Origin: Daejeonella sp. H1SJ63
GTDB taxonomy: Bacteria > Bacteroidota > Bacteroidia > Sphingobacteriales > Sphingobacteriaceae
Assembly: GCF_029360775.1 (NCBI RefSeq)
Contig: NZ_JARKMZ010000028.1
Span: 620,001-684,000 of the forward strand
Direction: 5' to 3'
DNA length: 64,000 bases
Under the pieces are notes generated by a model. That model saw only the letters and a list, made by a program, of their open reading frames with translations, was not told the DNA's origin and ran no database searches. Of the stretch, positions 1-64,000 are shown piece by piece. Position numbers and translations under genes: made by a program. Each line of letters starts with the position of its first letter. Position 1 is the first letter of the stretch.

Positions 1-501
1 GTTATAAAGCATTCTTGATCCTGAGGCCCATTCCAGCATATTCATGATATGCTCCCGGTCACGGAAACACCACAAAAACGGAGTAAAGGCGCCAATATCA
101 ATGCCATAGGTTCCGATTGCAATAAGATGTGAAGCAATTCTGTTCAGCTCACAAACCAGAACCCTGATATATTCAATTCGTTTTGGAATATCCTTATCGA
201 TGCCTAACATCCGCTCAACTCCCATAACATAAGCATGGTCATTGTTCATAGATGCCAGATAATCCATCCTGTCGACAAATGGGATAATCTGCTGATAGCT
301 CAGACTCTCGCAATGCTTTTCAAAGCACCTGTGGAGGTACCCCATATGGGGGATAACCTCTTTAACTATTTCACCATCTGTGATCAACTCAAGCCTTAAT
401 ACGCCATGTGTAGACGGATGCTGAGGCCCCATATTAATGATCATCTCTTCGGGCTGGAGATTCTCTGTTAAAAGATCATATCTGGTTTTGTTTACCTGCA
501 T
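1..501 (-). CDS. nuoD: NADH-quinone oxidoreductase subunit D (NuoD), N-terminal part, cut by window edge
   Basis: This is the first 167 codons of the 49-kDa-type subunit of respiratory complex I. The subunit sits in the peripheral arm and helps form the quinone site at the membrane interface. The start is the ATG at 499-501, 26 nt after the nuoC stop. The motif [10 protein letters not shown] is at residues 24-33, and GYLHRCFEK follows at about 54-62; both are hallmarks of NuoD and the related hydrogenase large subunit. The reading frame runs off position 1 without a stop, so the C-terminus and presumably nuoE onward lie outside the window. It is a stand-alone NuoD, not a NuoCD fusion. It lies in the same direction as nuoC and pdxH and is probably co-transcribed with them. 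Confidence 0.95.
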
Positions 502-527
502 GATTTGGATTATGGTTGGGTAAATGC

Positions 528-1028
528 TCAGTTGATTTTTATTCCTTTATATTCTTCAGCTGCCTGGTAGTCTTTTCTCAGAGGATAACCCTCCCAATCA
601 TCAGGTAAGAGTATTCTTCTCATATCAGGATGTCCCTCAAACCGGATTCCAACAAGGTCATAGGCTTCGCGTTCGTGCCATTCGGCGGTATGCCAAACTC
701 CGGAAACGGAATGAAAAACAGGAAGGTTCTCCGAATTTCTGCTATGCTCCTTAACTACTTTTAAAACCAGTTGCCGGTTATAGGGAATAGAAGCAAGATG
801 ATAAACAACAGAGAATTTATTACTCTCAATTCCATGGTCTATACCGCTCAGACATGAAAGAAAATCAAACCAGGTTTTTTCATTGTCCCTCAGTTCTTCG
901 CATACTTTAACAATCATTTCCGGATTGATCAGTATTGCAGGCTGCAAGCCTGAAGTTTCGGCATCCATAATTGCATCTGCACCAAACTTATCAGTTAAGA
1001 GGGTCTTTATTTCATCAAAAGTCATCAT
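528..1028 (-). CDS. nuoC: NADH-quinone oxidoreductase subunit C (NuoC)
   Basis: This 166-residue protein is the 30-kDa-type subunit of complex I, part of the peripheral arm that carries electrons from NADH to quinone. The family signature [14 protein letters not shown] is at residues 121-134, followed by RRIL and LRKDY at 150-154. The length fits a stand-alone NuoC. Two adjacent ATG codons (1026-1028 and 1023-1025) could serve as start. It begins 4 nt after the pdxH stop and is followed after 26 nt by nuoD, so pdxH-nuoC-nuoD look like one transcript. In this genome it is separated from nuoAB by about 3.3 kb of unrelated genes. Confidence 0.95.
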
Positions 1029-1032
1029 GCAA

Positions 1033-1686
1033 TCAGGGTGCCAGACGGACTATTTTCCAGCTTTGTTTATCTGCTTTTTTATACACAATTCTGTCATGCA
1101 ATCTGCTCGGGCGTCCCTGCCAGAATTCAATAACCTGTGGTTTTACAAGGTAACCACCCCAGTGTGCAGGCTTAGGTATCGGTTTATCTGCATAGCGCAA
1201 TTCCGCTTCCTTCCAGTTTTGTTCAAGTTCATCTTTGGTTTCAATAACCTGGCTTTGAGGTGAAACAAGCGCACCAATACGGCTTTCTTTTGGTCTGCTG
1301 TTAAAGTAACGTTCAGATTCTTCTTTGCTAAGCTTCTCCACAGTTCCCTCAATACGAACCTGACGTCCGAGTTCAGCCCAGTGAAAGACCAGTGCAACAA
1401 CCGGATTTTTGGCAATTTCCTTGCCTTTTGCACTCAGATAATTACTGTAAAACAAGAAACCGCGGTCTTCATATCCTTTTAATAAGACAATACGCGCGCT
1501 CGGCTTCCGGTCAATGCTGGTTGTTGCAAGGGTCATCGCATTCGGCTCATAAATGCCCGCATCCATTGCCTCTTTGAACCATTTACCAAATTGCTTGATA
1601 GGATCTTTTGCGACGTCTCTTTTGGATAGTTTTTCAGAACTGTATTCCTGACGAAGATTCTCTATTGTTTCTTTCTTTACTGACAT
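1033..1686 (-). CDS. pdxH: Pyridoxamine 5'-phosphate oxidase (PdxH)
   Basis: This 217-residue FMN-dependent cytosolic oxidase converts pyridoxine or pyridoxamine 5'-phosphate to pyridoxal 5'-phosphate. The FMN-contact stretch RIVLLKGYEDRGFLFY lies at about residues 65-80. The C-terminal family signature EFWQGRPSRLHDR is at 187-199. Length is normal for the family. It is the first gene of a minus-strand unit that continues into nuoC and nuoD with only 4 nt between pdxH and nuoC, so vitamin B6 salvage and complex I expression appear to be coupled here. A TAAGTTTG promoter element lies about 45 nt upstream. Confidence 0.96.
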   Translation of the reverse strand: MSVKKETIENLRQEYSSEKLSKRDVAKDPIKQFGKWFKEAMDAGIYEPNAMTLATTSIDRKPSARIVLLKGYEDRGFLFYSNYLSAKGKEIAKNPVVALVFHWAELGRQVRIEGTVEKLSKEESERYFNSRPKESRIGALVSPQSQVIETKDELEQNWKEAELRYADKPIPKPAHWGGYLVKPQVIEFWQGRPSRLHDRIVYKKADKQSWKIVRLAP

Positions 1687-1731
1687 ACTGAGTTTTTATA
1701 ATCTAAAATGGAACAGATGTTATCTATAATG

Positions 1732-1739
1732 CAAACTTA
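1732..1739 (-). promoter_or_regulatory. Candidate -7 promoter element for pdxH-nuoCD
   Basis: On the minus strand this reads TAAGTTTG, a perfect match to the Bacteroidetes -7 consensus TAnnTTTG. It lies about 45 nt upstream of the pdxH start. I see no good -33 TTG at the usual 19-21 nt spacing. It supports separate transcription of pdxH-nuoC-nuoD rather than read-through from nuoAB. Confidence 0.5.
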
Positions 1740-1827
1740 ACAAATGCACCTTGTATTCTCTCATTTCAATTATTATTAGCCTTATTTTGTAAATTAGTAT
1801 GACAATAAACTTATCAAACCATTGAAT

Positions 1828-2391
1828 ATGTTAAGTCCTGTAAAACCTAAAAGTGGGAATCTGCTTGTTTCAGAGCCATTTATGCTGGATCCAAACTTTA
1901 AAAGGTCAGTAGTACTGCTGGTAGAATATGAAACTGCCGGCGCTGTTGGTTTTGTGTTGAATCAGCCCAGCAACCTGTTGCTCAATGATCTGATCGAAGG
2001 GATAAGTCTGCTTGATTTCCCTGTTTATATTGGTGGCCCTGTTGCGAACGACAGTCTGCATTTTGTTCATTGCTGTTATGATAAAATGAACAGTGGAGCT
2101 GAACTTAGGGATGGTATTTATTGGGGAGGAAATTTTGAAACCCTTAAAGTTCTTCTTAAAAACAACGAAATCGGACATGACGAAATCAAATTCTTTATGG
2201 GATATTCAGGCTGGTCTGAGGGTCAGCTTGATCAGGAAATTGAAGAGAATTCATGGCTGGTTAGCAATAAGTTCAATCCGGAAGTGGTCTTTGTGCAGGA
2301 TGAAGAGAACTTATGGCGTGAGGTTGTAATAGGACTTGGCCCCAGATATGCACATATAGCCAACTTTCCTGAAAATCCGCAATGGAATTGA
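1828..2391 (+). CDS. yqgE: YqgE/AlgH family protein
   Basis: This 187-residue protein belongs to the UPF0301 YqgE/AlgH family, whose biochemical role is not established; AlgH was named for an effect on alginate regulation in Pseudomonas. The family hallmark is near the N-terminus: a hydrophobic RSVVLLVEY strand followed by GAVGFVLNQPS. Further on are GGPV and the GYSGWSEGQLDQEI segment, also typical. The start is taken at ATG 1828; a TTG at 1822 in the same frame is possible but less likely. It lies alone on the plus strand between two minus-strand units, converging on purE. Confidence 0.93.
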   Translation: MLSPVKPKSGNLLVSEPFMLDPNFKRSVVLLVEYETAGAVGFVLNQPSNLLLNDLIEGISLLDFPVYIGGPVANDSLHFVHCCYDKMNSGAELRDGIYWGGNFETLKVLLKNNEIGHDEIKFFMGYSGWSEGQLDQEIEENSWLVSNKFNPEVVFVQDEENLWREVVIGLGPRYAHIANFPENPQWN

Positions 2392-2408
2392 GGGAGTATA
2401 TTTTAAGA

Positions 2409-2433
2409 GTTGTACGTTATACGTTGTACGTTG
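2409..2433. repeat. Short TACGTTG-type direct repeats
   Basis: Between the convergent yqgE and purE genes the sequence repeats a TACGTT core three times in about 25 nt (GTTGTACG, TTATACG, TTGTACGTTG). I see no clear hairpin terminator in this 100-nt gap. Similar degenerate arrays occur as intergenic filler in this phylum; no function is claimed. Confidence 0.45.
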
Positions 2434-2491
2434 AAATTATAAGGATGAATGCTTAAGTATTTAGTTTTAAGGTTTGTTATCTCAGCTGAAA

Positions 2492-3004
2492 TTAATCTTC
2501 CATCTCTCTGGCACTTTCAAGTACCTTATTCTTCAATTCCTCTTTGTAATCAAGCAGTCGTTGAGAAAGACTCTGATCGGCAGTTCCTAATATCTGAGCG
2601 GCCAGAATACCTGCATTTTTAGCCGCATTTAATGCTACTGTAGCCACAGGAATTCCGTTTGGCATTTGCAGTATTGATAATACCGAATCCCAGCCATCAA
2701 TTGAATTCGAGGATTTTACCGGTACACCTATTACCGGAATCTGAGTAATTGAGGCAACCATACCCGGAAGATGAGCAGCACCACCGGCACCTGCAATGAT
2801 CACTTTTAATCCTCTGCCTGCCGCTGATTTTGCATATTCAAACATTCTTTCAGGCGTACGGTGCGCAGAAACTACAGTGATTTCAAAGTCAACACCCAGA
2901 TCTTTTAATATGTCAGCAGCATCCTGCATCACATTCAGATCTGATTTACTGCCCATGATTATTCCTACCTGAATATTTTTAGCTGATGATTTTGAATTGC
3001 TCAT
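2492..3004 (-). CDS. purE: N5-carboxyaminoimidazole ribonucleotide mutase (PurE, class I)
   Basis: This 170-residue enzyme moves the carboxyl group of N5-CAIR to give CAIR in de novo purine synthesis. The [12 protein letters not shown] substrate-binding motif is at about residues 18-29, with [13 protein letters not shown] and [12 protein letters not shown] downstream. The coupled PurK shows that it is a class I (bacterial) PurE. It follows purK by 44 nt on the same strand and is presumably co-transcribed. The product acts in the cytosol, probably as an octamer as in the family. Confidence 0.97.
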
Positions 3005-3048
3005 TTTTAGTATTAATTAGTTTATATATAGATAATTATATTAATTAT

Positions 3049-4188
3049 CTAAGATTTGACTTTAATTGTTTTTTGTACAAACCTTGCCTTTTCTATAGCT
3101 TTTTCCCGATCATCATCCATAATGGTTATATGTCCCATTTTGCGGAAAGGCTTGGTTATCTTCTTGCCATAAAGGTGGATATAAACACCGTCAATTTCCA
3201 GAATATCATTTAGTCCTTCATACTCTGCCGTTCCTTCAAATCCTTTTTCGCCTAAAAGATTGATCATCACTGCATTACTGATTGTACGGGTATCGCCTAA
3301 AGGTAAGTTGAAAATGGCTCTCAGCATCTGTTCATATTGCGAGGTATAGTTGCCTTCAATACTTTGGTGCCCGCTATTATGCGGACGGGGAGCAATTTCA
3401 TTTACTAAAATATCACCTTCAGGAGTAAGGAATAATTCAACCGCAAGTATACCAACGATCTTAAGGTCTTCAGCAACTTTTATAGCTAACTGATCAGCTT
3501 TTTGAAGAATTTCATCACTTAAAGTTGATGGAGAAATTAAAAACTCCACAAGATTTGCTTCCGGATTAAATTCCATCTCCACGCATGGAAATGTTCTGAC
3601 CTTACCATCTTCGTTTCTTGCAACAATTACCGACAATTCCTTTTCGAAATGAATCATTTCTTCAACCAGGCAGGGTTCAGTAAATGCTTTTTCAAGATCA
3701 GCCTCATTTTTGATCACATTTACACCTCGACCATCATATCCATCTCTTCTGAGCTTTTGAATATAGGGGAAAGGTAAATTTGCTTCAAGCAGTTCTTCCT
3801 TATTTTTAAAAAGTCTGAATGAAGCAGTATGGATATCATTTTCTTTGAAAAACTGCTTTTGTATTCCCTTATCCTGTATCAGCCTGATTACACGTGATTG
3901 CGGAAAGACTTTTACTCCTTCTTTTTCCAGTTGCTCAAGCGCGTCTACATTGACCTTCTCAATTTCTATGGTCAGAACATCAACCTTTTTACCGAAATTG
4001 TAGACAGCCTCATAATCTGTTAAAGAACCATGAACAAATTTTTCGCAAAGATCTTTACACGGAGCATGAATATCAGGATCTAAAACGTATGTGGTAATAT
4101 TGAAATTGATGGATTCCTGGATCAGCATGCGTCCTAATTGTCCGCCTCCGAGTATACCTAATTTCAGGTCGCCGTAAAATGCTTTCAT
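3049..4188 (-). CDS. purK: N5-carboxyaminoimidazole ribonucleotide synthase (PurK)
   Basis: This 379-residue ATP-grasp enzyme makes N5-CAIR from AIR, bicarbonate and ATP. The N-terminal nucleotide-fold motif GILGGGQLGRML is at about residues 12-23. The ATP-grasp core contains KLRRDGYDGRGV, and the metal-binding region has VNEIAPRPHNSGH. Length is normal. The start ATG (4186-4188) is preceded by a perfect TAAATTTG element with only 4 nt between them, so the transcript may be leaderless. The purKE unit sits between nuoB and nuoC, which are usually neighbours. Confidence 0.97.
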   Translation of the reverse strand: MKAFYGDLKLGILGGGQLGRMLIQESINFNITTYVLDPDIHAPCKDLCEKFVHGSLTDYEAVYNFGKKVDVLTIEIEKVNVDALEQLEKEGVKVFPQSRVIRLIQDKGIQKQFFKENDIHTASFRLFKNKEELLEANLPFPYIQKLRRDGYDGRGVNVIKNEADLEKAFTEPCLVEEMIHFEKELSVIVARNEDGKVRTFPCVEMEFNPEANLVEFLISPSTLSDEILQKADQLAIKVAEDLKIVGILAVELFLTPEGDILVNEIAPRPHNSGHQSIEGNYTSQYEQMLRAIFNLPLGDTRTISNAVMINLLGEKGFEGTAEYEGLNDILEIDGVYIHLYGKKITKPFRKMGHITIMDDDREKAIEKARFVQKTIKVKS

Positions 4189-4192
4189 AAGG

Positions 4193-4200
4193 CAAATTTA
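4193..4200 (-). promoter_or_regulatory. -7 promoter element abutting the purK start
   Basis: The minus strand reads TAAATTTGCCTTATG, a perfect TAnnTTTG element, 4 nt, then the purK start codon. A TTG lies 21 nt further upstream and could be the -33 element. Because the element is centred near -7, transcription would begin within a nucleotide or two of the ATG, giving a leaderless purKE mRNA. The same 4-nt spacing recurs at nuoA and at three other perfect sites in the window. Confidence 0.55.
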
Positions 4201-4302
4201 GTCCAAATCTCTGAGATTATTCAATTTCATATCCCAATGATCTGAAACAGGATCATGTTTTTTAGGATAAGATATTTGTATATCTTGTTGCTAATAAGTT
4301 TA

Positions 4303-4785
4303 TTAGCTATTCAGAATGCTTTCCTGTTGAATCTTTTTTTGTAGTTCCAGTATAGCACCAATCAGTGCTTCAGGGCGCGGAGGACATCCCTGTACATAAA
4401 CATCAACAGGGATAATCTTATCTACACCTTTTACCACATGATAGCCATGCTGCCAGTAGGGACCACCGCAGTTTGAACATGAACCCATAGATATTACGTA
4501 TTTAGGTTCTGGCATTTGCTCATATAAGCGTTTAATGCGTTCTGCCATTTTAAAGGTAACCGTGCCGGCAATAATGATCACATCCGACTGTCTGGGTGAG
4601 GGACGGGGAAACACCCCGAATCTGTCGAGGTCATAAGTCGAAGCCATTGAGCCCATCATTTCTATGGCGCAGCAGGCAATACCGAAACTCATCGGCCATA
4701 ATGAAGAAAGTCTGGCCCAATTCAGCAGATCATCAATTTTAACTACTACAACTGCTCCGTTTTCACCTTTTAATTCTAAACTCAT
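4303..4785 (-). CDS. nuoB: NADH-quinone oxidoreductase subunit B (NuoB)
   Basis: This 160-residue subunit carries the N2 [4Fe-4S] cluster of complex I, the last redox centre before quinone. The ligands are visible as the tandem pair C38-C39 in [12 protein letters not shown]103 in [12 protein letters not shown] and C134 in [13 protein letters not shown]. The start ATG lies inside the 3' end of nuoA, overlapping it by 4 nt, so the two are translationally coupled. The stop is followed by 114 nt and then purK rather than nuoC, so the usual nuoABCD order is broken. Confidence 0.97.
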
Positions 4786-5363
4786 GTTGTGGTACGGTTA
4801 AATTTAGGTCTGAATGCAGGCCTGGGAGCCTGGCTTACTATTTGCTCCGGTTCCTGAACAGTTATATCCATGCTGAATTTTTTGATCTTATACTGAGCTG
4901 AATTTAAATTCTCGTAGGCCGAGAGCGGAATACGGGAAGGAGATTTAGAGGGTACCAAATCAGGTTTTATCCAGTTCAGATCTCCTTTTTTCCAGATATA
5001 AACCAGTCCGATCAACAAAATAACGATGAAAACGAACATTTCTCCTAAACTCAGCCATCCCCATCTCGGGTCAGCATTCAGTAAACTTTCCTGTGCAAAA
5101 ACTGTTGCCCAGGGAAATATAAACACCATTTCTACATCGAAAAGCAGAAAAACAAGGGCAATAACATAAAATCTTGAATTAAACTGTATCCAGGAACTTC
5201 CTTTAGGCTCTTCTCCGCATTCGTACGAGCTTAACTTCTCCGGGTTTGGTTTTTTTAATGCAGCAAGGCTTCCCATGAAATAGGTAAACAGCACAAATAA
5301 GATACCCATGATCAGGTATATCAATACTTTGCCGAATTCGCTTATCTGTGAAGGATCATTCAT
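4782..5363 (-). CDS. nuoA: NADH-quinone oxidoreductase subunit A (NuoA) with long C-terminal tail
   Basis: This 193-residue membrane subunit of complex I has three predicted transmembrane helices, at about residues 10-33, 65-90 and 105-127. Family motifs include the [21 protein letters not shown] loop and [15 protein letters not shown]. The protein is longer than typical NuoA: after the KKGDLNW motif about 60 residues follow, polar and rich in Pro, Ser, Gln and Lys, with no obvious domain. The start ATG is preceded by TAAATTTG at a 4-nt spacing. It overlaps nuoB by 4 nt. Confidence 0.95.
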
Positions 5364-5367
5364 TGAT

Positions 5368-5375
5368 CAAATTTA
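5368..5375 (-). promoter_or_regulatory. -7 promoter element abutting the nuoA start
   Basis: The minus strand reads TAAATTTGATCAATG: a perfect TAnnTTTG element, 4 nt, then the nuoA ATG. The arrangement matches that at purK and suggests a leaderless nuoAB transcript. Confidence 0.5.
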
Positions 5376-5501
5376 AGCAAATTGAGCAATCAGTTATATT
5401 AAATTGATTATTTCCTTCAGCTTTTTAGTGATTTGTGGATAAGCTTTTTTTGAAATGAGAACAGATAGCCTCAAATTCGCAATCAAATCAGGAAAATTAA
5501 C

Positions 5502-7766
5502 ATGACCTTAAATAAACATAGAAAGATAGCTGATGAACTCTCTTTGACTGAGAAACAGGTAACAGTGACCATCAATCTGCTTGATGAAGGAGGTACAGTT
5601 CCTTTTATTGCCAGATATCGTAAGGAAATGACCGGCAGTCTGGATGAAGTTCAGGTAGCAGCTATTCGCGACAGAATTCAGCAGCTTAATGAACTCGACA
5701 AAAGGAGAGAGGCTATACTGAAATCGATGAAAGAGATGGAGAAACTAACTCCTGAGCTTGAAAAGCAAATAAATGAGGCTGAAACAATGACTATTCTTGA
5801 GGATATTTATCTGCCCTACAAGCCTAAAAGGAAGACAAAGGCTTCAGTTGCCCGTGAAAAAGGTCTTCAGGGACTTGCAGATCTTATTCTGGAACAAAAC
5901 AGGATTGATCTTCATTCAGAAGCTTCCAAATTTATTGATGAAGAAAAAGGTGTTTCTGATATTGAAGAGGCATTGGCAGGAGCAAGGGATATTATTGCTG
6001 AATTTATTGCTGAGCAGCCTGAACTAAGAGCAAGAATGCGCGAATTATTCCTTAATAAAGGTAGTTTTCATTCTAAATTGATTAAAGGTAAAGAAGAAGA
6101 AGGTCAGAAATACAAAGACTATTTTGACTGGACAGAGCCTGTAAAAACAGCTCCTTCGCACCGTATATTGGCTTTACGCAGGGCAGAGAAAGAAATTATA
6201 CTCACTCTTGATATTGAAGTTCCTGAAGAAGATGCACTGATGATCCCTGAATCGATGTTTATTAAGGGTTCGAATGAGTGTTCTGAGCAGGTTAAACAAG
6301 CTGCGGCAGACTCATACAAGAGATTGATCAAACCATCAATGGAAACTGAGATTCGCTTGCTGACAAAGAAACAAGCAGATACTGAAGCAATCCGTGTTTT
6401 TGCTGATAATGCCCGTCAGTTGCTTTTGGCGGCCCCGGTTGGACAGAAAAGAATTATGGCTGTCGACCCGGGTTTTCGTACCGGATGTAAGGTGGTTTGT
6501 CTGGATGATCAGGGACAGCTCATTGAAAATACAACAATCTATCCGCATAACGGAAATAATGCATCAGAAGAAGCAGCTAAAACAGTTAAATTTCTGGTAG
6601 AGAAATGCAAAATTGAGGCCATTGCCATTGGTAACGGAACTGCCGGAAGAGAAACTGAAACTTTTATTCGTGGATTGCAATTAACTGACATTGTTGTAGT
6701 TATGGTAAATGAAAGCGGTGCTTCCATTTATTCAGCTTCTGAAGTAGCACGTGAAGAGTTCCCGGACAAAGATATTACAGTAAGGGGAGCCGTATCTATC
6801 GGCAGACGTTTAATGGATCCACTTGCAGAACTGGTGAAAATTGACCCTAAATCTATCGGCGTCGGACAGTATCAGCATGATGTTGATCAGAATCAGCTTC
6901 AGGCCTCATTGGATGATACTGTGATCAGCTGTGTTAACTCAATTGGTGTTGAACTGAATACTGCTTCGAAGCAGATTTTAGCCTATATCTCAGGGTTGGG
7001 ACCGCAGCTGGCACAAAATATTGTGGAATACCGCAATAAAAATGGTGCATTTAAACGACGTTCAGATCTGAAAAAAATTCCTCGTTTAGGGGATAAAGCT
7101 TTTGAACAAGCTGCCGGATTTCTCAGGATAAGGAATGCAGAACAACCTTTAGACAGCAGTGCGGTGCATCCTGAAAGATATCAGCTTGTTGAGCAAATGG
7201 CTAAAGACCTCAATTGCAAGGTGGAGGATCTGATGAGGGATGAGCAATTAAGAAAGAAGATTAAATTACAGAATTATATAAGTGAAACTGTTGGATTGCC
7301 TACCCTGACTGATATTATGGATGAGCTTGCTAAACCCGGACGTGATCCGCGTGAGCAGTTTGAAGCTTTTAGTTTTTCTGAAGGGATAAATTCAATTAAT
7401 GATCTGCATGTAGGTATGACCCTTCCCGGCATTATTACGAATATTACTGCATTTGGTGCATTTGTGGATATTGGTGTTCATCAGGACGGTTTGGTACATG
7501 TTAGCCAGATGTCTGACAAATTTATCAAAGATCCCAATGAAGTTGTTAAGGTAAGTCAGAAAGTGATGGTAAGGGTTACCGAAGTTGATGTAGCGAGAAA
7601 GCGTATCGCTTTGTCCATGAAATCGGATGAAAAGCGTGAACAAAGAGCTAAACCTGTTCAGAAACCTTCAACTAATTATCAGCAGAAACGACCGGAAAAG
7701 GATAATCAGACACCAGAAACAGATATAGCTATAAAACTTGCTGCTTTAAAGAACAGGTTTTCCTGA
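5502..7766 (+). CDS. tex: Tex-family S1 RNA-binding protein
   Basis: This 754-residue protein belongs to the Tex family, cytosolic nucleic-acid-binding proteins implicated in transcription accessory functions. The N-terminal helical segment has the typical GGTVPFIARYRKEMTGSLDE. A YqgF-like RNase H fold follows, with MAVDPGFRTGCK and IAIGNGTAGRETE, then a helix-hairpin-helix region (YISGLGPQLAQNIVEYR). The C-terminal S1 domain covers about 640-707 and includes GIITNITAFGAFVDIG. The basic, Lys/Gln-rich tail after S1 is about 47 residues long. Length is normal. It is divergent from nuoA, and the flavoprotein gene begins 5-14 nt after it, suggesting co-transcription. Confidence 0.96.
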   Translation: MTLNKHRKIADELSLTEKQVTVTINLLDEGGTVPFIARYRKEMTGSLDEVQVAAIRDRIQQLNELDKRREAILKSMKEMEKLTPELEKQINEAETMTILEDIYLPYKPKRKTKASVAREKGLQGLADLILEQNRIDLHSEASKFIDEEKGVSDIEEALAGARDIIAEFIAEQPELRARMRELFLNKGSFHSKLIKGKEEEGQKYKDYFDWTEPVKTAPSHRILALRRAEKEIILTLDIEVPEEDALMIPESMFIKGSNECSEQVKQAAADSYKRLIKPSMETEIRLLTKKQADTEAIRVFADNARQLLLAAPVGQKRIMAVDPGFRTGCKVVCLDDQGQLIENTTIYPHNGNNASEEAAKTVKFLVEKCKIEAIAIGNGTAGRETETFIRGLQLTDIVVVMVNESGASIYSASEVAREEFPDKDITVRGAVSIGRRLMDPLAELVKIDPKSIGVGQYQHDVDQNQLQASLDDTVISCVNSIGVELNTASKQILAYISGLGPQLAQNIVEYRNKNGAFKRRSDLKKIPRLGDKAFEQAAGFLRIRNAEQPLDSSAVHPERYQLVEQMAKDLNCKVEDLMRDEQLRKKIKLQNYISETVGLPTLTDIMDELAKPGRDPREQFEAFSFSEGINSINDLHVGMTLPGIITNITAFGAFVDIGVHQDGLVHVSQMSDKFIKDPNEVVKVSQKVMVRVTEVDVARKRIALSMKSDEKREQRAKPVQKPSTNYQQKRPEKDNQTPETDIAIKLAALKNRFS

Positions 7767-7780
7767 TATCTTTGATTGGT

Positions 7781-8980
7781 ATGGAAGATCATTTTGATGC
7801 AGTAATTATTGGTGCCGGTGCTTGTGGTTTGATGTGTGCGGTACAGGCAGGTTATTTGGGTAAGAAAACACTTATTCTTGAGAAAAATGAGAAGATAGGG
7901 GCCAAGATCCTGATTTCTGGCGGTGGGCGATGTAATTATACCAATCTCTACACTACTGAATCAAACTTTATTTCTGCTAATCCTCATTTCTGCAAGTCTG
8001 CATTTTCGCAGTTTACAGTGGATGATACCGTTAGCTTTTTCGAGGCAAATGGTATTTTGGGAAAAGAAAAGACACTCGGACAGTTATTTCCTGTTACAAA
8101 TAACGCAAAAGATATTGTGCAGGTTTTCGGGGCGCTTTGTGCAGATCTCGATCAGCAGATTATATGTAATGCTGAGGTCAGTGAGGTCCTTAAAACAGAA
8201 AATGGGAACTTTAAGATCAGCTATAGCCGTGGAGGAAAATTAAAGGAGATCACTGTTCCAAAGGTAGTGATCACCACAGGTGGCTTACCGGTTCAGAAAA
8301 TGGGTGCCACAGACTTTGGTTTAAGGGTTGCCCGGCAATTCGGTCTTAAGATTACAGAAACTGCTCCTGCACTGGTGCCGCTTACAATTACAGGTAAGGA
8401 TGCTGAATGGTATGCCCAGCTTTCGGGGAATTCGATATTCAGCAGGGTTTCCAATGACAGGATCAGCTTTGAAGAGAACATATTGTTTACCCATTGGGGA
8501 CTGAGTGGCCCGGCAATCCTGCAGATCTCATCCTACTGGCGGCCCGGAGAACATATTTCAATTGATCTGCTTCCACATGATAAGATTACTGAACTTATTC
8601 AGAGTCAGAAACTGATTAATGGCCGTAAAACCCTCTCAGGATTATTATCTGATCTGTTTACGAAGAAATTTGCTGATGCACTATCAAAATTTTTACCGGT
8701 TGAAAAGAATCTGGCTTCCCTGACTAAAGAAGATATTCAGAAAATTGACCGGTATATTCATCATTTCGATGTGAAACCTGCAGGTGATAAAGGCTATGAT
8801 AAAGCCGAAGTGATGAGAGGAGGAGTGGCTACCGATGAACTGTCTTCAAAAACCCTTGAGGCTAAAAAAATACCCGGCTTGTTTTTTGGCGGAGAGTGTG
8901 TGGATGTAACCGGATGGCTGGGTGGCTATAATTTTCAATGGGCCTGGTCCAGCGGATTTGTGATTGCACAAAATATTTAA
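7781..8980 (+). CDS. HI0933/YhiN-family FAD-dependent oxidoreductase
   Basis: This 399-residue flavoprotein is of the HI0933 (YhiN) family, for which no reaction is firmly established. The Rossmann FAD motif VIIGAGACGLMCA is at the N-terminus, followed by KILISGGGRCNYTN, a family hallmark. The C-terminal FAD-binding stretch includes LFFGGECVDVTGWLGGYN. Length is normal for the family. The start is set at ATG 7781; a TTG nine bases earlier is in frame. The gene is 14 nt downstream of tex and ends at a strong hairpin shared with the convergent amidohydrolase gene. Confidence 0.93.
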   Translation: MEDHFDAVIIGAGACGLMCAVQAGYLGKKTLILEKNEKIGAKILISGGGRCNYTNLYTTESNFISANPHFCKSAFSQFTVDDTVSFFEANGILGKEKTLGQLFPVTNNAKDIVQVFGALCADLDQQIICNAEVSEVLKTENGNFKISYSRGGKLKEITVPKVVITTGGLPVQKMGATDFGLRVARQFGLKITETAPALVPLTITGKDAEWYAQLSGNSIFSRVSNDRISFEENILFTHWGLSGPAILQISSYWRPGEHISIDLLPHDKITELIQSQKLINGRKTLSGLLSDLFTKKFADALSKFLPVEKNLASLTKEDIQKIDRYIHHFDVKPAGDKGYDKAEVMRGGVATDELSSKTLEAKKIPGLFFGGECVDVTGWLGGYNFQWAWSSGFVIAQNI

Positions 8981-8982
8981 TT

Positions 8983-9018
8983 AAAAAAGGCTGACAAATA
9001 TTAATGCCAGCCTTTTTT
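8983..9018. terminator. Bidirectional terminator hairpin
   Basis: AAAAAAGGCTG (8983-8993) pairs perfectly with CAGCCTTTTTT (9008-9018) around a 14-nt loop. The stem carries a T-run on each strand, so it can end both the flavoprotein transcript and the convergent amidohydrolase transcript. Confidence 0.85.
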
Positions 9019-9019
9019 G

Positions 9020-12000
9020 TTAATCACATTCAGGATGTGTAAATGTGTAAGTCTCCACATTTCCCTGCGGTATGGTTAAACTCTCTGATCTGCTCATTTG
9101 CCACCAGAATTTATTTCTGGCTTTTTCCCTGCTGATCGTTTCATTCATGGTTGCAGCATCGTAAACCCTGCCATTCATAATCACAAATTTGATCTTTTCG
9201 GTATTTCTGATATCATCCAGCGGATTAGCATCCAGAATAATCATATCTGCAAGTTTGCCGTTTTCTATCGAACCGATCTCTTTATCCATTCCCAAATGTT
9301 GGGCGCCATTCAATGTGGCACTTCTGATAGCCTGAAGTGCACTCATGCCACCCTGTGCAAACATCCAGAGCTCCCAGTGAGCTCCTAAGCCCTGAAGCTG
9401 TCCGTGTGCCCCCAGATTAACTTTGGTCCCCCCATCTGAAAGTACTTTTGCAGCTCTTGAAATAGCGATATGTCCATAATCTGCAAATTCTGAAGTAGTT
9501 CTCCTTCTCGATCTTGAATCGATTATATTTCTTGGGGTATAATTCAGCAACCTTTCATTTTCCCAAACATTGGTACGATCATACCAGTAGTTCTCGCCCG
9601 ATTGAGCGCCATAAGCAACAATAAGTGTGGGAGTATAGGATGTTGTACTCTTATTCCACAGCGTATTCACGTCTTTATACAGCGGAGCAGGTGGAATGTT
9701 ATGCTCCAGACTTGTATGTCCGTCCTGAATATGGGTAATATTGTGAACAAAAGTGGAGCCTCCTTCAGGAACAACCTCCATCTGTAATTCCCGTGCTGCC
9801 TGAATAATCTGCTGCCTTTGCTCTCTTCTTGGCTGATTATACGATTTAACAGAAAAAGCACCAACCGCTTTCATTCGTCTTAAGGCAGAACGTGCATCTT
9901 CCAGACTGTTAACTACCGTTTTGAAATCGCCGTCTGCACCATAGAGTATCGTTCCGGTAGAGTACACTCTCGGACCGGTCATTACACCTGATTTTACCAT
10001 TTCCGCCTGACTGAATATCATTTCGGTATTAGCAGAAGGATCGTGCGATGCTGTTACCCCGAAGGCAAGATTGGCATAATAACTCCAGTCCTGCTGCGGT
10101 GAAACCCCATCTGAACTGGCTCTTAAATGAGCATGAACATCAACAACACCGGGCATGATGGTTTTTCCTGTTCCGTCGATGATTTTAGCATCATCAGGTA
10201 CAGAAACATTGGCTCCGACAGCTGATATCTTATTGTTCTCAATAATAACGGTACCCTTTTGAATTACTTCGTCGCCCTTCATGGTAATGATCCGTGCGTT
10301 GGTAATTGCAATTTTACCTTCCGGTTTATCAGATTTCAAACGTAGTTGAATATCTGTTCCGGTAGTATCTGCACGGTTTGCCTTGTCGGCAGTTCCAAGG
10401 AAACTAAAAGAATTTTTAATCTCTCTTGAGAAGTATTTAGGACCAAGTGTCCAGTTCAATTTCTGAGAATCTTTGCTCCAGTGAATATAAGTGCCAGCAT
10501 CTTTACTTACTTTGGTTAAAGGAAGTGATTTATTTCCTGAAGAAAGATCCAGTGCATTTCCTGTACTGGTGAAAGGAGTAATGTAAACATTGAATAATTC
10601 TGTAAATGCTATCCATTTACCATCCGGACTGGGGTTAAATGCATTGGCATAGGTTGATGTGTACAATGTTCTGGCATTGCCACCATTCAGATCCATGCTT
10701 TTATAAGCTTTTTTCGCACCTTCTGTACTTTGGAAATAAATATGCTTATCATCCGAGCTGAACAAAGGCCTGATCCCATTATTTAAAACCATATAAGATC
10801 CGGTTCCATCGGTATTCATGATGTAAATACCAGGGTTTTTACCGAATGCATAACCCAAAACATCATTTCCAACCCCCTTTCTATACACAATCTTATCTCC
10901 TTTATTGGAGTATCTTGGACTATAATAATAACCTTTTTCAGTAGTTAATTTAACTGTAAGCATGGTTTGAAGGTCGAGCTTCATAATTGAACCACGGTTT
11001 TCATCATTCCAATTTACATATAAAAGGAATTTACCATCCGGACTGAATTCAGGCTCAAACTCAAAGTCGGTTCCGGAAGTAATACGTTGGGCCTGACCAT
11101 CTGCAAGATCTTTCAGGTAGATAAAACCTGCAGCATTAAAAGCAACCTTCTTGCCATCAGGCGAAGTGGTGAGCTGACGGATCATTTTTACCTCAAAGTC
11201 CTCGGTATAAACCTTCTGGTCAAAATGAAGTGCTTCTGTAATCGTCTGATTAACGGTTACATCAAATGGGATATCTGTCACAAATTCTGTAAGAACTTCA
11301 AGGTTTTTGATTTTCCCCTGAGCATAGAAAATGATGTTCTTACTGTCAGGAGTCCATGAGAAATTAGGATATGGTCCAAAAATTGCCCATGCTTCCTGCA
11401 TATCATGTGTTAAATTGTCATAAACCGACCATTCTTCACCGGTTTGAAGATCCTGTATAAAAAGCTCAGATTTTAATCGTACCCTTTTTACAAATGCAAG
11501 GAATTTGCCATCCGGGGATATTTGCGGACGTACAGCACCGCCATCACCGCCTGCCACAGTTTCAATGGTTCCGGTTTCCCGGTTAAGACGACGAATATTA
11601 TAAATTTCACCGTTCGGATCTTTATTGTATTGGAACAAAGGACCCGGGCTGACATCTTCTGAGAAATAAACGAACTTACCATCCGGAGATATCTCAGGTT
11701 CACCAGCATCCTGCTGGTCATTTTTACGTTTTGTAAGCTGAACTCCTTCTCCTCCTCCTGCAATATGGTACATCCACATTTCTCCGGCTCCCAGCGAACG
11801 TCCGCTGGTAAAGTGCTTTCTTGCAATCAGATACTGATTGTCAGGTGTCCATACCGCATTGTTCAAAAGCCTGAAATTTTCTTTTGTAATTGCACGTTTT
11901 CCTGTACCATCTGCATTCATTACCCAGATATTATCTCCGCCATCCTTATCACTGGTATAGGAAATAAACTTTCCGTTAGGGCTATAACGTGGCTGCACCT

Positions 12001-12256
12001 CTGATGCCAGACCTCCTGCAAGTAAAGTAGCCTTACCTCCGTTTATTGGCATTTTGTAAATATCTCCCAGTAAATCGAATACTATTTCCTGACCATCCGG
12101 ACTTACATCAAGATTCATCCAGGTTCCTTCGCTGGTCTGGAATGAAACAGTTTTTGTAGGTCCTGCAGGCTTTTCAATATTCCATTTCGGGCTTTGCTGA
12201 GCCAACAGCGGTGATGCAAAAATGACACTGAGTGCCAACAATACTGATCTATTCAT
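9020..12256 (-). CDS. Secreted TolB-like propeller / amidohydrolase fusion protein
   Basis: This 1078-residue exported protein begins with a signal peptide (SVLLALSVIFASPLLAQ, cleavage after about residue 19). Residues about 40-640 hold repeated WD40-like/PD40 propeller blades, seen as recurring SPDGK and YSPNGK turns. An amidohydrolase domain follows (about 650-1040): the metal-binding VDVHAHLR strand, a candidate Lys in FSVKSYNQ, His residues in HNITHIQDGHTSLEHN, and LGAHGQ. The C-terminal GSIENGKLADMIILD motif is typical of dipeptidase/imidazolonepropionase-like hydrolases. A peptide- or cyclic-amide-cleaving role in the periplasm or outside the cell is plausible; the substrate is unknown. 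It is transcribed alone, divergent from recQ. Confidence 0.9.
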   Translation of the reverse strand: MNRSVLLALSVIFASPLLAQQSPKWNIEKPAGPTKTVSFQTSEGTWMNLDVSPDGQEIVFDLLGDIYKMPINGGKATLLAGGLASEVQPRYSPNGKFISYTSDKDGGDNIWVMNADGTGKRAITKENFRLLNNAVWTPDNQYLIARKHFTSGRSLGAGEMWMYHIAGGGEGVQLTKRKNDQQDAGEPEISPDGKFVYFSEDVSPGPLFQYNKDPNGEIYNIRRLNRETGTIETVAGGDGGAVRPQISPDGKFLAFVKRVRLKSELFIQDLQTGEEWSVYDNLTHDMQEAWAIFGPYPNFSWTPDSKNIIFYAQGKIKNLEVLTEFVTDIPFDVTVNQTITEALHFDQKVYTEDFEVKMIRQLTTSPDGKKVAFNAAGFIYLKDLADGQAQRITSGTDFEFEPEFSPDGKFLLYVNWNDENRGSIMKLDLQTMLTVKLTTEKGYYYSPRYSNKGDKIVYRKGVGNDVLGYAFGKNPGIYIMNTDGTGSYMVLNNGIRPLFSSDDKHIYFQSTEGAKKAYKSMDLNGGNARTLYTSTYANAFNPSPDGKWIAFTELFNVYITPFTSTGNALDLSSGNKSLPLTKVSKDAGTYIHWSKDSQKLNWTLGPKYFSREIKNSFSFLGTADKANRADTTGTDIQLRLKSDKPEGKIAITNARIITMKGDEVIQKGTVIIENNKISAVGANVSVPDDAKIIDGTGKTIMPGVVDVHAHLRASSDGVSPQQDWSYYANLAFGVTASHDPSANTEMIFSQAEMVKSGVMTGPRVYSTGTILYGADGDFKTVVNSLEDARSALRRMKAVGAFSVKSYNQPRREQRQQIIQAARELQMEVVPEGGSTFVHNITHIQDGHTSLEHNIPPAPLYKDVNTLWNKSTTSYTPTLIVAYGAQSGENYWYDRTNVWENERLLNYTPRNIIDSRSRRRTTSEFADYGHIAISRAAKVLSDGGTKVNLGAHGQLQGLGAHWELWMFAQGGMSALQAIRSATLNGAQHLGMDKEIGSIENGKLADMIILDANPLDDIRNTEKIKFVIMNGRVYDAATMNETISREKARNKFWWQMSRSESLTIPQGNVETYTFTHPECD

Positions 12257-12362
12257 GTAATTATATAATTGGCCTGCAATTTAGCAATTATTCATAGTTT
12301 TGATAGTGTTTGCGATTTGGCAAAACTGATGCCAATTTTAAATATAAGGCAAATTTTACTTG

Positions 12363-14255
12363 ATGACGATACATAATATCCTCTTAAAATATTGGGGTTT
12401 CTCAAACTTTCGCCCGCTTCAGGAGGATATTATTCAATCTGTATTAGATGGAAAAGATACCCTTGCACTGATGCCTACCGGTGGAGGTAAATCACTTTGC
12501 TTTCAAATTCCGGCTCTTTATAAACCCGGTATTTGTATTGTGGTTTCACCGCTTATCGCGCTGATGAAGGATCAGGTTGAAAATCTCAAAGAAAGAGGAA
12601 TTAAGGCTATGGCCATTATTTCAGGAATGGGAAAGCGGGAGGTTGACATAGCTCTCGACAATTGTATTTACGGCGATTTTAAATTTCTGTATTTGTCTCC
12701 TGAGAGATTGTTATCTGACCTGGTAAGGGAAAGGATCAGACACATGAATGTGAATCTTATCGCCATAGATGAAGCGCATTGTGTTTCCCAATGGGGTTAT
12801 GATTTCAGACCTCCATATTTACATATTCCCCAACTCAGAGAGCTTCATCCGAACATCCCTGTTCTTGCTTTAACTGCTTCTGCCACCGAAAGGGTAGCCA
12901 TAGATATTCAGGACAAACTGAATTTTAAAAAAGCTCAGGTTTTCAGGAAGTCTTTTGAGAGAAAAAATCTGAGCTATCTGGTCTACAATGAAGAAAACAA
13001 GTTTAGAAAATTGCTCTCAGTTGCAAAAAATGTAAAAGGGAGCGGGATAGTTTATGTGAGAAACAGACGTGAAACTCAGGAAGTGTCCCGACAGTTGAAT
13101 ATTCAGGGTATATCAGCTGATTTTTATCATGCCGGACTGGATACTCCTGCCCGGATGAAGAAACAATCAGCCTGGAAAAACTCTGAGGTTAAAATTATGG
13201 TGGCTACCAATGCTTTTGGGATGGGTATTGATAAGCCTGATGTCCGGTTTGTAGTGCACCTTGATCTGCCCGAAAGTCTGGAAGCTTATTATCAGGAAGC
13301 TGGCAGAGCCGGCAGAGATGAATTAAAGGCTTATGCAGTTTTACTTTATAATGAATCAGACAAACTCTTGCTTAAAAAACGACTGGAGCAACATTTCCCA
13401 TCAATTGATGAGATCAAACAGATTTATCATAATCTTGGGAACTATTATCAGCTTGCATACGGGGCAGGGGAAGGCTTAACTCTTGACTTTGATCTTGCTG
13501 AATTCTGTAGCCGCTTTAGGTATGATCCGGTAAGGACATTGCATGCACTCAAATTTCTTGAACATGATGAGTACCTTGTTTTAAGTGAAACTGTTTATCT
13601 TCCTTCAAGGGTTCAGGTGCTTTATGGCCAGGAAGATCTTTATCGTTTTCAGGTTCAGCAGCCTGCATTCGATTATTTTATAAAAATTCTCCTCCGTTCC
13701 TATGGAGGTATATTTGATCGTCCGGTTGGAATTAATGAGAATGATCTTGCTAAAAGAACAGGTATCAGCAGATCAGAAGTAATCAGCATGCTGAAAAAAT
13801 TAAAAGATATGGAACTTATCAGCTATGAAGAGCAGACCGATAAGCCTCATCTCTATTTTATTACCCAGCGATTAGATAGTAAAAATATGCATATCGACAG
13901 TAAATATCTGTTTGAACGATTTCAAATATACAAAGAGCAGATTCAGTCGGTTATAGCTTATGCAGAGGAACATAAATGCCGTAGTCAGCAAATTCTGAGG
14001 TATTTCAATGAAAGTCATGCCCCACTTTGTGGTACCTGTGATGTTTGTCTTGAAAACAAAAGAAAAGCTAAAAGAAATACTCATAATGATCAGATTATTA
14101 AGGAAATACTCAATGAGTTAAGCAAGAATCCACTTCATCTGAATCAATTGGTTGAATCGATTCACACAGGGAATAATAAAGAGAAACTGGATGCAATACG
14201 TATCTTGCTTGATGCCGGTACTGTTAAAGTTAACGGAGAGTATTATTATCTCTGA
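12363..14255 (+). CDS. recQ: RecQ-family ATP-dependent DNA helicase without HRDC domain
   Basis: This 630-residue 3'-5' DNA helicase acts in recombination and repair. Motif I (ALMPTGGGKSLCFQIP) is near residues 36-51. The Walker B box is IAIDEAHCVSQWGYDFRPPY, the RecQ aromatic-rich loop. Helicase C motifs include MVATNAFGMGIDKPDVRFV and YYQEAGRAGRD. The RQC zinc-binding cysteines appear at the end (HKCRSQQIL, LCGTCDVC). The C-terminus stops shortly after this, so no HRDC domain is present; many Bacteroidetes carry such a short RecQ beside a full-length one. The start is ATG 12363, preceded by an in-frame TTG. A small inverted repeat (TTGGC...GCCAA, 12317-12335) lies in the leader. Confidence 0.94.
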   Translation: MTIHNILLKYWGFSNFRPLQEDIIQSVLDGKDTLALMPTGGGKSLCFQIPALYKPGICIVVSPLIALMKDQVENLKERGIKAMAIISGMGKREVDIALDNCIYGDFKFLYLSPERLLSDLVRERIRHMNVNLIAIDEAHCVSQWGYDFRPPYLHIPQLRELHPNIPVLALTASATERVAIDIQDKLNFKKAQVFRKSFERKNLSYLVYNEENKFRKLLSVAKNVKGSGIVYVRNRRETQEVSRQLNIQGISADFYHAGLDTPARMKKQSAWKNSEVKIMVATNAFGMGIDKPDVRFVVHLDLPESLEAYYQEAGRAGRDELKAYAVLLYNESDKLLLKKRLEQHFPSIDEIKQIYHNLGNYYQLAYGAGEGLTLDFDLAEFCSRFRYDPVRTLHALKFLEHDEYLVLSETVYLPSRVQVLYGQEDLYRFQVQQPAFDYFIKILLRSYGGIFDRPVGINENDLAKRTGISRSEVISMLKKLKDMELISYEEQTDKPHLYFITQRLDSKNMHIDSKYLFERFQIYKEQIQSVIAYAEEHKCRSQQILRYFNESHAPLCGTCDVCLENKRKAKRNTHNDQIIKEILNELSKNPLHLNQLVESIHTGNNKEKLDAIRILLDAGTVKVNGEYYYL

Positions 14256-14395
14256 TTTCGCTGTTCAACATACTTTAAATCTGACATACCTGAATATTGT
14301 ATACGGGCCTGAGTTAAGATTTATTTTAAAACATTAATTTCAATTCTTAATTTGGAAAATCTGAAGTAAATTCAGCTTCCTGCCAATCTGTATAA

Positions 14396-15706
14396 ATGCA
14401 AAATAATAAAGCAACTATCAAAGCATGGGCCATGTTCGACTGGTCCAATTCTGCCTATAACCTGGTCATAACTTCTACTATTTTCCCGGCTTATTATACA
14501 ATTATTACCACTACACAGGAGCATGGTGATAAGGTTAGCTTTTTCGGAAGGATTTTTACCAATACAGCACTTTCAAATTATGCACTTTCGGTAGCCTATC
14601 TGGTCATGGCATTGCTATTGCCTGTGCTTTCTTCGATCGCTGATTTCAGAGGGAATAAAAAGATCTTTATGAAGGTTTTCACCTATTTGGGAAGTATTTC
14701 CTGTGCCGGGTTATTCTTTTTTAAGCTGGAAACTCTTGAGTTCGGAATCATTTGTTTTGTACTTGCTGCCATTGGATATATCGGCGGAGTAATGTTTAAT
14801 AATTCCTATCTTCCTGAAATCGCTACACCCGATCAGCAGGACAGAGTCAGTGCCAAAGGATTTGCATACGGATATATTGGCAGTGTTCTTCTACAGATCA
14901 TCTGTTTTATTTTTGTGCTTAAGCCTGAATTTTTCGGGATAACTGATGCTTCATTCCCTGCACGGCTTTCTTTTTTACTGGTTGGAATCTGGTGGATTTC
15001 ATTCGCACAGATCCCGTTCAGTAAATTACCTTCAGGAAGTCCGAATTACAATAAGCTGAACAAAGCCGTGGTCAAAAATGGTTTTCAGGAACTGGTTAAG
15101 GTATGGCATCAGCTTAAAGAAATGGCATTGCTGAAACGCTTTCTTCTGGCCTTCTTTTTTTACTCTATGGGTGTTCAAACCATTATGCTTGTGGCAGCCG
15201 GATTTGGTGAAAAGGTATTGAAGCTGGGGACATCTAAGTTGATTGCCATTATTTTAATTATTCAGCTTGTAGCCATACTTGGCGCATTAATTATGTCTTT
15301 TTTTGCCAAGAAATACGGCAATATCCAGGTGATCATAGCCGTCCTCATGGTATGGATCGGAGTTTGTATAGCGGCTTATTTTATTCAGAATGAGTTTCAA
15401 TTTTATGCAATTGCAGCCGTAGTAGGGTTGATTATGGGAGGTATACAATCTATTTCAAGATCTACCTATTCTAAATTTTTGCCCGAAAACACCCCTGATA
15501 CTGCCTCTTTCTTTAGTTTTTATGATGTAACTGAAAAGATCGCAATCGTAATCGGCTTATTTAGTTTCGCTTATATTGAGGAGTTTACAGGCAGTATGCG
15601 AAATTCGGCAATCAGTCTGGCCGGGTTTTTTATGATTGGGCTTCTGGTTTTAATTTCTATGCTTATGAATAAGACAGAAAGTTCAGCTTATGTGCGTTCA
15701 GAGTAG
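14396..15706 (+). CDS. UMF1-family MFS transporter
   Basis: This 436-residue inner-membrane protein has about 12 hydrophobic segments. The N-terminus KAWAMFDWSNSAYNLVITSTIFPAY is typical of the UMF1 (Atg22-like) branch of the major facilitator superfamily, and the segment GGIQSISRSTYSKFLPE in the second half fits the same group. Substrates of bacterial members are not known; eukaryotic Atg22 exports amino acids from vacuoles. It starts at ATG 14396, 140 nt after recQ, with no clear promoter element. The LutA-like gene follows 47 nt later. Confidence 0.9.
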   Translation: MQNNKATIKAWAMFDWSNSAYNLVITSTIFPAYYTIITTTQEHGDKVSFFGRIFTNTALSNYALSVAYLVMALLLPVLSSIADFRGNKKIFMKVFTYLGSISCAGLFFFKLETLEFGIICFVLAAIGYIGGVMFNNSYLPEIATPDQQDRVSAKGFAYGYIGSVLLQIICFIFVLKPEFFGITDASFPARLSFLLVGIWWISFAQIPFSKLPSGSPNYNKLNKAVVKNGFQELVKVWHQLKEMALLKRFLLAFFFYSMGVQTIMLVAAGFGEKVLKLGTSKLIAIILIIQLVAILGALIMSFFAKKYGNIQVIIAVLMVWIGVCIAAYFIQNEFQFYAIAAVVGLIMGGIQSISRSTYSKFLPENTPDTASFFSFYDVTEKIAIVIGLFSFAYIEEFTGSMRNSAISLAGFFMIGLLVLISMLMNKTESSAYVRSE

Positions 15707-15753
15707 TTTTTTTTTCTGAATTTAGCAAGCAAATGTAATCCGCACTAAATTGT

Positions 15754-16482
15754 ATGAATGTAGAATTATTTATCCCCTGCTTTATAGATCAGTTATACCC
15801 TCAGACAGCTTTCAATACCGTTAAGATTCTTGAAAGGGCAGGTTGCAGCGTGAAGTATAATTCTGAACAGACTTGCTGTGGTCAGCCGGCATACAATGCC
15901 GGATTTTGGGAAGAAGCTAAAGTTGTGGGAGGCAAATTTCTAAATGATTTTTCTGAGAGTTCTTATATCGTTTCTCCTTCAGCTTCCTGTACCGGAATGG
16001 TAAAAAATTCTTATAATGATCTTTTTACCAATACGGCTGTACATAATAAATGCAGAAACATTCAGAACAATATTTATGAATTGAGTGATTTTCTGATCAA
16101 TATCTTGAAAAAAGACTATTTCGGCGCTGAACTCGAGGGGAGAGCGGTTTATCATGATTCTTGCTCCGGACTCCGGGAATGCAATATTAAAGAAGAGCCA
16201 CGACAATTATTAAGTAAAGTACACGGCCTGGATCTGGTGGAAATGAAAGATACCGATGTATGCTGCGGTTTTGGTGGAACCTTTGCCGTTAAATTTGATT
16301 CAATTTCCAGTGCCATGGCCGAACAGAAGATCAACAATGCGCTTGAAATGGGAGCAGATTATATTATTTCTACTGATGCATCCTGTCTGATCAATCTTCA
16401 GGCATACATTGATCAGCATAAGCTGAACATTAAAACCATGCACATTGCTGATGTACTTGCCAGTAACTGGGGTAACGTATAA
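15754..16482 (+). CDS. LutA/YkgE-type cysteine-rich (Fe-S)-binding protein
   Basis: This 242-residue protein consists of two cysteine-rich CCG domains, as in LutA, YkgE and the C-terminus of glycolate oxidase GlcF. The motifs are QTCCGQPAYNAGF in the first half and DVCCGFGGTFAVKF in the second, with further Cys at FIPCFIDQ and DSCSGLRECN. In Bacillus LutABC it forms part of an L-lactate-oxidising Fe-S complex. Here no lutB or lutC lies beside it, so the redox partner must be elsewhere or different. It converges on the nitrosative-stress operon with only 18 nt between the stops and no evident hairpin. Confidence 0.92.
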   Translation: MNVELFIPCFIDQLYPQTAFNTVKILERAGCSVKYNSEQTCCGQPAYNAGFWEEAKVVGGKFLNDFSESSYIVSPSASCTGMVKNSYNDLFTNTAVHNKCRNIQNNIYELSDFLINILKKDYFGAELEGRAVYHDSCSGLRECNIKEEPRQLLSKVHGLDLVEMKDTDVCCGFGGTFAVKFDSISSAMAEQKINNALEMGADYIISTDASCLINLQAYIDQHKLNIKTMHIADVLASNWGNV

Positions 16483-16500
16483 ATGTTTTAATTCAGGGTT

Positions 16501-16932
16501 TTATCCAATTAAAAAAGCAATTCCGTTGCTAACCGGATCGCACAGGTCTTTCACTTTTTTTTCTCTGAATAATTGCTCTATCAGATCCCGGGCTACTTTA
16601 TACTCATCATGAATAGGGCAGGGATGTGCTGCAGAACATTTGCTTAAACCAAGACCACATCCCCTGAAAATTTGATCACCCTCAATTGATTCGATAATAT
16701 CGCTTACCGGATGATCCATTTGTGACTTTGTAATAAAAAATCCTCCTGATGGACCTTTACTGCTGTTGATCTGACCTTTTCTTACTAAAGATTGAAGGAT
16801 TTTACCTACAGTATGCTCACTGGCCTGAATATTAGAAGCAATTTCCTTCATACCTGCTTTATCCCGACTTTCGCCTTTAGATGCAAGGTAGATGACAGCC
16901 TTTATTGCAGTTTTACAAGTATAACTAAGCAT
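16501..16932 (-). CDS. Rrf2-family Fe-S transcriptional regulator (NsrR-like)
   Basis: This 143-residue winged-helix regulator starts MLSYTCKTAIKAVIYLASKG, the Rrf2 N-terminus. The ATG at 16930-16932 is preferred over a longer non-ATG frame because it fits the family start. The cluster-binding cysteines are in FRGCGLGLSKCSAAHPCPIH near residues 88-105 (spacing C-x6-C-x5-C), so it probably senses NO or iron-sulfur status through a cluster, as NsrR and IscR do. It is the last gene of a five-gene minus-strand operon, 2 nt after the DUF59 gene. An autoregulatory repressor of the operon is likely; the candidate operator is at 20398-20413. Confidence 0.92.
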   Translation of the reverse strand: MLSYTCKTAIKAVIYLASKGESRDKAGMKEIASNIQASEHTVGKILQSLVRKGQINSSKGPSGGFFITKSQMDHPVSDIIESIEGDQIFRGCGLGLSKCSAAHPCPIHDEYKVARDLIEQLFREKKVKDLCDPVSNGIAFLIG

Positions 16933-16934
16933 AT

Positions 16935-17258
16935 TTATCTGTTTAAAAATTCCTGTCCTTCTTCTGAAATCCGATCGGATGTCCATGCCGGGTCAAAGAC
17001 AAGATTCAGGCTTACTTTATAATCTTTAAAAGCATGACTAACTGATTGTAGTACTCCTTCGGTAATACTCTCACCCATCGGACAGAATTGTGTTGTCAGA
17101 GTCATGGTTACAATAATAGTTTTATCAGATTCATTAAAATCAATCCGGTAGATCAGACCAAGATCTACCACATTTAGTCCGATTTCAGGATCATAAACAT
17201 GATAAAGTCCGGCAAGTGCCGCAGTACAATAAAGGTCATTATTACTTAAAACTTCCAT
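16935..17258 (-). CDS. DUF59/MIP18-family metal-sulfur cluster assembly factor
   Basis: This 107-residue protein belongs to the DUF59 (MIP18/PaaD/SufT-like) family associated with Fe-S cluster assembly or delivery. Recognisable segments are VYDPEIGLNVVDLGLIYRID and TMTLTTQFCPMGESITEGV with the conserved Cys, and the C-terminal LVFDPAWTSDRISEEG. It overlaps the upstream membrane-protein gene by one base (TAATG) and is followed after 2 nt by the Rrf2 gene. In this setting it probably helps rebuild Fe-S proteins damaged by nitric oxide. Confidence 0.92.
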   Translation of the reverse strand: MEVLSNNDLYCTAALAGLYHVYDPEIGLNVVDLGLIYRIDFNESDKTIIVTMTLTTQFCPMGESITEGVLQSVSHAFKDYKVSLNLVFDPAWTSDRISEEGQEFLNR

Positions 17259-18538
17259 TATTTTCCGGTTTTATGTAATACGACTTTGATAACATTCCAA
17301 ACATAAACAATTGCCGACATAAGCAAAGATACTGCTCCGCTTTTCAGAAGTATATCATTTAATGAAGTGATGCCGGCAATAAAGATAAAAAAGCCTGTCA
17401 GGTAAAGAATTGCCATGATGTTAAACAATTTTTCACTGAAAAGGTCCTTTGGTGCAGGCGTTTTTATGTCTGCATTTGTTCTGTATTTCTTGTTCCATAT
17501 AATAAATGGCAGGGTTTTGAATGTCATCCCAAGAATTATTGCTGTAATCCATCCAAAAAAAATACTGAATCCATAAAGCAAAACAATGTTTGATCCGGAT
17601 TTTTCAGTGATGAAAACTATAACAATCAGCAAACTGATCAATGGTAAAAATAACATCCCCACTGAAAGGAGTGATATTTTCATTTGCTCATCAACATGTT
17701 TTCGAATGCGCTCTTTATAGGCCTGATAGCAATATCCTGCAAATAAAAGCAGGGCTGCAAGAATCAATAAAAAGGGACCATAGTAATATTCTTCACTGGT
17801 CTGCAATGTCTTTAAAACTATGAAGCTTAATAAACCTGTATTAACCAGTCCGAATATCCACCACAGTATTCCGGGATTCGAATATTTAGAGATCAGAAAC
17901 ATTGGGATCAGTCTGGTAGAAACTCCCAGTACCATTAATAAAAACCATCCTGCTAATCCGATATGTGCATGAAGCGACAAATATTCAATTGAGTTTTGAG
18001 GCAACCATGATCGACTGAAGTTAAATACCAGCATTAGTCCAAAAAATGTGGTAATAAATAACCACAATGATGCTGCTGCCATAAATAGGGCATGAACATT
18101 ATACTTTTTACTACCCTCTATACTGGCAATGACATTCAGAAAAAAGCATATTACTGAGGCATTGATCAGTATGGCGCCGGCCTGCATTAATAAGCCTGTA
18201 TTAAATAAGTAAAATGATATAACCAGCAGGGGAATGCCTGTTGCTGCAAAAATGAATGATAAAATTGCTAATGGGTAACTGTCGAGTTTACCTTCTATGA
18301 GTACAGGAAGCAGCTGATGACTTGCCCCCAGTATGATCATTGTGCCCCATCCCAAAGCCATCAGATGAGTAATAGCCAGAGTTTTTGGATGAAAATAATG
18401 CTCCTGTATGATTCCTGTATTCAGTAAGAGGAGAATACAGGAAATTAAAAATGAAAAAGCAGCGAAAATATAAAACGGAAGTACCGCTTTATACGAAGTG
18501 GTCTGTTGTAATTCTGAATCTGTACCGGATAAAAGCAT
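17258..18538 (-). CDS. 12-TM heme-copper-like (NnrS/cytochrome oxidase subunit I-like) membrane protein
   Basis: This 426-residue inner-membrane protein has 12 hydrophobic segments. Histidines fall in membrane segments where NnrS and heme-copper subunit-I-like proteins place heme ligands: ITHLMALGWG (helix 2), GASHQLLPV (end of helix 2) and LHAHIGLAGWFLLMVLG (helix 6). NnrS-type proteins are linked to protection from nitric oxide. The full CuB histidine set of a real oxidase or NO reductase is not evident, so a sensor or protective role is more likely than respiration. It starts 1 nt after the DUF2249 gene and overlaps the DUF59 gene, so it is firmly in the operon. Confidence 0.8.
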   Translation of the reverse strand: MLLSGTDSELQQTTSYKAVLPFYIFAAFSFLISCILLLLNTGIIQEHYFHPKTLAITHLMALGWGTMIILGASHQLLPVLIEGKLDSYPLAILSFIFAATGIPLLVISFYLFNTGLLMQAGAILINASVICFFLNVIASIEGSKKYNVHALFMAAASLWLFITTFFGLMLVFNFSRSWLPQNSIEYLSLHAHIGLAGWFLLMVLGVSTRLIPMFLISKYSNPGILWWIFGLVNTGLLSFIVLKTLQTSEEYYYGPFLLILAALLLFAGYCYQAYKERIRKHVDEQMKISLLSVGMLFLPLISLLIVIVFITEKSGSNIVLLYGFSIFFGWITAIILGMTFKTLPFIIWNKKYRTNADIKTPAPKDLFSEKLFNIMAILYLTGFFIFIAGITSLNDILLKSGAVSLLMSAIVYVWNVIKVVLHKTGK

Positions 18539-18539
18539 A

Positions 18540-19352
18540 TCAGCTTCTGAAGATGATTAAATTAACCTCAGATTCACTTATTTCTTTAATAAGGTAATGG
18601 AATCCACGGTCTTTGAGTTCGTTCAACAGGAAAACAGGTATTCGCTTATGATGTACGTATAAAGCTTTTCCTGCTGGCATTTTGTCCAGGTTTTCAAGTA
18701 TAGCTACCATCGGACCGGGCATTTCCAGATTCCTTACATCAATATGTTCCAGTTTATTCTCATAGCTCTTAAAAATGTTGTCCCAGTTTGCCATCTCTTT
18801 ATTCGAAGTTTCAGGTTTAAATTCAGCAGCTTTTCCCTTGTAAAAATAGGTTTCGATCAGATCAGGGCTGATGTGATCAACATAGGTGTTGAACCCCTGG
18901 TTCTTAAGTAAAGCAATCAGCGGACTGGGTTCAAAAGTATTAATGATCTTTAATACCTGGCCATGCTTCAGTTCTTTAATATGCTGCTGAATAAGTTTCA
19001 ATGGATCATTACCTTCAGCAAGCATAGGGCGAACATCCAGGTTTACGATGTGCGCATTTTCAATGTCTGAAACAAACTGTTTAAGTGACTTGTCATTTAA
19101 TTGAATTTCATCTTCACACTCAGCTAAATCGTCGGCTTCAAAGCCAAGAGGGCTCAGAACATTGAAAAAGTCCTCCGGCTTACATCCTCCAATCTTTGAA
19201 GCCATGGCAATACTTGTTCTACCTGCCATTAGCTTTCTCAGAAAAGGATTACGTAATTTCTTAAAATCAGGGCTTAAATTGATTATTGATTCAAGCGCAT
19301 CCGGATTGTGCTTCAATAAAGCCGCAATTTTAGTTTGTGAATTAATAAGCAT
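18540..19352 (-). CDS. DUF1858 and tandem DUF2249 domain protein
   Basis: This 270-residue soluble protein appears to hold an N-terminal DUF1858-like helical domain (residues 1-80, KIAALLKHNPDALESIINLS) followed by two DUF2249 domains. The first is about 95-180 (IVNLDVRPMLAEGNDPLKLI, then GQVLKIINTFEPSPLIALL). The second is about 195-270 (HIDVRNLEMPGPMVAILENL, then GKALYVHHKRIPVFLLNEL). DUF2249 is a small alpha/beta fold found with RIC proteins and denitrification genes; its function is unknown. It lies 63 nt downstream of the RIC gene and 1 nt upstream of the 12-TM protein. Confidence 0.85.
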   Translation of the reverse strand: MLINSQTKIAALLKHNPDALESIINLSPDFKKLRNPFLRKLMAGRTSIAMASKIGGCKPEDFFNVLSPLGFEADDLAECEDEIQLNDKSLKQFVSDIENAHIVNLDVRPMLAEGNDPLKLIQQHIKELKHGQVLKIINTFEPSPLIALLKNQGFNTYVDHISPDLIETYFYKGKAAEFKPETSNKEMANWDNIFKSYENKLEHIDVRNLEMPGPMVAILENLDKMPAGKALYVHHKRIPVFLLNELKDRGFHYLIKEISESEVNLIIFRS

Positions 19353-19415
19353 GTATTTAAATTTTGATGAAATAGTTTACAATCGAAAGCATAACATTAA
19401 TCTGATTAATTGTTC

Positions 19416-20360
19416 TTAAGCCTTTTCCAGTTCAATTGCTTTTGGAAACAGAATATTATTCTCCAGATGAATGTGCAGGTGTAAATCATCTTCAAACTCC
19501 TGAAGCATTTTGTAGAGCAATTTATAACTTCCGCATGCATCAGCAGGCAGATAATAATTATTGCTTAATTCCCGTATTTTATCAAAAGCTCTTCCAACAA
19601 AGTCGTGCTCGCTTTCGAGGTCTTCAATAAGCTTCTCAAAATCTTTTTCCTGTTTAACTAAAGGCATACTGCTGTTCCGGGCCTCAACAACCTTTTTGAT
19701 ATAGCTGAACAGTACTTTTTCTTCCTGCTCCAGATGCCCGGTTAATTCGCGGCTTATTTCTTTAATCAATTCATCAATCTGATGTAATTCCTGATGTAGA
19801 TTTCCGTGTACCTGAGCAACCTTTGTCCCATAGTTATTTAATTCTGGCAAATACTTTCTTACATAAGCATGATGTGTGTTTATAATATAATCTGCAAGGA
19901 AATCTAAATCCCAGTCTGAATAGGAGAGACCACTTACTTTTTCCTGAGTTTCAACAGATCTGAGTTCTGTCTGTATTTTTGCAGCATCGATATTTTTTTC
20001 ATTGCAAACCTCAGCTAATGTTTTTTTCCCGCCACAGCAGAAATCTATCCCGTATTTTTTGAATACCTCAACCTTGCGTAAATCCCTTACTGCAATTTCA
20101 CCTATTGTTTTCTGTTCATCGCCAACCCGTTTGATGATTTTTATATCCCACCATTCCGGACCTTCTTGCAGGTATTCCCAGGTAAAAATATCTCCTCTTT
20201 CGCCCAATAACTGATAATATACTGGTTTAGGATCATGATCATTATGAATGATCAGGCTTTCGCCTTCGTTTAATTCATCAAACACCCTGAAAATTGTAGG
20301 GTGTTTTAAACGCGGTTCTATTAAAGGAACATTAATGTAATTGCTTTCGATAGTTTCCAT
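19416..20360 (-). CDS. RIC/ScdA-type di-iron Fe-S repair protein with N-terminal DUF2249
   Basis: This 314-residue protein (start ATG 20358-20360; an upstream TTG in frame is less likely) combines three domains. Residues about 10-75 are DUF2249-like (EGESLIIHNDHDPKPVYYQL). About 85-130 is ScdA_N/DUF542 with the YGIDFCCGGKKTLAEVC motif. About 150-310 is a hemerythrin-like helical bundle with di-iron ligands visible in INTHHAYVRKYLP, GHLEQEEKVLF, ESEHDFVGRAF and HIHLENNILFPKA. RIC (YtfE, ScdA) proteins repair iron-sulfur clusters hit by NO or peroxide. It is the first gene of the operon, behind a TATATTTG promoter and a candidate operator. Confidence 0.93.
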   Translation of the reverse strand: METIESNYINVPLIEPRLKHPTIFRVFDELNEGESLIIHNDHDPKPVYYQLLGERGDIFTWEYLQEGPEWWDIKIIKRVGDEQKTIGEIAVRDLRKVEVFKKYGIDFCCGGKKTLAEVCNEKNIDAAKIQTELRSVETQEKVSGLSYSDWDLDFLADYIINTHHAYVRKYLPELNNYGTKVAQVHGNLHQELHQIDELIKEISRELTGHLEQEEKVLFSYIKKVVEARNSSMPLVKQEKDFEKLIEDLESEHDFVGRAFDKIRELSNNYYLPADACGSYKLLYKMLQEFEDDLHLHIHLENNILFPKAIELEKA

Positions 20361-20381
20361 AAATTCTTTTGATTTGACAAA

Positions 20382-20389
20382 CAAATATA
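20382..20389 (-). promoter_or_regulatory. -7 promoter element of the nitrosative-stress operon
   Basis: The minus strand reads TATATTTG, a perfect TAnnTTTG match, 21 nt upstream of the RIC start codon. Transcription would begin near 20378, leaving a leader of about 18 nt. Confidence 0.55.
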
Positions 20390-20397
20390 ATCAATAA

Positions 20398-20413
20398 AAG
20401 TATTTAAGTACTT
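20398..20413. promoter_or_regulatory. Candidate operator for the Rrf2/NsrR-like regulator
   Basis: AAGTATTTAAGTACTT is a 16-bp inverted repeat with one mismatched pair. It lies 8 bp upstream of the -7 element of the RIC operon, covering the spacer and -33 region, where a bound repressor would block RNA polymerase. The AAGTA half-sites separated by an AT-rich centre resemble NsrR-type operators in general form only. The assignment is inference from position and symmetry. Confidence 0.45.
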
Positions 20414-20480
20414 CTATGCTTGTAAAATTACAATTCTGTGTTAATCATGAGAATATGCAGGATAAATCGTTAAAATGTCG

Positions 20481-20488
20481 TATTATTG
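20481..20488 (+). promoter_or_regulatory. Possible -7 element for the thrS operon
   Basis: TATTATTG differs from TAnnTTTG at one base. If used, transcription would begin near 20492, just upstream of the first leader hairpin (20502-20520). No convincing -33 TTG is seen. Confidence 0.35.
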
Positions 20489-20501
20489 CACCTGAATAGA
20501 A

Positions 20502-20520
20502 GATCACTTTGTAGGTGATC
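20502..20520 (+). promoter_or_regulatory. tRNA-Thr anticodon-arm mimic 1 in the thrS leader
   Basis: GATCAC (20502-20507) and GTGATC (20515-20520) form a perfect 6-bp stem closing a 7-nt loop TTTGTAG. A 7-nt loop of the form N-U-anticodon-A-N is exactly that of a tRNA anticodon arm, and the triplet in the anticodon position is UGU, which reads the threonine codon ACA. Threonyl-tRNA synthetase could bind it, as it binds the anticodon-like operator of Escherichia coli thrS. The element lies at -59 to -41 relative to the thrS start. Confidence 0.65.
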
Positions 20521-20548
20521 GCTTGAATTTATTTTAAATAACTTATAA

Positions 20549-20565
20549 ATCATTTTGTAGATGAT
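20549..20565 (+). promoter_or_regulatory. tRNA-Thr anticodon-arm mimic 2 overlapping the thrS start codon
   Basis: ATCAT (20549-20553) and ATGAT (20561-20565) pair around the same 7-nt loop TTTGTAG seen in the first hairpin. The thrS ATG (20561-20563) is within the 3' strand of the stem, so stabilising this hairpin would directly hide the start codon. Together with the first hairpin and the 28-nt AT-rich linker it makes a plausible translational autoregulation operator. Confidence 0.65.
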
Positions 20566-22486
20566 CAAGATTACTCTTCCTGATGGAACTGTTCGTGAAT
20601 ATGAACAGGGGATTACAGCCCATCAGATAGCGCTTTCAATTTCAGAAGGCCTGGCACGTAATGTGCTTGCAGCCAGGGTTAACGGAGAGGTATGGGATTC
20701 ATCCCGTCCGATTAATTCTGATTCAAGTGTTACTTTACTGACATGGAATGATCAGGAAGGAAAATCTACTTTCTGGCATTCATCAGCACACCTGATGGCA
20801 GAGGCTCTGGAAGCTCTTTATCCGGGTACAAAATTTGGTATTGGTCCGGCAATTGAGACAGGATTCTATTATGACGTGGATTTTGGTGACCGTGAATTTT
20901 CTTCTGATGACTTTAAGCAGATTGAAGACAAAATTCTGGAACTGGCAAAAACCAGGTCGGAATTTTCCAGAAAAGCAGTTTCAAAAACCGATGCCATTGA
21001 ATATTTTACAGAGAAGGATGATGAATATAAGCTTGATCTGATTAAAGATCTTGCTGATGGTTCAATCACATTCTATACCCAGGGTAATTTCACTGATCTG
21101 TGCCGTGGTCCGCACATCCCTAATACCGGATTCATAAAAGCCGTAAAGCTGATGAATGTTGCCGGAGCTTACTGGAGAGGAGATGAAAACAGGAAACAGC
21201 TGACCCGTATTTATGGCGTTACTTATCCAAAGCAAAGTGAGCTGGCCGATTATCTTCACATGATTGAAGAAGCCAAGAAGCGTGATCACCGCAAGTTGGG
21301 TAAAGAACTCGAATTATTTACTTTCTCTGAGAAGGTTGGAATGGGTTTACCTTTATGGCTGCCTAAAGGTGCGGCTCTCAGAGAAAAACTGGTTAATTTC
21401 CTGCAGCGTGCTCAGGTTAAATCAGGATATGAGCAGGTAATTACTCCGCATATCGGGCATAAAAACCTGTATATCACTTCCGGACATTACGAAAAATATG
21501 GTGCTGATTCATTTCAGCCTATAAAAACACCTCAGGAAGGAGAGGAGTTCTTCTTAAAACCAATGAACTGCCCGCACCATTGTGAAATTTACAAAACCAA
21601 ACCACGTTCATATAAAGACCTTCCGGTAAGATATGCAGAATTTGGAACGGTTTACCGCTATGAGCAAAGTGGCGAGCTTCACGGCTTAACCCGTGTTCGT
21701 GGTTTTACTCAGGATGATGCCCATTTATTCTGCCGTCCGGATCAGGTGAAGGAAGAGTTTAAAAAAGTAATTGATCTGGTATTATATGTATTTAAGGCAT
21801 TAGGTTTCAACGATTATACAGCTCAGGTTTCTCTCCGCGATCCGGAGAACAAAGCCAAGTACATCGGCAGCGACGAAAACTGGCAGCTTGCAGAATCAGC
21901 AATTATTGAAGCCGCCGAAGAGAAGGGCTTAATCACTGTAGTTGAACTCGGAGAAGCCGCTTTTTATGGTCCGAAGCTCGATTTCATGGTTAAGGATGCG
22001 CTGGGAAGGAAATGGCAGCTGGGAACTATTCAGGTAGATTATAACCTTCCTGAAAGATTCGAACTCGAATATACCGGCAGCGATAATCAGAAACACCGTC
22101 CGGTAATGATACACCGTGCACCATTTGGATCGCTGGAGCGTTTTGTAGCAGTTTTGATCGAACATTGTGCAGGAGAATTTCCACTTTGGCTAATTCCTGA
22201 ACAGTTTATAGTTTTGCCGATCTCTGAAAAATATGAGGATTATGCAAAAAAAGTTTTAGAATCGCTTAATAATTCCGATATTCGCGGCCTGATAGACTCC
22301 CGTGACGAGAAGATTGGCCGCAAAATACGCGATGCCGAAGTGAAGAAAATACCTTATATGCTCATCATTGGTGAGAAGGAAATGAATGAGGGAATAGTGT
22401 CTGTAAGAAGACACGGACAGGGGGATGTTGGTAGTATGAGTATTGAAGAGTTTAGTAATCAGCTAATTAAAGAAATAACCATTTAA
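20561..22486 (+). CDS. thrS: Threonyl-tRNA synthetase (ThrS)
   Basis: This 641-residue class II synthetase charges tRNA-Thr. The order is the canonical full-length one: TGS domain at 1-60 ([17 protein letters not shown]), editing domain with [14 protein letters not shown] at about 72-85, catalytic core, and C-terminal anticodon-binding domain from about 540. The zinc-binding Cys is C337 in [10 protein letters not shown]. Motif 2 is seen in [21 protein letters not shown]. It heads the thrS-infC-rpmI-rplT operon. The two hairpins before the ATG suggest feedback control by the enzyme itself. Confidence 0.98.
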
Positions 22487-22497
22487 GTAAACATAAT

Positions 22498-23067
22498 TTG
22501 GCATTAGGAAGACCAGGCTTTAACAGAGGACCACGCCCTCCGTTCAAAAAGAAAGAAGCAGAACACAAGATCAATGATTTGATCAGAGCGCCTGAAGTGC
22601 GCTTGACTGGTGATAATGTGGTAACAGGTATTTATCCCTTTAGAGAAGCTTTAGCTTTAGCTGAAGAACAGGGACTTGACCTGGTAGAGATTTCCCCAAA
22701 TGCAGTTCCGCCCGTTTGTAAGATTGTTGACTACAACAAATTTATTTACGAGCAGAAGAAAAAAATGAAGGAAATTAAGTCCAATGCAAAACAAACGGTT
22801 ATCAAAGAGATCCGTTTTGGACCTAATACCAACGATCATGATTTTCAGTTTAAATTGAAACATGCGATCGGGTTCCTTGAAAATGGAGAAAAAGTACGTG
22901 CCTATGTTCATTTCAAAGGCCGTGCAATTGTATACAAAGAGCAGGGTGAGATTCTTTTATTAAAGTTTGCTCAGGCTCTGGAAGATGTGGGTAAAGTTGA
23001 ACAGCTTCCAAAACTTGAAGGGAAACGGATGTTTTTAACTGTTGCTCCTAAAGCAGGTAAAAAATAA
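22498..23067 (+). CDS. infC: Translation initiation factor IF-3 (InfC), non-ATG start
   Basis: This 189-residue factor binds the 30S subunit and checks start codon-anticodon pairing. The N-domain has [18 protein letters not shown] and [22 protein letters not shown]; the C-domain has [20 protein letters not shown]. The only reasonable start is the TTG at 22498, 11 nt after thrS; no in-frame ATG lies between the thrS stop and the conserved region. A rare start codon is the classic means of infC autoregulation (AUU in E. coli), because IF-3 discriminates against non-AUG starts. Confidence 0.96.
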
Positions 23068-23098
23068 TTCAGTTTGTCTGTTACGATGTGCCGTCATT

Positions 23099-23146
23099 GA
23101 CAAATCGAATAATAGACAAATAGACAAATCGAATAATTGACAAATA
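23099..23146. repeat. Two 24-bp tandem repeats in the infC-rpmI gap
   Basis: Two adjacent 24-bp units (23099-23122 and 23123-23146), each beginning GACAAATCGAAT and ending GACAAATA, differ at one base. They fill most of the 92-nt gap before rpmI, where other bacteria carry the L20-binding translational operator. Whether they have any regulatory role is unknown. Confidence 0.75.
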
Positions 23147-23159
23147 AATAAATAGAGTT

Positions 23160-23360
23160 ATGCCAAAAATGAAAACGTGTTCCAGTGCTAAAAAGCGCTT
23201 CAAGCTTACTGGAACAGGTAAAATCAACAGAAAAAACGCTTTCAAAAGCCACATCTTAACCAAGATGAGCAACAAACGTAAGCGTGCCCTGGGTCAGACT
23301 AGTTTAGTATCTGACGCAGATTTAGGCAACGTTAAACGTATGCTTTGCATCGGGAAGTAA
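23160..23360 (+). CDS. rpmI: 50S ribosomal protein L35
   Basis: This 66-residue basic protein has the L35 signature [20 protein letters not shown] at its N-terminus and the H[13 protein letters not shown] segment in the middle. It is a structural protein of the large ribosomal subunit. It sits in the standard infC-rpmI-rplT order, 92 nt after infC and 77 nt before rplT. Confidence 0.98.
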
Positions 23361-23437
23361 TTAACAAATTAATTTAACCAGGTATCAGGTCTTAAAGTTT
23401 CAGATAAGAAACACCGCTTACCAAAAAACAACACAAC

Positions 23438-23782
23438 ATGCCACGTTCGGTTAACGCAGTAGCGTCAAGAAGAAGAAGAAAAAAGGTCTTAGATTTAGCC
23501 AAAGGCTATTGGGGATCGAGAAGCAAGGTTTTTACCGTTGCTAAGAATACAGTCGAAAAAGGTTTGCAATATGCATACCGCGACCGTAAAAATAAGAAAA
23601 GAGAATTCAGAGCTTTATGGATCCAGCGTATTAATGCTGGTGCCCGTCAGCATGGATTATCTTACTCAGCTTTAATGGGTAAATTAACTGCTAAAGGCAA
23701 TCAGTTAAACCGTAAGGTTCTTGCTGATCTTGCAATGAATCACCCTGAAGCATTTAAAGCTGTTGTTGATTCAGTAAAATAG
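23438..23782 (+). CDS. rplT: 50S ribosomal protein L20
   Basis: This 114-residue protein binds 23S rRNA early in large-subunit assembly. Its N-terminus [20 protein letters not shown] and the [20 protein letters not shown] segment are characteristic. In other bacteria L20 represses its own operon by binding the rpmI leader. It is the last gene of the thrS operon and is followed by a strong terminator. Confidence 0.98.
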
Positions 23783-23804
23783 ATTCACATTAAGTAGTAA
23801 TATG

Positions 23805-23830
23805 AAAAGGGGCAATAGCCCCTTTTTTTT
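23805..23830 (+). terminator. Rho-independent terminator of the thrS-infC-rpmI-rplT operon
   Basis: AAAAGGGGC (23805-23813) and GCCCCTTTT (23818-23826) form a 9-bp stem with a 4-nt loop AATA, running into a T-run that ends at 23830. The remaining 190 nt up to the DUF72 gene hold nothing recognisable. Confidence 0.9.
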
Positions 23831-24019
23831 GTGCCTGACTTTAGATCTCAAAGCGATGAATTTTAATTAGTTCTCGTCTATTTGGATAGATAGATTCGCG
23901 TAAAACAGATTTGCTGAATCCTAAGGGGGACATTTCTTAATGGAGATGCACTGAGCTTTAAGTGAATAAAAATTTGAATAGATTTATTCAAAATCTCATT
24001 ATAATTTAAAATATGTGTT

Positions 24020-24937
24020 ATGGACTTCGGTCGTTTAGCTGCTCATGAATTTCCATCGGTAGATTTTACTTTACCTCCGGATTCAGCTCTGATTACAAAA
24101 GTTTTAAAAGTTGAAGGTAAACCCGCTAAGCCGGATCTGTATGTAGGATGTGCAAAATGGGGCAGAAAGGAGTGGGTTGGGATGATCTATCCTCCTAAAA
24201 CTAAGGAGGCTGACTTTTTAGCGCATTATGTAAAGCATTTCAACAGCATTGAATTGAATGCTCTTTTCTATGGTATGCCTAAAAAGGAACAATTAAATTC
24301 CTGGATGGAAAAGGCGGAAGCGTCGCGTACAGATTTTAAGTTCTTTCCTAAGTTTTCGCAAAGCATAAGTCATATTAAAAGATTGAAAGATGCCGAAGAA
24401 TTAACCTCACAGTATTTGACAGGTATATCAGCATTGGGAAATACCCTCGGTCCGGCATTCCTGCAATTGAGCGATAATTTCGGTCCAAAAAATTTTGATA
24501 TTCTTAAAAACTATCTCGAAGAACTTCCTGCAGATTACGATGTTTTTGTAGAGTTGCGACACAAAGACTGGTTCTCTGATACGAATGCAAGAACTGAGCT
24601 TTTTGATATGATGCATTCATTAAACAAGGGATCGGTCATAACAGATGCAAGCGGTAGAAGAGATTGCGTTCATATGGAACTAAGCACTCCAGATGCATTT
24701 ATACGATTTGTTGGAAATGGTTTACATCCTACAGATTTTAGCCGTATAGATGCCTGGGCTGATCGTTTAGCTGATTGGAAAAATCAGGGCCTAAATAAGA
24801 TATATTTCTTTCTTCATCAGCATGATGAAAAAGATACCCCAATACTGGCAGATTATACAATCAAAAAATTCAATGAAACGCTTGGAACCAATCTTCCGGG
24901 TCCGGTCTTTATAAAGCCCGACAAAGGCTTGTTCTAA
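24020..24937 (+). CDS. DUF72 family protein
   Basis: This 305-residue protein belongs to the DUF72 (YecE-like) family, a TIM-barrel fold of unknown function. Family hallmarks are LYVGCAKWGRKEWVGMIYPP, YVKHFNSIELNALFYGMP, FLQLSDNFGPKNF and VFVELRHKDWF. The N-terminal 40 residues before the barrel are longer than in some members. The start is taken at ATG 24020. It stands alone between the rplT terminator and a bidirectional hairpin shared with sucC. Confidence 0.93.
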   Translation: MDFGRLAAHEFPSVDFTLPPDSALITKVLKVEGKPAKPDLYVGCAKWGRKEWVGMIYPPKTKEADFLAHYVKHFNSIELNALFYGMPKKEQLNSWMEKAEASRTDFKFFPKFSQSISHIKRLKDAEELTSQYLTGISALGNTLGPAFLQLSDNFGPKNFDILKNYLEELPADYDVFVELRHKDWFSDTNARTELFDMMHSLNKGSVITDASGRRDCVHMELSTPDAFIRFVGNGLHPTDFSRIDAWADRLADWKNQGLNKIYFFLHQHDEKDTPILADYTIKKFNETLGTNLPGPVFIKPDKGLF

Positions 24938-24940
24938 CAA

Positions 24941-24977
24941 AAAAAACGCCATTGATCTTTGACCAATGACGTTTTTT
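24941..24977. terminator. Bidirectional terminator between the DUF72 gene and sucC
   Basis: AAAAAACG (24941-24948) pairs with CGTTTTTT (24970-24977). One mismatch follows, then the inner stem CATTG/CAATG continues. It carries T-runs on both strands and lies between two convergent genes. Confidence 0.8.
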
Positions 24978-24996
24978 ATCTCTTATTCTGAATTTC

Positions 24997-26193
24997 TTAG
25001 TTCTCTTCAAGAACTTTAGTAACCAGTGAAGCTGCTTCTTTAAGCAGGATTGCTGAGTAAACCTTTAATCCTGATTCATCGATCAGTTTCTTGGCTTCAA
25101 TGGCATTTGTGCCCTGTAAACGTACAATGATAGGCACCGGAATGTTTCCGATCTCTTTATATGCATCAATAACACCCTGAGCAACACGGTCGCAACGAAC
25201 AATACCACCAAAGATATTGATCAGAATTGCTTTTACATTAGGATCAGAAAGGATGATGTTGAAACCTGCTTTTACAGTTTCTGCATTAGCTGTTCCACCC
25301 ACATCAAGGAAGTTTGCCGGCTCGCCGCCTGCAAGTTTGATGATATCCATTGTAGCCATAGCCAGTCCCGCACCATTAACCATACAACCAACGTTTCCGT
25401 CGAGTTTTACATAGTTCAGGTTCGACTTGCTTGCTTCAACCTCTGTTGGATCTTCTTCAGTGATATCACGCATCGCAGCATAATCAGGATGACGGAATAA
25501 ACCATTATCATCCAGATTAACTTTTGCGTCAACTGCAAGGATCTTGTTATCTGAAGTTTTTAATACCGGGTTAATCTCAAACATGGAAGAATCTGTACCT
25601 TCATATGCTTTGTACAGGGCTGCAATGAATTTGGTCATATCTTTGAAAGCTTCACCGCTTAATCCCAGATTAAATGCAATCTTTCTGGTTTGGAAGCCCT
25701 GAAGGCCAACTTTTGGATCAATCTCTTCTTTAAAGATCAAATGCGGAGTGTGTTCAGCAACCTCTTCAATATCCATACCTCCTTCTGTAGAATACATGAT
25801 GATGTTACGTCCTTTTGAACGATCGAGAAGAACACTTACATAAAACTCCTTAGTTTCGCTTTCGCCAGGATAGTAAACATCCTGAGCAACAAGAACTTTA
25901 TTTACTTTTTTACCTTCAGGTCCGGTTTGTGGGGTTACCAATTGCATTCCAATGATTTGGCTTGCTCTTTCTTTAACCTCATCCAGATTTTTTGCCAGTT
26001 TTACACCGCCGCCCTTACCGCGTCCGCCTGCATGGATCTGAGCTTTGATAACTACCCAGTCTGAATTGTAATCTGCCTTAAGCTTTTTTGCCGCTTCAAT
26101 TGCCTGCTCAGGAGTGTCGGCTACGATGCCTTCCTGAACTCTTACGCCGAAGCTTTTTAATATTGCTTTTCCCTGATATTCGTGAATGTTCAT
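24997..26193 (-). CDS. sucC: Succinyl-CoA ligase (ADP-forming) beta subunit (SucC)
   Basis: This 398-residue subunit carries the ATP-grasp nucleotide-binding site and forms a complex with SucD to make ATP from succinyl-CoA in the TCA cycle. It begins [17 protein letters not shown] and has [29 protein letters not shown] and [15 protein letters not shown], all diagnostic. Length is about 10 residues above the E. coli protein. No sucD is adjacent, so the two subunits are encoded at separate loci, a common arrangement in Bacteroidetes. Confidence 0.97.
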
Positions 26194-26342
26194 TTACTTA
26201 TTATTTGTGGTAAAACTACCTTTTTTTTGTAAACCTGAAAAGAGGAAATGTCGTTTTTTTTAAATTAGCACCGATTTTATTTAAGCCCGGCGGTACTATG
26301 CCAAACAATTTGCACTTTTGCATATTCACAATGTCTAAATAA

Positions 26343-26999
26343 ATGCTTCAGGCCAGGGGAATTCAAAAATCATACGGTAATTTACATATACTTAAAGGTG
26401 TTGATCTGGATGTAAGTAAAGGTGAAATCATTACCATTGTAGGTGCATCAGGCGCCGGTAAAAGCACCCTGCTGCATATTATCGGAACACTCGATAGTCC
26501 GGATAGCGGTTCGGTGATCCTGAACAATATTGAAGTAAATAAATTAACATCCAAAAGGTTAAGTGCCTTCAGGAATGAGCATATCGGTTTTATTTTTCAA
26601 TTTCATCATCTGCTGCCTGAGTTTACGGCTCTTGAAAATATTTGTATTCCGGCCTTTATTGCTAAAAAGAGTAAAAAAGAGGCTGAACATAGAGCGTCCG
26701 AATTGCTGGAGCTTTTAGGCTTAACTGAAAGAGCAGGACATAAGCCCGGTGAATTGTCGGGCGGAGAACAGCAAAGGGTAGCTGTTGCAAGGGCTATGGT
26801 CAATAATCCATCAATCATCATGGCAGATGAACCTTCAGGTAATCTTGACTCTGCTAATGCTGAGAGCCTGCATCGCTTGTTTGTAGAACTTCGGGATACG
26901 ATGGATCAAACATTTGTAATCGTAACCCATAATGAAAGTCTGGCAAATATGGCAAACCGAACGGTCTTAATGAAAGACGGACAGATTATAAATTACTAA
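26343..26999 (+). CDS. LolD/MacB-type ABC transporter ATP-binding protein
   Basis: This 218-residue ATPase has Walker [10 protein letters not shown] at about residues 35-43, the ABC signature [14 protein letters not shown] and Walker [13 protein letters not shown]. The sequence fits the LolD/FtsE/MacB subfamily, whose members power extraction of lipoproteins or export of substrates. No permease gene is nearby, so its partner is encoded elsewhere. A four-codon leader ORF (ATG TCT AAA TAA, 26331-26342) directly abuts the start codon and is in frame. The next gene begins 1 nt after the stop. Confidence 0.92.
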
Positions 27000-27000
27000 A

Positions 27001-27300
27001 ATGGCTATACTGATTACATCTGCTGCAGAATCAGCAGCATTCAGACTGGAGAGAATACTCTGCAAATCAGATGTTATATTTGCTGATCAGCAGCCTTTAC
27101 CTCTGCTTCCGGGTAGGCTATTTTTACAAATACCTTCACCCGATTCAGGCACCTTTACACACGAAATACTAAAGATTTGTATGGATTATGGGGTAAATGA
27201 GATTTATCCGCTGAAAGATGGAGAAATCAGGGAATTGTCAAATGCCCGTCAATTGTTTGAAGAATACGGAATAAAATTGATGATTCCTCCTTCGGAATAA
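27001..27300 (+). CDS. Small protein resembling an isolated pre-ATP-grasp domain
   Basis: This 99-residue protein starts 1 nt after the LolD-like stop, so it is translationally linked to it. The pattern MAILITSAAESAAFRL, then LKICMDYGVNEIYPLKDGEI, then ARQLFEEYGIKLMIP resembles the N-terminal (pre-ATP-grasp) domain of carbamoyl-phosphate-synthase-like ATP-grasp enzymes. The catalytic ATP-grasp part is absent, and nothing in the following 168 nt continues it in any frame. It could be a binding-only remnant or a small conserved family; the link to ATP-grasp enzymes is inference from pattern. Confidence 0.8.
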   Translation: MAILITSAAESAAFRLERILCKSDVIFADQQPLPLLPGRLFLQIPSPDSGTFTHEILKICMDYGVNEIYPLKDGEIRELSNARQLFEEYGIKLMIPPSE

Positions 27301-27468
27301 ATGGATTCGGTATTGATATTCTCTTAATTCTGCATTCAACTGCCCTTGTTTTGTAAAATGGAATAGTCTTTGCTGTACTATTTATTTACTGATTGCATAA
27401 TGCCTGGCAAAGGCGAAAAAAATTTATGATTTTAATCGATCTCCTTAACTCAAAATATAAGTCATTTC

Positions 27469-28092
27469 ATGTCTGAGATTTTTAAATATGCTGATATAGA
27501 CACAAAAAAGAAAGCTTTTGTTTTCGAACTCGACGATGTTTTATTTCCTGAAAAGGATTATATCCTCCAGGTTTATTATTTGTTTTCCAATTTCATTGAG
27601 TTCACAGAGGGATTTCCGCCAGCCGTAGATATGACAGAGTTTATGAAAAATACCTATTCACATCATGGTGATGACGGAATTTTTGATCGGGTGAAGGAAG
27701 CATTCGGAATTGATGAAAAGTACCGTGAAAACCTTGAAAGACTTTATTATACTGCCGTTCTTCCTTTAAAACTGTTATTATTTGATGATGTTTTAAAATT
27801 TTTGCAGGATATAGTGATAGACCGAAAACTGATTTTTATTCTAACGAATGGTAAACCTGAGGTACAGATCAATAAGATCAGGCAGACTGAATGGAATGGA
27901 CTGGAGCAATATCTTAAGGTTTATTATGCAGGGGAACTAAACCTGAAACCGGAACCTGATGCTTTATCGTATATTATGAAGGAATATAATCTTCATAGAG
28001 ACGAAGTGCTGATTGTTGGAGCCAATGAAACGGATAGTGAATTCGCTGTTTCTTGTGGTGTAGATTTTTTACATGTGAGCGAAATTATGTAA
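27469..28092 (+). CDS. HAD-like protein with degenerate catalytic motifs
   Basis: This 207-residue protein has the haloacid-dehalogenase fold layout. Motif I reads FVFELDDVLFPEKD, so the nucleophilic Asp of D-x-D is Glu. Motif II is intact (FILTNGKPE), and motif III supplies Lys in LNLKPEPDALSYIM. Motif IV reads VGANETDSEF, with Ala where the first metal-binding Asp of GD-x-x-x-D is expected. Loss of the nucleophile and one acidic ligand argues against ordinary phosphatase activity; a binding or regulatory role is possible. It is monocistronic. Confidence 0.88.
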   Translation: MSEIFKYADIDTKKKAFVFELDDVLFPEKDYILQVYYLFSNFIEFTEGFPPAVDMTEFMKNTYSHHGDDGIFDRVKEAFGIDEKYRENLERLYYTAVLPLKLLLFDDVLKFLQDIVIDRKLIFILTNGKPEVQINKIRQTEWNGLEQYLKVYYAGELNLKPEPDALSYIMKEYNLHRDEVLIVGANETDSEFAVSCGVDFLHVSEIM

Positions 28093-28140
28093 ATTAAATA
28101 TGCATTTATTGTAAATAATATTAATTACAAAGTTAATTAT

Positions 28141-29715
28141 ATGCTTAATAAGATAAAATTCAGAAATGCTGTTCTGATCTTGTTTACAGTTCTGTCTCTT
28201 GCCGTTTCCTGTAAAAAGGATCCTAAAGCAAGCAGCATCGGACCGGTAACAACAACACCTGTTGTTACCGGCAGCAGAGTGGAGTTAACAAAGGATTCTA
28301 TTTACCTGTATTCCAGGGAAACCTATTACTGGAATGATCAGATGCCTTCTTATGAAACCTTTAAACCAAGGAATTATGCTACTAATCTGGCATTACTTGA
28401 TGCGATAAGAGCGCTTCCGGGAACCGGTAAGCCGCTGATACCTTCTGCTTCTGATAATGTGCCAAGAGAAAAATATTCTTTTCTTGATGATGGCTCACTT
28501 GCAGCAGAGTTGGGTGGTGTAAGTGGTGATTTTGGATTTTCTGTCTTTTACAATAATTCTGATGATTTGCGTATTAAATATGTTTCTCCGGGTTCTCCGG
28601 CAGCTTCTGCGGGTTTAAAAAGAGGATATAAAATAATAAAAATAAACAACAGAACAGATTTAAGCAGTACAGTTGATGCTAATATTAGTTTTGTAAGTAA
28701 TGCTGTATTTGGAAGCGGTTCATCTGTTTCATTAACGGTAGTAAAACCCGATGCCACTGAGCAGTCGCTGAGCATATCAAGAGGAAATTATTCAAATAGT
28801 CCGATTTTTTTGTCCAAAATTTTTGAACGGGGAGGTAAGAAGATAGGATATATAGTTTACAATAGTTTCACAACGAATTCAAAAGATGCTTTGACAACGG
28901 TTATTACAGATCTGTACAGTAAAGGAGCTACAGAGCTTATCGTTGACTTAAGATATAACGGCGGAGGTTCTGTTTCAACTGCGGATGTATTGATTAATCT
29001 GATTTCACCAATCAGTATAGTACCCAATCAGCAGGTAATGTACACCACCTTCTGGACTAAAACGATGCAGGATGGCAATGCAAAAATACTGGCTCATCAG
29101 CCTTTATTGGATGCAAATGGCAAGCTTCAGACTTTTACTGGCGGAGTAAACGGGAAATATGCAACCTATGCCGATATCAATTATAAGCCTACTTATGATG
29201 CCGGAAATGTTGAGCTTTTTGAAAAGAAGGGTACTGCAGATTTTAAGAAAATATATTTCCTGGTTTTAAAAGGTACAGCATCAGCCAGCGAATTGGTTAT
29301 TAATAGTTTGAAAGGAGTTATGTCTTCTTCGGATATTAAACTGATTGGTCAGCAGACCTATGGAAAGCCGGTAGGTTTTTTTGGTATAGCGATCGATAAT
29401 CTTGACCTGTATGTTCCTCAGTTTGAGACAAAAAATCAAAAAAACGAAGGCGGATATTATAATGGTATGGCGGTTGATTACCCAGTTAACGATGATGTGA
29501 CCAAAGATTTTGGCGATCCTTCTGAAAAGCTTCTGGCTGCAGCACTGAATTACTCTGAAAAAGGGACTTTTGCTGTTTCCAATATTCCCAATACCATCAG
29601 CAGTATCAGTGGTATGTCAGTAAGCGAAACTATCCGTTTGAATGAGGTTTTGGATAAAACCGTGTTTAAGGGGATGCTTCTTGATAAGCCGATGAGATTA
29701 AAGAAGAAAGAATAG
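28141..29715 (+). CDS. S41-family lipoprotein peptidase with PDZ domain
   Basis: This 524-residue protein is exported as a lipoprotein: the signal ends FTVLSLAVSC with Cys at about residue 21. A PDZ domain covers about 120-205 (IKYVSPGSPAASAGLKRGYKI). The tail-specific protease domain follows: ELIVDLRYNGGGSVSTADVL, then KGTASASELVINSL with candidate catalytic Ser 381 or 383, and Lys 409 in QTYGKPVG. It probably degrades or processes proteins at the outer membrane or in the periplasm. A terminator hairpin lies just downstream. Confidence 0.93.
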   Translation: MLNKIKFRNAVLILFTVLSLAVSCKKDPKASSIGPVTTTPVVTGSRVELTKDSIYLYSRETYYWNDQMPSYETFKPRNYATNLALLDAIRALPGTGKPLIPSASDNVPREKYSFLDDGSLAAELGGVSGDFGFSVFYNNSDDLRIKYVSPGSPAASAGLKRGYKIIKINNRTDLSSTVDANISFVSNAVFGSGSSVSLTVVKPDATEQSLSISRGNYSNSPIFLSKIFERGGKKIGYIVYNSFTTNSKDALTTVITDLYSKGATELIVDLRYNGGGSVSTADVLINLISPISIVPNQQVMYTTFWTKTMQDGNAKILAHQPLLDANGKLQTFTGGVNGKYATYADINYKPTYDAGNVELFEKKGTADFKKIYFLVLKGTASASELVINSLKGVMSSSDIKLIGQQTYGKPVGFFGIAIDNLDLYVPQFETKNQKNEGGYYNGMAVDYPVNDDVTKDFGDPSEKLLAAALNYSEKGTFAVSNIPNTISSISGMSVSETIRLNEVLDKTVFKGMLLDKPMRLKKKE

Positions 29716-29734
29716 TTTTTATTTTGTCATAAAT

Positions 29735-29761
29735 AAGAACACCGGGAGATCCGGTGTTCTT
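29735..29761 (+). terminator. Terminator after the S41 peptidase gene
   Basis: AAGAACACCGG (29735-29745) and CCGGTGTTCTT (29751-29761) form an 11-bp perfect stem with a 5-nt loop, followed by a short T-rich stretch. Confidence 0.8.
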
Positions 29762-29769
29762 TATTTCAA

Positions 29770-29796
29770 AATTATCTACTAATTTAGTAGATAATT
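29770..29796. promoter_or_regulatory. 27-bp perfect palindrome upstream of the peroxiredoxin gene
   Basis: AATTATCTACTAA (29770-29782), one central T, then TTAGTAGATAATT (29784-29796) is a perfect 13-1-13 palindrome. It lies 29 nt before the peroxiredoxin ATG and after the S41 terminator, so it belongs to the peroxiredoxin promoter region. A further half-site copy ATTATCTA is at 29806-29813. A dimeric redox or metal regulator is the obvious candidate; I cannot assign one. Confidence 0.55.
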
Positions 29797-29825
29797 AATT
29801 TTTCTATTATCTAATTATATATACT

Positions 29826-30461
29826 ATGAGTTTAAGACTGGGCGATTTAGCCCCAAATTTTAAAGCAAAGACATCTCAGGGAGAGATCAGTTTTTATGAT
29901 TACCTGGGCGACAGCTGGGCTGTATTGTTTTCACATCCGGCTGATTATACACCTGTTTGTACTACAGAACTGGGTAAGACTGCATCACTGAAAAATGAAT
30001 TTGATAAGAGAAATGTAAAAGTTCTGGCATTAAGTGTTGATTCTGTAGAATCGCATAAAGGCTGGATCAATGATATCAATGAAACACAGAATGTGGAAGT
30101 AAATTTTCCGATCATTGCTGATGAGAACCGTGAAATTGCAGAAATGTATGGTATGATGCATCCAAATGCATCTGAGACATTTACAGTGCGTTCATTGTTT
30201 ATTATAGACCCTGATAAAAAGATTAAATTAATGATCACTTATCCTGCCTCTACCGGACGTAATTTCCAGGAAATATTAAGGGTGATTGATTCCTTGCAGT
30301 TAACTGCTAATTATAGTGTAGCAACTCCTGCCGACTGGAAAGAGGGAGAGGATGTTGTGGTAGTTCCTGCAATTAAGACGGAAGATATCCCTGCAAAGTT
30401 CCCTAAAGGGCATCGTGTGATTAAACCATATCTGCGAATGACACCCCAGCCAAACAAATAG
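29826..30461 (+). CDS. 1-Cys peroxiredoxin (Prx6 type)
   Basis: This 211-residue thiol peroxidase reduces hydrogen peroxide and organic hydroperoxides. The peroxidatic Cys is C45 in HPADYTPVCTTELG. No other cysteine is present, so it is a 1-Cys enzyme that needs an external thiol for resolution. The C-terminal extension (VVVPAIKTEDIPAKFPKG and onward) is typical of the Prx6 subfamily. It is monocistronic, and the long palindrome just upstream is a candidate control site. Confidence 0.96.
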   Translation: MSLRLGDLAPNFKAKTSQGEISFYDYLGDSWAVLFSHPADYTPVCTTELGKTASLKNEFDKRNVKVLALSVDSVESHKGWINDINETQNVEVNFPIIADENREIAEMYGMMHPNASETFTVRSLFIIDPDKKIKLMITYPASTGRNFQEILRVIDSLQLTANYSVATPADWKEGEDVVVVPAIKTEDIPAKFPKGHRVIKPYLRMTPQPNK

Positions 30462-30578
30462 GATTTTTTTGCAGTGATTGATAAATGAATTCATTTTTTT
30501 TATATTTAGTTATTAATCATCGTTGAAATGCTCTTAAACCAGACAGATCAATGAGGGCAAATTTTTAAGAATATTTTT

Positions 30579-30776
30579 ATGAAAACTGGAAAAGTAAAAT
30601 GGTTTAATACCCAAAAAGGTTACGGATTTATCATTCAGGAAGATGGTAAAGAGATTTTTGTTCATTTTAAAGACATAGATGGAGGAGCAAATGCGATCCG
30701 TGAAAATGATGAGGTTGAATTTGAAGTTGAAGAGGGAAGAAAAGGGCTTCAGGCTGTTCGGGTGAAAAAGATATAA
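30579..30776 (+). CDS. Cold-shock domain protein (CspA family)
   Basis: This 65-residue single-domain RNA chaperone has RNP1 (KGYGFI) at residues 13-18 and RNP2 (EIFVHF) at about 25-30. Proteins of this family bind single-stranded nucleic acid and unfold mRNA structures. The leader is long (about 117 nt from the previous gene) and AT-rich, which is usual for csp genes, but no specific cold-shock element could be identified. A strong hairpin follows the stop. Confidence 0.96.
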   Translation: MKTGKVKWFNTQKGYGFIIQEDGKEIFVHFKDIDGGANAIRENDEVEFEVEEGRKGLQAVRVKKI

Positions 30777-30798
30777 ATTATAAATTTCATAAATTATT

Positions 30799-30829
30799 AA
30801 AAGATCCGGGTCAATAGCCCGGATCTTTT
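30799..30829. terminator. Bidirectional terminator between csp and the methyltransferase gene
   Basis: AAAAGATCCGGG (30799-30810) pairs with CCCGGATCTTTT (30818-30829) around a 7-nt loop. It serves the csp transcript and probably the convergent lysC-methyltransferase operon. Confidence 0.85.
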
Positions 30830-30837
30830 GTTTTAAA

Positions 30838-32037
30838 TTAAATTATGTTGTTCTGATTTAATATGCGCGTGCACTGAATTACAATTCTGTTATTATCCGG
30901 ACCGGTACAAAAAAGAATATATTCATCGCCTCCATCATTGATTTTTAATTTTTTCTTCAGTTCTTCGGGATTAGAGGGGAAATTCCGGGTAATAATATTG
31001 GCTTTTCGGATTGAATTTTCTTTGATGAACCTGCCATACTCCCAGACATTTTTCAGTTTAAATATCCTGCCCGGAAATGATCTGTTTAATTCGGCAGAGG
31101 TATATAAATGGGTATGCTGATGGATTTTAAACAAAGCAAAATCACGTGTAATCAGCTTGAAACATCCGGCTTTAAGCAGGGCTACATCTGGTTCATAGAC
31201 ATATTCCAGAGGCCTGGAATATTGTCTGATCTCATAATTTTTTTCATCACTGATTCTGAATGAATAGGTACTACCTTCATAAGTCGCCGGAAAAGAGCAG
31301 GTAATTATCGGGTCAGCTGAGGTTTCACCATTATTAATTAAAAAGAGTAATTCCTTACACTCATTTCTAATGCTGATCACGTGTACACTACTAACAGCCT
31401 TTAATTCATGTATGCCAGATTGAATATCCAGCAGGGGAGCGGTTTTGATCATCAATAGACGGCAACGCTCTGATAATAATTGCAGATTACTGATAACATC
31501 AGGTTCACAATCTTTAAGTAGAAATACTTTTTTATTTGCGATTCTGCGCGAGGGATCAATATAAATCGTATCGAATTGGTGTTTATTTGTTCTTAGATAA
31601 GCTATACCATCTGTATTGAGATAATTAATCTTTACACCAAGTTTTTTAGAATTATGTTTTGATATTTCCGATAATTCGGGGTTTATTTCGCAATGGCTCA
31701 CATTCCCGGCCTTTAGTGCAAAATAATAAGAATCAACTCCAAACCCTCCGGTCAGATCAATGATATCTTCGCCATTAATTAAATCAGCTTTGTAAGCAGC
31801 AGCCAGTTCTGATGAGCATTGTTCAATGGCCAGCTTCGGTGGATAGTAAATTCCTTTGGTTTTAAACCAGGTAGGCAGTTTGTTTTCACAGCGCTTTTTA
31901 CTATCAATTTGTACTGCCAGCTCTGTTGAACTAACTGATGCAAAAGGACTTTTCCTGAGACTCAGTTTAGGTATATCAGTATCTAAATTATCATTGATAA
32001 AGTTCTGTATTTCAGTATTTAGAATAGATTTATTCAA
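30838..32037 (-). CDS. Class I SAM-dependent methyltransferase with THUMP-like domain
   Basis: This 399-residue protein has an N-terminal segment of about 80 residues, then a Rossmann methyltransferase core: motif I DLTGGFGVDSYYFALKAG and acidic loop HCEINPELSEISKHN, then TIYIDPSRRIANKKVFLLKD, where DPSRR is typical of this family. The C-terminal part matches the THUMP-like domain of Bacteroidetes proteins. An RNA substrate is likely but unknown. The start is a TTG (32035-32037) 4 nt after the lysC stop; no in-frame ATG precedes the conserved region. It is the last gene of the yggS-GNAT-lysC operon. Confidence 0.9.
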   Translation of the reverse strand: MNKSILNTEIQNFINDNLDTDIPKLSLRKSPFASVSSTELAVQIDSKKRCENKLPTWFKTKGIYYPPKLAIEQCSSELAAAYKADLINGEDIIDLTGGFGVDSYYFALKAGNVSHCEINPELSEISKHNSKKLGVKINYLNTDGIAYLRTNKHQFDTIYIDPSRRIANKKVFLLKDCEPDVISNLQLLSERCRLLMIKTAPLLDIQSGIHELKAVSSVHVISIRNECKELLFLINNGETSADPIITCSFPATYEGSTYSFRISDEKNYEIRQYSRPLEYVYEPDVALLKAGCFKLITRDFALFKIHQHTHLYTSAELNRSFPGRIFKLKNVWEYGRFIKENSIRKANIITRNFPSNPEELKKKLKINDGGDEYILFCTGPDNNRIVIQCTRILNQNNII

Positions 32038-32041
32038 AGTC

Positions 32042-33298
32042 TTACTGTAGTATGAATTGTGCTTTATTCTTACTGAACTGTTCCATCAATACTGATTTTC
32101 CTGAAATGTAAGAGTCAATATCCCGGGGGTTGAAATGCAGAATCGTCAATAAAGACAAGCCCTGAATATCAGAAAATTCGAACATCTCACTTAACTGATC
32201 AGTCAATTTTTTCAATTTAATCTCATCCTTATCCAGGCTGAGTGAAACACTTAAAGCAGACAATTGTATCATATTTTGCTTAATATGAGCATCTGCAAGT
32301 CCTTTTAATAAAATACTTAACAAAGTTTCATCCATGTAAGAGAAGTCCTTCGTCGATACGGTAAGTAAAGTTTGATTTTTTTTAACAATAATTGCCGGGA
32401 TATCAGTATTTAATTCTGTAGTTCCATCTATTCTTGTTCCTGATTCATCCGGACTGAGAAAGGGCTTTACATATAATGGAATATCCGAATTCTGTAATGG
32501 TTTGACTGTTTTGGGGTGGATGATATTGGCACCATAATATGCCAGCTCGAGTGCCTCTGAATATGGTAATCTCTCATATTTTTGTGCATTTCCGAATAAT
32601 GCAGGATCTGCATTCATAATGCCCGGAACATCTTTCCAGACGGTTAGTGATTCAGCGCCAAGACATGAAGCAAATACAGCTGCTGAATAATCAGAGCCTT
32701 CCCTTCCAAGTGTGGTGGTAAAGTTTTCTGATGTTCCACCAATAAAGCCCTGAGAAATAATGATATTTTGTCCGGGTATATCTTTTAACCTTGAAATCGA
32801 TGTTTTTGTTTTAGCCCAGTCGATTGCACCTTCCTTGTAAGTGTTATCAGTATGAATGTAGCTTCTTGCATCGATCCATTTATTATCCAGGCCACATTCT
32901 TTAAGATAGGCTGAAATAATTTTGCTCGAAAGCAATTCACCAACAGAAACAATCTGATCATAGCTGAAATCATGGTCCGGATGTGGTTCATCATCCAGCA
33001 TCCATTCAATTTCAATGAAAGTATTGGCAATTTCATCAAAAACAGGATGGTGTTCAGTGCCGAAAAGCTCCTTCATTACACCTTCATGGTAATTTTTTAT
33101 TCCGCTTAGCAGCTGAAATGTATCATCATGTGCATTGTTGTAAGCATTACTGAGTGCTTCAAGGGCGTCGGTTGTTTTGCCCATAGCTGATACCACGATC
33201 AGGATCTGATCATCCTTGCCCTGCTTAATAATCTTAACAAGCTGCTTAATGTTTGCTGCACTGGATACAGAAAAACCACCAAATTTAAATACCTTCAT
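32042..33298 (-). CDS. lysC: Aspartate kinase, monofunctional (LysC)
   Basis: This 418-residue enzyme phosphorylates aspartate, the first step towards lysine, methionine, threonine and diaminopimelate. The N-terminal motif is MKVFKFGGFSV, where the usual KFGGTSV carries Phe instead of Thr; the effect is unknown. The catalytic domain has GFIGGTSENFTTTLGREGSDYSAA and VWKDVPGIMNADP. The C-terminal ACT region begins near residue 310. No riboswitch lies upstream, since the GNAT gene is only 17 nt away. Confidence 0.95.
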   Translation of the reverse strand: MKVFKFGGFSVSSAANIKQLVKIIKQGKDDQILIVVSAMGKTTDALEALSNAYNNAHDDTFQLLSGIKNYHEGVMKELFGTEHHPVFDEIANTFIEIEWMLDDEPHPDHDFSYDQIVSVGELLSSKIISAYLKECGLDNKWIDARSYIHTDNTYKEGAIDWAKTKTSISRLKDIPGQNIIISQGFIGGTSENFTTTLGREGSDYSAAVFASCLGAESLTVWKDVPGIMNADPALFGNAQKYERLPYSEALELAYYGANIIHPKTVKPLQNSDIPLYVKPFLSPDESGTRIDGTTELNTDIPAIIVKKNQTLLTVSTKDFSYMDETLLSILLKGLADAHIKQNMIQLSALSVSLSLDKDEIKLKKLTDQLSEMFEFSDIQGLSLLTILHFNPRDIDSYISGKSVLMEQFSKNKAQFILQ

Positions 33299-33315
33299 CT
33301 ATGCGCTGTTCTTTA

Positions 33316-33783
33316 TTATAATGCCTTTAACTGATCTTCAGAAAGGGAAACATTGATCCAACCGGCATCAAAATCTGAACCGTATTTTTTATAAAAATTT
33401 ATTGCGGGTTCATTCCAGTCAAGTACCTGCCAGGTCATGCCTCTGAAGCCCTTTTCGAGTGATTCCTCTATTAATCTGTCAAAAATTAGCTTTCCGATTC
33501 CCTTTCCGCGCATTTCCTCAGTAACCAGAAGATCTTCAAGGTACATCCGGCATCCCTTCCATGTTGAGTAGCGGATATAGTATAATCCAAACCCCTGTAC
33601 TTTGCCTTCTGCTTCTGCTACGAATGCTTTCCATACAGGTTTATCGCCGAACCCGGCATCTTCAAATTCTTTTAGAGTCACGGTCACTTCGTCCGGAGCT
33701 TTTTCATAAACGGCAAGTTCCTGTATTAACTCCAGTAACCTTAGACAATCTGATTTTATTGCCGTTCTTATTGTTATGTCCAT
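33316..33783 (-). CDS. GNAT N-acetyltransferase of the SSAT/thialysine type
   Basis: This 155-residue acetyltransferase resembles spermidine/spermine and thialysine N-acetyltransferases: IRTAIKSDCLRLLELIQELA at the start, YLEDLLVTEEMRGKGIGKLIF for acetyl-CoA binding (RGKGIG loop), and WNEPAINFYKKYG near the end. The likely substrate is a small amine or a lysine analogue. It is 24 nt after yggS and 17 nt before lysC, which may hint at lysine-related chemistry, but this is inference. Confidence 0.9.
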   Translation of the reverse strand: MDITIRTAIKSDCLRLLELIQELAVYEKAPDEVTVTLKEFEDAGFGDKPVWKAFVAEAEGKVQGFGLYYIRYSTWKGCRMYLEDLLVTEEMRGKGIGKLIFDRLIEESLEKGFRGMTWQVLDWNEPAINFYKKYGSDFDAGWINVSLSEDQLKAL

Positions 33784-33807
33784 TCTATTGTAAAAATATG
33801 GGGATTG

Positions 33808-34488
33808 TTATTTTGATTTAGCAGTCCTGGTACCAAATATGGTGCTACCCAGTCTGATCATTGTGCTTCCTTTATCAATAGCCAGTTTATAATCACCCGA
33901 CATGCCCATTGAGATCTCCTTAAAGGCAGGATCTTTTCTGAAGAAGGTATCTTTTAATCCCTGGAAAAACATTTTCAGTTCATAAAACTCTTCGGCTGTA
34001 ACTTTTGGATTATCGGTCAGGGTAGCAATTCCCATGACCCCACAAATACGAATGTTTTTCAGTTCTGCAAATTCTTCCGATCGCAGTAATTCAATAGCCT
34101 CAGAAAGGTCCATGCCGAATTTAGTATCTTCATCAGCGATCTCAAGTTGTAAAAGGCAATCAATTACACGATTATGCTTTAAAGCCTGTTTATTGATCTC
34201 CTGAAGAAGTTTCAAACTATCAACTGAATGAATCATACTGATAAAGCCGGCAATGTATTTTACTTTATTGGTCTGCAGGTGACCGATAAGATGCCACTCA
34301 ATATCTTCGGGTAGCTTTTCCTGCTTTTCAACAAGCTCCTGCACCATGTTTTCGCCAAATACCCTTTGTCCGGCATCATATGCTTCCTGAATACTTTCAA
34401 GAGGTTTGGTTTTGGAAACTGCGATCAGCTTAACACCGCCATTACCAATCTCTTTCTTTATCGCTGATATATTAGCTGCAATGCTCAT
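33808..34488 (-). CDS. yggS: YggS/PROSC-family pyridoxal phosphate homeostasis protein
   Basis: This 226-residue PLP-binding protein has the family features VKLIAVSKTKPLESI (PLP-binding Lys), GENMVQELVEKQ, WHLIGHLQTNKVKY and FKEISMGMSGDYKLAI. Members keep free PLP in balance and affect amino-acid metabolism; they have no known catalytic activity. It is the first gene of the minus-strand operon with the GNAT, lysC and methyltransferase genes. Confidence 0.96.
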   Translation of the reverse strand: MSIAANISAIKKEIGNGGVKLIAVSKTKPLESIQEAYDAGQRVFGENMVQELVEKQEKLPEDIEWHLIGHLQTNKVKYIAGFISMIHSVDSLKLLQEINKQALKHNRVIDCLLQLEIADEDTKFGMDLSEAIELLRSEEFAELKNIRICGVMGIATLTDNPKVTAEEFYELKMFFQGLKDTFFRKDPAFKEISMGMSGDYKLAIDKGSTMIRLGSTIFGTRTAKSK

Positions 34489-34495
34489 TTATCTG

Positions 34496-34503
34496 TATTT
34501 TTG
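34496..34503 (+). promoter_or_regulatory. -7 promoter element for the DUF4296-mutS2 unit
   Basis: TATTTTTG is a perfect TAnnTTTG match 43 nt upstream of the DUF4296 start codon. Confidence 0.45.
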
Positions 34504-34546
34504 AATCAAAATTTGAAAGTTTAAACCTACGGGATACTCCAGTAAT

Positions 34547-34966
34547 ATGCAACAGAATAATCATAATCAGCATGGGATCTTTTCTTTCATTAAAACCAGG
34601 GCAATTAAACTTACGATGGTCTTTTTACTGGTGATTACGGCTTGTTCTGAAAATAACAAACCTGCCAATATTCTTGAAGAACAAAAAATGGTCAGTATTA
34701 TGACAGATCTTCACATCATGGACGGATATATGTCGTCGCTGATGTATAACGACTCTGTCAGGATAAAGGGTAAGAATTTTTATGCGACTATTTATGATAA
34801 GCATAAAGTTACTCCGGCTGAATATGAGAAAAGTCTGAAATATTATAGTATGAATCCGGTGCTTCTGGATAGTATGTATTCAAAGGTTGAACTGATATTG
34901 GCGGCTAAAGAGCACAAATTAAATAAGGAATTGATCAGCAAACCCAATAAGCCTTTAAAGGAATAA
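34547..34966 (+). CDS. DUF4296 family lipoprotein
   Basis: This 139-residue predicted lipoprotein has a short polar N-terminus, a hydrophobic stretch (LTMVFLLVITAC) and a lipobox Cys at about residue 33. The mature part is helical and shows the DUF4296 pattern (EQKMVSIMTDLHIMDGYM, then YDKHKVTPAEYEKSLKYY). Function is unknown; the family is restricted to Bacteroidetes. It overlaps the mutS2 start by one base (TAATG). Confidence 0.88.
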   Translation: MQQNNHNQHGIFSFIKTRAIKLTMVFLLVITACSENNKPANILEEQKMVSIMTDLHIMDGYMSSLMYNDSVRIKGKNFYATIYDKHKVTPAEYEKSLKYYSMNPVLLDSMYSKVELILAAKEHKLNKELISKPNKPLKE

Positions 34967-37329
34967 TGATATACCCTGACAATGCAGCTGAAAAGCTGGG
35001 TTTTCTTGAAATTAAGGAACTGATAAAATCTTACTGTCTGAGTAGTATGGGACAGCAGATGGTTGATAAGATTCAGGTAATGAGCAATTATGATCATATC
35101 AATAAGTTTCTGCGTCAGACCAAGGAATTCAAAAGTATTCTTCAGAACGATTCACCTTTAGCTATTCAGAACTTTTTTGATATAAAGGGAATGGTTGAAA
35201 AGGCCCGTGTAGAGGGAACTTATCTGACTGAAGATGAATTTTTCAAAGTTTCCTTATCATTAAGCACTGTTTTCTCTGTTATTCAATATTTTACAGAAAG
35301 GGAAGGGTTATATCCGAATCTGGAGGCCTTATTTGAGCATCTTCCTATTGAAAAGTCCATTATACGGAAGATCGAAAATATTATTGATCCAAAGGGAAAG
35401 ATAAAGCATAATGCCTCTCATGAGCTGATGAACATTACTTCCGGTATTGCAAAAGCTGAGCAGGAGGCCAGGAAAAAGATCGATCAGATTTTTAAAAGTG
35501 CGCAAGGTAATGGCTGGACTGCCGATGGGAGTTTGACAATACGCGACGGACGACTCTGTATCCCTGTTCTGGCTGAGAACAAAAGAAAGATTAAGGGTTT
35601 TGTCCATGATGAATCAGCTTCAGGGCAAACTGTATATCTTGAGCCTGACGAAGTTTTTCATTTGAACAACACTATTCGCGACCTTGAATTTGAGAAGAGG
35701 CGAGAGATCATCAAACTGCTTGTTGCCCTGACAACCGAATTAAGACCATATGTGCCTTTATTGCTTTCCTATCACAGTTTATTGACCAAGCTTGATTTTG
35801 TTAGGGCTAAGGCACTGTTTGCGATCAGTATTGAAGCTGAAATGCCCGTTTTAATCAGGGAATCAGAGATTGAACTGATTAATGCACGGCATCCGATCTT
35901 ATTTTTAAATTTCAAAAAGGAACAGCAAACTGTAGTGCCTCTGAATATTAAAATTGATGATGAGCAGCGGATAATTGTGGTTTCCGGGCCCAATGCCGGG
36001 GGAAAATCGGTTTGTATGAAGACCGTCGGACTTCTGCAGATTATGGTCCAGTCAGGTTTACTCATACCTGCTGATGAGCATTCCAGTGTAGGGATATTTA
36101 AACAGCTTTTTGCAGATATCGGAGATGACCAGTCTATTGAGAGTGATTTGAGTACATATAGTGCCCATTTATCTAAGATGAAGCACTTTATTGAATTTTC
36201 TAATGCCAAAACCCTGATTCTTATTGATGAGTTTGGTACAGGTACAGATCCGCAGTTTGGCGGGCCTATTGCTGAAGCCGTACTTGAAACTTTAAACAGA
36301 AAAATGGTGAGAGGTGTAATTACCACGCATTATTCAAATCTGAAAACATTTGCAAATTCTACACCGGGTCTTGAAAATGCATCTATGCTGTTCAATAATG
36401 AAAAAATGCAGCCTTTGTATATTCTTTCATTAGGTAAGCCTGGTAGCTCTTATGCTTTTGAAATAGCACAAAAAATAGGGTTAAGCAGGGAAGTACTGGA
36501 GTCTGCCAAAAAGAAGGTAGGTAATTACCAGAAGAAAGTAGACACACTGCTGGTTGATCTTGAACGTGATAAAAAAGAACTGATTGATGCACGTATTTCT
36601 GTCGATAAAAAGGAGCAGCGGGTAAAATCCTTACTTGCTGAAAATGAGAAATTGAAGGCATATCTTGAAGAAAATAAAAAGTCTATTCTGAAAGATGCCA
36701 AGCTTGAAGCTCAGAATATTATTAAAAATGCCAATAAATTAATTGAGAATACGATCTCAGGGATCAGGGAAAGCAAGGCAGATAAGGTTAAAACGCAAAA
36801 TCTCAGGTCTAATTTGCAGCAGGAACTGAAAAAGCATGAAATTCAGGAAAAGAAAGCTCCCAAACTCAGCGATAGTGCTGAATTGAAGGTAGGCGACTGG
36901 GTTAAATTTATAGACTCGGAAACGGTAGCTCAGGTAATGGAAATTGCCAGAGATAATGTTATACTGGCAATGGGCGATTTACGTTCTGTTGCTAAGTTGA
37001 ATCGTCTTGAAAAGGTTTCCAATAAATCGGTACCAAAAGAGATCCGTAAATCACATACAACAGACCTGACCGAAAGCTTTTCAAGCTTCAGTACCGAGCT
37101 TGACCTGCGTGGGAAAAGAGGAGATGAAGCTTTGTATGAAATTGAGAGATATCTTGACAGAGCAGTAATGCTTGGCTTGACCACCCTCAAAATTATTCAT
37201 GGAAGAGGGGATGGAATTCTTCGTAAACTAATCAGGGAGTATTTACGTAAATATCCCCAGGTAAGTAAGATGGAGGATGAACATGCCGACAGGGGAGGTG
37301 ATGGGATAACTTATGTTTATCTGAAATAA
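34966..37329 (+). CDS. mutS2: Endonuclease MutS2
   Basis: This 787-residue MutS paralogue lacks the mismatch-recognition domain. It has the core and lever helices, an ATPase domain with Walker A GPNAGGKS near residue 342 and IDEFGTGTDPQFGGPIAEAV, a long coiled-coil region (about 510-620), and a C-terminal Smr nuclease domain (about 705-787) with ELDLRGKRGDEALYEIERYL and IIHGRGDGILRKLI. MutS2 suppresses recombination and, in Bacillus, acts on collided ribosomes. It overlaps the DUF4296 stop by one base. Confidence 0.96.
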   Translation: MIYPDNAAEKLGFLEIKELIKSYCLSSMGQQMVDKIQVMSNYDHINKFLRQTKEFKSILQNDSPLAIQNFFDIKGMVEKARVEGTYLTEDEFFKVSLSLSTVFSVIQYFTEREGLYPNLEALFEHLPIEKSIIRKIENIIDPKGKIKHNASHELMNITSGIAKAEQEARKKIDQIFKSAQGNGWTADGSLTIRDGRLCIPVLAENKRKIKGFVHDESASGQTVYLEPDEVFHLNNTIRDLEFEKRREIIKLLVALTTELRPYVPLLLSYHSLLTKLDFVRAKALFAISIEAEMPVLIRESEIELINARHPILFLNFKKEQQTVVPLNIKIDDEQRIIVVSGPNAGGKSVCMKTVGLLQIMVQSGLLIPADEHSSVGIFKQLFADIGDDQSIESDLSTYSAHLSKMKHFIEFSNAKTLILIDEFGTGTDPQFGGPIAEAVLETLNRKMVRGVITTHYSNLKTFANSTPGLENASMLFNNEKMQPLYILSLGKPGSSYAFEIAQKIGLSREVLESAKKKVGNYQKKVDTLLVDLERDKKELIDARISVDKKEQRVKSLLAENEKLKAYLEENKKSILKDAKLEAQNIIKNANKLIENTISGIRESKADKVKTQNLRSNLQQELKKHEIQEKKAPKLSDSAELKVGDWVKFIDSETVAQVMEIARDNVILAMGDLRSVAKLNRLEKVSNKSVPKEIRKSHTTDLTESFSSFSTELDLRGKRGDEALYEIERYLDRAVMLGLTTLKIIHGRGDGILRKLIREYLRKYPQVSKMEDEHADRGGDGITYVYLK

Positions 37330-37355
37330 ACCTTGTTTCAAAATAACTCCTGGTT

Positions 37356-38459
37356 ATGAAAAAGAAACATCTGATAATTTTCCTGACTTTGATATTTATT
37401 GTTTTTGGCTGTAAGAAGTCAGCCAGAAAGACACCTGAAGCAGCTGTGCCGGCAGTTAATATTGATATTCAGATTTTAACGCAAAACTTAAGTTTTCCAT
37501 GGGAGCTGATTTGGGGATCTGACAATATGATCTGGATGACTGAACGCGGAGGGAAAATAAGCAGGATTAATCCGGTTAGTGGAGTACCCACTTTGTTATA
37601 TACGATCCCTGATGTAAAATCCTTAGGAGAGGGTGGCCTGCTTGGTATGGTTCTGCATCCATCTTTTAGTACAGATCCCTATGTATTTGTTGCTTATAAT
37701 TACGATAAGGCAGGCTCTTATACAGAAAAAATTGTTAGATATACCTATAATGGTGCCTCATTGGCAAATCCAATAGTTATTCTCGACAATATTCCTGCAT
37801 CAAGTATCCATAATGGGTGTCGTCTTCTGATCAGCCCAGACTTAAAGCTATTTATCAGTACCGGAGATGCTGCTAATCAATTGTCAGCACAAAATATTAA
37901 TTTATTAAGCGGTAAGATCTTAAGATTGAACCTGGACGGCACAATTCCTTCAGATAATCCCATCAGCAATAGTCCGGTATGGTCATTTGGTCACAGGAAT
38001 CCTCAGGGTCTGGTTTTTATTAATTCAATTCTTTTTAGTTCTGAGCATGGTCCTAATGTGGACGACGAAATTAATATCATTCAAAAAAACAGAAATTTTG
38101 GATGGCCAAATGTCAATGGATTCTGTAATGAAAGTGCTGAACAAACATTCTGTGCCAACAATAATGTTGTTGAACCTATAAAAAGCTGGACACCTACCAT
38201 TGCTGTTTCAGGAATTGATTATTATAATCATAATGCCATCCCGCAGTGGAAAAATTCCATATTGCTGACAACTTTAAAGGATCAGACATTGTACCACTTA
38301 AAGTTAAATACTTCAGCAGATAAGATCGATGAAGTTAAAGAAATATTCAGAGGAAGTTATGGTCGCCTGAGGGACGTATGTGTTGCACCTGATGGGAAAG
38401 TCTATGTAGCCACAAGTAACGGATCTAATGATAAAATACTTGTTATCAGGCAGAATTAA
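37356..38459 (+). CDS. PQQ-dependent sugar dehydrogenase-like lipoprotein
   Basis: This 367-residue exported protein has a lipobox near residue 19 (FIVFGC). It is a six-bladed propeller of the glucose/sorbosone dehydrogenase family: FPWELIWGSDNMIWMTERGG, LGMVLHPSF, NGCRLLISPDLKLFISTGD, WSFGHRNPQGLVF and SEHGPNVDDEINII are all recognisable. It probably oxidises a sugar or sugar acid in the periplasm with PQQ as cofactor. It begins 26 nt after mutS2, but the functions are unrelated. Confidence 0.9.
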   Translation: MKKKHLIIFLTLIFIVFGCKKSARKTPEAAVPAVNIDIQILTQNLSFPWELIWGSDNMIWMTERGGKISRINPVSGVPTLLYTIPDVKSLGEGGLLGMVLHPSFSTDPYVFVAYNYDKAGSYTEKIVRYTYNGASLANPIVILDNIPASSIHNGCRLLISPDLKLFISTGDAANQLSAQNINLLSGKILRLNLDGTIPSDNPISNSPVWSFGHRNPQGLVFINSILFSSEHGPNVDDEINIIQKNRNFGWPNVNGFCNESAEQTFCANNNVVEPIKSWTPTIAVSGIDYYNHNAIPQWKNSILLTTLKDQTLYHLKLNTSADKIDEVKEIFRGSYGRLRDVCVAPDGKVYVATSNGSNDKILVIRQN

Positions 38460-38507
38460 TTTGAAGTAATTTTACTTAATTGGCAATCTCAATTTGAAAA
38501 ATCACAC

Positions 38508-39206
38508 ATGATCAATAAAGTTGTTTCTGGTGCCGATGAGGCCATTAAGGATATTGAAAGCGGAATGACCCTGATGTTAGGAGGTTTTGGTTTATGCGGT
38601 ATTCCGGAAAATTGTATAGCCGCCCTGGTCAGGAAAGGTGTAGATAGACTTACCTGTATTTCAAACAATGCCGGAGTTGATGATTTCGGAATCGGTTTGA
38701 TGTTGAAACAAAGGCAGGTAAAGAAGATGATTTCTTCATACGTTGGAGAAAATGCTGAATTTGAAAGGCAATTATTGAGTAATGAACTTGAAGTTGAACT
38801 TATACCTCAGGGTACGCTTGCAACGCGTTGTATGGCAGCTGGTTACGGTATGCCTGCAATATTTACACCTGCAGGGGTAGGTACAGAAGTGGCTGAAGGT
38901 AAAGAAGTCAGGAATTTTAACGGTAAAGACTATCTGATGGAGATGGCTTTTAAAGCTGATTTTGCGATTGTAAAAGCATGGAAAGGTGATACTGCCGGTA
39001 ATCTGATATACCGTTCAACTGCAAGAAATTTCAATCCTGTGATGGCAATGGCCGGAAAGATTACAATTGCTGAAGTAGAGCATCTTGTAGAACCCGGAGA
39101 ACTTGATCCGGATCAGATTCATACTCCGGGTATTTATGTCCACAGGATATTTGAGGGCTCTGATTATGAAAAAAGGATTGAGCAGAGAACGGTAAGGACA
39201 AAATAA
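38508..39206 (+). CDS. scoA: 3-oxoacid CoA-transferase subunit A
   Basis: This 232-residue subunit begins MINKVVSGADEAIKDIESGM and carries the CoA-binding signature LMLGGFGLCGIPENCIAALV at about residues 24-43. With ScoB it moves CoA from succinyl-CoA to a 3-oxoacid such as acetoacetate, feeding ketone-body or branched-chain breakdown. The partner scoB is 440 nt downstream instead of adjacent, because an S23-type gene lies in between. Confidence 0.95.
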   Translation: MINKVVSGADEAIKDIESGMTLMLGGFGLCGIPENCIAALVRKGVDRLTCISNNAGVDDFGIGLMLKQRQVKKMISSYVGENAEFERQLLSNELEVELIPQGTLATRCMAAGYGMPAIFTPAGVGTEVAEGKEVRNFNGKDYLMEMAFKADFAIVKAWKGDTAGNLIYRSTARNFNPVMAMAGKITIAEVEHLVEPGELDPDQIHTPGIYVHRIFEGSDYEKRIEQRTVRTK

Positions 39207-39220
39207 TTTGAAGATTGGAG

Positions 39221-39236
39221 GATTTGAAAATTTGAT
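39221..39236 (+). repeat. Left inverted repeat of the S23 gene unit
   Basis: GATTTGAAAATTTGAT is an exact 16-bp inverted copy of 39623-39638. It lies just before the four-helix gene and just after the scoA stop. Confidence 0.65.
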
Positions 39237-39242
39237 GATGTA

Positions 39243-39593
39243 ATGAGAGATGATAAAGAAAATTTAATTGTCAAACTGACATTTGATTTTGCACTTCAAA
39301 TTTTAAAATGCACAAGGGAATTACAAAGGTCACATGATTACTCATTAGCAGATCAATTGTTGAGATCGGGTATTTCAATAGGAGCAAATGTTAGAGAGGC
39401 TCAAAATGCTGAGAGTAAAGCTGACTTTATTCATAAAATGAAGATTGCTGCCAAGGAAGCAGATGAAGTTGAATATTATCTTCAGCTAATACACCAATCT
39501 GATGATCTGCCAATAATAGAATTACCACTTGAACAAATTCAATCTATCATCAATCTATCATCAAAAATCATATCATCCTCACAATCTGTATAA
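39243..39593 (+). CDS. Four-helix-bundle S23 (23S rRNA intervening-sequence) family protein
   Basis: This 116-residue helical protein shows the S23/IVP pattern: FALQILKCTRELQRSHDYSL, LADQLLRSGISIGANVREAQ, KMKIAAKEADEVEYYLQLI. The family was first seen in intervening sequences of 23S rRNA genes; relatives include the Avd accessory proteins of diversity-generating retroelements. No rRNA or reverse transcriptase is near. It lies in the scoA-scoB gap and is bracketed by 16-bp inverted repeats. Its 3' end holds an 11-bp direct repeat (39541-39562). Confidence 0.92.
   Translation: MRDDKENLIVKLTFDFALQILKCTRELQRSHDYSLADQLLRSGISIGANVREAQNAESKADFIHKMKIAAKEADEVEYYLQLIHQSDDLPIIELPLEQIQSIINLSSKIISSSQSV
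39541..39562 (+). repeat. 11-bp tandem duplication in the S23 gene 3' end
   Basis: AATCTATCATC occurs twice in a row at 39541-39551 and 39552-39562, inside the last 20 codons of the four-helix-bundle gene. It shifts frame internally, so the two copies encode different residues. Confidence 0.7.
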
Positions 39594-39622
39594 TGCTCAT
39601 CCCATTTTCAAATCACCAAATT

Positions 39623-39638
39623 ATCAAATTTTCAAATC
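39623..39638 (-). repeat. Right inverted repeat of the S23 gene unit
   Basis: ATCAAATTTTCAAATC is the exact inverted partner of 39221-39236. A second partial copy (ATTTTCAAATC, 39604-39614) lies just upstream. The arm ends 7 nt before the scoB start codon. Confidence 0.65.
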
Positions 39639-39645
39639 AAACAAC

Positions 39646-40302
39646 ATGCTTGATAAAACCGGAATTGCAAAACGCATAGCAAAAGAGATTAAAGATGGTT
39701 ACTATGTTAATCTGGGTATAGGGATTCCGACTCTGGTGGCTAACTATATTCCGGAGGGTATAAATGTAGTACTGCAGTCTGAAAACGGCCTGCTGGGAAT
39801 GGGCCCCTTTCCTTTTGATGGTGAAGAGGATCCTGATTTAATCAATGCAGGTAAACAGACAATTACGACTCTTCCGGGATCTGCAATTTTTGATTCTGCA
39901 ATGAGTTTTGGAATGATTCGCTCACAAAAGGTAGACCTGACTATTCTTGGAGCTATGGAAGTATCCGAAAATGGGGATATAGCGAACTGGAAGATTCCCG
40001 GTAAAATGGTGAAAGGGATGGGTGGGGCAATGGATCTGGTGGCATCAGCTAAGAATATTATTGTTGCCATGCAGCATGTGAATAAAGCGGGTGAAAGTAA
40101 ATTACTCACTCAATGCTCACTACCACTAACAGGAGTGAGGTGTGTGAAGAAAATCGTTACAGAGCTGGCTGTATTAGAGATTGCCGAAAACGGTGGATTC
40201 AGGTTGCTGGAACGTGCACCGGGAGTAAGTGTTGAGGAAATAAAGAATGCCACCTCCGGAAAACTGATCATAGAGGGTGAAATACCTGAAATGACTATCT
40301 GA
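39646..40302 (+). CDS. scoB: 3-oxoacid CoA-transferase subunit B
   Basis: This 218-residue subunit starts at ATG 39646 (MLDKTGIAKRIAKEIKDGYY); a longer in-frame reading from 39529 would include non-family sequence read from the S23 gene and its repeat. It has VNLGIGIPTLVANYIPEG and the SENGLLGMGPFP motif containing the catalytic Glu. It completes the succinyl-CoA:3-oxoacid CoA-transferase with ScoA. Confidence 0.95.
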   Translation: MLDKTGIAKRIAKEIKDGYYVNLGIGIPTLVANYIPEGINVVLQSENGLLGMGPFPFDGEEDPDLINAGKQTITTLPGSAIFDSAMSFGMIRSQKVDLTILGAMEVSENGDIANWKIPGKMVKGMGGAMDLVASAKNIIVAMQHVNKAGESKLLTQCSLPLTGVRCVKKIVTELAVLEIAENGGFRLLERAPGVSVEEIKNATSGKLIIEGEIPEMTI

Positions 40303-40304
40303 AA

Positions 40305-40946
40305 TTAGGCTTTCAGAGCTGTTTCTTTGAGTTTTTTAGAAATTTGTTTTGTCACCTCAATGATATCTTCGGCAACATGACTGTTATTTGTAATGATTAT
40401 ATCGCATTCATCTTTATAAGGCAGCAGAAAGTCTTTATAGGCCGGAACAACATGATTGTGCCATTTGTAAAGAACATCTTGTTCAGGATAACCTCTTTCA
40501 AGAAGGTCTCTTTTTAATCTTCTCTGTAATGCAATTTCCTCTTCAGTATCAATAAATATCTTCAGATCAAGCAGATTAGCAATTTCCTTAAAATGAAGAA
40601 TAAATAAACCCTCAACCATTATAATTTGTGCCGGCTTTATTTGGAGAAGTCTGGGTTCAGTATTGTTATTATTGAATGTATATTCTTTGTGATATATAGT
40701 TTCTCCATCGATCAGTTTTTTAATATCGTGGATAAACAAGTCGATGTCAATTGTACTGGGAAGATCAAAATTGTAAAGTTTGTTTTCTTCAGCTGTCATG
40801 GTATGACCAACCCTGAAGTAATAGTCATCCTGTGAAACCAGACAAACCTCTTCAGGTTTGAAGTGATTTAAGAAACATTTTAAAAAGAAGGTTTTTCCTG
40901 ATCCACTGCCACCGGCAACGCCAATCACAAAAGGCCTTTTATTCAT
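40305..40946 (-). CDS. udk: Uridine kinase
   Basis: This 213-residue kinase phosphorylates uridine and cytidine in pyrimidine salvage. The P-loop GVAGGSGSGKT is near residues 8-18, followed by CLVSQDDYYF and IIMVEGLFILHF. Start ATG 40944-40946 is inside the last codons of the LysM gene, an 8-nt overlap, so the two genes are coupled. A GTG three codons earlier is possible. It converges on scoB with 2 nt between the stops. Confidence 0.94.
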   Translation of the reverse strand: MNKRPFVIGVAGGSGSGKTFFLKCFLNHFKPEEVCLVSQDDYYFRVGHTMTAEENKLYNFDLPSTIDIDLFIHDIKKLIDGETIYHKEYTFNNNNTEPRLLQIKPAQIIMVEGLFILHFKEIANLLDLKIFIDTEEEIALQRRLKRDLLERGYPEQDVLYKWHNHVVPAYKDFLLPYKDECDIIITNNSHVAEDIIEVTKQISKKLKETALKA

Positions 40947-41811
40947 TTGGAACACCGTAGACTAAATTTACCTGAAATCTTTTATCTAATGCTCCGATTA
41001 AATCTGCAGCTGCTTTTGTAACTACAATTATTGCATCCTTATTTGATTCATTTGGTGTGAATTTACCAACAACCTTGGCGAAAGTACTTTTACCGGTCAT
41101 TGGATTGGTTATTTTCACAACCGTGCCTATAGGTGCAGTTTGATGAAGAGCCAGCATTTTAGTTGCGTCAATATTATCATCTGCAATGTAAACAGCCACA
41201 CCCCGTTCATTAACCTCTCTTAAACCGTACCTTGCAGGAGGAAGTTTTAAACGCTCACTGGCATTTTTACTACTGTCAATTTGTAAAGTTGATACTCTTT
41301 TCTCAGCAATAGGTGTATCAATTGGTGCAGCCGGAGGGGGAGCCATTTGTTGTTCGGGTGCAGATGTTCCATAAGGTACCTTAATGATCTGTCCGACAGC
41401 CAGATTGTTGCTTTTAAGGTTATTCAGGGTTTTAATATCCTCGACAGTAGTATTGAATTTTCTGGCAATAGCAAGAAGGTATTCTCTCGGCCCAACTTTA
41501 TAGTCAACAACTGCGACTTTTGCAGTTTGGTTTAAGGCCGGTTTTACATTTTGCGGCTCATTAAAGGGGCGATCGGTGGGTACTCTGATGATGGTCCCAA
41601 TTTGTAATGCTTTGTTATTATTAAACTGTATAACCGATTGGGGGCTTACATAATATTTTCTGGCAATTGAATAATAAGTCTCTTTTGGCTCAACCTTATG
41701 AACGATATTTTTATTCCCGTTAAGGTTCTCAACACTGATTGAATCTATCGCAGCACTGGTTGTTAATGTTAACAGAGAAAAACAAATTGTGTATAAAAAT
41801 TGTTTCAGCAT
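40939..41811 (-). CDS. Exported protein with two LysM domains and an RlpA-like C-terminal domain
   Basis: This 290-residue protein has a signal peptide (FLYTICFSLLTLTTSAA). Two LysM peptidoglycan-binding repeats follow: KVEPKETYYSIARKYYVSPQ at about 38-57 and KVGPREYLLAIARKFNTTVE at about 103-122, each ending in IIRVP or IIKVP. A Pro/Ala-rich linker leads to a C-terminal domain (about 205-288) that looks like a double-psi beta-barrel (TAPIGTVVKITNPMTGKSTF, KVVGKF). It probably acts at the cell wall. It overlaps udk at its 3' end. Confidence 0.88.
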   Translation of the reverse strand: MLKQFLYTICFSLLTLTTSAAIDSISVENLNGNKNIVHKVEPKETYYSIARKYYVSPQSVIQFNNNKALQIGTIIRVPTDRPFNEPQNVKPALNQTAKVAVVDYKVGPREYLLAIARKFNTTVEDIKTLNNLKSNNLAVGQIIKVPYGTSAPEQQMAPPPAAPIDTPIAEKRVSTLQIDSSKNASERLKLPPARYGLREVNERGVAVYIADDNIDATKMLALHQTAPIGTVVKITNPMTGKSTFAKVVGKFTPNESNKDAIIVVTKAAADLIGALDKRFQVNLVYGVPNE

Positions 41812-41837
41812 TAATCCGTGTTTAAAAAATTGTGCAA

Positions 41838-42596
41838 TTATACTAAATATGAAATGATTTCGCTCTTATTTCTGATGTAGAACAAGTGCTTATTACAGAT
41901 AAAGAACGATTCAGGTTGCAGTTTTTGTATACCGGATATCAATATATCATCAATAAAAACCTTATCTCCCTGATAGACAAGCAATCTTTGTTCTAAGCTT
42001 CCTGATGCTTTTTGATGAAAACTGACCATTTCCAGGTCATGGTACTTAAGTGCAGATATATTGCCATTGATCATTTGTTCATCGATCCAATCAGGAAGTT
42101 TATATGAACTTAAAATTTCAGGAAAAATTAATCGGTTCTCAGTATCCCTGATCTCGTTGGCTTCTGTTAAGATTTCCCCTGTTCCGGGATCGATTCTGTA
42201 ATATTTTCTTGGTTGAATCTTTGAATCAAACACCATAAGACCCTGATCATCTGCATAATTTAGTGATAAATTGTATCGCTGCCAGTTTACAGAGCCATCA
42301 TTTATATGAAGCGAAATAATTCCTTTGCTTTCCGGAATTAAGGATTGATCAAATGCAGTGATGATTAAATTACTGGTGGCTGCAAATGCCAGACTCAGAT
42401 TCCAATCTTCCTCCATTTTTATTTCCCTGAATAAAAAATCACCTGATTCAAGACTCAGGGCAGAAAAGGTAACCAGTTTAGTTTCAGAATTACGGGATTC
42501 TATTGCGATATAAGTAAGATCTGAATTAATCAGGACTTTCCAGATGAAGCCATTGATTTTTTGAGAAAAGAGATGTGAGGGGACTGATTCAGTCAT
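41838..42596 (-). CDS. Probable DUF4905 family protein
   Basis: This protein is about 252 residues long when started at ATG 42594-42596 (MTESVPSHLFSQKINGFIWK). A longer frame from ATG 42648-42650 adds 18 hydrophobic residues, but that start lies in the loop of a perfect hairpin and the added part is probably not conserved. The body is beta-rich with propeller-like repeats (YIAIESRNSE, IISLHINDGSVNWQRY, KYYRIDPGTGEIL). The match to DUF4905 is from memory of the pattern. Function is unknown. It follows the OmpP1-like gene and precedes the LysM gene on the same strand. Confidence 0.75.
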   Translation of the reverse strand: MTESVPSHLFSQKINGFIWKVLINSDLTYIAIESRNSETKLVTFSALSLESGDFLFREIKMEEDWNLSLAFAATSNLIITAFDQSLIPESKGIISLHINDGSVNWQRYNLSLNYADDQGLMVFDSKIQPRKYYRIDPGTGEILTEANEIRDTENRLIFPEILSSYKLPDWIDEQMINGNISALKYHDLEMVSFHQKASGSLEQRLLVYQGDKVFIDDILISGIQKLQPESFFICNKHLFYIRNKSEIISYLV

Positions 42597-42624
42597 AATC
42601 TTGATCAACAAAAATAAAGCAATT

Positions 42625-42666
42625 GATTTAATCAGGAATAAAATATTCATTATTCCTGATTAAATC
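42625..42666 (-). terminator. 16-bp perfect hairpin between the porin and DUF4905 genes
   Basis: GATTTAATCAGGAATA (42625-42640) pairs perfectly with TATTCCTGATTAAATC (42651-42666) around a 10-nt loop. On the minus strand it begins 23 nt after the OmpP1-like stop and is followed, after a short gap, by TTTATTTTTG. A terminator or attenuator is the simplest reading. It also contains the upstream candidate ATG of the DUF4905 gene in its loop, so control of translation is an alternative. Confidence 0.6.
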
Positions 42667-42689
42667 ATGAAATTAATGTCAGAAAGAAT

Positions 42690-44177
42690 CTAGAATCTCT
42701 TGCCGACAGTTAAAAAGATATTATTTCTGTTGTTTTTGATTAAAGCTGCAGGAGTAACACCCGGATTTAAAGTATAAGGTTTAATATCTGAATTATAAAC
42801 CATGTTCTGATAGGCCATATCAACATAATAACTATTGAATCTGTAACCTAAACCTCCGCTGTAAACGGTTGTTTTAAACCTTTCTTTGTCAAGATTCTTG
42901 TAAGGACTGCCCTGAATTCCATATCCGGCTCTCAGCATAAATTTTTCAATTTTATACTCAGTCCCAATCCGATAATTAATGGCACTCTTATAATTGTTTA
43001 ATACAGCTCTGTTATTATCAAGGATAACATCACCAGGGTTATTGTCTGCCGAAGAAAAGCTAATGCCTGAATAATCCAGATAATCAATATCTGCAGAGAT
43101 AAATCCCTGTTTGTTGAAAAATATACCCATACCTCCACTGAACTTTAGTGGGGTACGTAATTTATAACTGAAATCATAATATTCTTCCTGATTCAGAAAT
43201 TGGGAATCCACCCGGTTCTTTCCGTATTTCGTATCCAATACTTCTGAATAGGTGTCATCAATGGTATACCAGGTCGGACTTTCAATGGCGGCACCAATGC
43301 GTATTGCCGGAATTGGTCTGTAAATAACACCCAATTTTGCGTTAACTCCCGAACCTTTTGTAATTTGAGACTGACGATATGAAAGGTCATAATCATTATT
43401 TTCAGTCACATTAAAACCTCTTTCTTTATAGTTTGCAGCAGAGGTGTAATTAATATTAGAGATCCCGATAGAAGCCCCGATATAGAATTGATTGCTATAG
43501 TTTGCGCCAAATGCAAAATTGAACTCAGACTGCGATCCTGATCTGATATCATTTTTAGTTTGAACGTTATTTACATCCGTTTCAGGAAAATAATCGCCAT
43601 TAGCACTATCATAAGCTATCAGATAGTTATCATAAGCCATTCTTTCGAGAGTTCCGGCAGGTAAAGTGCTTGGAGCTCCATAGTTCACTGTGGCAAGTTG
43701 AGAGTAATAATCTGCAATAGAATTAGTAGGATTAGTTCCGGTAAACAGAATATTGTCTGTATATGCTTTTGTTCTGTTATAGCCAAGACCAAAATTAAAG
43801 CTGATCCAGCCTTCATCCAATTTGGCTCCTTTAGGCTTTGAAACTTTTGAGTGCCATACCACTGCGGCATGTCCCAGGCTCATTTGGTCTTTCTTCCCTG
43901 ACGTTAGCTGACCAAGATACTCTGCCTCTGAATTATAACTGTTGAATTCTGGTGTAAAACTAAATTCTGAACGGGTAAACAAGCCTAAACCTGCGGGATT
44001 TGCACCAATTGAGCTTAAATCTCCTCCAATGCCCGTCTGAGCTCCAATAGCTTTAAATCTTGCATTTGCACCTGATTGCGATTGTGAAAACCGTAATGCA
44101 TCACCCGAATACTGGGCATGTAACTCTCCTGTAGCAGCCACTATGGCCACCATAGATAATAATACTCTGAATCTCAT
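42690..44177 (-). CDS. OmpP1/FadL-family outer-membrane porin
   Basis: This 495-residue protein has a signal peptide (LLSMVAIVAATGELHAQ) and a long beta-barrel with alternating aromatic strands ending in FLTVGKRF, an outer-membrane terminal Phe. The FadL-type N-terminal region is seen in DALRFSQSQSGANARFKAIG and GGDLSSIGANPAGLGLFTRS. Such proteins take up hydrophobic molecules including fatty acids and aromatic compounds. It lies 14 nt downstream of a Tyr/Asn-rich lipoprotein gene on the same strand. Confidence 0.92.
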   Translation of the reverse strand: MRFRVLLSMVAIVAATGELHAQYSGDALRFSQSQSGANARFKAIGAQTGIGGDLSSIGANPAGLGLFTRSEFSFTPEFNSYNSEAEYLGQLTSGKKDQMSLGHAAVVWHSKVSKPKGAKLDEGWISFNFGLGYNRTKAYTDNILFTGTNPTNSIADYYSQLATVNYGAPSTLPAGTLERMAYDNYLIAYDSANGDYFPETDVNNVQTKNDIRSGSQSEFNFAFGANYSNQFYIGASIGISNINYTSAANYKERGFNVTENNDYDLSYRQSQITKGSGVNAKLGVIYRPIPAIRIGAAIESPTWYTIDDTYSEVLDTKYGKNRVDSQFLNQEEYYDFSYKLRTPLKFSGGMGIFFNKQGFISADIDYLDYSGISFSSADNNPGDVILDNNRAVLNNYKSAINYRIGTEYKIEKFMLRAGYGIQGSPYKNLDKERFKTTVYSGGLGYRFNSYYVDMAYQNMVYNSDIKPYTLNPGVTPAALIKNNRNNIFLTVGKRF

Positions 44178-44191
44178 AAGGATCTGTCTTT

Positions 44192-45142
44192 CTAATTGCC
44201 TCTTGAAGGTCTGCCTCCACCACCGCTGTTACTTCCTCCATTATTAGATGGAGCCGATGAACCACGGGAACCTGAACCGGTATCCTGCCTTGGTGCACTG
44301 TAAATCCGTTCAGGTTGTACAACCCTTTGCGGTGGCGCCTGATTTACTCTTTCCGGTCTTGCAACAGGTTGTGGCCTGGAGGTTGATGTTTTGTTTCCTG
44401 TTGGGTTATTACGAATTTCATCTCCATAACGATCAGCACGCCCTCTGGACTGAATGATATTGCCATTGTTATCTTTTATAATCACTCCACCAGGATTACC
44501 AATTACAGAACCCCTGTCGATTGAAAGATTATCAATAGTTCTGTCGGGTCTTGCTCTGTAATTTGGACTTGTAAATGCGGGGCTACTGTATATTCCTGAA
44601 TAATAACCACGATTATAGTATCCGCTACCCATTCCATAAGGATTCCATGAATTATAGTAGGAATATGGCCCCCAGAATGAGGATCCATAATTATATCCAT
44701 AAGATCTCCACGGGTTATAATAATATCCAGATCCGAATGTAAGGCCCATGCTTATGGCAGGACTGCCATAATAGCTGTATGGATAATAAGAATTATTGAA
44801 AAAAGGATCATAATAGTTATAACCATAAAGGTTGTTGTAATAGCTTGAATAAGGCGAATAGTTTCTGAAACGATAAAAACGGGAAGTATAATCAGTCATA
44901 TACCCCGAATTATTGTATCTGTCGCCATATAATTCATCTTCAGTAACATAATCCTGATCTTTCACATCAGTTTCCCTTGCATAAACAGGGGTGACCTCTT
45001 CTTTTGCCCGGGCAACTGAATAATAAACATCATCGTCATCTCCAGTAATCTGAGCTGTTTTGGTACTCATACATGAAGAAAGACTTATTCCTATAAATAC
45101 TATAGTGTACAGTGCCGAAAAATAAATGATTCTCTTAATCAT
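44192..45142 (-). CDS. Low-complexity Tyr/Asn/Gly-rich lipoprotein
   Basis: This 316-residue protein has a signal peptide and lipobox (FIGISLSSC, Cys near 24). Residues about 85-200 are strongly biased towards Tyr, Asn, Ser and Gly (for example YSSYYNNLYGYNYYDPFF). The C-terminus is rich in Arg, Pro, Gln and then Gly/Ser (GGSNSGGGGRPSRGN). This pattern is seen in surface lipoproteins annotated vitellogenin-like in Bacteroidetes; no function is known. It is 14 nt upstream of the OmpP1 gene, so the two are probably one operon and may act together at the outer membrane. Confidence 0.85.
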   Translation of the reverse strand: MIKRIIYFSALYTIVFIGISLSSCMSTKTAQITGDDDDVYYSVARAKEEVTPVYARETDVKDQDYVTEDELYGDRYNNSGYMTDYTSRFYRFRNYSPYSSYYNNLYGYNYYDPFFNNSYYPYSYYGSPAISMGLTFGSGYYYNPWRSYGYNYGSSFWGPYSYYNSWNPYGMGSGYYNRGYYSGIYSSPAFTSPNYRARPDRTIDNLSIDRGSVIGNPGGVIIKDNNGNIIQSRGRADRYGDEIRNNPTGNKTSTSRPQPVARPERVNQAPPQRVVQPERIYSAPRQDTGSGSRGSSAPSNNGGSNSGGGGRPSRGN

Positions 45143-45237
45143 GGCCGTATTATTTTAATGATAACGCTTAATATACAGACGAGATTATATCAGGAATGGT
45201 TGCATCTCAAAATATTATAATACATCGTCTAGTTTTA

Positions 45238-45245
45238 TAACTTTG
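45238..45245 (+). promoter_or_regulatory. -7 promoter element for proS
   Basis: TAACTTTG is a perfect TAnnTTTG match about 51 nt before the proS start codon. No good -33 TTG is visible at 19-21 nt. Confidence 0.45.
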
Positions 45246-45296
45246 TCAAAAGTTTAAATTATATAAATATACGTAATTTTTTGACACATAAGTACA

Positions 45297-46769
45297 ATGA
45301 GCAAGGGTTTAACCAGTAGAGAAGAGGATTATTCACAGTGGTATAATGAGTTAGTTGCGAAAGCAGATATGGCCGAGCATTCTGCGGTTCGGGGTTGTAT
45401 GGTCATAAAACCCTATGGCTATGCGATTTGGGAAAATATGCAGGCAGCTCTGGATAAAATGTTTAAAGAAACCGGTCATAGTAATGCTTATTTCCCATTA
45501 TTCATCCCTAAGTCATTTTTTTCAAAGGAGGCCTCGCACGTAGAGGGTTTTGCAACGGAATGTGCTGTTGTAACGCATTACCGTCTTAAAAATGACGGAA
45601 GCGGAAATATTATTGTAGATGAAGATGCGAAGCTTGAGGAAGAATTGATCGTAAGGCCAACTTCTGAAACGATTATATGGAATACCTACAGAGGCTGGAT
45701 ACAATCTTACCGTGATCTTCCTATCCTGGTTAATCAATGGGCTAATGTTGTAAGGTGGGAGATGAGAACCCGCTTGTTCCTAAGAACTGCCGAATTCCTT
45801 TGGCAGGAAGGACATACAGCACATGCAACAGCTCAGGAAGCTATTGAGGAAACAGAAAGAATGCTGGAGGTATATGCTGATTTTGCAGAAAACTGGATGG
45901 CTGTACCTGTAGTCAGAGGCAAAAAGACTGCAAATGAACGTTTTGCCGGTGCATTAGATACTTATTGTATTGAGGCATTAATGCAGGATGGCAAGGCTCT
46001 TCAGGCTGGAACTTCACATTTTCTGGGACAAAACTTTGCGAAAGCTTTTGATGTTAAATTTACCAGTAAAGAAGGTAAGCTTGATTATGTTTGGGCAACA
46101 TCCTGGGGGGTATCTACCCGTTTGATAGGAGCCCTGATTATGGCACATTCTGACGACTCCGGTTTAGTGCTTCCGCCAAAACTCGCTCCGATACAGGTTG
46201 TTATTGTTCCTATTTACAGATCGGACGAAGAACTTGAGAAAATCTCTGAAATAGCTAAAACGCTTTCCAGAGAACTCAAAGAGAAAAATATCTCAGTAAA
46301 ATTTGATGATCGTGATACACTTCGTCCGGGATTCAAATTCGCCGAATATGAAATGAAAGGTGTTCCTGTTCGTTTAGCAATAGGTGGACGTGATCTGGAG
46401 AACGGGACCGCCGAAATTGCAAGACGTGATACTAAAGAAAAACAAACAGTTTCCAGAGAAGGTTTAGTTTCCTACATAGAAAATCTTCTTCAGGATATTC
46501 AGCAAAATATATACAATAAGGCTTTAAGTTTCAGAGAGGAAAATACCCGGGAAGCAAATTCTTATGAAGAATTTAAAGAACTTCTGGATACTAAAGCCGG
46601 ATTTATTTCAGCCCATTGGGACGGTACTCCTGAAACTGAAAAGCTTATAAAAGACGAAACTAAAGCAACCATACGTTGTATTCCTTTGAATAATAAATTG
46701 GAAAATGGAATCTGTATGGTAACAGGTAAACCCTCCGCACAGCGGGTATTATTTGCCAGAGCATATTAA
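45297..46769 (+). CDS. proS: Prolyl-tRNA synthetase, archaeal/eukaryotic type (ProS)
   Basis: This 490-residue class II synthetase charges tRNA-Pro. The N-terminus has [20 protein letters not shown]-like sequence (here [13 protein letters not shown]), and motif 2 is visible in [22 protein letters not shown], followed by [10 protein letters not shown]. The lack of the INS editing insertion and the length of about 490 mark the archaeal/eukaryotic-like type used by Bacteroidetes. It starts its own plus-strand unit and is followed 10 nt later by an uncharacterised gene. Confidence 0.96.
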
Positions 46770-46779
46770 AAATTAAAAA

Positions 46780-47496
46780 ATGAAGGAAGAAGTTGAATCA
46801 TACGAGCATATTCTGAAGCTTTTGGCGAATAAAGCTTCTGTGAAGCAACAGATTTTTCAGACCACATCATCTGTTTTTTACCAGTTTAAATCGGTTCTGC
46901 AGCAAATAGGTGCGGATATGCATTCTGATTTTGCAGATAAGGACCAGAATGTTGAAATAAGCTATTCTGAAAGAGGTGATTTTGAAGCCCAGCTTAAGTT
47001 TTCAGGAGATGTATTGGTCTTATCCATGCATAGCAATGTTTTTAGTTTTCCGCCTGAACATGAAATTAATAAGTTAAAATATGTGATCGAAGATCCATCA
47101 AGAAAATATTGCGGGATCATTCATATTCATAACTTTCTGGCAGATTCATTGAAATATAACAGAGGGACAGATATAGGCGATCTGATCGGAAGGATATTTA
47201 TTAACAGGGAAGAGCATTTCTTTGTGGATGGACAAAGTCAGCTGGGATTTCTGTTTCCCTCATTCTGGAAAGGTAAATTAAAAAAAGATCAGATCAGGAA
47301 GATTCTGGAACTTGCAATAATCTATTGCATGGATTTCGACCTGTTAACTCCTCCTTTTGAAACTGTGAAACAGATCACCCTGGAAGAGAAACAATTTATG
47401 GGCTCAAATTCAGGATATCCAACAGGAAAACGTATGGGATATAAATTTAAAACTGAGCTTGATGATAAATTCAGACCGATCAGCCAGAAAAAATGA
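46780..47496 (+). CDS. Conserved protein of unknown function downstream of proS
   Basis: This 238-residue soluble protein is not recognised. It starts 10 nt after proS and uses the same strand, so it is likely co-transcribed. The sequence is mixed alpha/beta without signal or membrane segments. Recognisable stretches are LVLSMHSNVFSFPPEHEI, YCGIIHIHNFLADSLKYNRG and INREEHFFVDGQSQLGF. The coding density and codon use match its neighbours, and it looks like a Bacteroidetes-specific conserved family. No active-site motif could be named. Confidence 0.85.
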   Translation: MKEEVESYEHILKLLANKASVKQQIFQTTSSVFYQFKSVLQQIGADMHSDFADKDQNVEISYSERGDFEAQLKFSGDVLVLSMHSNVFSFPPEHEINKLKYVIEDPSRKYCGIIHIHNFLADSLKYNRGTDIGDLIGRIFINREEHFFVDGQSQLGFLFPSFWKGKLKKDQIRKILELAIIYCMDFDLLTPPFETVKQITLEEKQFMGSNSGYPTGKRMGYKFKTELDDKFRPISQKK

Positions 47497-47568
47497 TCAG
47501 GGAGTTAAACACATTCTATCTGTAGTGTTGCTTCGGGTTTTTCAATAACTAATTTAAATTATAAGATC

Positions 47569-48708
47569 ATGAAATTCGGAACTAAAGCAATACATGCAGG
47601 TCAGGAACCCGATCCAGCTACCGGGGCAATAATGACCCCGATTTATCAGACTTCTACTTACTGGCAAAAATCTCCGGGTGATAATAAGGGATTTGAATAC
47701 TCAAGAGGTACTAATCCAACCCGTAAGGCATTGGAGTCATGTTTGGCAGCGCTTGAAAATGCAAAACATGGTCTGGCTTTTTCCAGCGGAATGGGAGCAA
47801 CGGATGCAGTAATGAAATTATTGAGTCCGGGTGATGAGGTGATTACCGGCGATGATCTGTATGGGGGTTCTTACCGCATATTTACCAAAATATTTTCCAA
47901 TTATGGCATTAAGTTTCATTTTATAGACCTGAACGATGCTCAGAATGTCAAAAAATATGTAAATGAGAACACTAAACTGATCTGGATCGAAACGCCTACC
48001 AATCCAACTATGCAGATTGTTGATATTGAGTCTGTTGCTGCTATTGCAAAAGCCAATAACATCCTGCTGGCGGTTGACAATACTTTTGCATCACCTTACC
48101 TTCAAAATCCGATTGATCTGGGGGCTGATATCGTGATGCATTCTGTAACCAAATACCTTGGCGGACATTCTGATGTGGTTATGGGGGCTCTTATGCTCAA
48201 TGATGACGAACTTTACAAACGACTTTGGTTCATTTACAATGCCTGTGGTGCAACGCCTGGCCCGATGGATAGTTTCCTTGTGCTAAGGGGTTTGAAAACT
48301 CTTCATCTCAGAATGAAAGCACATTGTGAAAACGGAAGGCAAATTGCCCAGTTTTTAAAAACGCATCCAAGAGTTGAAAAGATTTACTGGCCCGGATTTA
48401 CTGATCATCCAAATCATGATATTGCAAAAAAGCAAATGCGTGATTTTGGAGGAATGATCTCTATCGCTTTAAAGGGTGCTGATCTTAATGAAACATTCCG
48501 TATCGCTTCCTCATTTAAAGTTTTTTCTCTGGCCGAGTCTTTGGGTGGTGTTGAATCTCTGATCAATCATCCTGTTTCTATGACTCATGGTTCAATCCCT
48601 AAGGCAGAACGTGATAAAGTTGGTGTTACAGATAATCTTCTGCGGCTTAGTGTTGGAGTGGAGGATGTGGAAGATCTTCTGGAAGACCTGAAGCAGGCTC
48701 TGGCTTAA
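47569..48708 (+). CDS. Cystathionine gamma-synthase/lyase family PLP enzyme
   Basis: This 379-residue enzyme is of the Cys/Met-metabolism PLP family. It begins MKFGTKAIHAGQEPDPATGA and shows YSRGTNPTRKALE, SSGMGATDAV and the PLP Lys at residue 195 in SVTKYLGGHSDVVMG. It either makes cystathionine from an activated homoserine and cysteine, or cleaves cystathionine; sequence alone does not decide. No SAM riboswitch or T-box is visible in the 72-nt upstream gap. Confidence 0.93.
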   Translation: MKFGTKAIHAGQEPDPATGAIMTPIYQTSTYWQKSPGDNKGFEYSRGTNPTRKALESCLAALENAKHGLAFSSGMGATDAVMKLLSPGDEVITGDDLYGGSYRIFTKIFSNYGIKFHFIDLNDAQNVKKYVNENTKLIWIETPTNPTMQIVDIESVAAIAKANNILLAVDNTFASPYLQNPIDLGADIVMHSVTKYLGGHSDVVMGALMLNDDELYKRLWFIYNACGATPGPMDSFLVLRGLKTLHLRMKAHCENGRQIAQFLKTHPRVEKIYWPGFTDHPNHDIAKKQMRDFGGMISIALKGADLNETFRIASSFKVFSLAESLGGVESLINHPVSMTHGSIPKAERDKVGVTDNLLRLSVGVEDVEDLLEDLKQALA

Positions 48709-48726
48709 TAATTATTCAGTTTTCTG

Positions 48727-49650
48727 ATGCCGATGTTCGATTATCCTGTTTCAATTACAAACTTTCAGTCGCTGAAAGATTTTCTTGATTCAAGAGTAGA
48801 ACGGTATAACAGACCTGAATTTATAGCGAATGATCCGGTTTGTATACCACATCAGTTCAGTTTGAAGCAGGATATTGAAATCATGGGATTCTGGGCTTCG
48901 ATTCTTGCCTGGGGACAAAGAAAAACGATAATTAATAAATGCCGTGAACTCATTCAATTGATGGATGGGGCTCCGTATGACTTTATAGTAAATCATGAGG
49001 AATCTGATTTGAAGCGTTTTCTGGCGTTTAAGCATCGAACCTTTAATGATACCGATACCCTTTATTTTATTGAATTCTTCAAACAACATTATCAGCATTC
49101 TGATACACTTGAATCTGCATTCATTAAACCTGTTCAAAGTATATTCAGAGGGGATTTTATAACAGATGATCTTTCATTGGACGAAAACATTGAAATGTCT
49201 TCGGCGCCCTGCTATCTTTCAGAAATGAATGCAAATTCAACTGAATCACCTGTTGAAGCTGCATTGAATCATTTCAGAAACTATTTCTTTTCACTACCTG
49301 ATCATCCCTTAAGAACAAAGAAGCATGTGAGTTCTCCGGGACAAAAATCAACCTGTAAACGACTGAATATGTTTCTCAGGTGGATGGTACGCAATGATCA
49401 ACATGGCGTAGACTTTGGGATATGGCATCAACTAAAACCTGCAGATCTAATCTGTCCGACAGATCTGCATGTTGAACGCGTGGCCAGAAAGTTAAATCTA
49501 ATCAGTAGAAAGCAGGTAGACTGGCTTACTGCAATTGAATTAACTGAAAATTTAAAAAAGTTTGATCCGGCCGATCCGGTTAAATATGATTTTGCCTTGT
49601 TTGGCCTGGGAATAGAAGAGCAATTTCAGAATAAATCCTTATCACTTTGA
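48727..49650 (+). CDS. TIGR02757/DUF2400 family protein
   Basis: This 307-residue protein matches the TIGR02757 (DUF2400) family, whose function is unknown. Typical stretches are FWASILAWGQRKTIINKCRE, FKHRTFNDTDTLYF, CKRLNMFLRWMVRNDQHGVD and LICPTDLHVERVARKLNL. The last part resembles helix-hairpin-helix glycosylase folds. It starts at ATG 48727, 19 nt after the PLP enzyme. Its 3' end overlaps the convergent AI-2E gene by 25 nt. Confidence 0.9.
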   Translation: MPMFDYPVSITNFQSLKDFLDSRVERYNRPEFIANDPVCIPHQFSLKQDIEIMGFWASILAWGQRKTIINKCRELIQLMDGAPYDFIVNHEESDLKRFLAFKHRTFNDTDTLYFIEFFKQHYQHSDTLESAFIKPVQSIFRGDFITDDLSLDENIEMSSAPCYLSEMNANSTESPVEAALNHFRNYFFSLPDHPLRTKKHVSSPGQKSTCKRLNMFLRWMVRNDQHGVDFGIWHQLKPADLICPTDLHVERVARKLNLISRKQVDWLTAIELTENLKKFDPADPVKYDFALFGLGIEEQFQNKSLSL

Positions 49651-50780
49651 GAAAAGGCGGATTTAGTATTTTCTGTTTGATCGTGTAATTTCTTTTTCCC
49701 AATCCTGAATTTTGCAAAGCTAAAGGGACTTTTAACCGGGTTGTCGTCGCCAAGTAATATTCCCCAGGGCTTAAACATTTCTGAGCGGTCAAAAATCACC
49801 TTTAATATTGCAATGATAGGTAAGGCAAGAAACATTCCGGTTAATCCTGCCAGACTCCCTGAGACAAATACGCCTATAATAGCTACAAATGCATTAATCT
49901 TAACTTTTGATCCTACGATTCTGGGCATCAGAATATTATTGTCAAGAAACTGAACGAAAGCAATTACTCCAAGAACAATAAATATCGGCAATATTTCCTG
50001 AGAGGAGGTAAGCGTTAATAATGCACCAAGTATATTTCCTATTAATGCACCAACATAGGGTATCAGGTTTAAAAGAGCAAAGATAACACCTATTAACAGT
50101 GCATGAGGAATATCAAATAATAACAGTATTCCCCCCAGAAGTATAATGATATAGGTTATTTGTATCGCCAGTCCGATGAGGTAACCTTTAATAATTCCTT
50201 CAGTCTCTTTCATTACTTCCCTTACGTTTTTGTGTTCACTTTCTTCAAACCAGACAAAAACGAAACGAAGAAGCAAATTTTTATAAGTCAGGAATAAATA
50301 AATATAAATAGGAACCAGGCCAATATAAATGAGAGCAGAAGTAAGTGAGTTAGCAGCTCCACCGGCAAGATCACCTGCATAATTTAATAGTTTATTGCTT
50401 TGATCGCTGATGAATTGTAATTGTTCCTGAGTACTGATATCTGTCTTTTTACTGATCCATTTGCTCAGAGTATTCAGGTGTGATGAAATATTTTTCTGGA
50501 TCTGAGGCGAATCTGCAGCAAGATTATTTATCTGAATGGAAAAAAACCAGATTACTGCCGAAATGAATACTGCTCCAAGCAGGATTGGCAATATTATTGA
50601 AACGATTTCCGGAAATTTTTTCGCCCGGAGAAATCTGTAAACGGGGAGGAGAACTATACTTAAAAAAAATGCCAGAAGTACCGGCATAATAATATTTTGC
50701 CCAATAGCAAGTATTGCGCCCAGTAAACAGATTCCTAATAATTCAATCGATCTCTTAACTGTTAATGGCAATTCTTTCAT
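49626..50780 (-). CDS. AI-2E family transporter (UPF0118)
   Basis: This 384-residue inner-membrane protein has about eight hydrophobic segments and the family layout: an N-terminal pair of helices (IELLGICLLGAILAIGQNII), a soluble segment with WISKKTDISTQEQLQF, and a C-terminal block with GVIFALLNLIPYVGALIGNI and QFLDNNILMPRIVGSKVKI. Members have been linked to export of small molecules including autoinducer-2 and, in some cases, sodium/proton exchange. It is monocistronic and converges on the TIGR02757 gene. Confidence 0.92.
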   Translation of the reverse strand: MKELPLTVKRSIELLGICLLGAILAIGQNIIMPVLLAFFLSIVLLPVYRFLRAKKFPEIVSIILPILLGAVFISAVIWFFSIQINNLAADSPQIQKNISSHLNTLSKWISKKTDISTQEQLQFISDQSNKLLNYAGDLAGGAANSLTSALIYIGLVPIYIYLFLTYKNLLLRFVFVWFEESEHKNVREVMKETEGIIKGYLIGLAIQITYIIILLGGILLLFDIPHALLIGVIFALLNLIPYVGALIGNILGALLTLTSSQEILPIFIVLGVIAFVQFLDNNILMPRIVGSKVKINAFVAIIGVFVSGSLAGLTGMFLALPIIAILKVIFDRSEMFKPWGILLGDDNPVKSPFSFAKFRIGKKKLHDQTENTKSAFSQSDKDLF

Positions 50781-50926
50781 GATATGGTTTTATTCCCGGA
50801 TATAAAAAGGAGTCAAAAAAAGCAATTTATGTTTTTTAAACTTTCTGTATTTGTTTAAAGATAATTAATAAGAGGAAAACATAGACAAGTATTAAGAAAA
50901 GGATTTGAATAATTAGACTGATATAT

Positions 50927-50934
50927 TACATTTG
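50927..50934 (+). promoter_or_regulatory. Promoter of the cobalamin riboswitch-btuB transcript
   Basis: TACATTTG is a perfect TAnnTTTG element with TTG at 50905-50907, 19 nt upstream, as -33 element. Transcription would start near 50940, at the 5' edge of the riboswitch. This is the best-supported promoter in the window. Confidence 0.65.
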
Positions 50935-50941
50935 CAAAGCA

Positions 50942-51105
50942 TTTGGTTTCCGGTTTCATGATCGGAATTAAAAGGGAACCGGGTTAGAATCCCGGACAGT
51001 CCCGCTGCTGTGTTCTCTATAACGTTTATCCGGATTTATGTCACTGTGCTGATCTCCATCAGCATGGGAAGGCAGGATGAACGGGAGTAAGTCAGAAGAC
51101 CTGCC
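50942..51105 (+). ncRNA. Cobalamin riboswitch
   Basis: The leader contains the conserved cobalamin aptamer: AAAAGGGAACCGGGTTAGAA with its pairing CCCGGACAG, then TCCCGCTGCTGT, and at the 3' side the B12 box GGGAAGGC with AAGTCAGAAGACCTGCC. A 9-bp hairpin at 51150-51173 (AAGATTATC/GATAGTCTT, one G-T pair) between aptamer and start codon is a candidate expression platform. Binding of adenosylcobalamin would switch off the downstream receptor gene. This leader fills most of the 447-nt gap before the gene. Confidence 0.93.
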
Positions 51106-51227
51106 ATTGCATAAACAATTCATAGCTTTCGGGGATTGAAGCTTGGAGAAAGATTATCTGTGCAGATAGTCTTATTTCTGATTTTCCTTCATTATCTGTT
51201 TGCTGTGGGACAAAAACTCACAACAAA

Positions 51228-53126
51228 ATGAAAACAAAAAAAATTTATGTTGGTGTAGGTCTGGGACTTGCACAACTGGTATTGCTGAATAGCGGTATCT
51301 CAGCTCAGGAAAAACCTGGCGGAATGCTTGACGAGGTAGTGGTAACTGCAAGCCGGTCGCCTAAGCGAATTTCTGAGATCGGGAAAGTGGTAAGGGTTAT
51401 CAATGCAGAAACAATTGCAAGAAGTCAGGGCAGAACTTTACCGGAACTATTAAACAACGTTGCAGGATTAACTATCGGAGGTAACGGTGGTAACCCCGCT
51501 GATGTGAAAGCGGTTTACATGCGTGGGGCAAGCGCTGCAAATACACTGATTCTGATTGATGGAATTCCGGCAAATGATGCATCTGGAATCTCAGGTGAGT
51601 ATAATATTTCAGCTATTTCTATTGATCAGATCGAAAAGATCGAGATTCTAAAGGGTGGAAACTCTACCTTATACGGATCTGATGCCGTTGCCGGCGTAAT
51701 CAATATCATTACTAAAAAGGGTAATGGCAACCTGTCTGCTAATCTGTTAGGAACTGCCGGTTCTTATGATAGCTATAAGCAGGCTTTGGGCTTAAACGGT
51801 CAAATTAAAGCTACATCTGTTTCAATTAATGCTACTAATTTTGATTCGAAAAACTTTTCTTCTGCCGCTCCTTCAAATGGGCAAACGGGATTTGACAGAG
51901 ATGGATTTCACCAAAAATCATTCTTAATGAACCTTGGTCAAAAGGTCAGCAATAAACTGTCGCTGAGAGGAAATTTTCAGGCCAGCAATAATACAGCCGA
52001 TTTAGATAACGGAGCATTTGCGGATGCTAAAAACTATACTTACTCAAAATCTGCATTAGTTGCCGGATTAGGCGCAAAGCTTGAACTGAATAAAGGATCT
52101 CTTAATTTTAGCCTGAATCAGAATAGTGTTCAGAATCAGTATAATAATCAGGGATCAAGAACCAATAACGGCGGGGATATCACGCATCTTGAAACCAATT
52201 TCAACTATGCGTTTAATGATTTTATTGATCTTGCAAGCGGTGTTTCATACAGAAATCTGAAAACTGATCAATATAATCCTTATAGTGCACCATTATTTGC
52301 AGGAAATAATATTAAAAGTTTGTTTAGTTCATTCTTTTTAAGATCAGGTAAAGGCTTTCAGGCTGAGATCGGTGGAAGATTCAACAGTCATAGTGAATAT
52401 GGCTCAAACGTAACCTATACAATCAATCCTTCATATTTGATTGCAGACAGATACAAGATTTTTGTTAATGTATCATCGGCTTACCGCGTTCCGTCTCTTT
52501 ATCAGCTGTTTTCAGCTTATGGAAATATGGCTCTTGAACCTGAAACATCAGCAAGTTATGAAGCCGGTTTTGATTTGAATTTTTCGCATAATATTAACTT
52601 TTCCTTAGCCTACTTTAAAAGAGATATTGATAATGTGATCGACTTCGGACAGATTTCAGCAGGCAAGTTTGGTTATATCAATCAGAACTTTCAAAAGGAT
52701 AAAGGCTTTGAGGCAGAATTGGGGTTAAAGCCAATCTCTGCTCTGAATTTGAATGCTTATTATGCTTATGTGGATGGTGAAGTAACTACCCCTGCAAAAA
52801 CATTCAACAACTTATTCAGAAGGCCGAAGCATTCTTACGGACTAAATGCAGGTATTGATATTAGTCCCAAAATCAGCATGAATCTGATCTACAAACATAC
52901 AGGAGAGCGTGTAGACAGATATTTTGATGGTTCCAGCTTTAAGACTGTAGAAGCAAATCTGGATTCATTTAATTTACTGGATGTATACATTCAATATAAA
53001 CCGCTTAACAAATTAACCCTGTTCAGTGATGTGAAAAATGTGCTTGATGAAAACTATATTGAATATTCTGGTTATACAACCAGGGGAATAAACTTCAATG
53101 CCGGATTCAGACTCGACATCAAATAA
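51228..53126 (+). CDS. btuB: TonB-dependent cobalamin receptor (BtuB-like)
   Basis: This 632-residue outer-membrane receptor has a signal peptide (LGLAQLVLLNSGISAQ) and an N-terminal plug starting with the TonB box-like EVVVTASRSPKRIS. The plug continues with GRTLPELLNNVAGLTIGG and IEILKGGNSTLYGSDAVAGV. The 22-stranded barrel ends in YTTRGINFNAGFRLDIK. The cobalamin riboswitch in its leader, not sequence alone, makes vitamin B12 or a corrinoid the likely ligand. It is followed by a DUF71 gene 76 nt later. Confidence 0.9.
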   Translation: MKTKKIYVGVGLGLAQLVLLNSGISAQEKPGGMLDEVVVTASRSPKRISEIGKVVRVINAETIARSQGRTLPELLNNVAGLTIGGNGGNPADVKAVYMRGASAANTLILIDGIPANDASGISGEYNISAISIDQIEKIEILKGGNSTLYGSDAVAGVINIITKKGNGNLSANLLGTAGSYDSYKQALGLNGQIKATSVSINATNFDSKNFSSAAPSNGQTGFDRDGFHQKSFLMNLGQKVSNKLSLRGNFQASNNTADLDNGAFADAKNYTYSKSALVAGLGAKLELNKGSLNFSLNQNSVQNQYNNQGSRTNNGGDITHLETNFNYAFNDFIDLASGVSYRNLKTDQYNPYSAPLFAGNNIKSLFSSFFLRSGKGFQAEIGGRFNSHSEYGSNVTYTINPSYLIADRYKIFVNVSSAYRVPSLYQLFSAYGNMALEPETSASYEAGFDLNFSHNINFSLAYFKRDIDNVIDFGQISAGKFGYINQNFQKDKGFEAELGLKPISALNLNAYYAYVDGEVTTPAKTFNNLFRRPKHSYGLNAGIDISPKISMNLIYKHTGERVDRYFDGSSFKTVEANLDSFNLLDVYIQYKPLNKLTLFSDVKNVLDENYIEYSGYTTRGINFNAGFRLDIK

Positions 53127-53202
53127 TTTATTGAATTATATAAATCAGGAAATAGCGATGGATAAGAATTCATCGCTATTTTTGTTTTAAGCAGATTGAA
53201 CT

Positions 53203-53895
53203 ATGACAAAAGCAGTGCTTTTCTGGAGTGCAGGTAAAGATTCGGCTATGGCTTTAAACAGGTTGCAGCAGGATCCTGAAATGGAAATTATGGCTCTGGT
53301 CACGACGCTTAATGAGCGATACAAACGAATTTCCATGCATGGGATCTCTGAAAGTATGCTGGACAGGCAATCCGGACAATTGGGAATCCCTCTCATTAAA
53401 ATGTGGGTTCCGGATGATCCGGATAATAGCTCTTATGAGAAAGCATTTCTGAAATTATGCCGAGAATTAAAGAATGAAGGAATAGATACACTTGTATTCG
53501 GGGATATTTTCCTGGATGATCTTCGGATGTACCGTGAAAATTTGGCTCATAAGGCAGGTTTGAAGGTGCATTTTCCTTTATGGAAAATTCCTGCCGATCA
53601 GCTTGTGGCAGAGTTTACAAATACCGGATTCCGGGCAATTACTTGTTGTGTTCAATCGAATGGATTAGGGATGGATTGGATCGGAAGACAGTTAGGCCCT
53701 GATTTTTTCAGCAAATTACCTGCAGGAGCTGATCCATGCGGTGAAAATGGGGAATACCATACCTTTTGTTATGATGGTCCGGTATTCAATAGGCAAATAG
53801 CCTTTAAAACAGGAGAGATAGTGTTTAAACCGGTAAACATCAGGCAAAGCGATAAAACCGAAGAAAGCGGTTTTTTATATCTGGATATTCTTTAG
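53203..53895 (+). CDS. DUF71/COG2102 PP-loop ATPase (diphthine-ammonia ligase-like), probable B12 salvage
   Basis: This 230-residue protein has the N-type ATP pyrophosphatase loop FWSAGKDSAMAL at about residues 7-18 and the family motif PCGENGEYHTFCYDGP near 180-195. Eukaryotic and archaeal members are diphthine-ammonia ligases, but bacteria lack diphthamide. Bacterial members near btuB have been proposed by comparative genomics to act in corrinoid salvage, probably on an amide group. Its place directly behind a riboswitch-controlled receptor supports this. The sirtuin begins 7 nt downstream. Confidence 0.88.
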   Translation: MTKAVLFWSAGKDSAMALNRLQQDPEMEIMALVTTLNERYKRISMHGISESMLDRQSGQLGIPLIKMWVPDDPDNSSYEKAFLKLCRELKNEGIDTLVFGDIFLDDLRMYRENLAHKAGLKVHFPLWKIPADQLVAEFTNTGFRAITCCVQSNGLGMDWIGRQLGPDFFSKLPAGADPCGENGEYHTFCYDGPVFNRQIAFKTGEIVFKPVNIRQSDKTEESGFLYLDIL

Positions 53896-53902
53896 AAAAT
53901 AC

Positions 53903-54589
53903 ATGAAAAAGCTTGTTGTATTAACAGGAGCAGGGATTTCTGCAGATAGCGGATTAAAAACATTCCGGGATTCGGATGGTTTATGGGAGGGTTATAATGT
54001 ATATGATGTGGCTACTCCGGAAGCCTGGCGAAGAAACCCTGTTTTGGTACAGGATTTTTATAACGAACGCAGAAAGTCTGTGCTTGAAGCTAAGCCCAAT
54101 GCAGCTCATTATGCTCTTGTAAAACTTGAGGAAATGTATGATGTTACAATCATTACGCAGAATATAGATGATCTTCATGAAAGAGCAGGTTCTTCCGGAA
54201 TTATACATCTCCATGGTTTAATAACTAAATCTCAATCAGATTTGAATCCGGATCTGACTTATGACATTAATGGTTCAGAAATAAAAATGGGGGATCATTG
54301 TGAATTGGGTTCACAACTCAGGCCACATGTGGTATGGTTTGGTGAAGCTGTACCAATGATTGAACCTGCTGTCCGACTATGTCAGGATGCTGATATATTT
54401 ATAGTTATTGGAACCTCGCTGCAGGTTTATCCGGCCGCCGGTCTTTTGGATTTAATACCTTCGAAGGCCGAAAAATACCTCGTTGACCCAAATGTGTCTG
54501 TGAATTCAGTCAGAAATTTTGATGTGATCAGAGCAAGGGCAAATTCAGGTGTACCCGAACTGGTGGATCGTCTGCTAAAAGTAGAGTAA
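53903..54589 (+). CDS. Sirtuin (class III, SIRT5/CobB-like) lacking zinc cysteines
   Basis: This 228-residue NAD-dependent protein deacylase has GAGISADSGLKTFRDSDGLW, the class III Tyr-x-x-Arg pair in FYNERRKSV, TQNIDDLHERAG and the catalytic His in LHGLI. The zinc-ribbon module that normally has four Cys between LHG and RPHVVWFGE has only one (DHCELG), so structural zinc is probably absent. Class III members remove succinyl or malonyl as well as acetyl groups. It starts 7 nt after the DUF71 gene and ends at a strong terminator, so it belongs to the B12 transcript. Confidence 0.93.
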   Translation: MKKLVVLTGAGISADSGLKTFRDSDGLWEGYNVYDVATPEAWRRNPVLVQDFYNERRKSVLEAKPNAAHYALVKLEEMYDVTIITQNIDDLHERAGSSGIIHLHGLITKSQSDLNPDLTYDINGSEIKMGDHCELGSQLRPHVVWFGEAVPMIEPAVRLCQDADIFIVIGTSLQVYPAAGLLDLIPSKAEKYLVDPNVSVNSVRNFDVIRARANSGVPELVDRLLKVE

Positions 54590-54594
54590 TAAAA

Positions 54595-54623
54595 AAGCCC
54601 GGTCGGTATTTCCGATCGGGCTT
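54595..54623. terminator. Terminator of the btuB-DUF71-sirtuin unit
   Basis: AAGCCCGGTCGG (54595-54606) pairs with CCGATCGGGCTT (54612-54623) with one G-T pair and a 5-nt loop. It is preceded by an A-run, so it may also serve the convergent DUF6580-like gene. Confidence 0.8.
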
Positions 54624-54644
54624 ACTGTTAAAGTCTTAAATGTC

Positions 54645-55175
54645 TTATGCTTTTACCAAAGCAGGAAAACGCTTCGAAAGAAGATAAAAACTTCCGAAAA
54701 GAACAGCTGAAAATAAAATATTACTTACCAGCATATTTCTGAAAAAAGGAAGTCCCGCAGCATACGAAGTTAATATTCCGGAAATATTTCTTGGGTATAA
54801 GGTGCTTGGATAAAAGAATGCGAAATTGGTAATCAGAAAGAAAACCCCTGCACTTACAAATGAAGCAAGCAGGATATTCACTGAACTGACCTTGTTTCTG
54901 ATCAGAAATCCGCAGGCTACCATTGCAGCAAATCCGCTATATACCAGAATGCTGAATCCATTTCCGATGAATACGTCTGAGATTGCCATTGCCGCGATTG
55001 GCATAATGAAAGCAAAACGCTTATCACTGAATTGAGCTCCGGCAAAAATTGCTAAAGCGCCAACTGCCGAAAAGTTCCACATATGAGGAAGCAGGTAAGG
55101 TAGAGCCCGTGTTGATGCTGCAGCAATTACTAATAGACTCAATACAATAAAACGAGGTGATCTGATGTGTTCCAT
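54645..55175 (-). CDS. DUF6580-like small membrane protein (possible ECF-type substrate-binding subunit)
   Basis: This 176-residue integral membrane protein has about five to six helices and the segments TRALPYLLPHMWNFSAVGAL and FAFIMPIAAMAISDVFIG. The layout resembles S-components of energy-coupling-factor vitamin transporters; the DUF6580 name is from pattern memory. It is convergent with the btuB-DUF71-sirtuin unit, so a role in corrinoid or cobalt transport is possible but rests only on proximity. A TATTTTTG element sits 4 nt before its ATG. Confidence 0.8.
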   Translation of the reverse strand: MEHIRSPRFIVLSLLVIAAASTRALPYLLPHMWNFSAVGALAIFAGAQFSDKRFAFIMPIAAMAISDVFIGNGFSILVYSGFAAMVACGFLIRNKVSSVNILLASFVSAGVFFLITNFAFFYPSTLYPRNISGILTSYAAGLPFFRNMLVSNILFSAVLFGSFYLLSKRFPALVKA

Positions 55176-55179
55176 ATGT

Positions 55180-55187
55180 CAAAAATA
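55180..55187 (-). promoter_or_regulatory. -7 promoter element abutting the DUF6580-like gene
   Basis: The minus strand reads TATTTTTGACATATG: a perfect TAnnTTTG, 4 nt, then the start codon. This is the same spacing as at purK and nuoA and suggests a leaderless transcript. The rest of the gap to 55441 is AT-rich; it holds one weak inverted repeat (AAAATGCC/GGCATTTT, 55230-55262) and no riboswitch. Confidence 0.5.
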
Positions 55188-55441
55188 GGAAAAATTATTT
55201 TGCTTTTAAACAGATTTAAATTATTGAGTAAAATGCCTTACTTAGCATAAATTTGGCATTTTTAATGAAAAAATATTATTTTGTTTGAGTATATAAATAA
55301 TTAAATATCAATATTTTATGTAGTTTATATAAATGTATTTATTTATATAGCTTAATAAACAAGGTCCGAAAATGGTTCATTTTGCCAAATTAAATTTTGT
55401 TCGAAATGTATTATAATTGACAATCAGATAGTTATGTATTT

Positions 55442-55690
55442 TCAGATCTCATATCTTTTATAAGCTTCATTAAAATCGCTTCTCATTTGGCTAAAGCGTT
55501 CAGATGCATTTTTCAGGAATTGATCATCCAGAATCCTGAATACTCCATTCACTCCATCGGGAATATCCAGCTCTGATATTTTATAGACTTGTTCAAATAC
55601 CCCCTTCTCAAGTTTGATAATATACTTCTGATTCATTGAAAAGATGGTGATCTTACATTCGGGGTGCGGCAGTTCTGCAATTATTCTCAT
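55442..55690 (-). CDS. Small conserved protein of unknown function (82 aa)
   Basis: This 82-residue protein begins MRIIAELPHPECKITIFSMN and ends with a charged helix (FSQMRSDFNEAYKRYEI). It is mainly beta in the first half, without signal or membrane segment. It starts 23 nt after the CrtA-like gene on the same strand. I do not recognise a named family. Coding bias looks genuine and it is the only frame open there. Confidence 0.75.
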   Translation of the reverse strand: MRIIAELPHPECKITIFSMNQKYIIKLEKGVFEQVYKISELDIPDGVNGVFRILDDQFLKNASERFSQMRSDFNEAYKRYEI

Positions 55691-55713
55691 TCTATAGCTT
55701 TAGTTTATTTTAC

Positions 55714-56424
55714 TCATTCTGCTGTTATGTCAATTGAATACAGAGGATTATTCCCATGGAGACTTCCTGAAGTGGATATGATCTTAAACCGGGCAAACAA
55801 CTCTTCACTATACCAGTCTTCAAGCCTTGTTTTTTTGATCACTTCTGCATGTTCTTTTGATTGGTAGGCAAATGATTTCATGTTTTCCATGCTATCCCAT
55901 ACAGAAAGTGTTGCTTGTCTGAAGAAGGGTGCTTCTCCAATTCCAACTGAAGTAATGTAGCCCTTTGCCTGTCCCATGATTTTAGCAACAGGATCAACGT
56001 GCGACCAAAAGCGCTTCAATTTACTGAAGCGGATACTGGCTCTGGTTAAAACGGCAACAGGGCCAGAGTAGTTTTTATCGTATGTATTTATTTTAAACGG
56101 ATCATTACCATCCCATTGACCATGACTGGCTAAAGGAACACATAATATAGTCAGTTTTTCAGAACAGAACAGTTTCCACCATGCAGAGATGAAAGATCTT
56201 TCATTGAAACGGTCTGATTCCTCAATGGAGTTCCAAACGGTAAGACTTGCCCATTGCTGCCAGTCGGGCTGCAGATCAAAGGTGCCATTCTTGCCACTTC
56301 CCATTAGTTTCCAGAATTTACACTTATGGTTTAATAACAGAGGGATCCGATGTATTGCCATTGCTAATAAAGCAAATGGAACCATTAGCGGCTTATATCT
56401 GACGATGCTTATTGAAACGATCAT
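55714..56424 (-). CDS. Spheroidene monooxygenase (CrtA)-like protein
   Basis: This 236-residue protein matches the CrtA-like family: an RYKPLMVPFALLAMAIHRIP start, CKFWKLMGSGKNGTFDLQPD and WASLTVWNSIEESDRFNERS, then a second half with PVAVLTRASIRFSKLKRFWS and ATLSVWDSMENMKSFAYQSK. CrtA introduces keto groups into carotenoids in purple bacteria and is heme-dependent. No carotenoid gene cluster is near. The protein may act on a different lipid or carotenoid, or the fold may have another role. It is followed by a small gene of unknown function. Confidence 0.82.
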   Translation of the reverse strand: MIVSISIVRYKPLMVPFALLAMAIHRIPLLLNHKCKFWKLMGSGKNGTFDLQPDWQQWASLTVWNSIEESDRFNERSFISAWWKLFCSEKLTILCVPLASHGQWDGNDPFKINTYDKNYSGPVAVLTRASIRFSKLKRFWSHVDPVAKIMGQAKGYITSVGIGEAPFFRQATLSVWDSMENMKSFAYQSKEHAEVIKKTRLEDWYSEELFARFKIISTSGSLHGNNPLYSIDITAE

Positions 56425-56563
56425 ATTTGATCTTAAGGGTATTGTTTTACAGCATCCAAAGGTAATTTATCAAAATCTATTCTTCAGGTCATTTTTTAAA
56501 CATTGAATATGACATTGATCAGGAATATTTTAATTAAATGACAATGAATACTAATATCAATGA

Positions 56564-56571
56564 TAATTTTG
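56564..56571 (+). promoter_or_regulatory. -7 promoter element abutting the fRMsr gene
   Basis: TAATTTTG, then CGGT, then the ATG at 56576: a perfect TAnnTTTG with the 4-nt spacing seen elsewhere in the window. A leaderless transcript is likely. Confidence 0.5.
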
Positions 56572-56575
56572 CGGT

Positions 56576-57049
56576 ATGGCTGAAGATCTTAAAATATCAA
56601 AAGGGGATAAATCTGATAAATACCGGTCCCTGATCCCGCAAATGTCTGCTTTACTTGATGGTGAGAACGATTTGATTGCCAATCTGGCAAATGTTTGCGC
56701 TGCCCTGAAAGAGCAGTTCGGATTTTTTTGGGTGGGTTTTTATATGGTCAAAGACAATGAGCTTGTACTCGGCCCATTTCAGGGACCGGTAGCATGTACC
56801 CGGATTCAAAAGGGAAAAGGAGTATGTGGCGCTTCCTGGAATGAATCAAAAATATTTATAGTTCCCGATGTGGAAGCTTTTCCGGGGCATATCGCCTGTA
56901 GTTCAGCCTCAAAATCAGAAATTGTAATTCCCATTATCCGAAATGGAACAGTAATCGGAGTGATGGATGTGGATAGCGATGAGCTTAACAGCTTTGATGA
57001 AACTGATGCAACTTACCTTTCTGAAATACTGCAACTTATTTCATTCTGA
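56576..57049 (+). CDS. Free methionine-(R)-sulfoxide reductase (GAF domain)
   Basis: This 157-residue single-GAF-domain enzyme reduces free methionine R-sulfoxide. The three conserved cysteines are C74 (GPVACTRI), C84 (GVCGASW) and C108 (GHIACSS). Length and layout match YebR/fRMsr of E. coli. It starts at ATG 56576 and is followed 2 nt later by the alkyladenine glycosylase gene. Together with that gene it suggests a small damage-repair operon. Confidence 0.95.
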   Translation: MAEDLKISKGDKSDKYRSLIPQMSALLDGENDLIANLANVCAALKEQFGFFWVGFYMVKDNELVLGPFQGPVACTRIQKGKGVCGASWNESKIFIVPDVEAFPGHIACSSASKSEIVIPIIRNGTVIGVMDVDSDELNSFDETDATYLSEILQLISF

Positions 57050-57051
57050 GC

Positions 57052-57660
57052 TTGGCAAAAAAAATACCAATAGATTTCTATCGCTGTGACGATGTGGTGC
57101 AGATTGCCTCCGATCTGATTGGGAAGGATCTGTATACCTGTATTGGTGGAAAAATATGCGCCGGAACAATTGTTGAAACTGAAGCTTATCGCGGACCGGA
57201 AGACAGAGCTTCACATGCATTCAATAATCGCAGAACCCCTTTAAATGAAATGATGTACAGTGCAGGAGGTAAAGTTTATATGTACATCTGCTATGGTATT
57301 CATGATATGCTTAATATCGTTACAGGTACAGAAGGAAGTTCACATGCAATTCTGATCAGAGCTATTGAACCTCATACCGGAATTGAATATATGCGCGAAA
57401 GGAGAAATCTTTTTAACAATGACAGGCGTTTATGCCAGGGACCGGGTTCACTTGCAAAGGCTATGGGTTTAAATAAATCGCATAATGGCGCAGATATCCT
57501 GTCGGATATGATATGGATAGAGGATTCGGGCAAGAGCTATTCTGCAGATGAAATAAATTCATCTGCCAGAATAGGATTAAACTTTGAAGGGCCTTATAAA
57601 TTAATACCCTGGCGTTTTTATCTGAAGGGAAATATTTATGTGAGCCGTTCGTATCTTTAA
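57052..57660 (+). CDS. DNA-3-methyladenine glycosylase (AAG/MPG type)
   Basis: This 202-residue enzyme excises alkylated purines from DNA. Conserved features are GTIVETEAYRGPEDRASHA (with catalytic Glu), NRRTPLNEMMYSAGGKVYMY, YGIHDMLNIVTG and LCQGPGSLAKAMGL. The start is a TTG at 57052, 2 nt after the fRMsr stop; no ATG precedes the conserved block. It belongs to the same operon as the fRMsr gene. Confidence 0.93.
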   Translation: MAKKIPIDFYRCDDVVQIASDLIGKDLYTCIGGKICAGTIVETEAYRGPEDRASHAFNNRRTPLNEMMYSAGGKVYMYICYGIHDMLNIVTGTEGSSHAILIRAIEPHTGIEYMRERRNLFNNDRRLCQGPGSLAKAMGLNKSHNGADILSDMIWIEDSGKSYSADEINSSARIGLNFEGPYKLIPWRFYLKGNIYVSRSYL

Positions 57661-57714
57661 TCAAAAACCTGTCATAAAAATTCAAACTGATTTAAACCTG
57701 TAAACACCTGATTT

Positions 57715-58617
57715 TTGCTTTATATCGCTTACGACCCGATTTATATTCATCCGCTTCCTGAAGGGCACAGATTCCCGATGCTTAAATATGAACTTATTCC
57801 GGAGCAGCTGCTTTATGAAGGTTTGATCAGTCAGGATAATTTACATTCTCCCGGCATCCCTGATGAATCTGTCATCTTATTAAGCCACAGGAAGGAATAC
57901 TGGGAACGTTTACGGGATCAAAAACTATCAGCTGCAGAAATCAGACGCTCAGGGTTTCCAATGTCAGAAACATTGGTTGAACGCGAATTGAGAATTGCTC
58001 AGGGTACAATTAATGGCAGTAAACATGCATTAAAGTATGGAGTTGCTTTTAATATTGCAGGCGGAACACATCATGCCGGTTCAGATTGGGCAGAGGGATT
58101 TTGTCTCTTAAATGATCAGGCTATTGCTGCAAACTATTTATTGTCCGAAACCCTTGTCCGCAGGATTTTGATCGTTGACCTTGATGTTCATCAGGGTAAC
58201 GGTACTGCTGAAATATTCAGGAATGAAGACCGGGTATATACTTTTTCCATGCATGCAGAAAAGAATTTCCCATTCAGAAAGGAAATATCTGACCTTGATA
58301 TAGGCCTTGAAGATGGAACCGGCGATGATGAATATCTCGATTTGCTGAATTCAAATCTCGGAAGCATCATTTCACAGCATCAGCCTGATTTTATTTTTTA
58401 CCTCGCAGGTGTTGATATTTTATCTACTGACAGGCTTGGTAAATTAAATATTTCAAGTGCCGGCTGCAAAAGGCGGGATGAAATTGTACTCAGAACCTGT
58501 AAAAACCTTAACATTCCTGTTCAGATAAGTATGGGTGGGGGCTATTCGCCCAAATTATCAGATATCGTTGATGCTCACTGCAATACCTATCGCATTGCAC
58601 ACGATTTGTATTGTTAA
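57715..58617 (+). CDS. Histone deacetylase/AcuC-family hydrolase
   Basis: This 300-residue protein has the zinc-dependent deacetylase fold: the His pair in GGTHHAGSDWAEGFC near residue 118, DLDVHQGNGTAEIF with the metal Asp and His, and the later metal Asp in LAGVDILSTDRLG. Such bacterial proteins remove acyl groups from acetylated small molecules or proteins such as acetyl-CoA synthetase. The start is a TTG at 57715, 54 nt after the glycosylase; an ATG further in would remove the conserved N-terminus. Confidence 0.9.
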   Translation: MLYIAYDPIYIHPLPEGHRFPMLKYELIPEQLLYEGLISQDNLHSPGIPDESVILLSHRKEYWERLRDQKLSAAEIRRSGFPMSETLVERELRIAQGTINGSKHALKYGVAFNIAGGTHHAGSDWAEGFCLLNDQAIAANYLLSETLVRRILIVDLDVHQGNGTAEIFRNEDRVYTFSMHAEKNFPFRKEISDLDIGLEDGTGDDEYLDLLNSNLGSIISQHQPDFIFYLAGVDILSTDRLGKLNISSAGCKRRDEIVLRTCKNLNIPVQISMGGGYSPKLSDIVDAHCNTYRIAHDLYC

Positions 58618-58664
58618 TCATCATGATTTGAGATCTAAAATGCTGATTTTCAATAAATTTAGAC

Positions 58665-58672
58665 TATCTTTG
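58665..58672 (+). promoter_or_regulatory. -7 promoter element abutting a small gene
   Basis: TATCTTTG, then CTAA, then the ATG at 58677: the perfect TAnnTTTG-N4-ATG arrangement again. It is the main support for the small gene that follows. Confidence 0.45.
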
Positions 58673-58676
58673 CTAA

Positions 58677-58868
58677 ATGGAAAAACAACACTTTACCCGG
58701 TACAGGTTTATTGATACACGTACCGGAGATCTGATCAGGTATATGAGTATTAATGATCGTCTGGATGATCATACAGACAGATTGAAAAAAATGCAGTCTC
58801 AAATCTTTAATGAGATTAAAATACCGGTTGCAGCTATAGTTTATGAACTTGCCGAACCAGCTTCTTAG
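58677..58868 (+). CDS. Small protein of unknown function (63 aa)
   Basis: This 63-residue soluble protein is rich in charged residues (FTRYRFIDTRTGDLIRYMSI, then LDDHTDRLKKMQSQIF). It is supported by a perfect -7 element 4 nt before its ATG and by normal codon use. Its last 35 nt overlap the 3' end of the convergent MATE gene. I do not recognise the family. A chance reading frame cannot be excluded. Confidence 0.5.
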   Translation: MEKQHFTRYRFIDTRTGDLIRYMSINDRLDDHTDRLKKMQSQIFNEIKIPVAAIVYELAEPAS

Positions 58869-60201
58869 AAAAGAAGTGGAATCTGGTAAAGAGTAATCCA
58901 GCTGAAACAAGCAGGCCAAGGGTTAATCCATACCAGATTCCATTTGCTCCCATATCAAGGGTAATTCCAAGATAATATGCTACCGGCATGCCAATAACCC
59001 AATAGGCAATAAAGGTGATAAAAGTAGGAATATTCACATCACCGATTCCTCGCAGAATACCAAGTCCAACTACCTGAGTACCGTCAAATAGCTGAAAAAT
59101 ACCTGCAATTATAAGTAGTTGTGCTGCAACATTTATTACAGCTTTATCTGAAGTATAAATCCAGGGCAGGATTTCATTTAAACCTGAGAACAATAATGCA
59201 GTGAAGGTCATAAAGATCAGCACGATATGATAGCTGGAAATTGCAGATAGTCTAAGATTTAAGAAATCTTCCTTGCCGAAGTTATTTCCTGTTTTAATTG
59301 TTGCAGCAGCAGATATTCCGCTTGCCATCATATAGGTCATTGAAGCCATATTAATAGCAACCTGATGTGCTGCCTGTTCAACTGCCCCAATGGTTCCAAT
59401 CAGGACAGCGGCCCCACTAAATGCGCTAACTTCAAAAGTATACTGCATCGCTACCGGGGCACCGATTTTTAAGATACTAAAAGATCTTACCTTATTAATT
59501 GCCCTTAGTCCGAATGATTTAATGTAATCTCTGAAATGGACTGATTTCAGCACATATATTGCCATTACCAGGGCCATAATAGTACGGTCAATCAGCGTAC
59601 TCCAGCCAACTCCGCTAACGCCCATAGGTTCAATACTAAATAAGCCCTTCACGAAAATTACTCCCAGACATATATTGATGGCATTTCCCCATAATGAGAT
59701 CATCATTGCCTGTTTGGTAAATCCCAGACCTTCTGCAAATTGTTTGAAAGTCATAAAGATCATTAAAGGCACAATAGAGAAACCAAGTAAGCCAAGATAT
59801 GGTTTTGATTGCCGCACTACTTCAGGCGATTGTCCCATTTTATCGATAAGCAGCAGTGATCCGAAATAGATCAGCACAAAAAGAAATATACCAATGATAC
59901 TGTTTATCAGAAGACTGTTTGCAAGTAATTTCCCGCACTCTTTAAAATTTTTCCTTCCGCTTTCCTGAGCGATGAGTGGTGTGAGTCCGTAGGATATTCC
60001 CATTCCGATAACCAGAATTACAATAAAAATACTGTTTACCAGCGAGACTGCCGCGAGCGGAATTGTACCGGCAAAATGTCCCACTATGATACTATCTGCT
60101 GTATGAACAAGAGTATGCCCAAGCTGCGATATTACCACAGGTAAAGCTAATGTCAGGTTACTCTGATAATGGGGTTTATATTTGTAATAAATACGTTTCA
60201 C
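58834..60201 (-). CDS. MATE-family multidrug efflux transporter
   Basis: This 455-residue protein has 12 predicted helices and a MATE layout: LALPVVISQLGHTLVHTADS and IIVGHFAGTIPLAAVSLVNS in the first helices, with the repeated domain beginning at about residue 230 (KIGAPVAMQYTFEVSAFSG). MATE proteins export drugs and organic cations by cation antiport. It is transcribed alone. Its 3' end overlaps the small plus-strand gene. Confidence 0.94.
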   Translation of the reverse strand: MKRIYYKYKPHYQSNLTLALPVVISQLGHTLVHTADSIIVGHFAGTIPLAAVSLVNSIFIVILVIGMGISYGLTPLIAQESGRKNFKECGKLLANSLLINSIIGIFLFVLIYFGSLLLIDKMGQSPEVVRQSKPYLGLLGFSIVPLMIFMTFKQFAEGLGFTKQAMMISLWGNAINICLGVIFVKGLFSIEPMGVSGVGWSTLIDRTIMALVMAIYVLKSVHFRDYIKSFGLRAINKVRSFSILKIGAPVAMQYTFEVSAFSGAAVLIGTIGAVEQAAHQVAINMASMTYMMASGISAAATIKTGNNFGKEDFLNLRLSAISSYHIVLIFMTFTALLFSGLNEILPWIYTSDKAVINVAAQLLIIAGIFQLFDGTQVVGLGILRGIGDVNIPTFITFIAYWVIGMPVAYYLGITLDMGANGIWYGLTLGLLVSAGLLFTRFHFFSKKLVRQVHKL

Positions 60202-60257
60202 CTGTTGGGATTAAGTTAAAATCCTAAAATATAGGATGACAAAGAATTTAATGAAGA

Positions 60258-60881
60258 TCAGGAAGCAGTATAATATTCTTCCTTTTCTGTGGTGTGAAGT
60301 CTTATAACACCTGACAATACCAGATTTACAAGTATTCTTTGAGTTCTTCGCCGGGAAAGGTTAAGCATGTGGCTGTACTCTCTGGATGTGATACGTTCAT
60401 TTTCATGGAGATATTCGAGCAGTGCTTTTTCTTTTGAAGAATATTCTAGCAAAACTCCCTGATCGCTGTTCTCGTGCTTCAGTACATCAATTACAATTTT
60501 ACTGGCCAGCACACTTTTATCGTTTACCCTGATATAAACCCACCATTTTTTATCTTCTCCAAGTGCATAATGAGGCTTCATTTCACTTTTTCTGATCTCT
60601 GCTACCAGAACAGTTTTATCATCAATGTAAATCTCTTCAAATATTGGTTCAAGTGCAGGTTTACAAAAGAAGTGGGCAGCCCGTGTGATCATATATTTCT
60701 CTTCATCTTCAGACTTTACACCACTTATTGTACCATTATCAGAAACACCAATCAATAATCTTCCGCCTTTATTATTGGCAAAAGAAACCATTGTTTTGGC
60801 GATCTTTTCGCAGCTGGTGATTTTCTTCTTGAAATCAAGACTTACACCCTCACCTTCCAGAATTAACCTCCTGATATTCAT
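60258..60881 (-). CDS. AlbA_2 (Schlafen-like) ATP-binding protein with winged-helix tail
   Basis: This 207-residue protein has an AlbA_2/Schlafen AAA-4 domain (EGVSLDFKKKITSCEKIAKT, then FANNKGGRLLIGVSDNGTIS) and a C-terminal winged-helix segment (REYSHMLNLSRRRTQRILVN). This pairing is common in putative transcriptional regulators. The target is not known. It starts 11 nt after the DUF4442 gene on the same strand, so the two are co-transcribed. Confidence 0.88.
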   Translation of the reverse strand: MNIRRLILEGEGVSLDFKKKITSCEKIAKTMVSFANNKGGRLLIGVSDNGTISGVKSEDEEKYMITRAAHFFCKPALEPIFEEIYIDDKTVLVAEIRKSEMKPHYALGEDKKWWVYIRVNDKSVLASKIVIDVLKHENSDQGVLLEYSSKEKALLEYLHENERITSREYSHMLNLSRRRTQRILVNLVLSGVIRLHTTEKEEYYTAS

Positions 60882-60892
60882 AGCAGTATTTC

Positions 60893-61378
60893 TTAATAAG
60901 CGATGGTATGTTCCTCTCCTTTAAACAAGTTACGTATGTATACTTCATTGTTCACAGTTGCACAAAGTACACCATCTTTATTATATATTTCAACCGGGTA
61001 GGCTTTCACAAACTTTCCAACAGTCTTTAATGTGGTTTCCGCTTCATTAATCTCATCTTCTGTAAGACTGATTTTAAAATAAAGATTGGTTTTGCCGGGT
61101 TTTAAATACTTAATATCTGCACTTTTAAGCCATACCCTGCATTTTATACCTTTTCGTTTTAATATCTGATCAAACAATAAAGCATAAAAAGGATCGGAAG
61201 CGCTGAAAATAGTCCCTCCAAAAATTGAACGGTTATAATTAATATTGATAAAACTCCTGAAAATTTTCACATGAACACCGGTGAAGTCCTTATCAAATTT
61301 CTGAACCCATATTCTTTGAAAAAATAAGGGTGGATAAAATCTCATTGCCCACTTTAACGTATTCTCAGAAATTAACAT
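60893..61378 (-). CDS. DUF4442 hotdog-fold protein
   Basis: This 161-residue protein belongs to the DUF4442 (YiiD C-terminal-like) family with a hotdog thioesterase-type fold. Typical parts are KWAMRFYPPLFFQRIWVQKF at the start and SFININYNRSIFGGTIFSAS. It may act on an acyl-CoA or be a binding protein; no catalytic residue can be named with certainty. It precedes the AlbA_2 gene by 11 nt. Confidence 0.88.
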   Translation of the reverse strand: MLISENTLKWAMRFYPPLFFQRIWVQKFDKDFTGVHVKIFRSFININYNRSIFGGTIFSASDPFYALLFDQILKRKGIKCRVWLKSADIKYLKPGKTNLYFKISLTEDEINEAETTLKTVGKFVKAYPVEIYNKDGVLCATVNNEVYIRNLFKGEEHTIAY

Positions 61379-61504
61379 GAAGCTAATATCAAAAAAATGC
61401 CCTGATTAATAAAATCAGACTGCAGCAATTACAATCTGATTACATATCCATTCAACTGTTTCGGTTTTTCAATTTTGTTTGTAGATTGGGAATCTCAAAT
61501 ATTT

Positions 61505-62737
61505 ATGATGGATACGAATAAAACCGATGCCAAAAATGTAAGGATGATAGTATTAGTAGCTGCCCTTGGTTACTTTGTAGATATCTATGATCTGATCCTT
61601 TTTTCAGTAATACGTGTTAAAAGTCTTAAGGGACTTGGCGTGCCTGATGCTGATCTGCTTGATGTAGGAACCATGCTCATTAACAGCCAGATGTTTGGAA
61701 TGTTACTTGGAGGTATTCTTTGGGGTGTATTAGGCGATAAGAAAGGCAGGATAAGTGTATTATTCGGATCTATACTTTTATATTCCCTTGCTAATCTTGC
61801 CAATGGTTTTGTCACCAGTGTCCCTGCATATGCAGCAATTCGCTTTATTGCCGGAATAGGTCTGGCAGGTGAACTGGGTGCCGGGATTACTTTGGTAACT
61901 GAAACTATGAGTAAAGAGAACCGTGGTTATGGTACAATGATTGTTGCCGGTGTGGGGCTGATGGGAGCAGTAGCTGCCGCAATTATTGGCGAACATTATA
62001 CATGGGAGACATCTTATATCATCGGAGGTGTAATGGGACTAATGCTTCTGGCAATGCGTGTTAGTCTTGCAGAATCAGGAATGTTTAAAAATCTGCAGCA
62101 GGATAATGTAAGTAAAGGCAATATATTTATGCTGTTTTCTGATGGGAAACGCTTCAGGAAATATTTAAGCTGTATATTAATTGGTATACCCCTTTGGTTT
62201 GTTGTGGGTGTGCTGGTTACATTTTCTCCAGAATTCGGCAAAGAGCTGAATGCAACTGAACCTCTTTCAGCCGGAACCGGGATTATGTATTGCTATATCG
62301 GTATTGCTATCGGCGATGTTGTTGCAGGCTTTCTTAGTCAGATGTGGAGATCAAGAAAGAAAGTTATGCTTATTTTCCTGCTTCTGACAGCAGTAAGCAT
62401 TGTTGTATATCTGAATGCGGAAGGAATGAATTCACAACAGTTTATATGGCTAACGCTTTTCCTTGGGTTCTCTTCAGGATACTGGGCAACATTTGTTACG
62501 ATTGCTTCAGAACAGTTTGGGACTAATCTCAGGGCTACGGTAACTACAACAGTTCCTAATTTTGTTCGTGGTTCTCTTGTACTTGCAACGTTATCTTTTA
62601 CAGCTTTAAAGGGTAGTATTGGTATAATAAACAGTGCTTTGGTAGTCGGTTTTATATCCCTGATCATTGCATTGATTGCTCTGTATCAGCTGAAGGAAAC
62701 TTTTGGCAAGGATCTCGACTATCTTGAAATAAGTTAA
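61505..62737 (+). CDS. MFS transporter
   Basis: This is a 410-residue inner-membrane transporter of about 12 helices. It has the MFS loop GVLGDKKGRISVLFGSILLY and FIAGIGLAGELGAGITLVTE, close to the metabolite-proton symporter and sugar-porter branches. The substrate is unknown. The start is set at ATG 61505 (or 61508); a longer non-ATG frame is possible but less convincing. It precedes hemF by 55 nt. Confidence 0.9.
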   Translation: MMDTNKTDAKNVRMIVLVAALGYFVDIYDLILFSVIRVKSLKGLGVPDADLLDVGTMLINSQMFGMLLGGILWGVLGDKKGRISVLFGSILLYSLANLANGFVTSVPAYAAIRFIAGIGLAGELGAGITLVTETMSKENRGYGTMIVAGVGLMGAVAAAIIGEHYTWETSYIIGGVMGLMLLAMRVSLAESGMFKNLQQDNVSKGNIFMLFSDGKRFRKYLSCILIGIPLWFVVGVLVTFSPEFGKELNATEPLSAGTGIMYCYIGIAIGDVVAGFLSQMWRSRKKVMLIFLLLTAVSIVVYLNAEGMNSQQFIWLTLFLGFSSGYWATFVTIASEQFGTNLRATVTTTVPNFVRGSLVLATLSFTALKGSIGIINSALVVGFISLIIALIALYQLKETFGKDLDYLEIS

Positions 62738-62780
62738 TCCCTGAATTTTAGAATTCCTTTCGTCTTATTAATAAAAACCT

Positions 62781-62788
62781 CATTTTTG
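62781..62788 (+). promoter_or_regulatory. Near-consensus -7 element abutting hemF
   Basis: CATTTTTG, then ATTC, then the hemF ATG at 62793. It differs from TAnnTTTG at the first base but keeps the 4-nt spacing found at five perfect sites in the window. Confidence 0.35.
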
Positions 62789-62792
62789 ATTC

Positions 62793-63701
62793 ATGATTAC
62801 GAAGGAGCAGATTGCTGAAGCTTATCAGGAGATTCAGGATGAAATATGTGCCGGGCTTGAACGGGCTGATGGTAAAGGAAAATTTCGGGAAGAGTTATGG
62901 GAAAGAGATGGAGGAGGAGGTGGACGTACCCGGATTATTCAAAACGGTAGTTTTCTTGAAAAAGGTGGAGTAAACTTTTCTGCAGTTCATGGTAAATTGC
63001 CGGATGCTATAAAAAAGGCCTTTGGCGTTAGTACAGATGACTTTTTTGCAACCGGTGTCTCCATAGTAATACATCCTGACCATCCCTGGATTCCGATCAT
63101 TCATATGAACATCCGGTATTTTGAGATGACCGGAGAAGCAGGCAGGGAATTACGCTGGTTTGGAGGTGGTATTGATCTTACACCGCACTATGTTATAAAG
63201 GAGGATGCTCAATTCTTTCATTCAGCCCTGAAAGATACCTGCGACCGTTTTAAACTCGACTTCTATACAAAATTCAAAAAATGGGCCGATGACTATTTCT
63301 TCATTAAGCACCGGAATGAAACAAGGGGTATTGGTGGCATTTTTTATGATCGTTTAAATCCGGAATCTACCGGACTGGACTGGGAATCTATTTTTGAATT
63401 CTCAAAAGCAGTTGGCAGAACTTTTGTTCCTGTTTATTCAGAATTGATCAGCAGAAATAAGGATAAGACCTATAACGATATACATAAAGACTGGCAATAT
63501 CAGCGCAGAAGCCGCTATGTTGAATTTAATCTGGTTTATGATGCAGGTACTAAATTCGGACTTGAAACGAATGGCCGGATCGAATCTATACTGATGAGTT
63601 TACCACCTCAGGCTAACTGGACTTACGATTTTAAACCTGATACCGGATCTGAGGAAGAAAATACCCTGAATCTTTTAAAAAAAGGCATCAATTGGGTTTA
63701 A
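62793..63701 (+). CDS. hemF: Oxygen-dependent coproporphyrinogen III oxidase (HemF)
   Basis: This 302-residue enzyme decarboxylates coproporphyrinogen III to protoporphyrinogen IX using oxygen, in heme synthesis. Signatures are WERDGGGGGRTRIIQNGSFL near residues 31-50, HMNIRYFEM and WFGGGIDLTPHYV, then KHRNETRGIGGIFYD and RRSRYVEFNLVYDAGTKFGL. It implies that the organism can grow aerobically. Length is normal. Confidence 0.97.
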   Translation: MITKEQIAEAYQEIQDEICAGLERADGKGKFREELWERDGGGGGRTRIIQNGSFLEKGGVNFSAVHGKLPDAIKKAFGVSTDDFFATGVSIVIHPDHPWIPIIHMNIRYFEMTGEAGRELRWFGGGIDLTPHYVIKEDAQFFHSALKDTCDRFKLDFYTKFKKWADDYFFIKHRNETRGIGGIFYDRLNPESTGLDWESIFEFSKAVGRTFVPVYSELISRNKDKTYNDIHKDWQYQRRSRYVEFNLVYDAGTKFGLETNGRIESILMSLPPQANWTYDFKPDTGSEEENTLNLLKKGINWV

Positions 63702-63716
63702 TTATGAAATGTTGAA

Positions 63717-64000
63717 ATGAAAAAGCATCTGAAATTTATACTGCCGTCCATTTGTCTGATAATTATCAGCTCCTGCAGTTCCGGACCATTAAACGGTACC
63801 TGGCAATATGACGGTGGAATATACAATGGCAGGTCTCAGAAAGCATCAACTGAATTTCTTTTGCAAAGAACTTATGCAAAAGATACGTATGAAGCCTTTA
63901 TGCTTGAAGGGAGTAATGAGCCTGAATTGTATAACTCAGGCATATATGAAATCAGAGCTGACAGTATTTACATCACCAGCAAATTCAGCAGCAGACCTTC
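63717..64000 (+). CDS. Lipoprotein, N-terminal part, cut by window edge
   Basis: This open frame starts at ATG 63717, 15 nt after hemF, and runs off the window. The start encodes a lysine pair and a hydrophobic stretch ending in IIISSCSSG, a lipobox with Cys near residue 20. The mature part begins LNGTWQYDGGIYNG and looks beta-rich, like lipocalin-type small lipoproteins. About 94 codons are visible; function is not known. Confidence 0.75.
   Translation, partial: MKKHLKFILPSICLIIISSCSSGPLNGTWQYDGGIYNGRSQKASTEFLLQRTYAKDTYEAFMLEGSNEPELYNSGIYEIRADSIYITSKFSSRP

Follow-up and report, generated by a model that had tools for sequence, protein, structure and literature searches.

The DNA between scoA and scoB of Daejeonella sp. 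H1SJ63 is probably one copy of a widespread small element, in which an S23 gene lies between inverted arrays of a short repeat unit and the S23 protein acts on its own repeat, and which corresponds, in intergenic DNA, to the intervening sequence of 23S rRNA. The inverted arms recur around S23 genes of related genomes and of other phyla, and the repeat unit is private to the S23 clade.

An S23 gene between inverted arrays splits scoA and scoB

In the window, which is the whole stretch of 64,000 nucleotides analysed here, scoA (38508-39206), the S23 gene (39243-39593) and scoB (39646-40302) are all found on the + strand, and the S23-bearing insert between the two host genes measures about 440 nt. 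The upstream host gene encodes 3-oxoacid CoA-transferase subunit A (TIGR02429, 270 bits) and the downstream one subunit B (TIGR02428, 325 bits), while the gene between them encodes a protein of 116 aa that is of the four-helix-bundle type known from 23S rRNA intervening sequences, as judged by PF05635, TIGR02436 and an AlphaFold2 model. The 5' arm (39205-39238, + strand) starts right at the scoA stop codon TAA and is a degenerate array of 8-nt units of the type ATTTGANN; the 3' arm (39597-39641, + strand) carries units of the same type inverted, with a lag-8 array at 39603-39638. An inverted-repeat search pairs 39205-39238 with 39597-39630 as full arms of 34 nt that are 79% complementary, and the cores at 39221-39236 and 39623-39638 form an exact 16-bp inverted repeat. 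An 11-bp tandem duplication (39540-39562, + strand) lies within the 3' end of the S23 gene. A preliminary description of this DNA had reported an S23-type gene splitting scoA and scoB, exact 16-bp inverted repeats on its two sides and an 11-bp internal duplication, and all three are borne out by the profile matches and the sequence.

The S23 ORF is the sole gene between the arms and matched only S23-type families in Pfam and NCBIfam, and the same search found no recombinase encoded there. A search of Rfam with E values up to 1 found nothing at 38400-40400, and a known RNA family was dropped on that ground. The element is placed between protein genes and not within a 23S rRNA helix. Its arms score 20, a value reached by one of 1000 dinucleotide shuffles of the flanks, while 60 other genes of the window have a median score of 11 and a maximum of 21. 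Since the repeat of the window taken alone is thus only moderately unlikely, the case had to be decided at other S23 loci. There, S23 genes have the same architecture with other repeats, and the arrangement in the window is real.

Inverted arms flank S23 genes in related genomes

At least one S23 gene was found in 38 of 41 genomes (that of the window and 40 relatives), with up to 12 per genome and eight TIGR02436 genes in the genome of the window. The loci read were the best-scoring places together with the scoA-scoB copies, giving 149 different genes, of which 142 from 34 genomes were used and seven were dropped for lack of 200 nt on both sides. The arm score of a locus comes from an alignment of the 200 nt before the gene with the 200 nt after it, the latter reverse-complemented. 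True pairs of arms have a median score of 21 at the 142 loci, compared with 11 for pairs mismatched between loci, which reach 17 at their 95% and 22 at their 99% level; 105 loci score above 17 and 53 above 22. When partners were exchanged within genomes (123 loci), the true pairs gave 22.07 versus 11.43 with an sd of 0.17, and none of 1000 re-pairings reached the true value. Arms are not seen at every S23 locus, 22 of the 142 scoring below 16, and the own partner of an arm is the single best of all 142 at only 36 loci, in our opinion because relatives share units. Two S23 genes lie about 1.7 kb apart at L087, L088, L094, L096, L098 and L135, which belong to several genomes of the genus, and where these genes were typed their clades and heptamers differ; L106 has three S23 genes.

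The repeat unit follows the S23 clade

The arms are degenerate quasi-tandem arrays of 7-nt, sometimes 8-nt, units. Of 155 loci, among them 13 on plasmids, 120 score at least 17, and in these the best lag is 7 in 102, 8 in 14, 4 in three and 9 in one, with an identity of 0.59 at lag 7 and 0.56 at lag 14 against 0.31 in shuffled sequence. The unit of the window, ATTTGANN, is of the 8-nt form. Units vary by locus, as exemplified by AGTATTG, GTTATCA, ATTACGA, TTGACAG, GAGATGT, GGTATGA and TTAGTTG. The preliminary description had expected the same repeat pair around S23 genes at other loci; instead, each clade has its own unit, and a repeat common to all S23 loci was dropped as an explanation because the units differ between loci.

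Among pairs of S23 genes without a blastn-detectable common flank, arm similarity is 7.9-8.7 where protein identity is below 50%, 18.2 for the 25 pairs at 60-70% identity and 21.2 for the 11 pairs above 70%; the similarity of arms in opposite orientation stays at about 7-10 across the bins of protein identity. Some of these pairs may occupy one and the same site in genomes that have diverged. In a check by tblastx, L052 stays apart from the 12 others of its clade, as do L012 and L141 from the remainder of theirs, so that high-identity pairs at truly different sites are few.

With complementarity unused and period alone as the guide, arms were found on both sides in 127 of the 142 loci, and such arms match their own partner at 17.3 and a random partner at 6.5. 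For pairs of S23 genes at the same place with 55-65% identity, an arm matches its own partner at 16.5 and the same arm of the orthologue at 10.1, the own partner being better in 86 of 95 pairs, whereas at 80-100% identity the arm of the orthologue is closer (25.2 versus 16.0 for the own partner, which is better in 3 of 62). The word therefore drifts, and both arms drift together. Whole 126-nt flanks gave the contrary result, orthologous flanks on average matching better than own arms in all four bins, with own arms ahead in 72 of 324 pairs, because they include neighbouring coding sequence; the result used for joint drift is that of the period-only arms, which replaced them. The arms belong to the S23 gene rather than to the site, and the unit is private to the S23 clade.

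Filled, decayed and empty junctions

A scoA match was found in 34 of the 41 genomes; 30 scoA-scoB loci were read (four matches had no locus), and scoB adjoins in 27 of them (three had no scoB in reach). An intact S23 gene is present at six of the 27 junctions, namely in G000, G006, G009 and G018 of the genus and in G038 and G039 of other families; three junctions (G005, G010 and G011) hold an S23 gene that is decayed, as judged by eye, and 18 have none, with a gap of 1-18 nt in six of the 18. In G019 and G007 the inverted arms persist at this junction without the S23 gene. Against its own proposal the preliminary description had set a gene present at the same place in all relatives, with repeats unconserved and empty sites never found, and these junctions display a different picture.

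The junction of metH and metF (gene names assigned by eye) was read at 18 loci in the 20 genomes of the genus. An S23 gene of clade A with the unit GTTAGTTG is found there in G000, G006, G009 and G011, and in decayed form in G010; one of clade B with GTTATCA is found in G001, G002, G007, G016, G017 and G019; and G014 has a third S23 gene with an AGTATCA-like unit. No S23 gene lies between metH and metF in G015 (gap of 5 nt), G018 (no gap), G005 (20 nt), G012 (54 nt) and G004 (405 nt, made up of other sequence); G013 is assigned to neither state. In the tree, clades A and B are neighbours that may go back to a single insertion, and the G014 copy is elsewhere with weak support.

At both junctions the arms start at the stop codon of the upstream gene and end just before the next start codon, and the gaps of empty sites are a few nt, a length at which target duplications are unreadable. 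No movement event was seen among the S23 loci compared; S23 pairs occupy the same site in 37 of 37 cases at 90% identity or above and in 39 of 42 at 80-90%, as vertical descent predicts. The filled and empty junctions and the generality of the arms support the suggestion of the preliminary description that the S23 gene and its repeats may be a small mobile or RNA-level unit inserting in intergenic DNA.

Gene-less arrays are scattered in genomes

Three consecutive TTGACAG units, with up to three mismatches, have 39 matches in the genome of the window. Beyond the S23 locus on contig C1, TTGACAG inverted pairs are found there at five places, none of which is one of the eight S23 genes. Twenty gene-less arrays were chosen from many and read; of the seven places read in the genome of the window, TTGACAG forms inverted pairs at five, whereas L241 and L242 have a different word as their second arm. 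Four spacers of G008 (L244, L245, L246 and L250) are patchworks of several heptamer words, of which some also occur in S23 arms, as if elements had been inserted into one another.

Across the 20 genomes of the genus, where the matches of a word overlap and hence are not counts of arrays, GTTATC matches number 23-577 in all 11 genomes with clade A or B and 0-6 in all nine without (p 8e-5; this and the following p values take no account of common descent among these genomes and are uncorrected for number). TTGACAG matches number 29-156 in the five genomes with the clade and 0-33 in the other 15 (p 7e-4), presence being what was seen among the loci read and the other 15 being classed without a protein search for the clade; G006 and G019 carry a sister clade of the TTGACAG S23. 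Since TTGACAG abounds and GTTATC is scarce in G018, with the opposite in G002, the counts do not reflect a general richness in repeats. The arrays of GAGATNT (p 0.013) and ATTTGANN (p 0.011) follow the S23 clade only in part. G006 also has plentiful GAGATNT arrays, and they are present in G015, where no S23 gene was found; ATTTGANN arrays are almost absent outside their own arms in G000 and G018 and are present in G019, whose scoA-scoB junction holds repeats only. A prediction made beforehand, that GAGATNT would be high in G001, G007, G008 and G011 and ATTTGANN in G000, G006, G009, G018 and G011, came true only in part. The two genomes of the genus without S23 genes have none of the four words (G013), or none of three together with 11 GAGATNT matches (G015). 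Reversed TTGACAG is a rotation of itself and provides no control, while the reversed GTTATC pattern is several-fold below the pattern in array-rich genomes, though not zero. The number of arrays clearly follows the S23 clade for two of the four words.

The window itself holds a gene-less array at 23066-23146, identified by a lag-8 scan, the sequence and its fold, in the spacer that precedes an apparent rpmI (named by eye). Its 8-nt unit is a related one (TTGACAAAT / TAGACAAAT) with a partial inverted copy, TTTGTCTGTTA, and units of the TTGACAAAT type are also found in G019 and G007, in the scoA-scoB spacers that lack the gene. This array is possibly a small relative of the S23-type element.

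The same architecture in other phyla and on plasmids

A scan of named genomes gave at least 582 confirmed S23 stretches, of which 80 loci were examined. Their median arm score is 20.5, compared with 10 for mismatched pairs (95% at 16 and 99% at 21); 51 loci score above 17 and 29 score 17 or less, and the lag is 7 or 8 in 49 of the 51. Grouped by record titles, scores above 17 are found in cyanobacteria (5 of 7 loci), alphaproteobacteria (4 of 6), the PVC group (7 of 9), Clostridia and relatives (6 of 9), Patescibacteria (3 of 4), Bacteroidota and relatives (18 of 32), Acidobacteria (1 of 3), Chloroflexi (1 of 2), Fibrobacteres (1 of 1), gamma- and betaproteobacteria (2 of 2) and others (2 of 4), as well as on one archaeal contig. 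For the 73 named loci with both neighbours called (the 80 less four left out and three without a downstream call), the orientation is ++ in 52, -- in 5, +- in 11 and -+ in 5, and sense orientation between co-directional genes is strongly favoured, by 52 to 5.

Thirteen of 30 S23-bearing plasmid records were read, 12 of them cyanobacterial and one from Riemerella. Arms are visible in all 13 plasmid loci, with scores of 18-34, and nine of them exceed every mismatched pair. Sites of the plasmid S23 genes include nrdB/nrdA, on the opposite strand, as well as cas6/cas4 and cas10/cmr3. Cyanobacterial S23 genes sit between heptamer arrays, GGGAGTA, AGCTAAA and CAGGGAA among others. S23 elements within CRISPR operons were observed on cyanobacterial plasmids at L194, L199 and L201, twice at cas6/cas4 and at cas10/cmr3. 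The label '23S rRNA IVP' stands in a figure legend of a survey of CRISPR-associated genes (PMC10910872), and such elements may explain it.

The S23 protein is conserved

The S23 protein of the window matches PF05635 with E 1.8e-22 and 80 bits (cut-off 33.8) and TIGR02436 with 89.4 bits (cut-off 24). Its AlphaFold2 model has four helices with a pLDDT of 86.9, and the solved structure closest to the model by Foldseek is 2rld (39-40% identity, TM 0.70). The model also matches 2gsc, which is Xcc0516 of Xanthomonas campestris; for S23 of that species a pentameric ring is reported (PMC4990558). A weaker Foldseek match is to Avd of the ribonucleoprotein of diversity-generating retroelements (8ub7, TM 0.67, E 0.07; 4dwl, TM 0.64, E 0.45), and PF05635 has been reported as similar to Avd (PMC10053308).

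The S23 protein is under purifying selection, with dN/dS of 0.03-0.28 and a median of 0.11 for 19 of 21 S23 pairs, the other two having no finite value. Among 139 S23 sequences, the conserved residues include, in the numbering of the window, Q38 (0.99), R41 (0.92), E52 (1.00) and E75 (0.99). A single in-frame stop breaks the frame in four of 46 named S23 genes checked (L289, L295, L302 and L349). L155 (G032:C51) has its S23 match within an open frame of 492 codons and is possibly a fusion. An anti-phage defence system was dropped as a candidate because the two proteins submitted to PADLOC had no match.

Comparison with known systems

Like the rRNA intervening sequences of Coxiella, Leptospira and others, the element of the window has an S23 gene, complementary ends and a similar size, and unlike them it lies between protein genes. 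The intervening sequence in the 23S rRNA of Coxiella is described as 428 nt long, with an S23 ORF and a 28-bp terminal stem that is cut by RNase III, and with tandem heptamers GACAGAT immediately ahead of the S23 gene, two or three of them and one degenerate copy, the number varying by strain (PMC4990558). Heptamers of this kind before S23 are also found in the class described here, with period 7 in 102 of 120 loci, while the period in the window is 8. The Coxiella ORF is described as decaying (PMC4990558), unlike the S23 genes under purifying selection reported here. Clade-private units and gene-less copies in trans, both found in this study, do not appear in what that account says of the Coxiella element (PMC4990558).

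The class resembles the degenerate heptamer arrays of cyanobacteria, known as short tandemly repeated repetitive (STRR) sequences, and the TAACTGA heptamers of Beggiatoaceae in being made of degenerate 7-nt tandem arrays in intergenic DNA, those of the window being 8-nt. Heptamer arrays are reported in Beggiatoaceae, cyanobacteria and some Bacteroidetes, in a paper whose main text makes no mention of S23 or a helix bundle (PMC4679880). Nor are these mentioned in the main text that reports the GGGAATC heptamers of X. campestris, with 186 arrays and 70 close inverted pairs (PMC4692102); this species is also the host of the solved S23 structure 2gsc (Xcc0516). In Nostoc, stem P6b of the tRNA-Leu intron is described as built of 7-nt repeats, where motif classes replace one another while the stem is kept (PMC4476775). 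The S23 arms likewise stay matched while the heptamer word changes, although the P6b heptamers belong to a group I intron, in whose description no S23 gene figures (PMC4476775).

Based on these comparisons, we rate the S23 element as a variant of the intervening-sequence kind.

Alternative explanations

The alternative that survives best, which we nevertheless regard as unlikely, is a unit that works at the RNA level only, in which a transcript stem over the S23 message protects it or permits its excision by RNase III, as happens with rRNA intervening sequences, and in which presence and absence reflect old gains and losses rather than mobility. The sense orientation within operons seen among co-directional neighbours (52 versus 5) fits this alternative, as does the S23 intervening sequence of Coxiella, whose 28-bp terminal stem is cut by RNase III (PMC4990558). 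The scoA-scoB elements, when folded, also close with a terminal stem, but this is weak evidence, since any strand with an inverted repeat folds into a stem. If pairing in the sense RNA were selected, mismatches should favour G-U pairs, whereas the arm mismatches at 120 loci comprise 184 wobbles of the sense type and 244 of the antisense type (35 versus 55 loci, p 0.045). No excess of sense G-U pairs was found among these mismatches, which points to the DNA level or, at the least, away from a sense RNA stem as what is kept; sense-RNA pairing as the selected feature thus receives no support from the counts. The scattered gene-less arrays are also left unexplained by a unit of this kind.

REP sequences and their RAYT offer a second comparison, in which a driver gene with its own hairpin repeats has many gene-less intergenic copies, and the REPs of one RAYT have a constant foot sequence. 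S23 as a driver gene with scattered gene-less copies resembles this layout, though in the S23 protein no catalytic domain was recognised by Pfam or NCBIfam. The arms might also be REP-like hairpins that a Y1 transposase (RAYT) moves in trans, the S23 gene being cargo. We consider this improbable, more so than the RNA-level alternative: the S23 arms have no constant foot between loci, as judged by eye, and the unit follows the S23 protein.

Ordinary heptamer microsatellites arising from polymerase slippage, with S23 genes as chance neighbours, are strongly disfavoured and in our estimate very improbable. Heptamers have been reported as the most abundant category in most genomes rich in such repeats, and slippage has been proposed as their cause (PMC4679880, citing Mrazek 2007), and units differing by locus would be allowed. 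Slippage, however, yields direct rather than paired inverted arrays, while the two sides of one S23 locus match in direct orientation with a median of only 12; moreover, an arm pairs specifically with the one across its own S23 gene, and the unit stays with the S23 clade from site to site.

Least probable of all is that the element belongs to a diversity-generating retroelement or some other reverse-transcriptase system with S23 as an Avd-type helper, because, although the S23 model has a predicted four-helix fold similar to that of Avd (8ub7 and 4dwl), the protein of the window has no match to the Avd model at its cut-off of 80 bits (NF033474) and seven other S23 proteins reach at most 37 bits, and because RVT_1 (PF00078) is found in only three of the 20 genomes of the genus, with no match in the genome of the window, in 16 of the 19 others or in the GTTATC-richest G001, G002 and G008, so that a resident reverse transcriptase receives no support as the mover.

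Proposed mechanism and implications

We therefore return to an S23 element that acts on its own repeat, whose movement and chemistry we infer as follows. The S23 protein, which to judge from its homologues is a four-helix bundle that forms rings, would bind its own repeat word and would promote the spread or persistence of arrays and elements, both in cis and in trans. Such spread would use the replication and repair of the host, with no enzyme of the element's own. The element, usually in sense within operons, would be expressed from the host transcript, of which the S23 part may be closed by a long stem.

To our knowledge, S23 proteins have long been known from rRNA intervening sequences without a function being assigned to them. 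Short heptamer arrays in cyanobacteria, Xanthomonas, Beggiatoaceae and others have been ascribed to polymerase slippage or to an unknown regulator. In the open-access full text searched, with most subscription papers outside its scope, we found no paper that joins heptamer arrays with intergenic S23 genes. More tentatively than for the insert itself, and with somewhat less than even confidence, we propose that S23 proteins drive heptamer repeats across bacteria: each clade may recognise a private word of 7-8 nt, keep its arms in step and spread gene-less inverted arrays, without a recombinase or reverse transcriptase of its own. The rRNA intervening sequences and the cyanobacterial STRRs may then be two faces of one repeat-driving, selfish class.

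If S23 genes sit in clade-private arrays that multiply with the clade, heptamer repeats gain a candidate driver and S23 proteins a candidate substrate. If true, this would be an unusual selfish element, about 440 nt long here, with one protein of 116 residues, no recognised enzyme and arms that drift and yet remain matched, and found mostly in sense orientation in operons such as scoAB, metHF and cas. It may also explain the origin of the long-puzzling seven-letter repeats in bacterial genomes.
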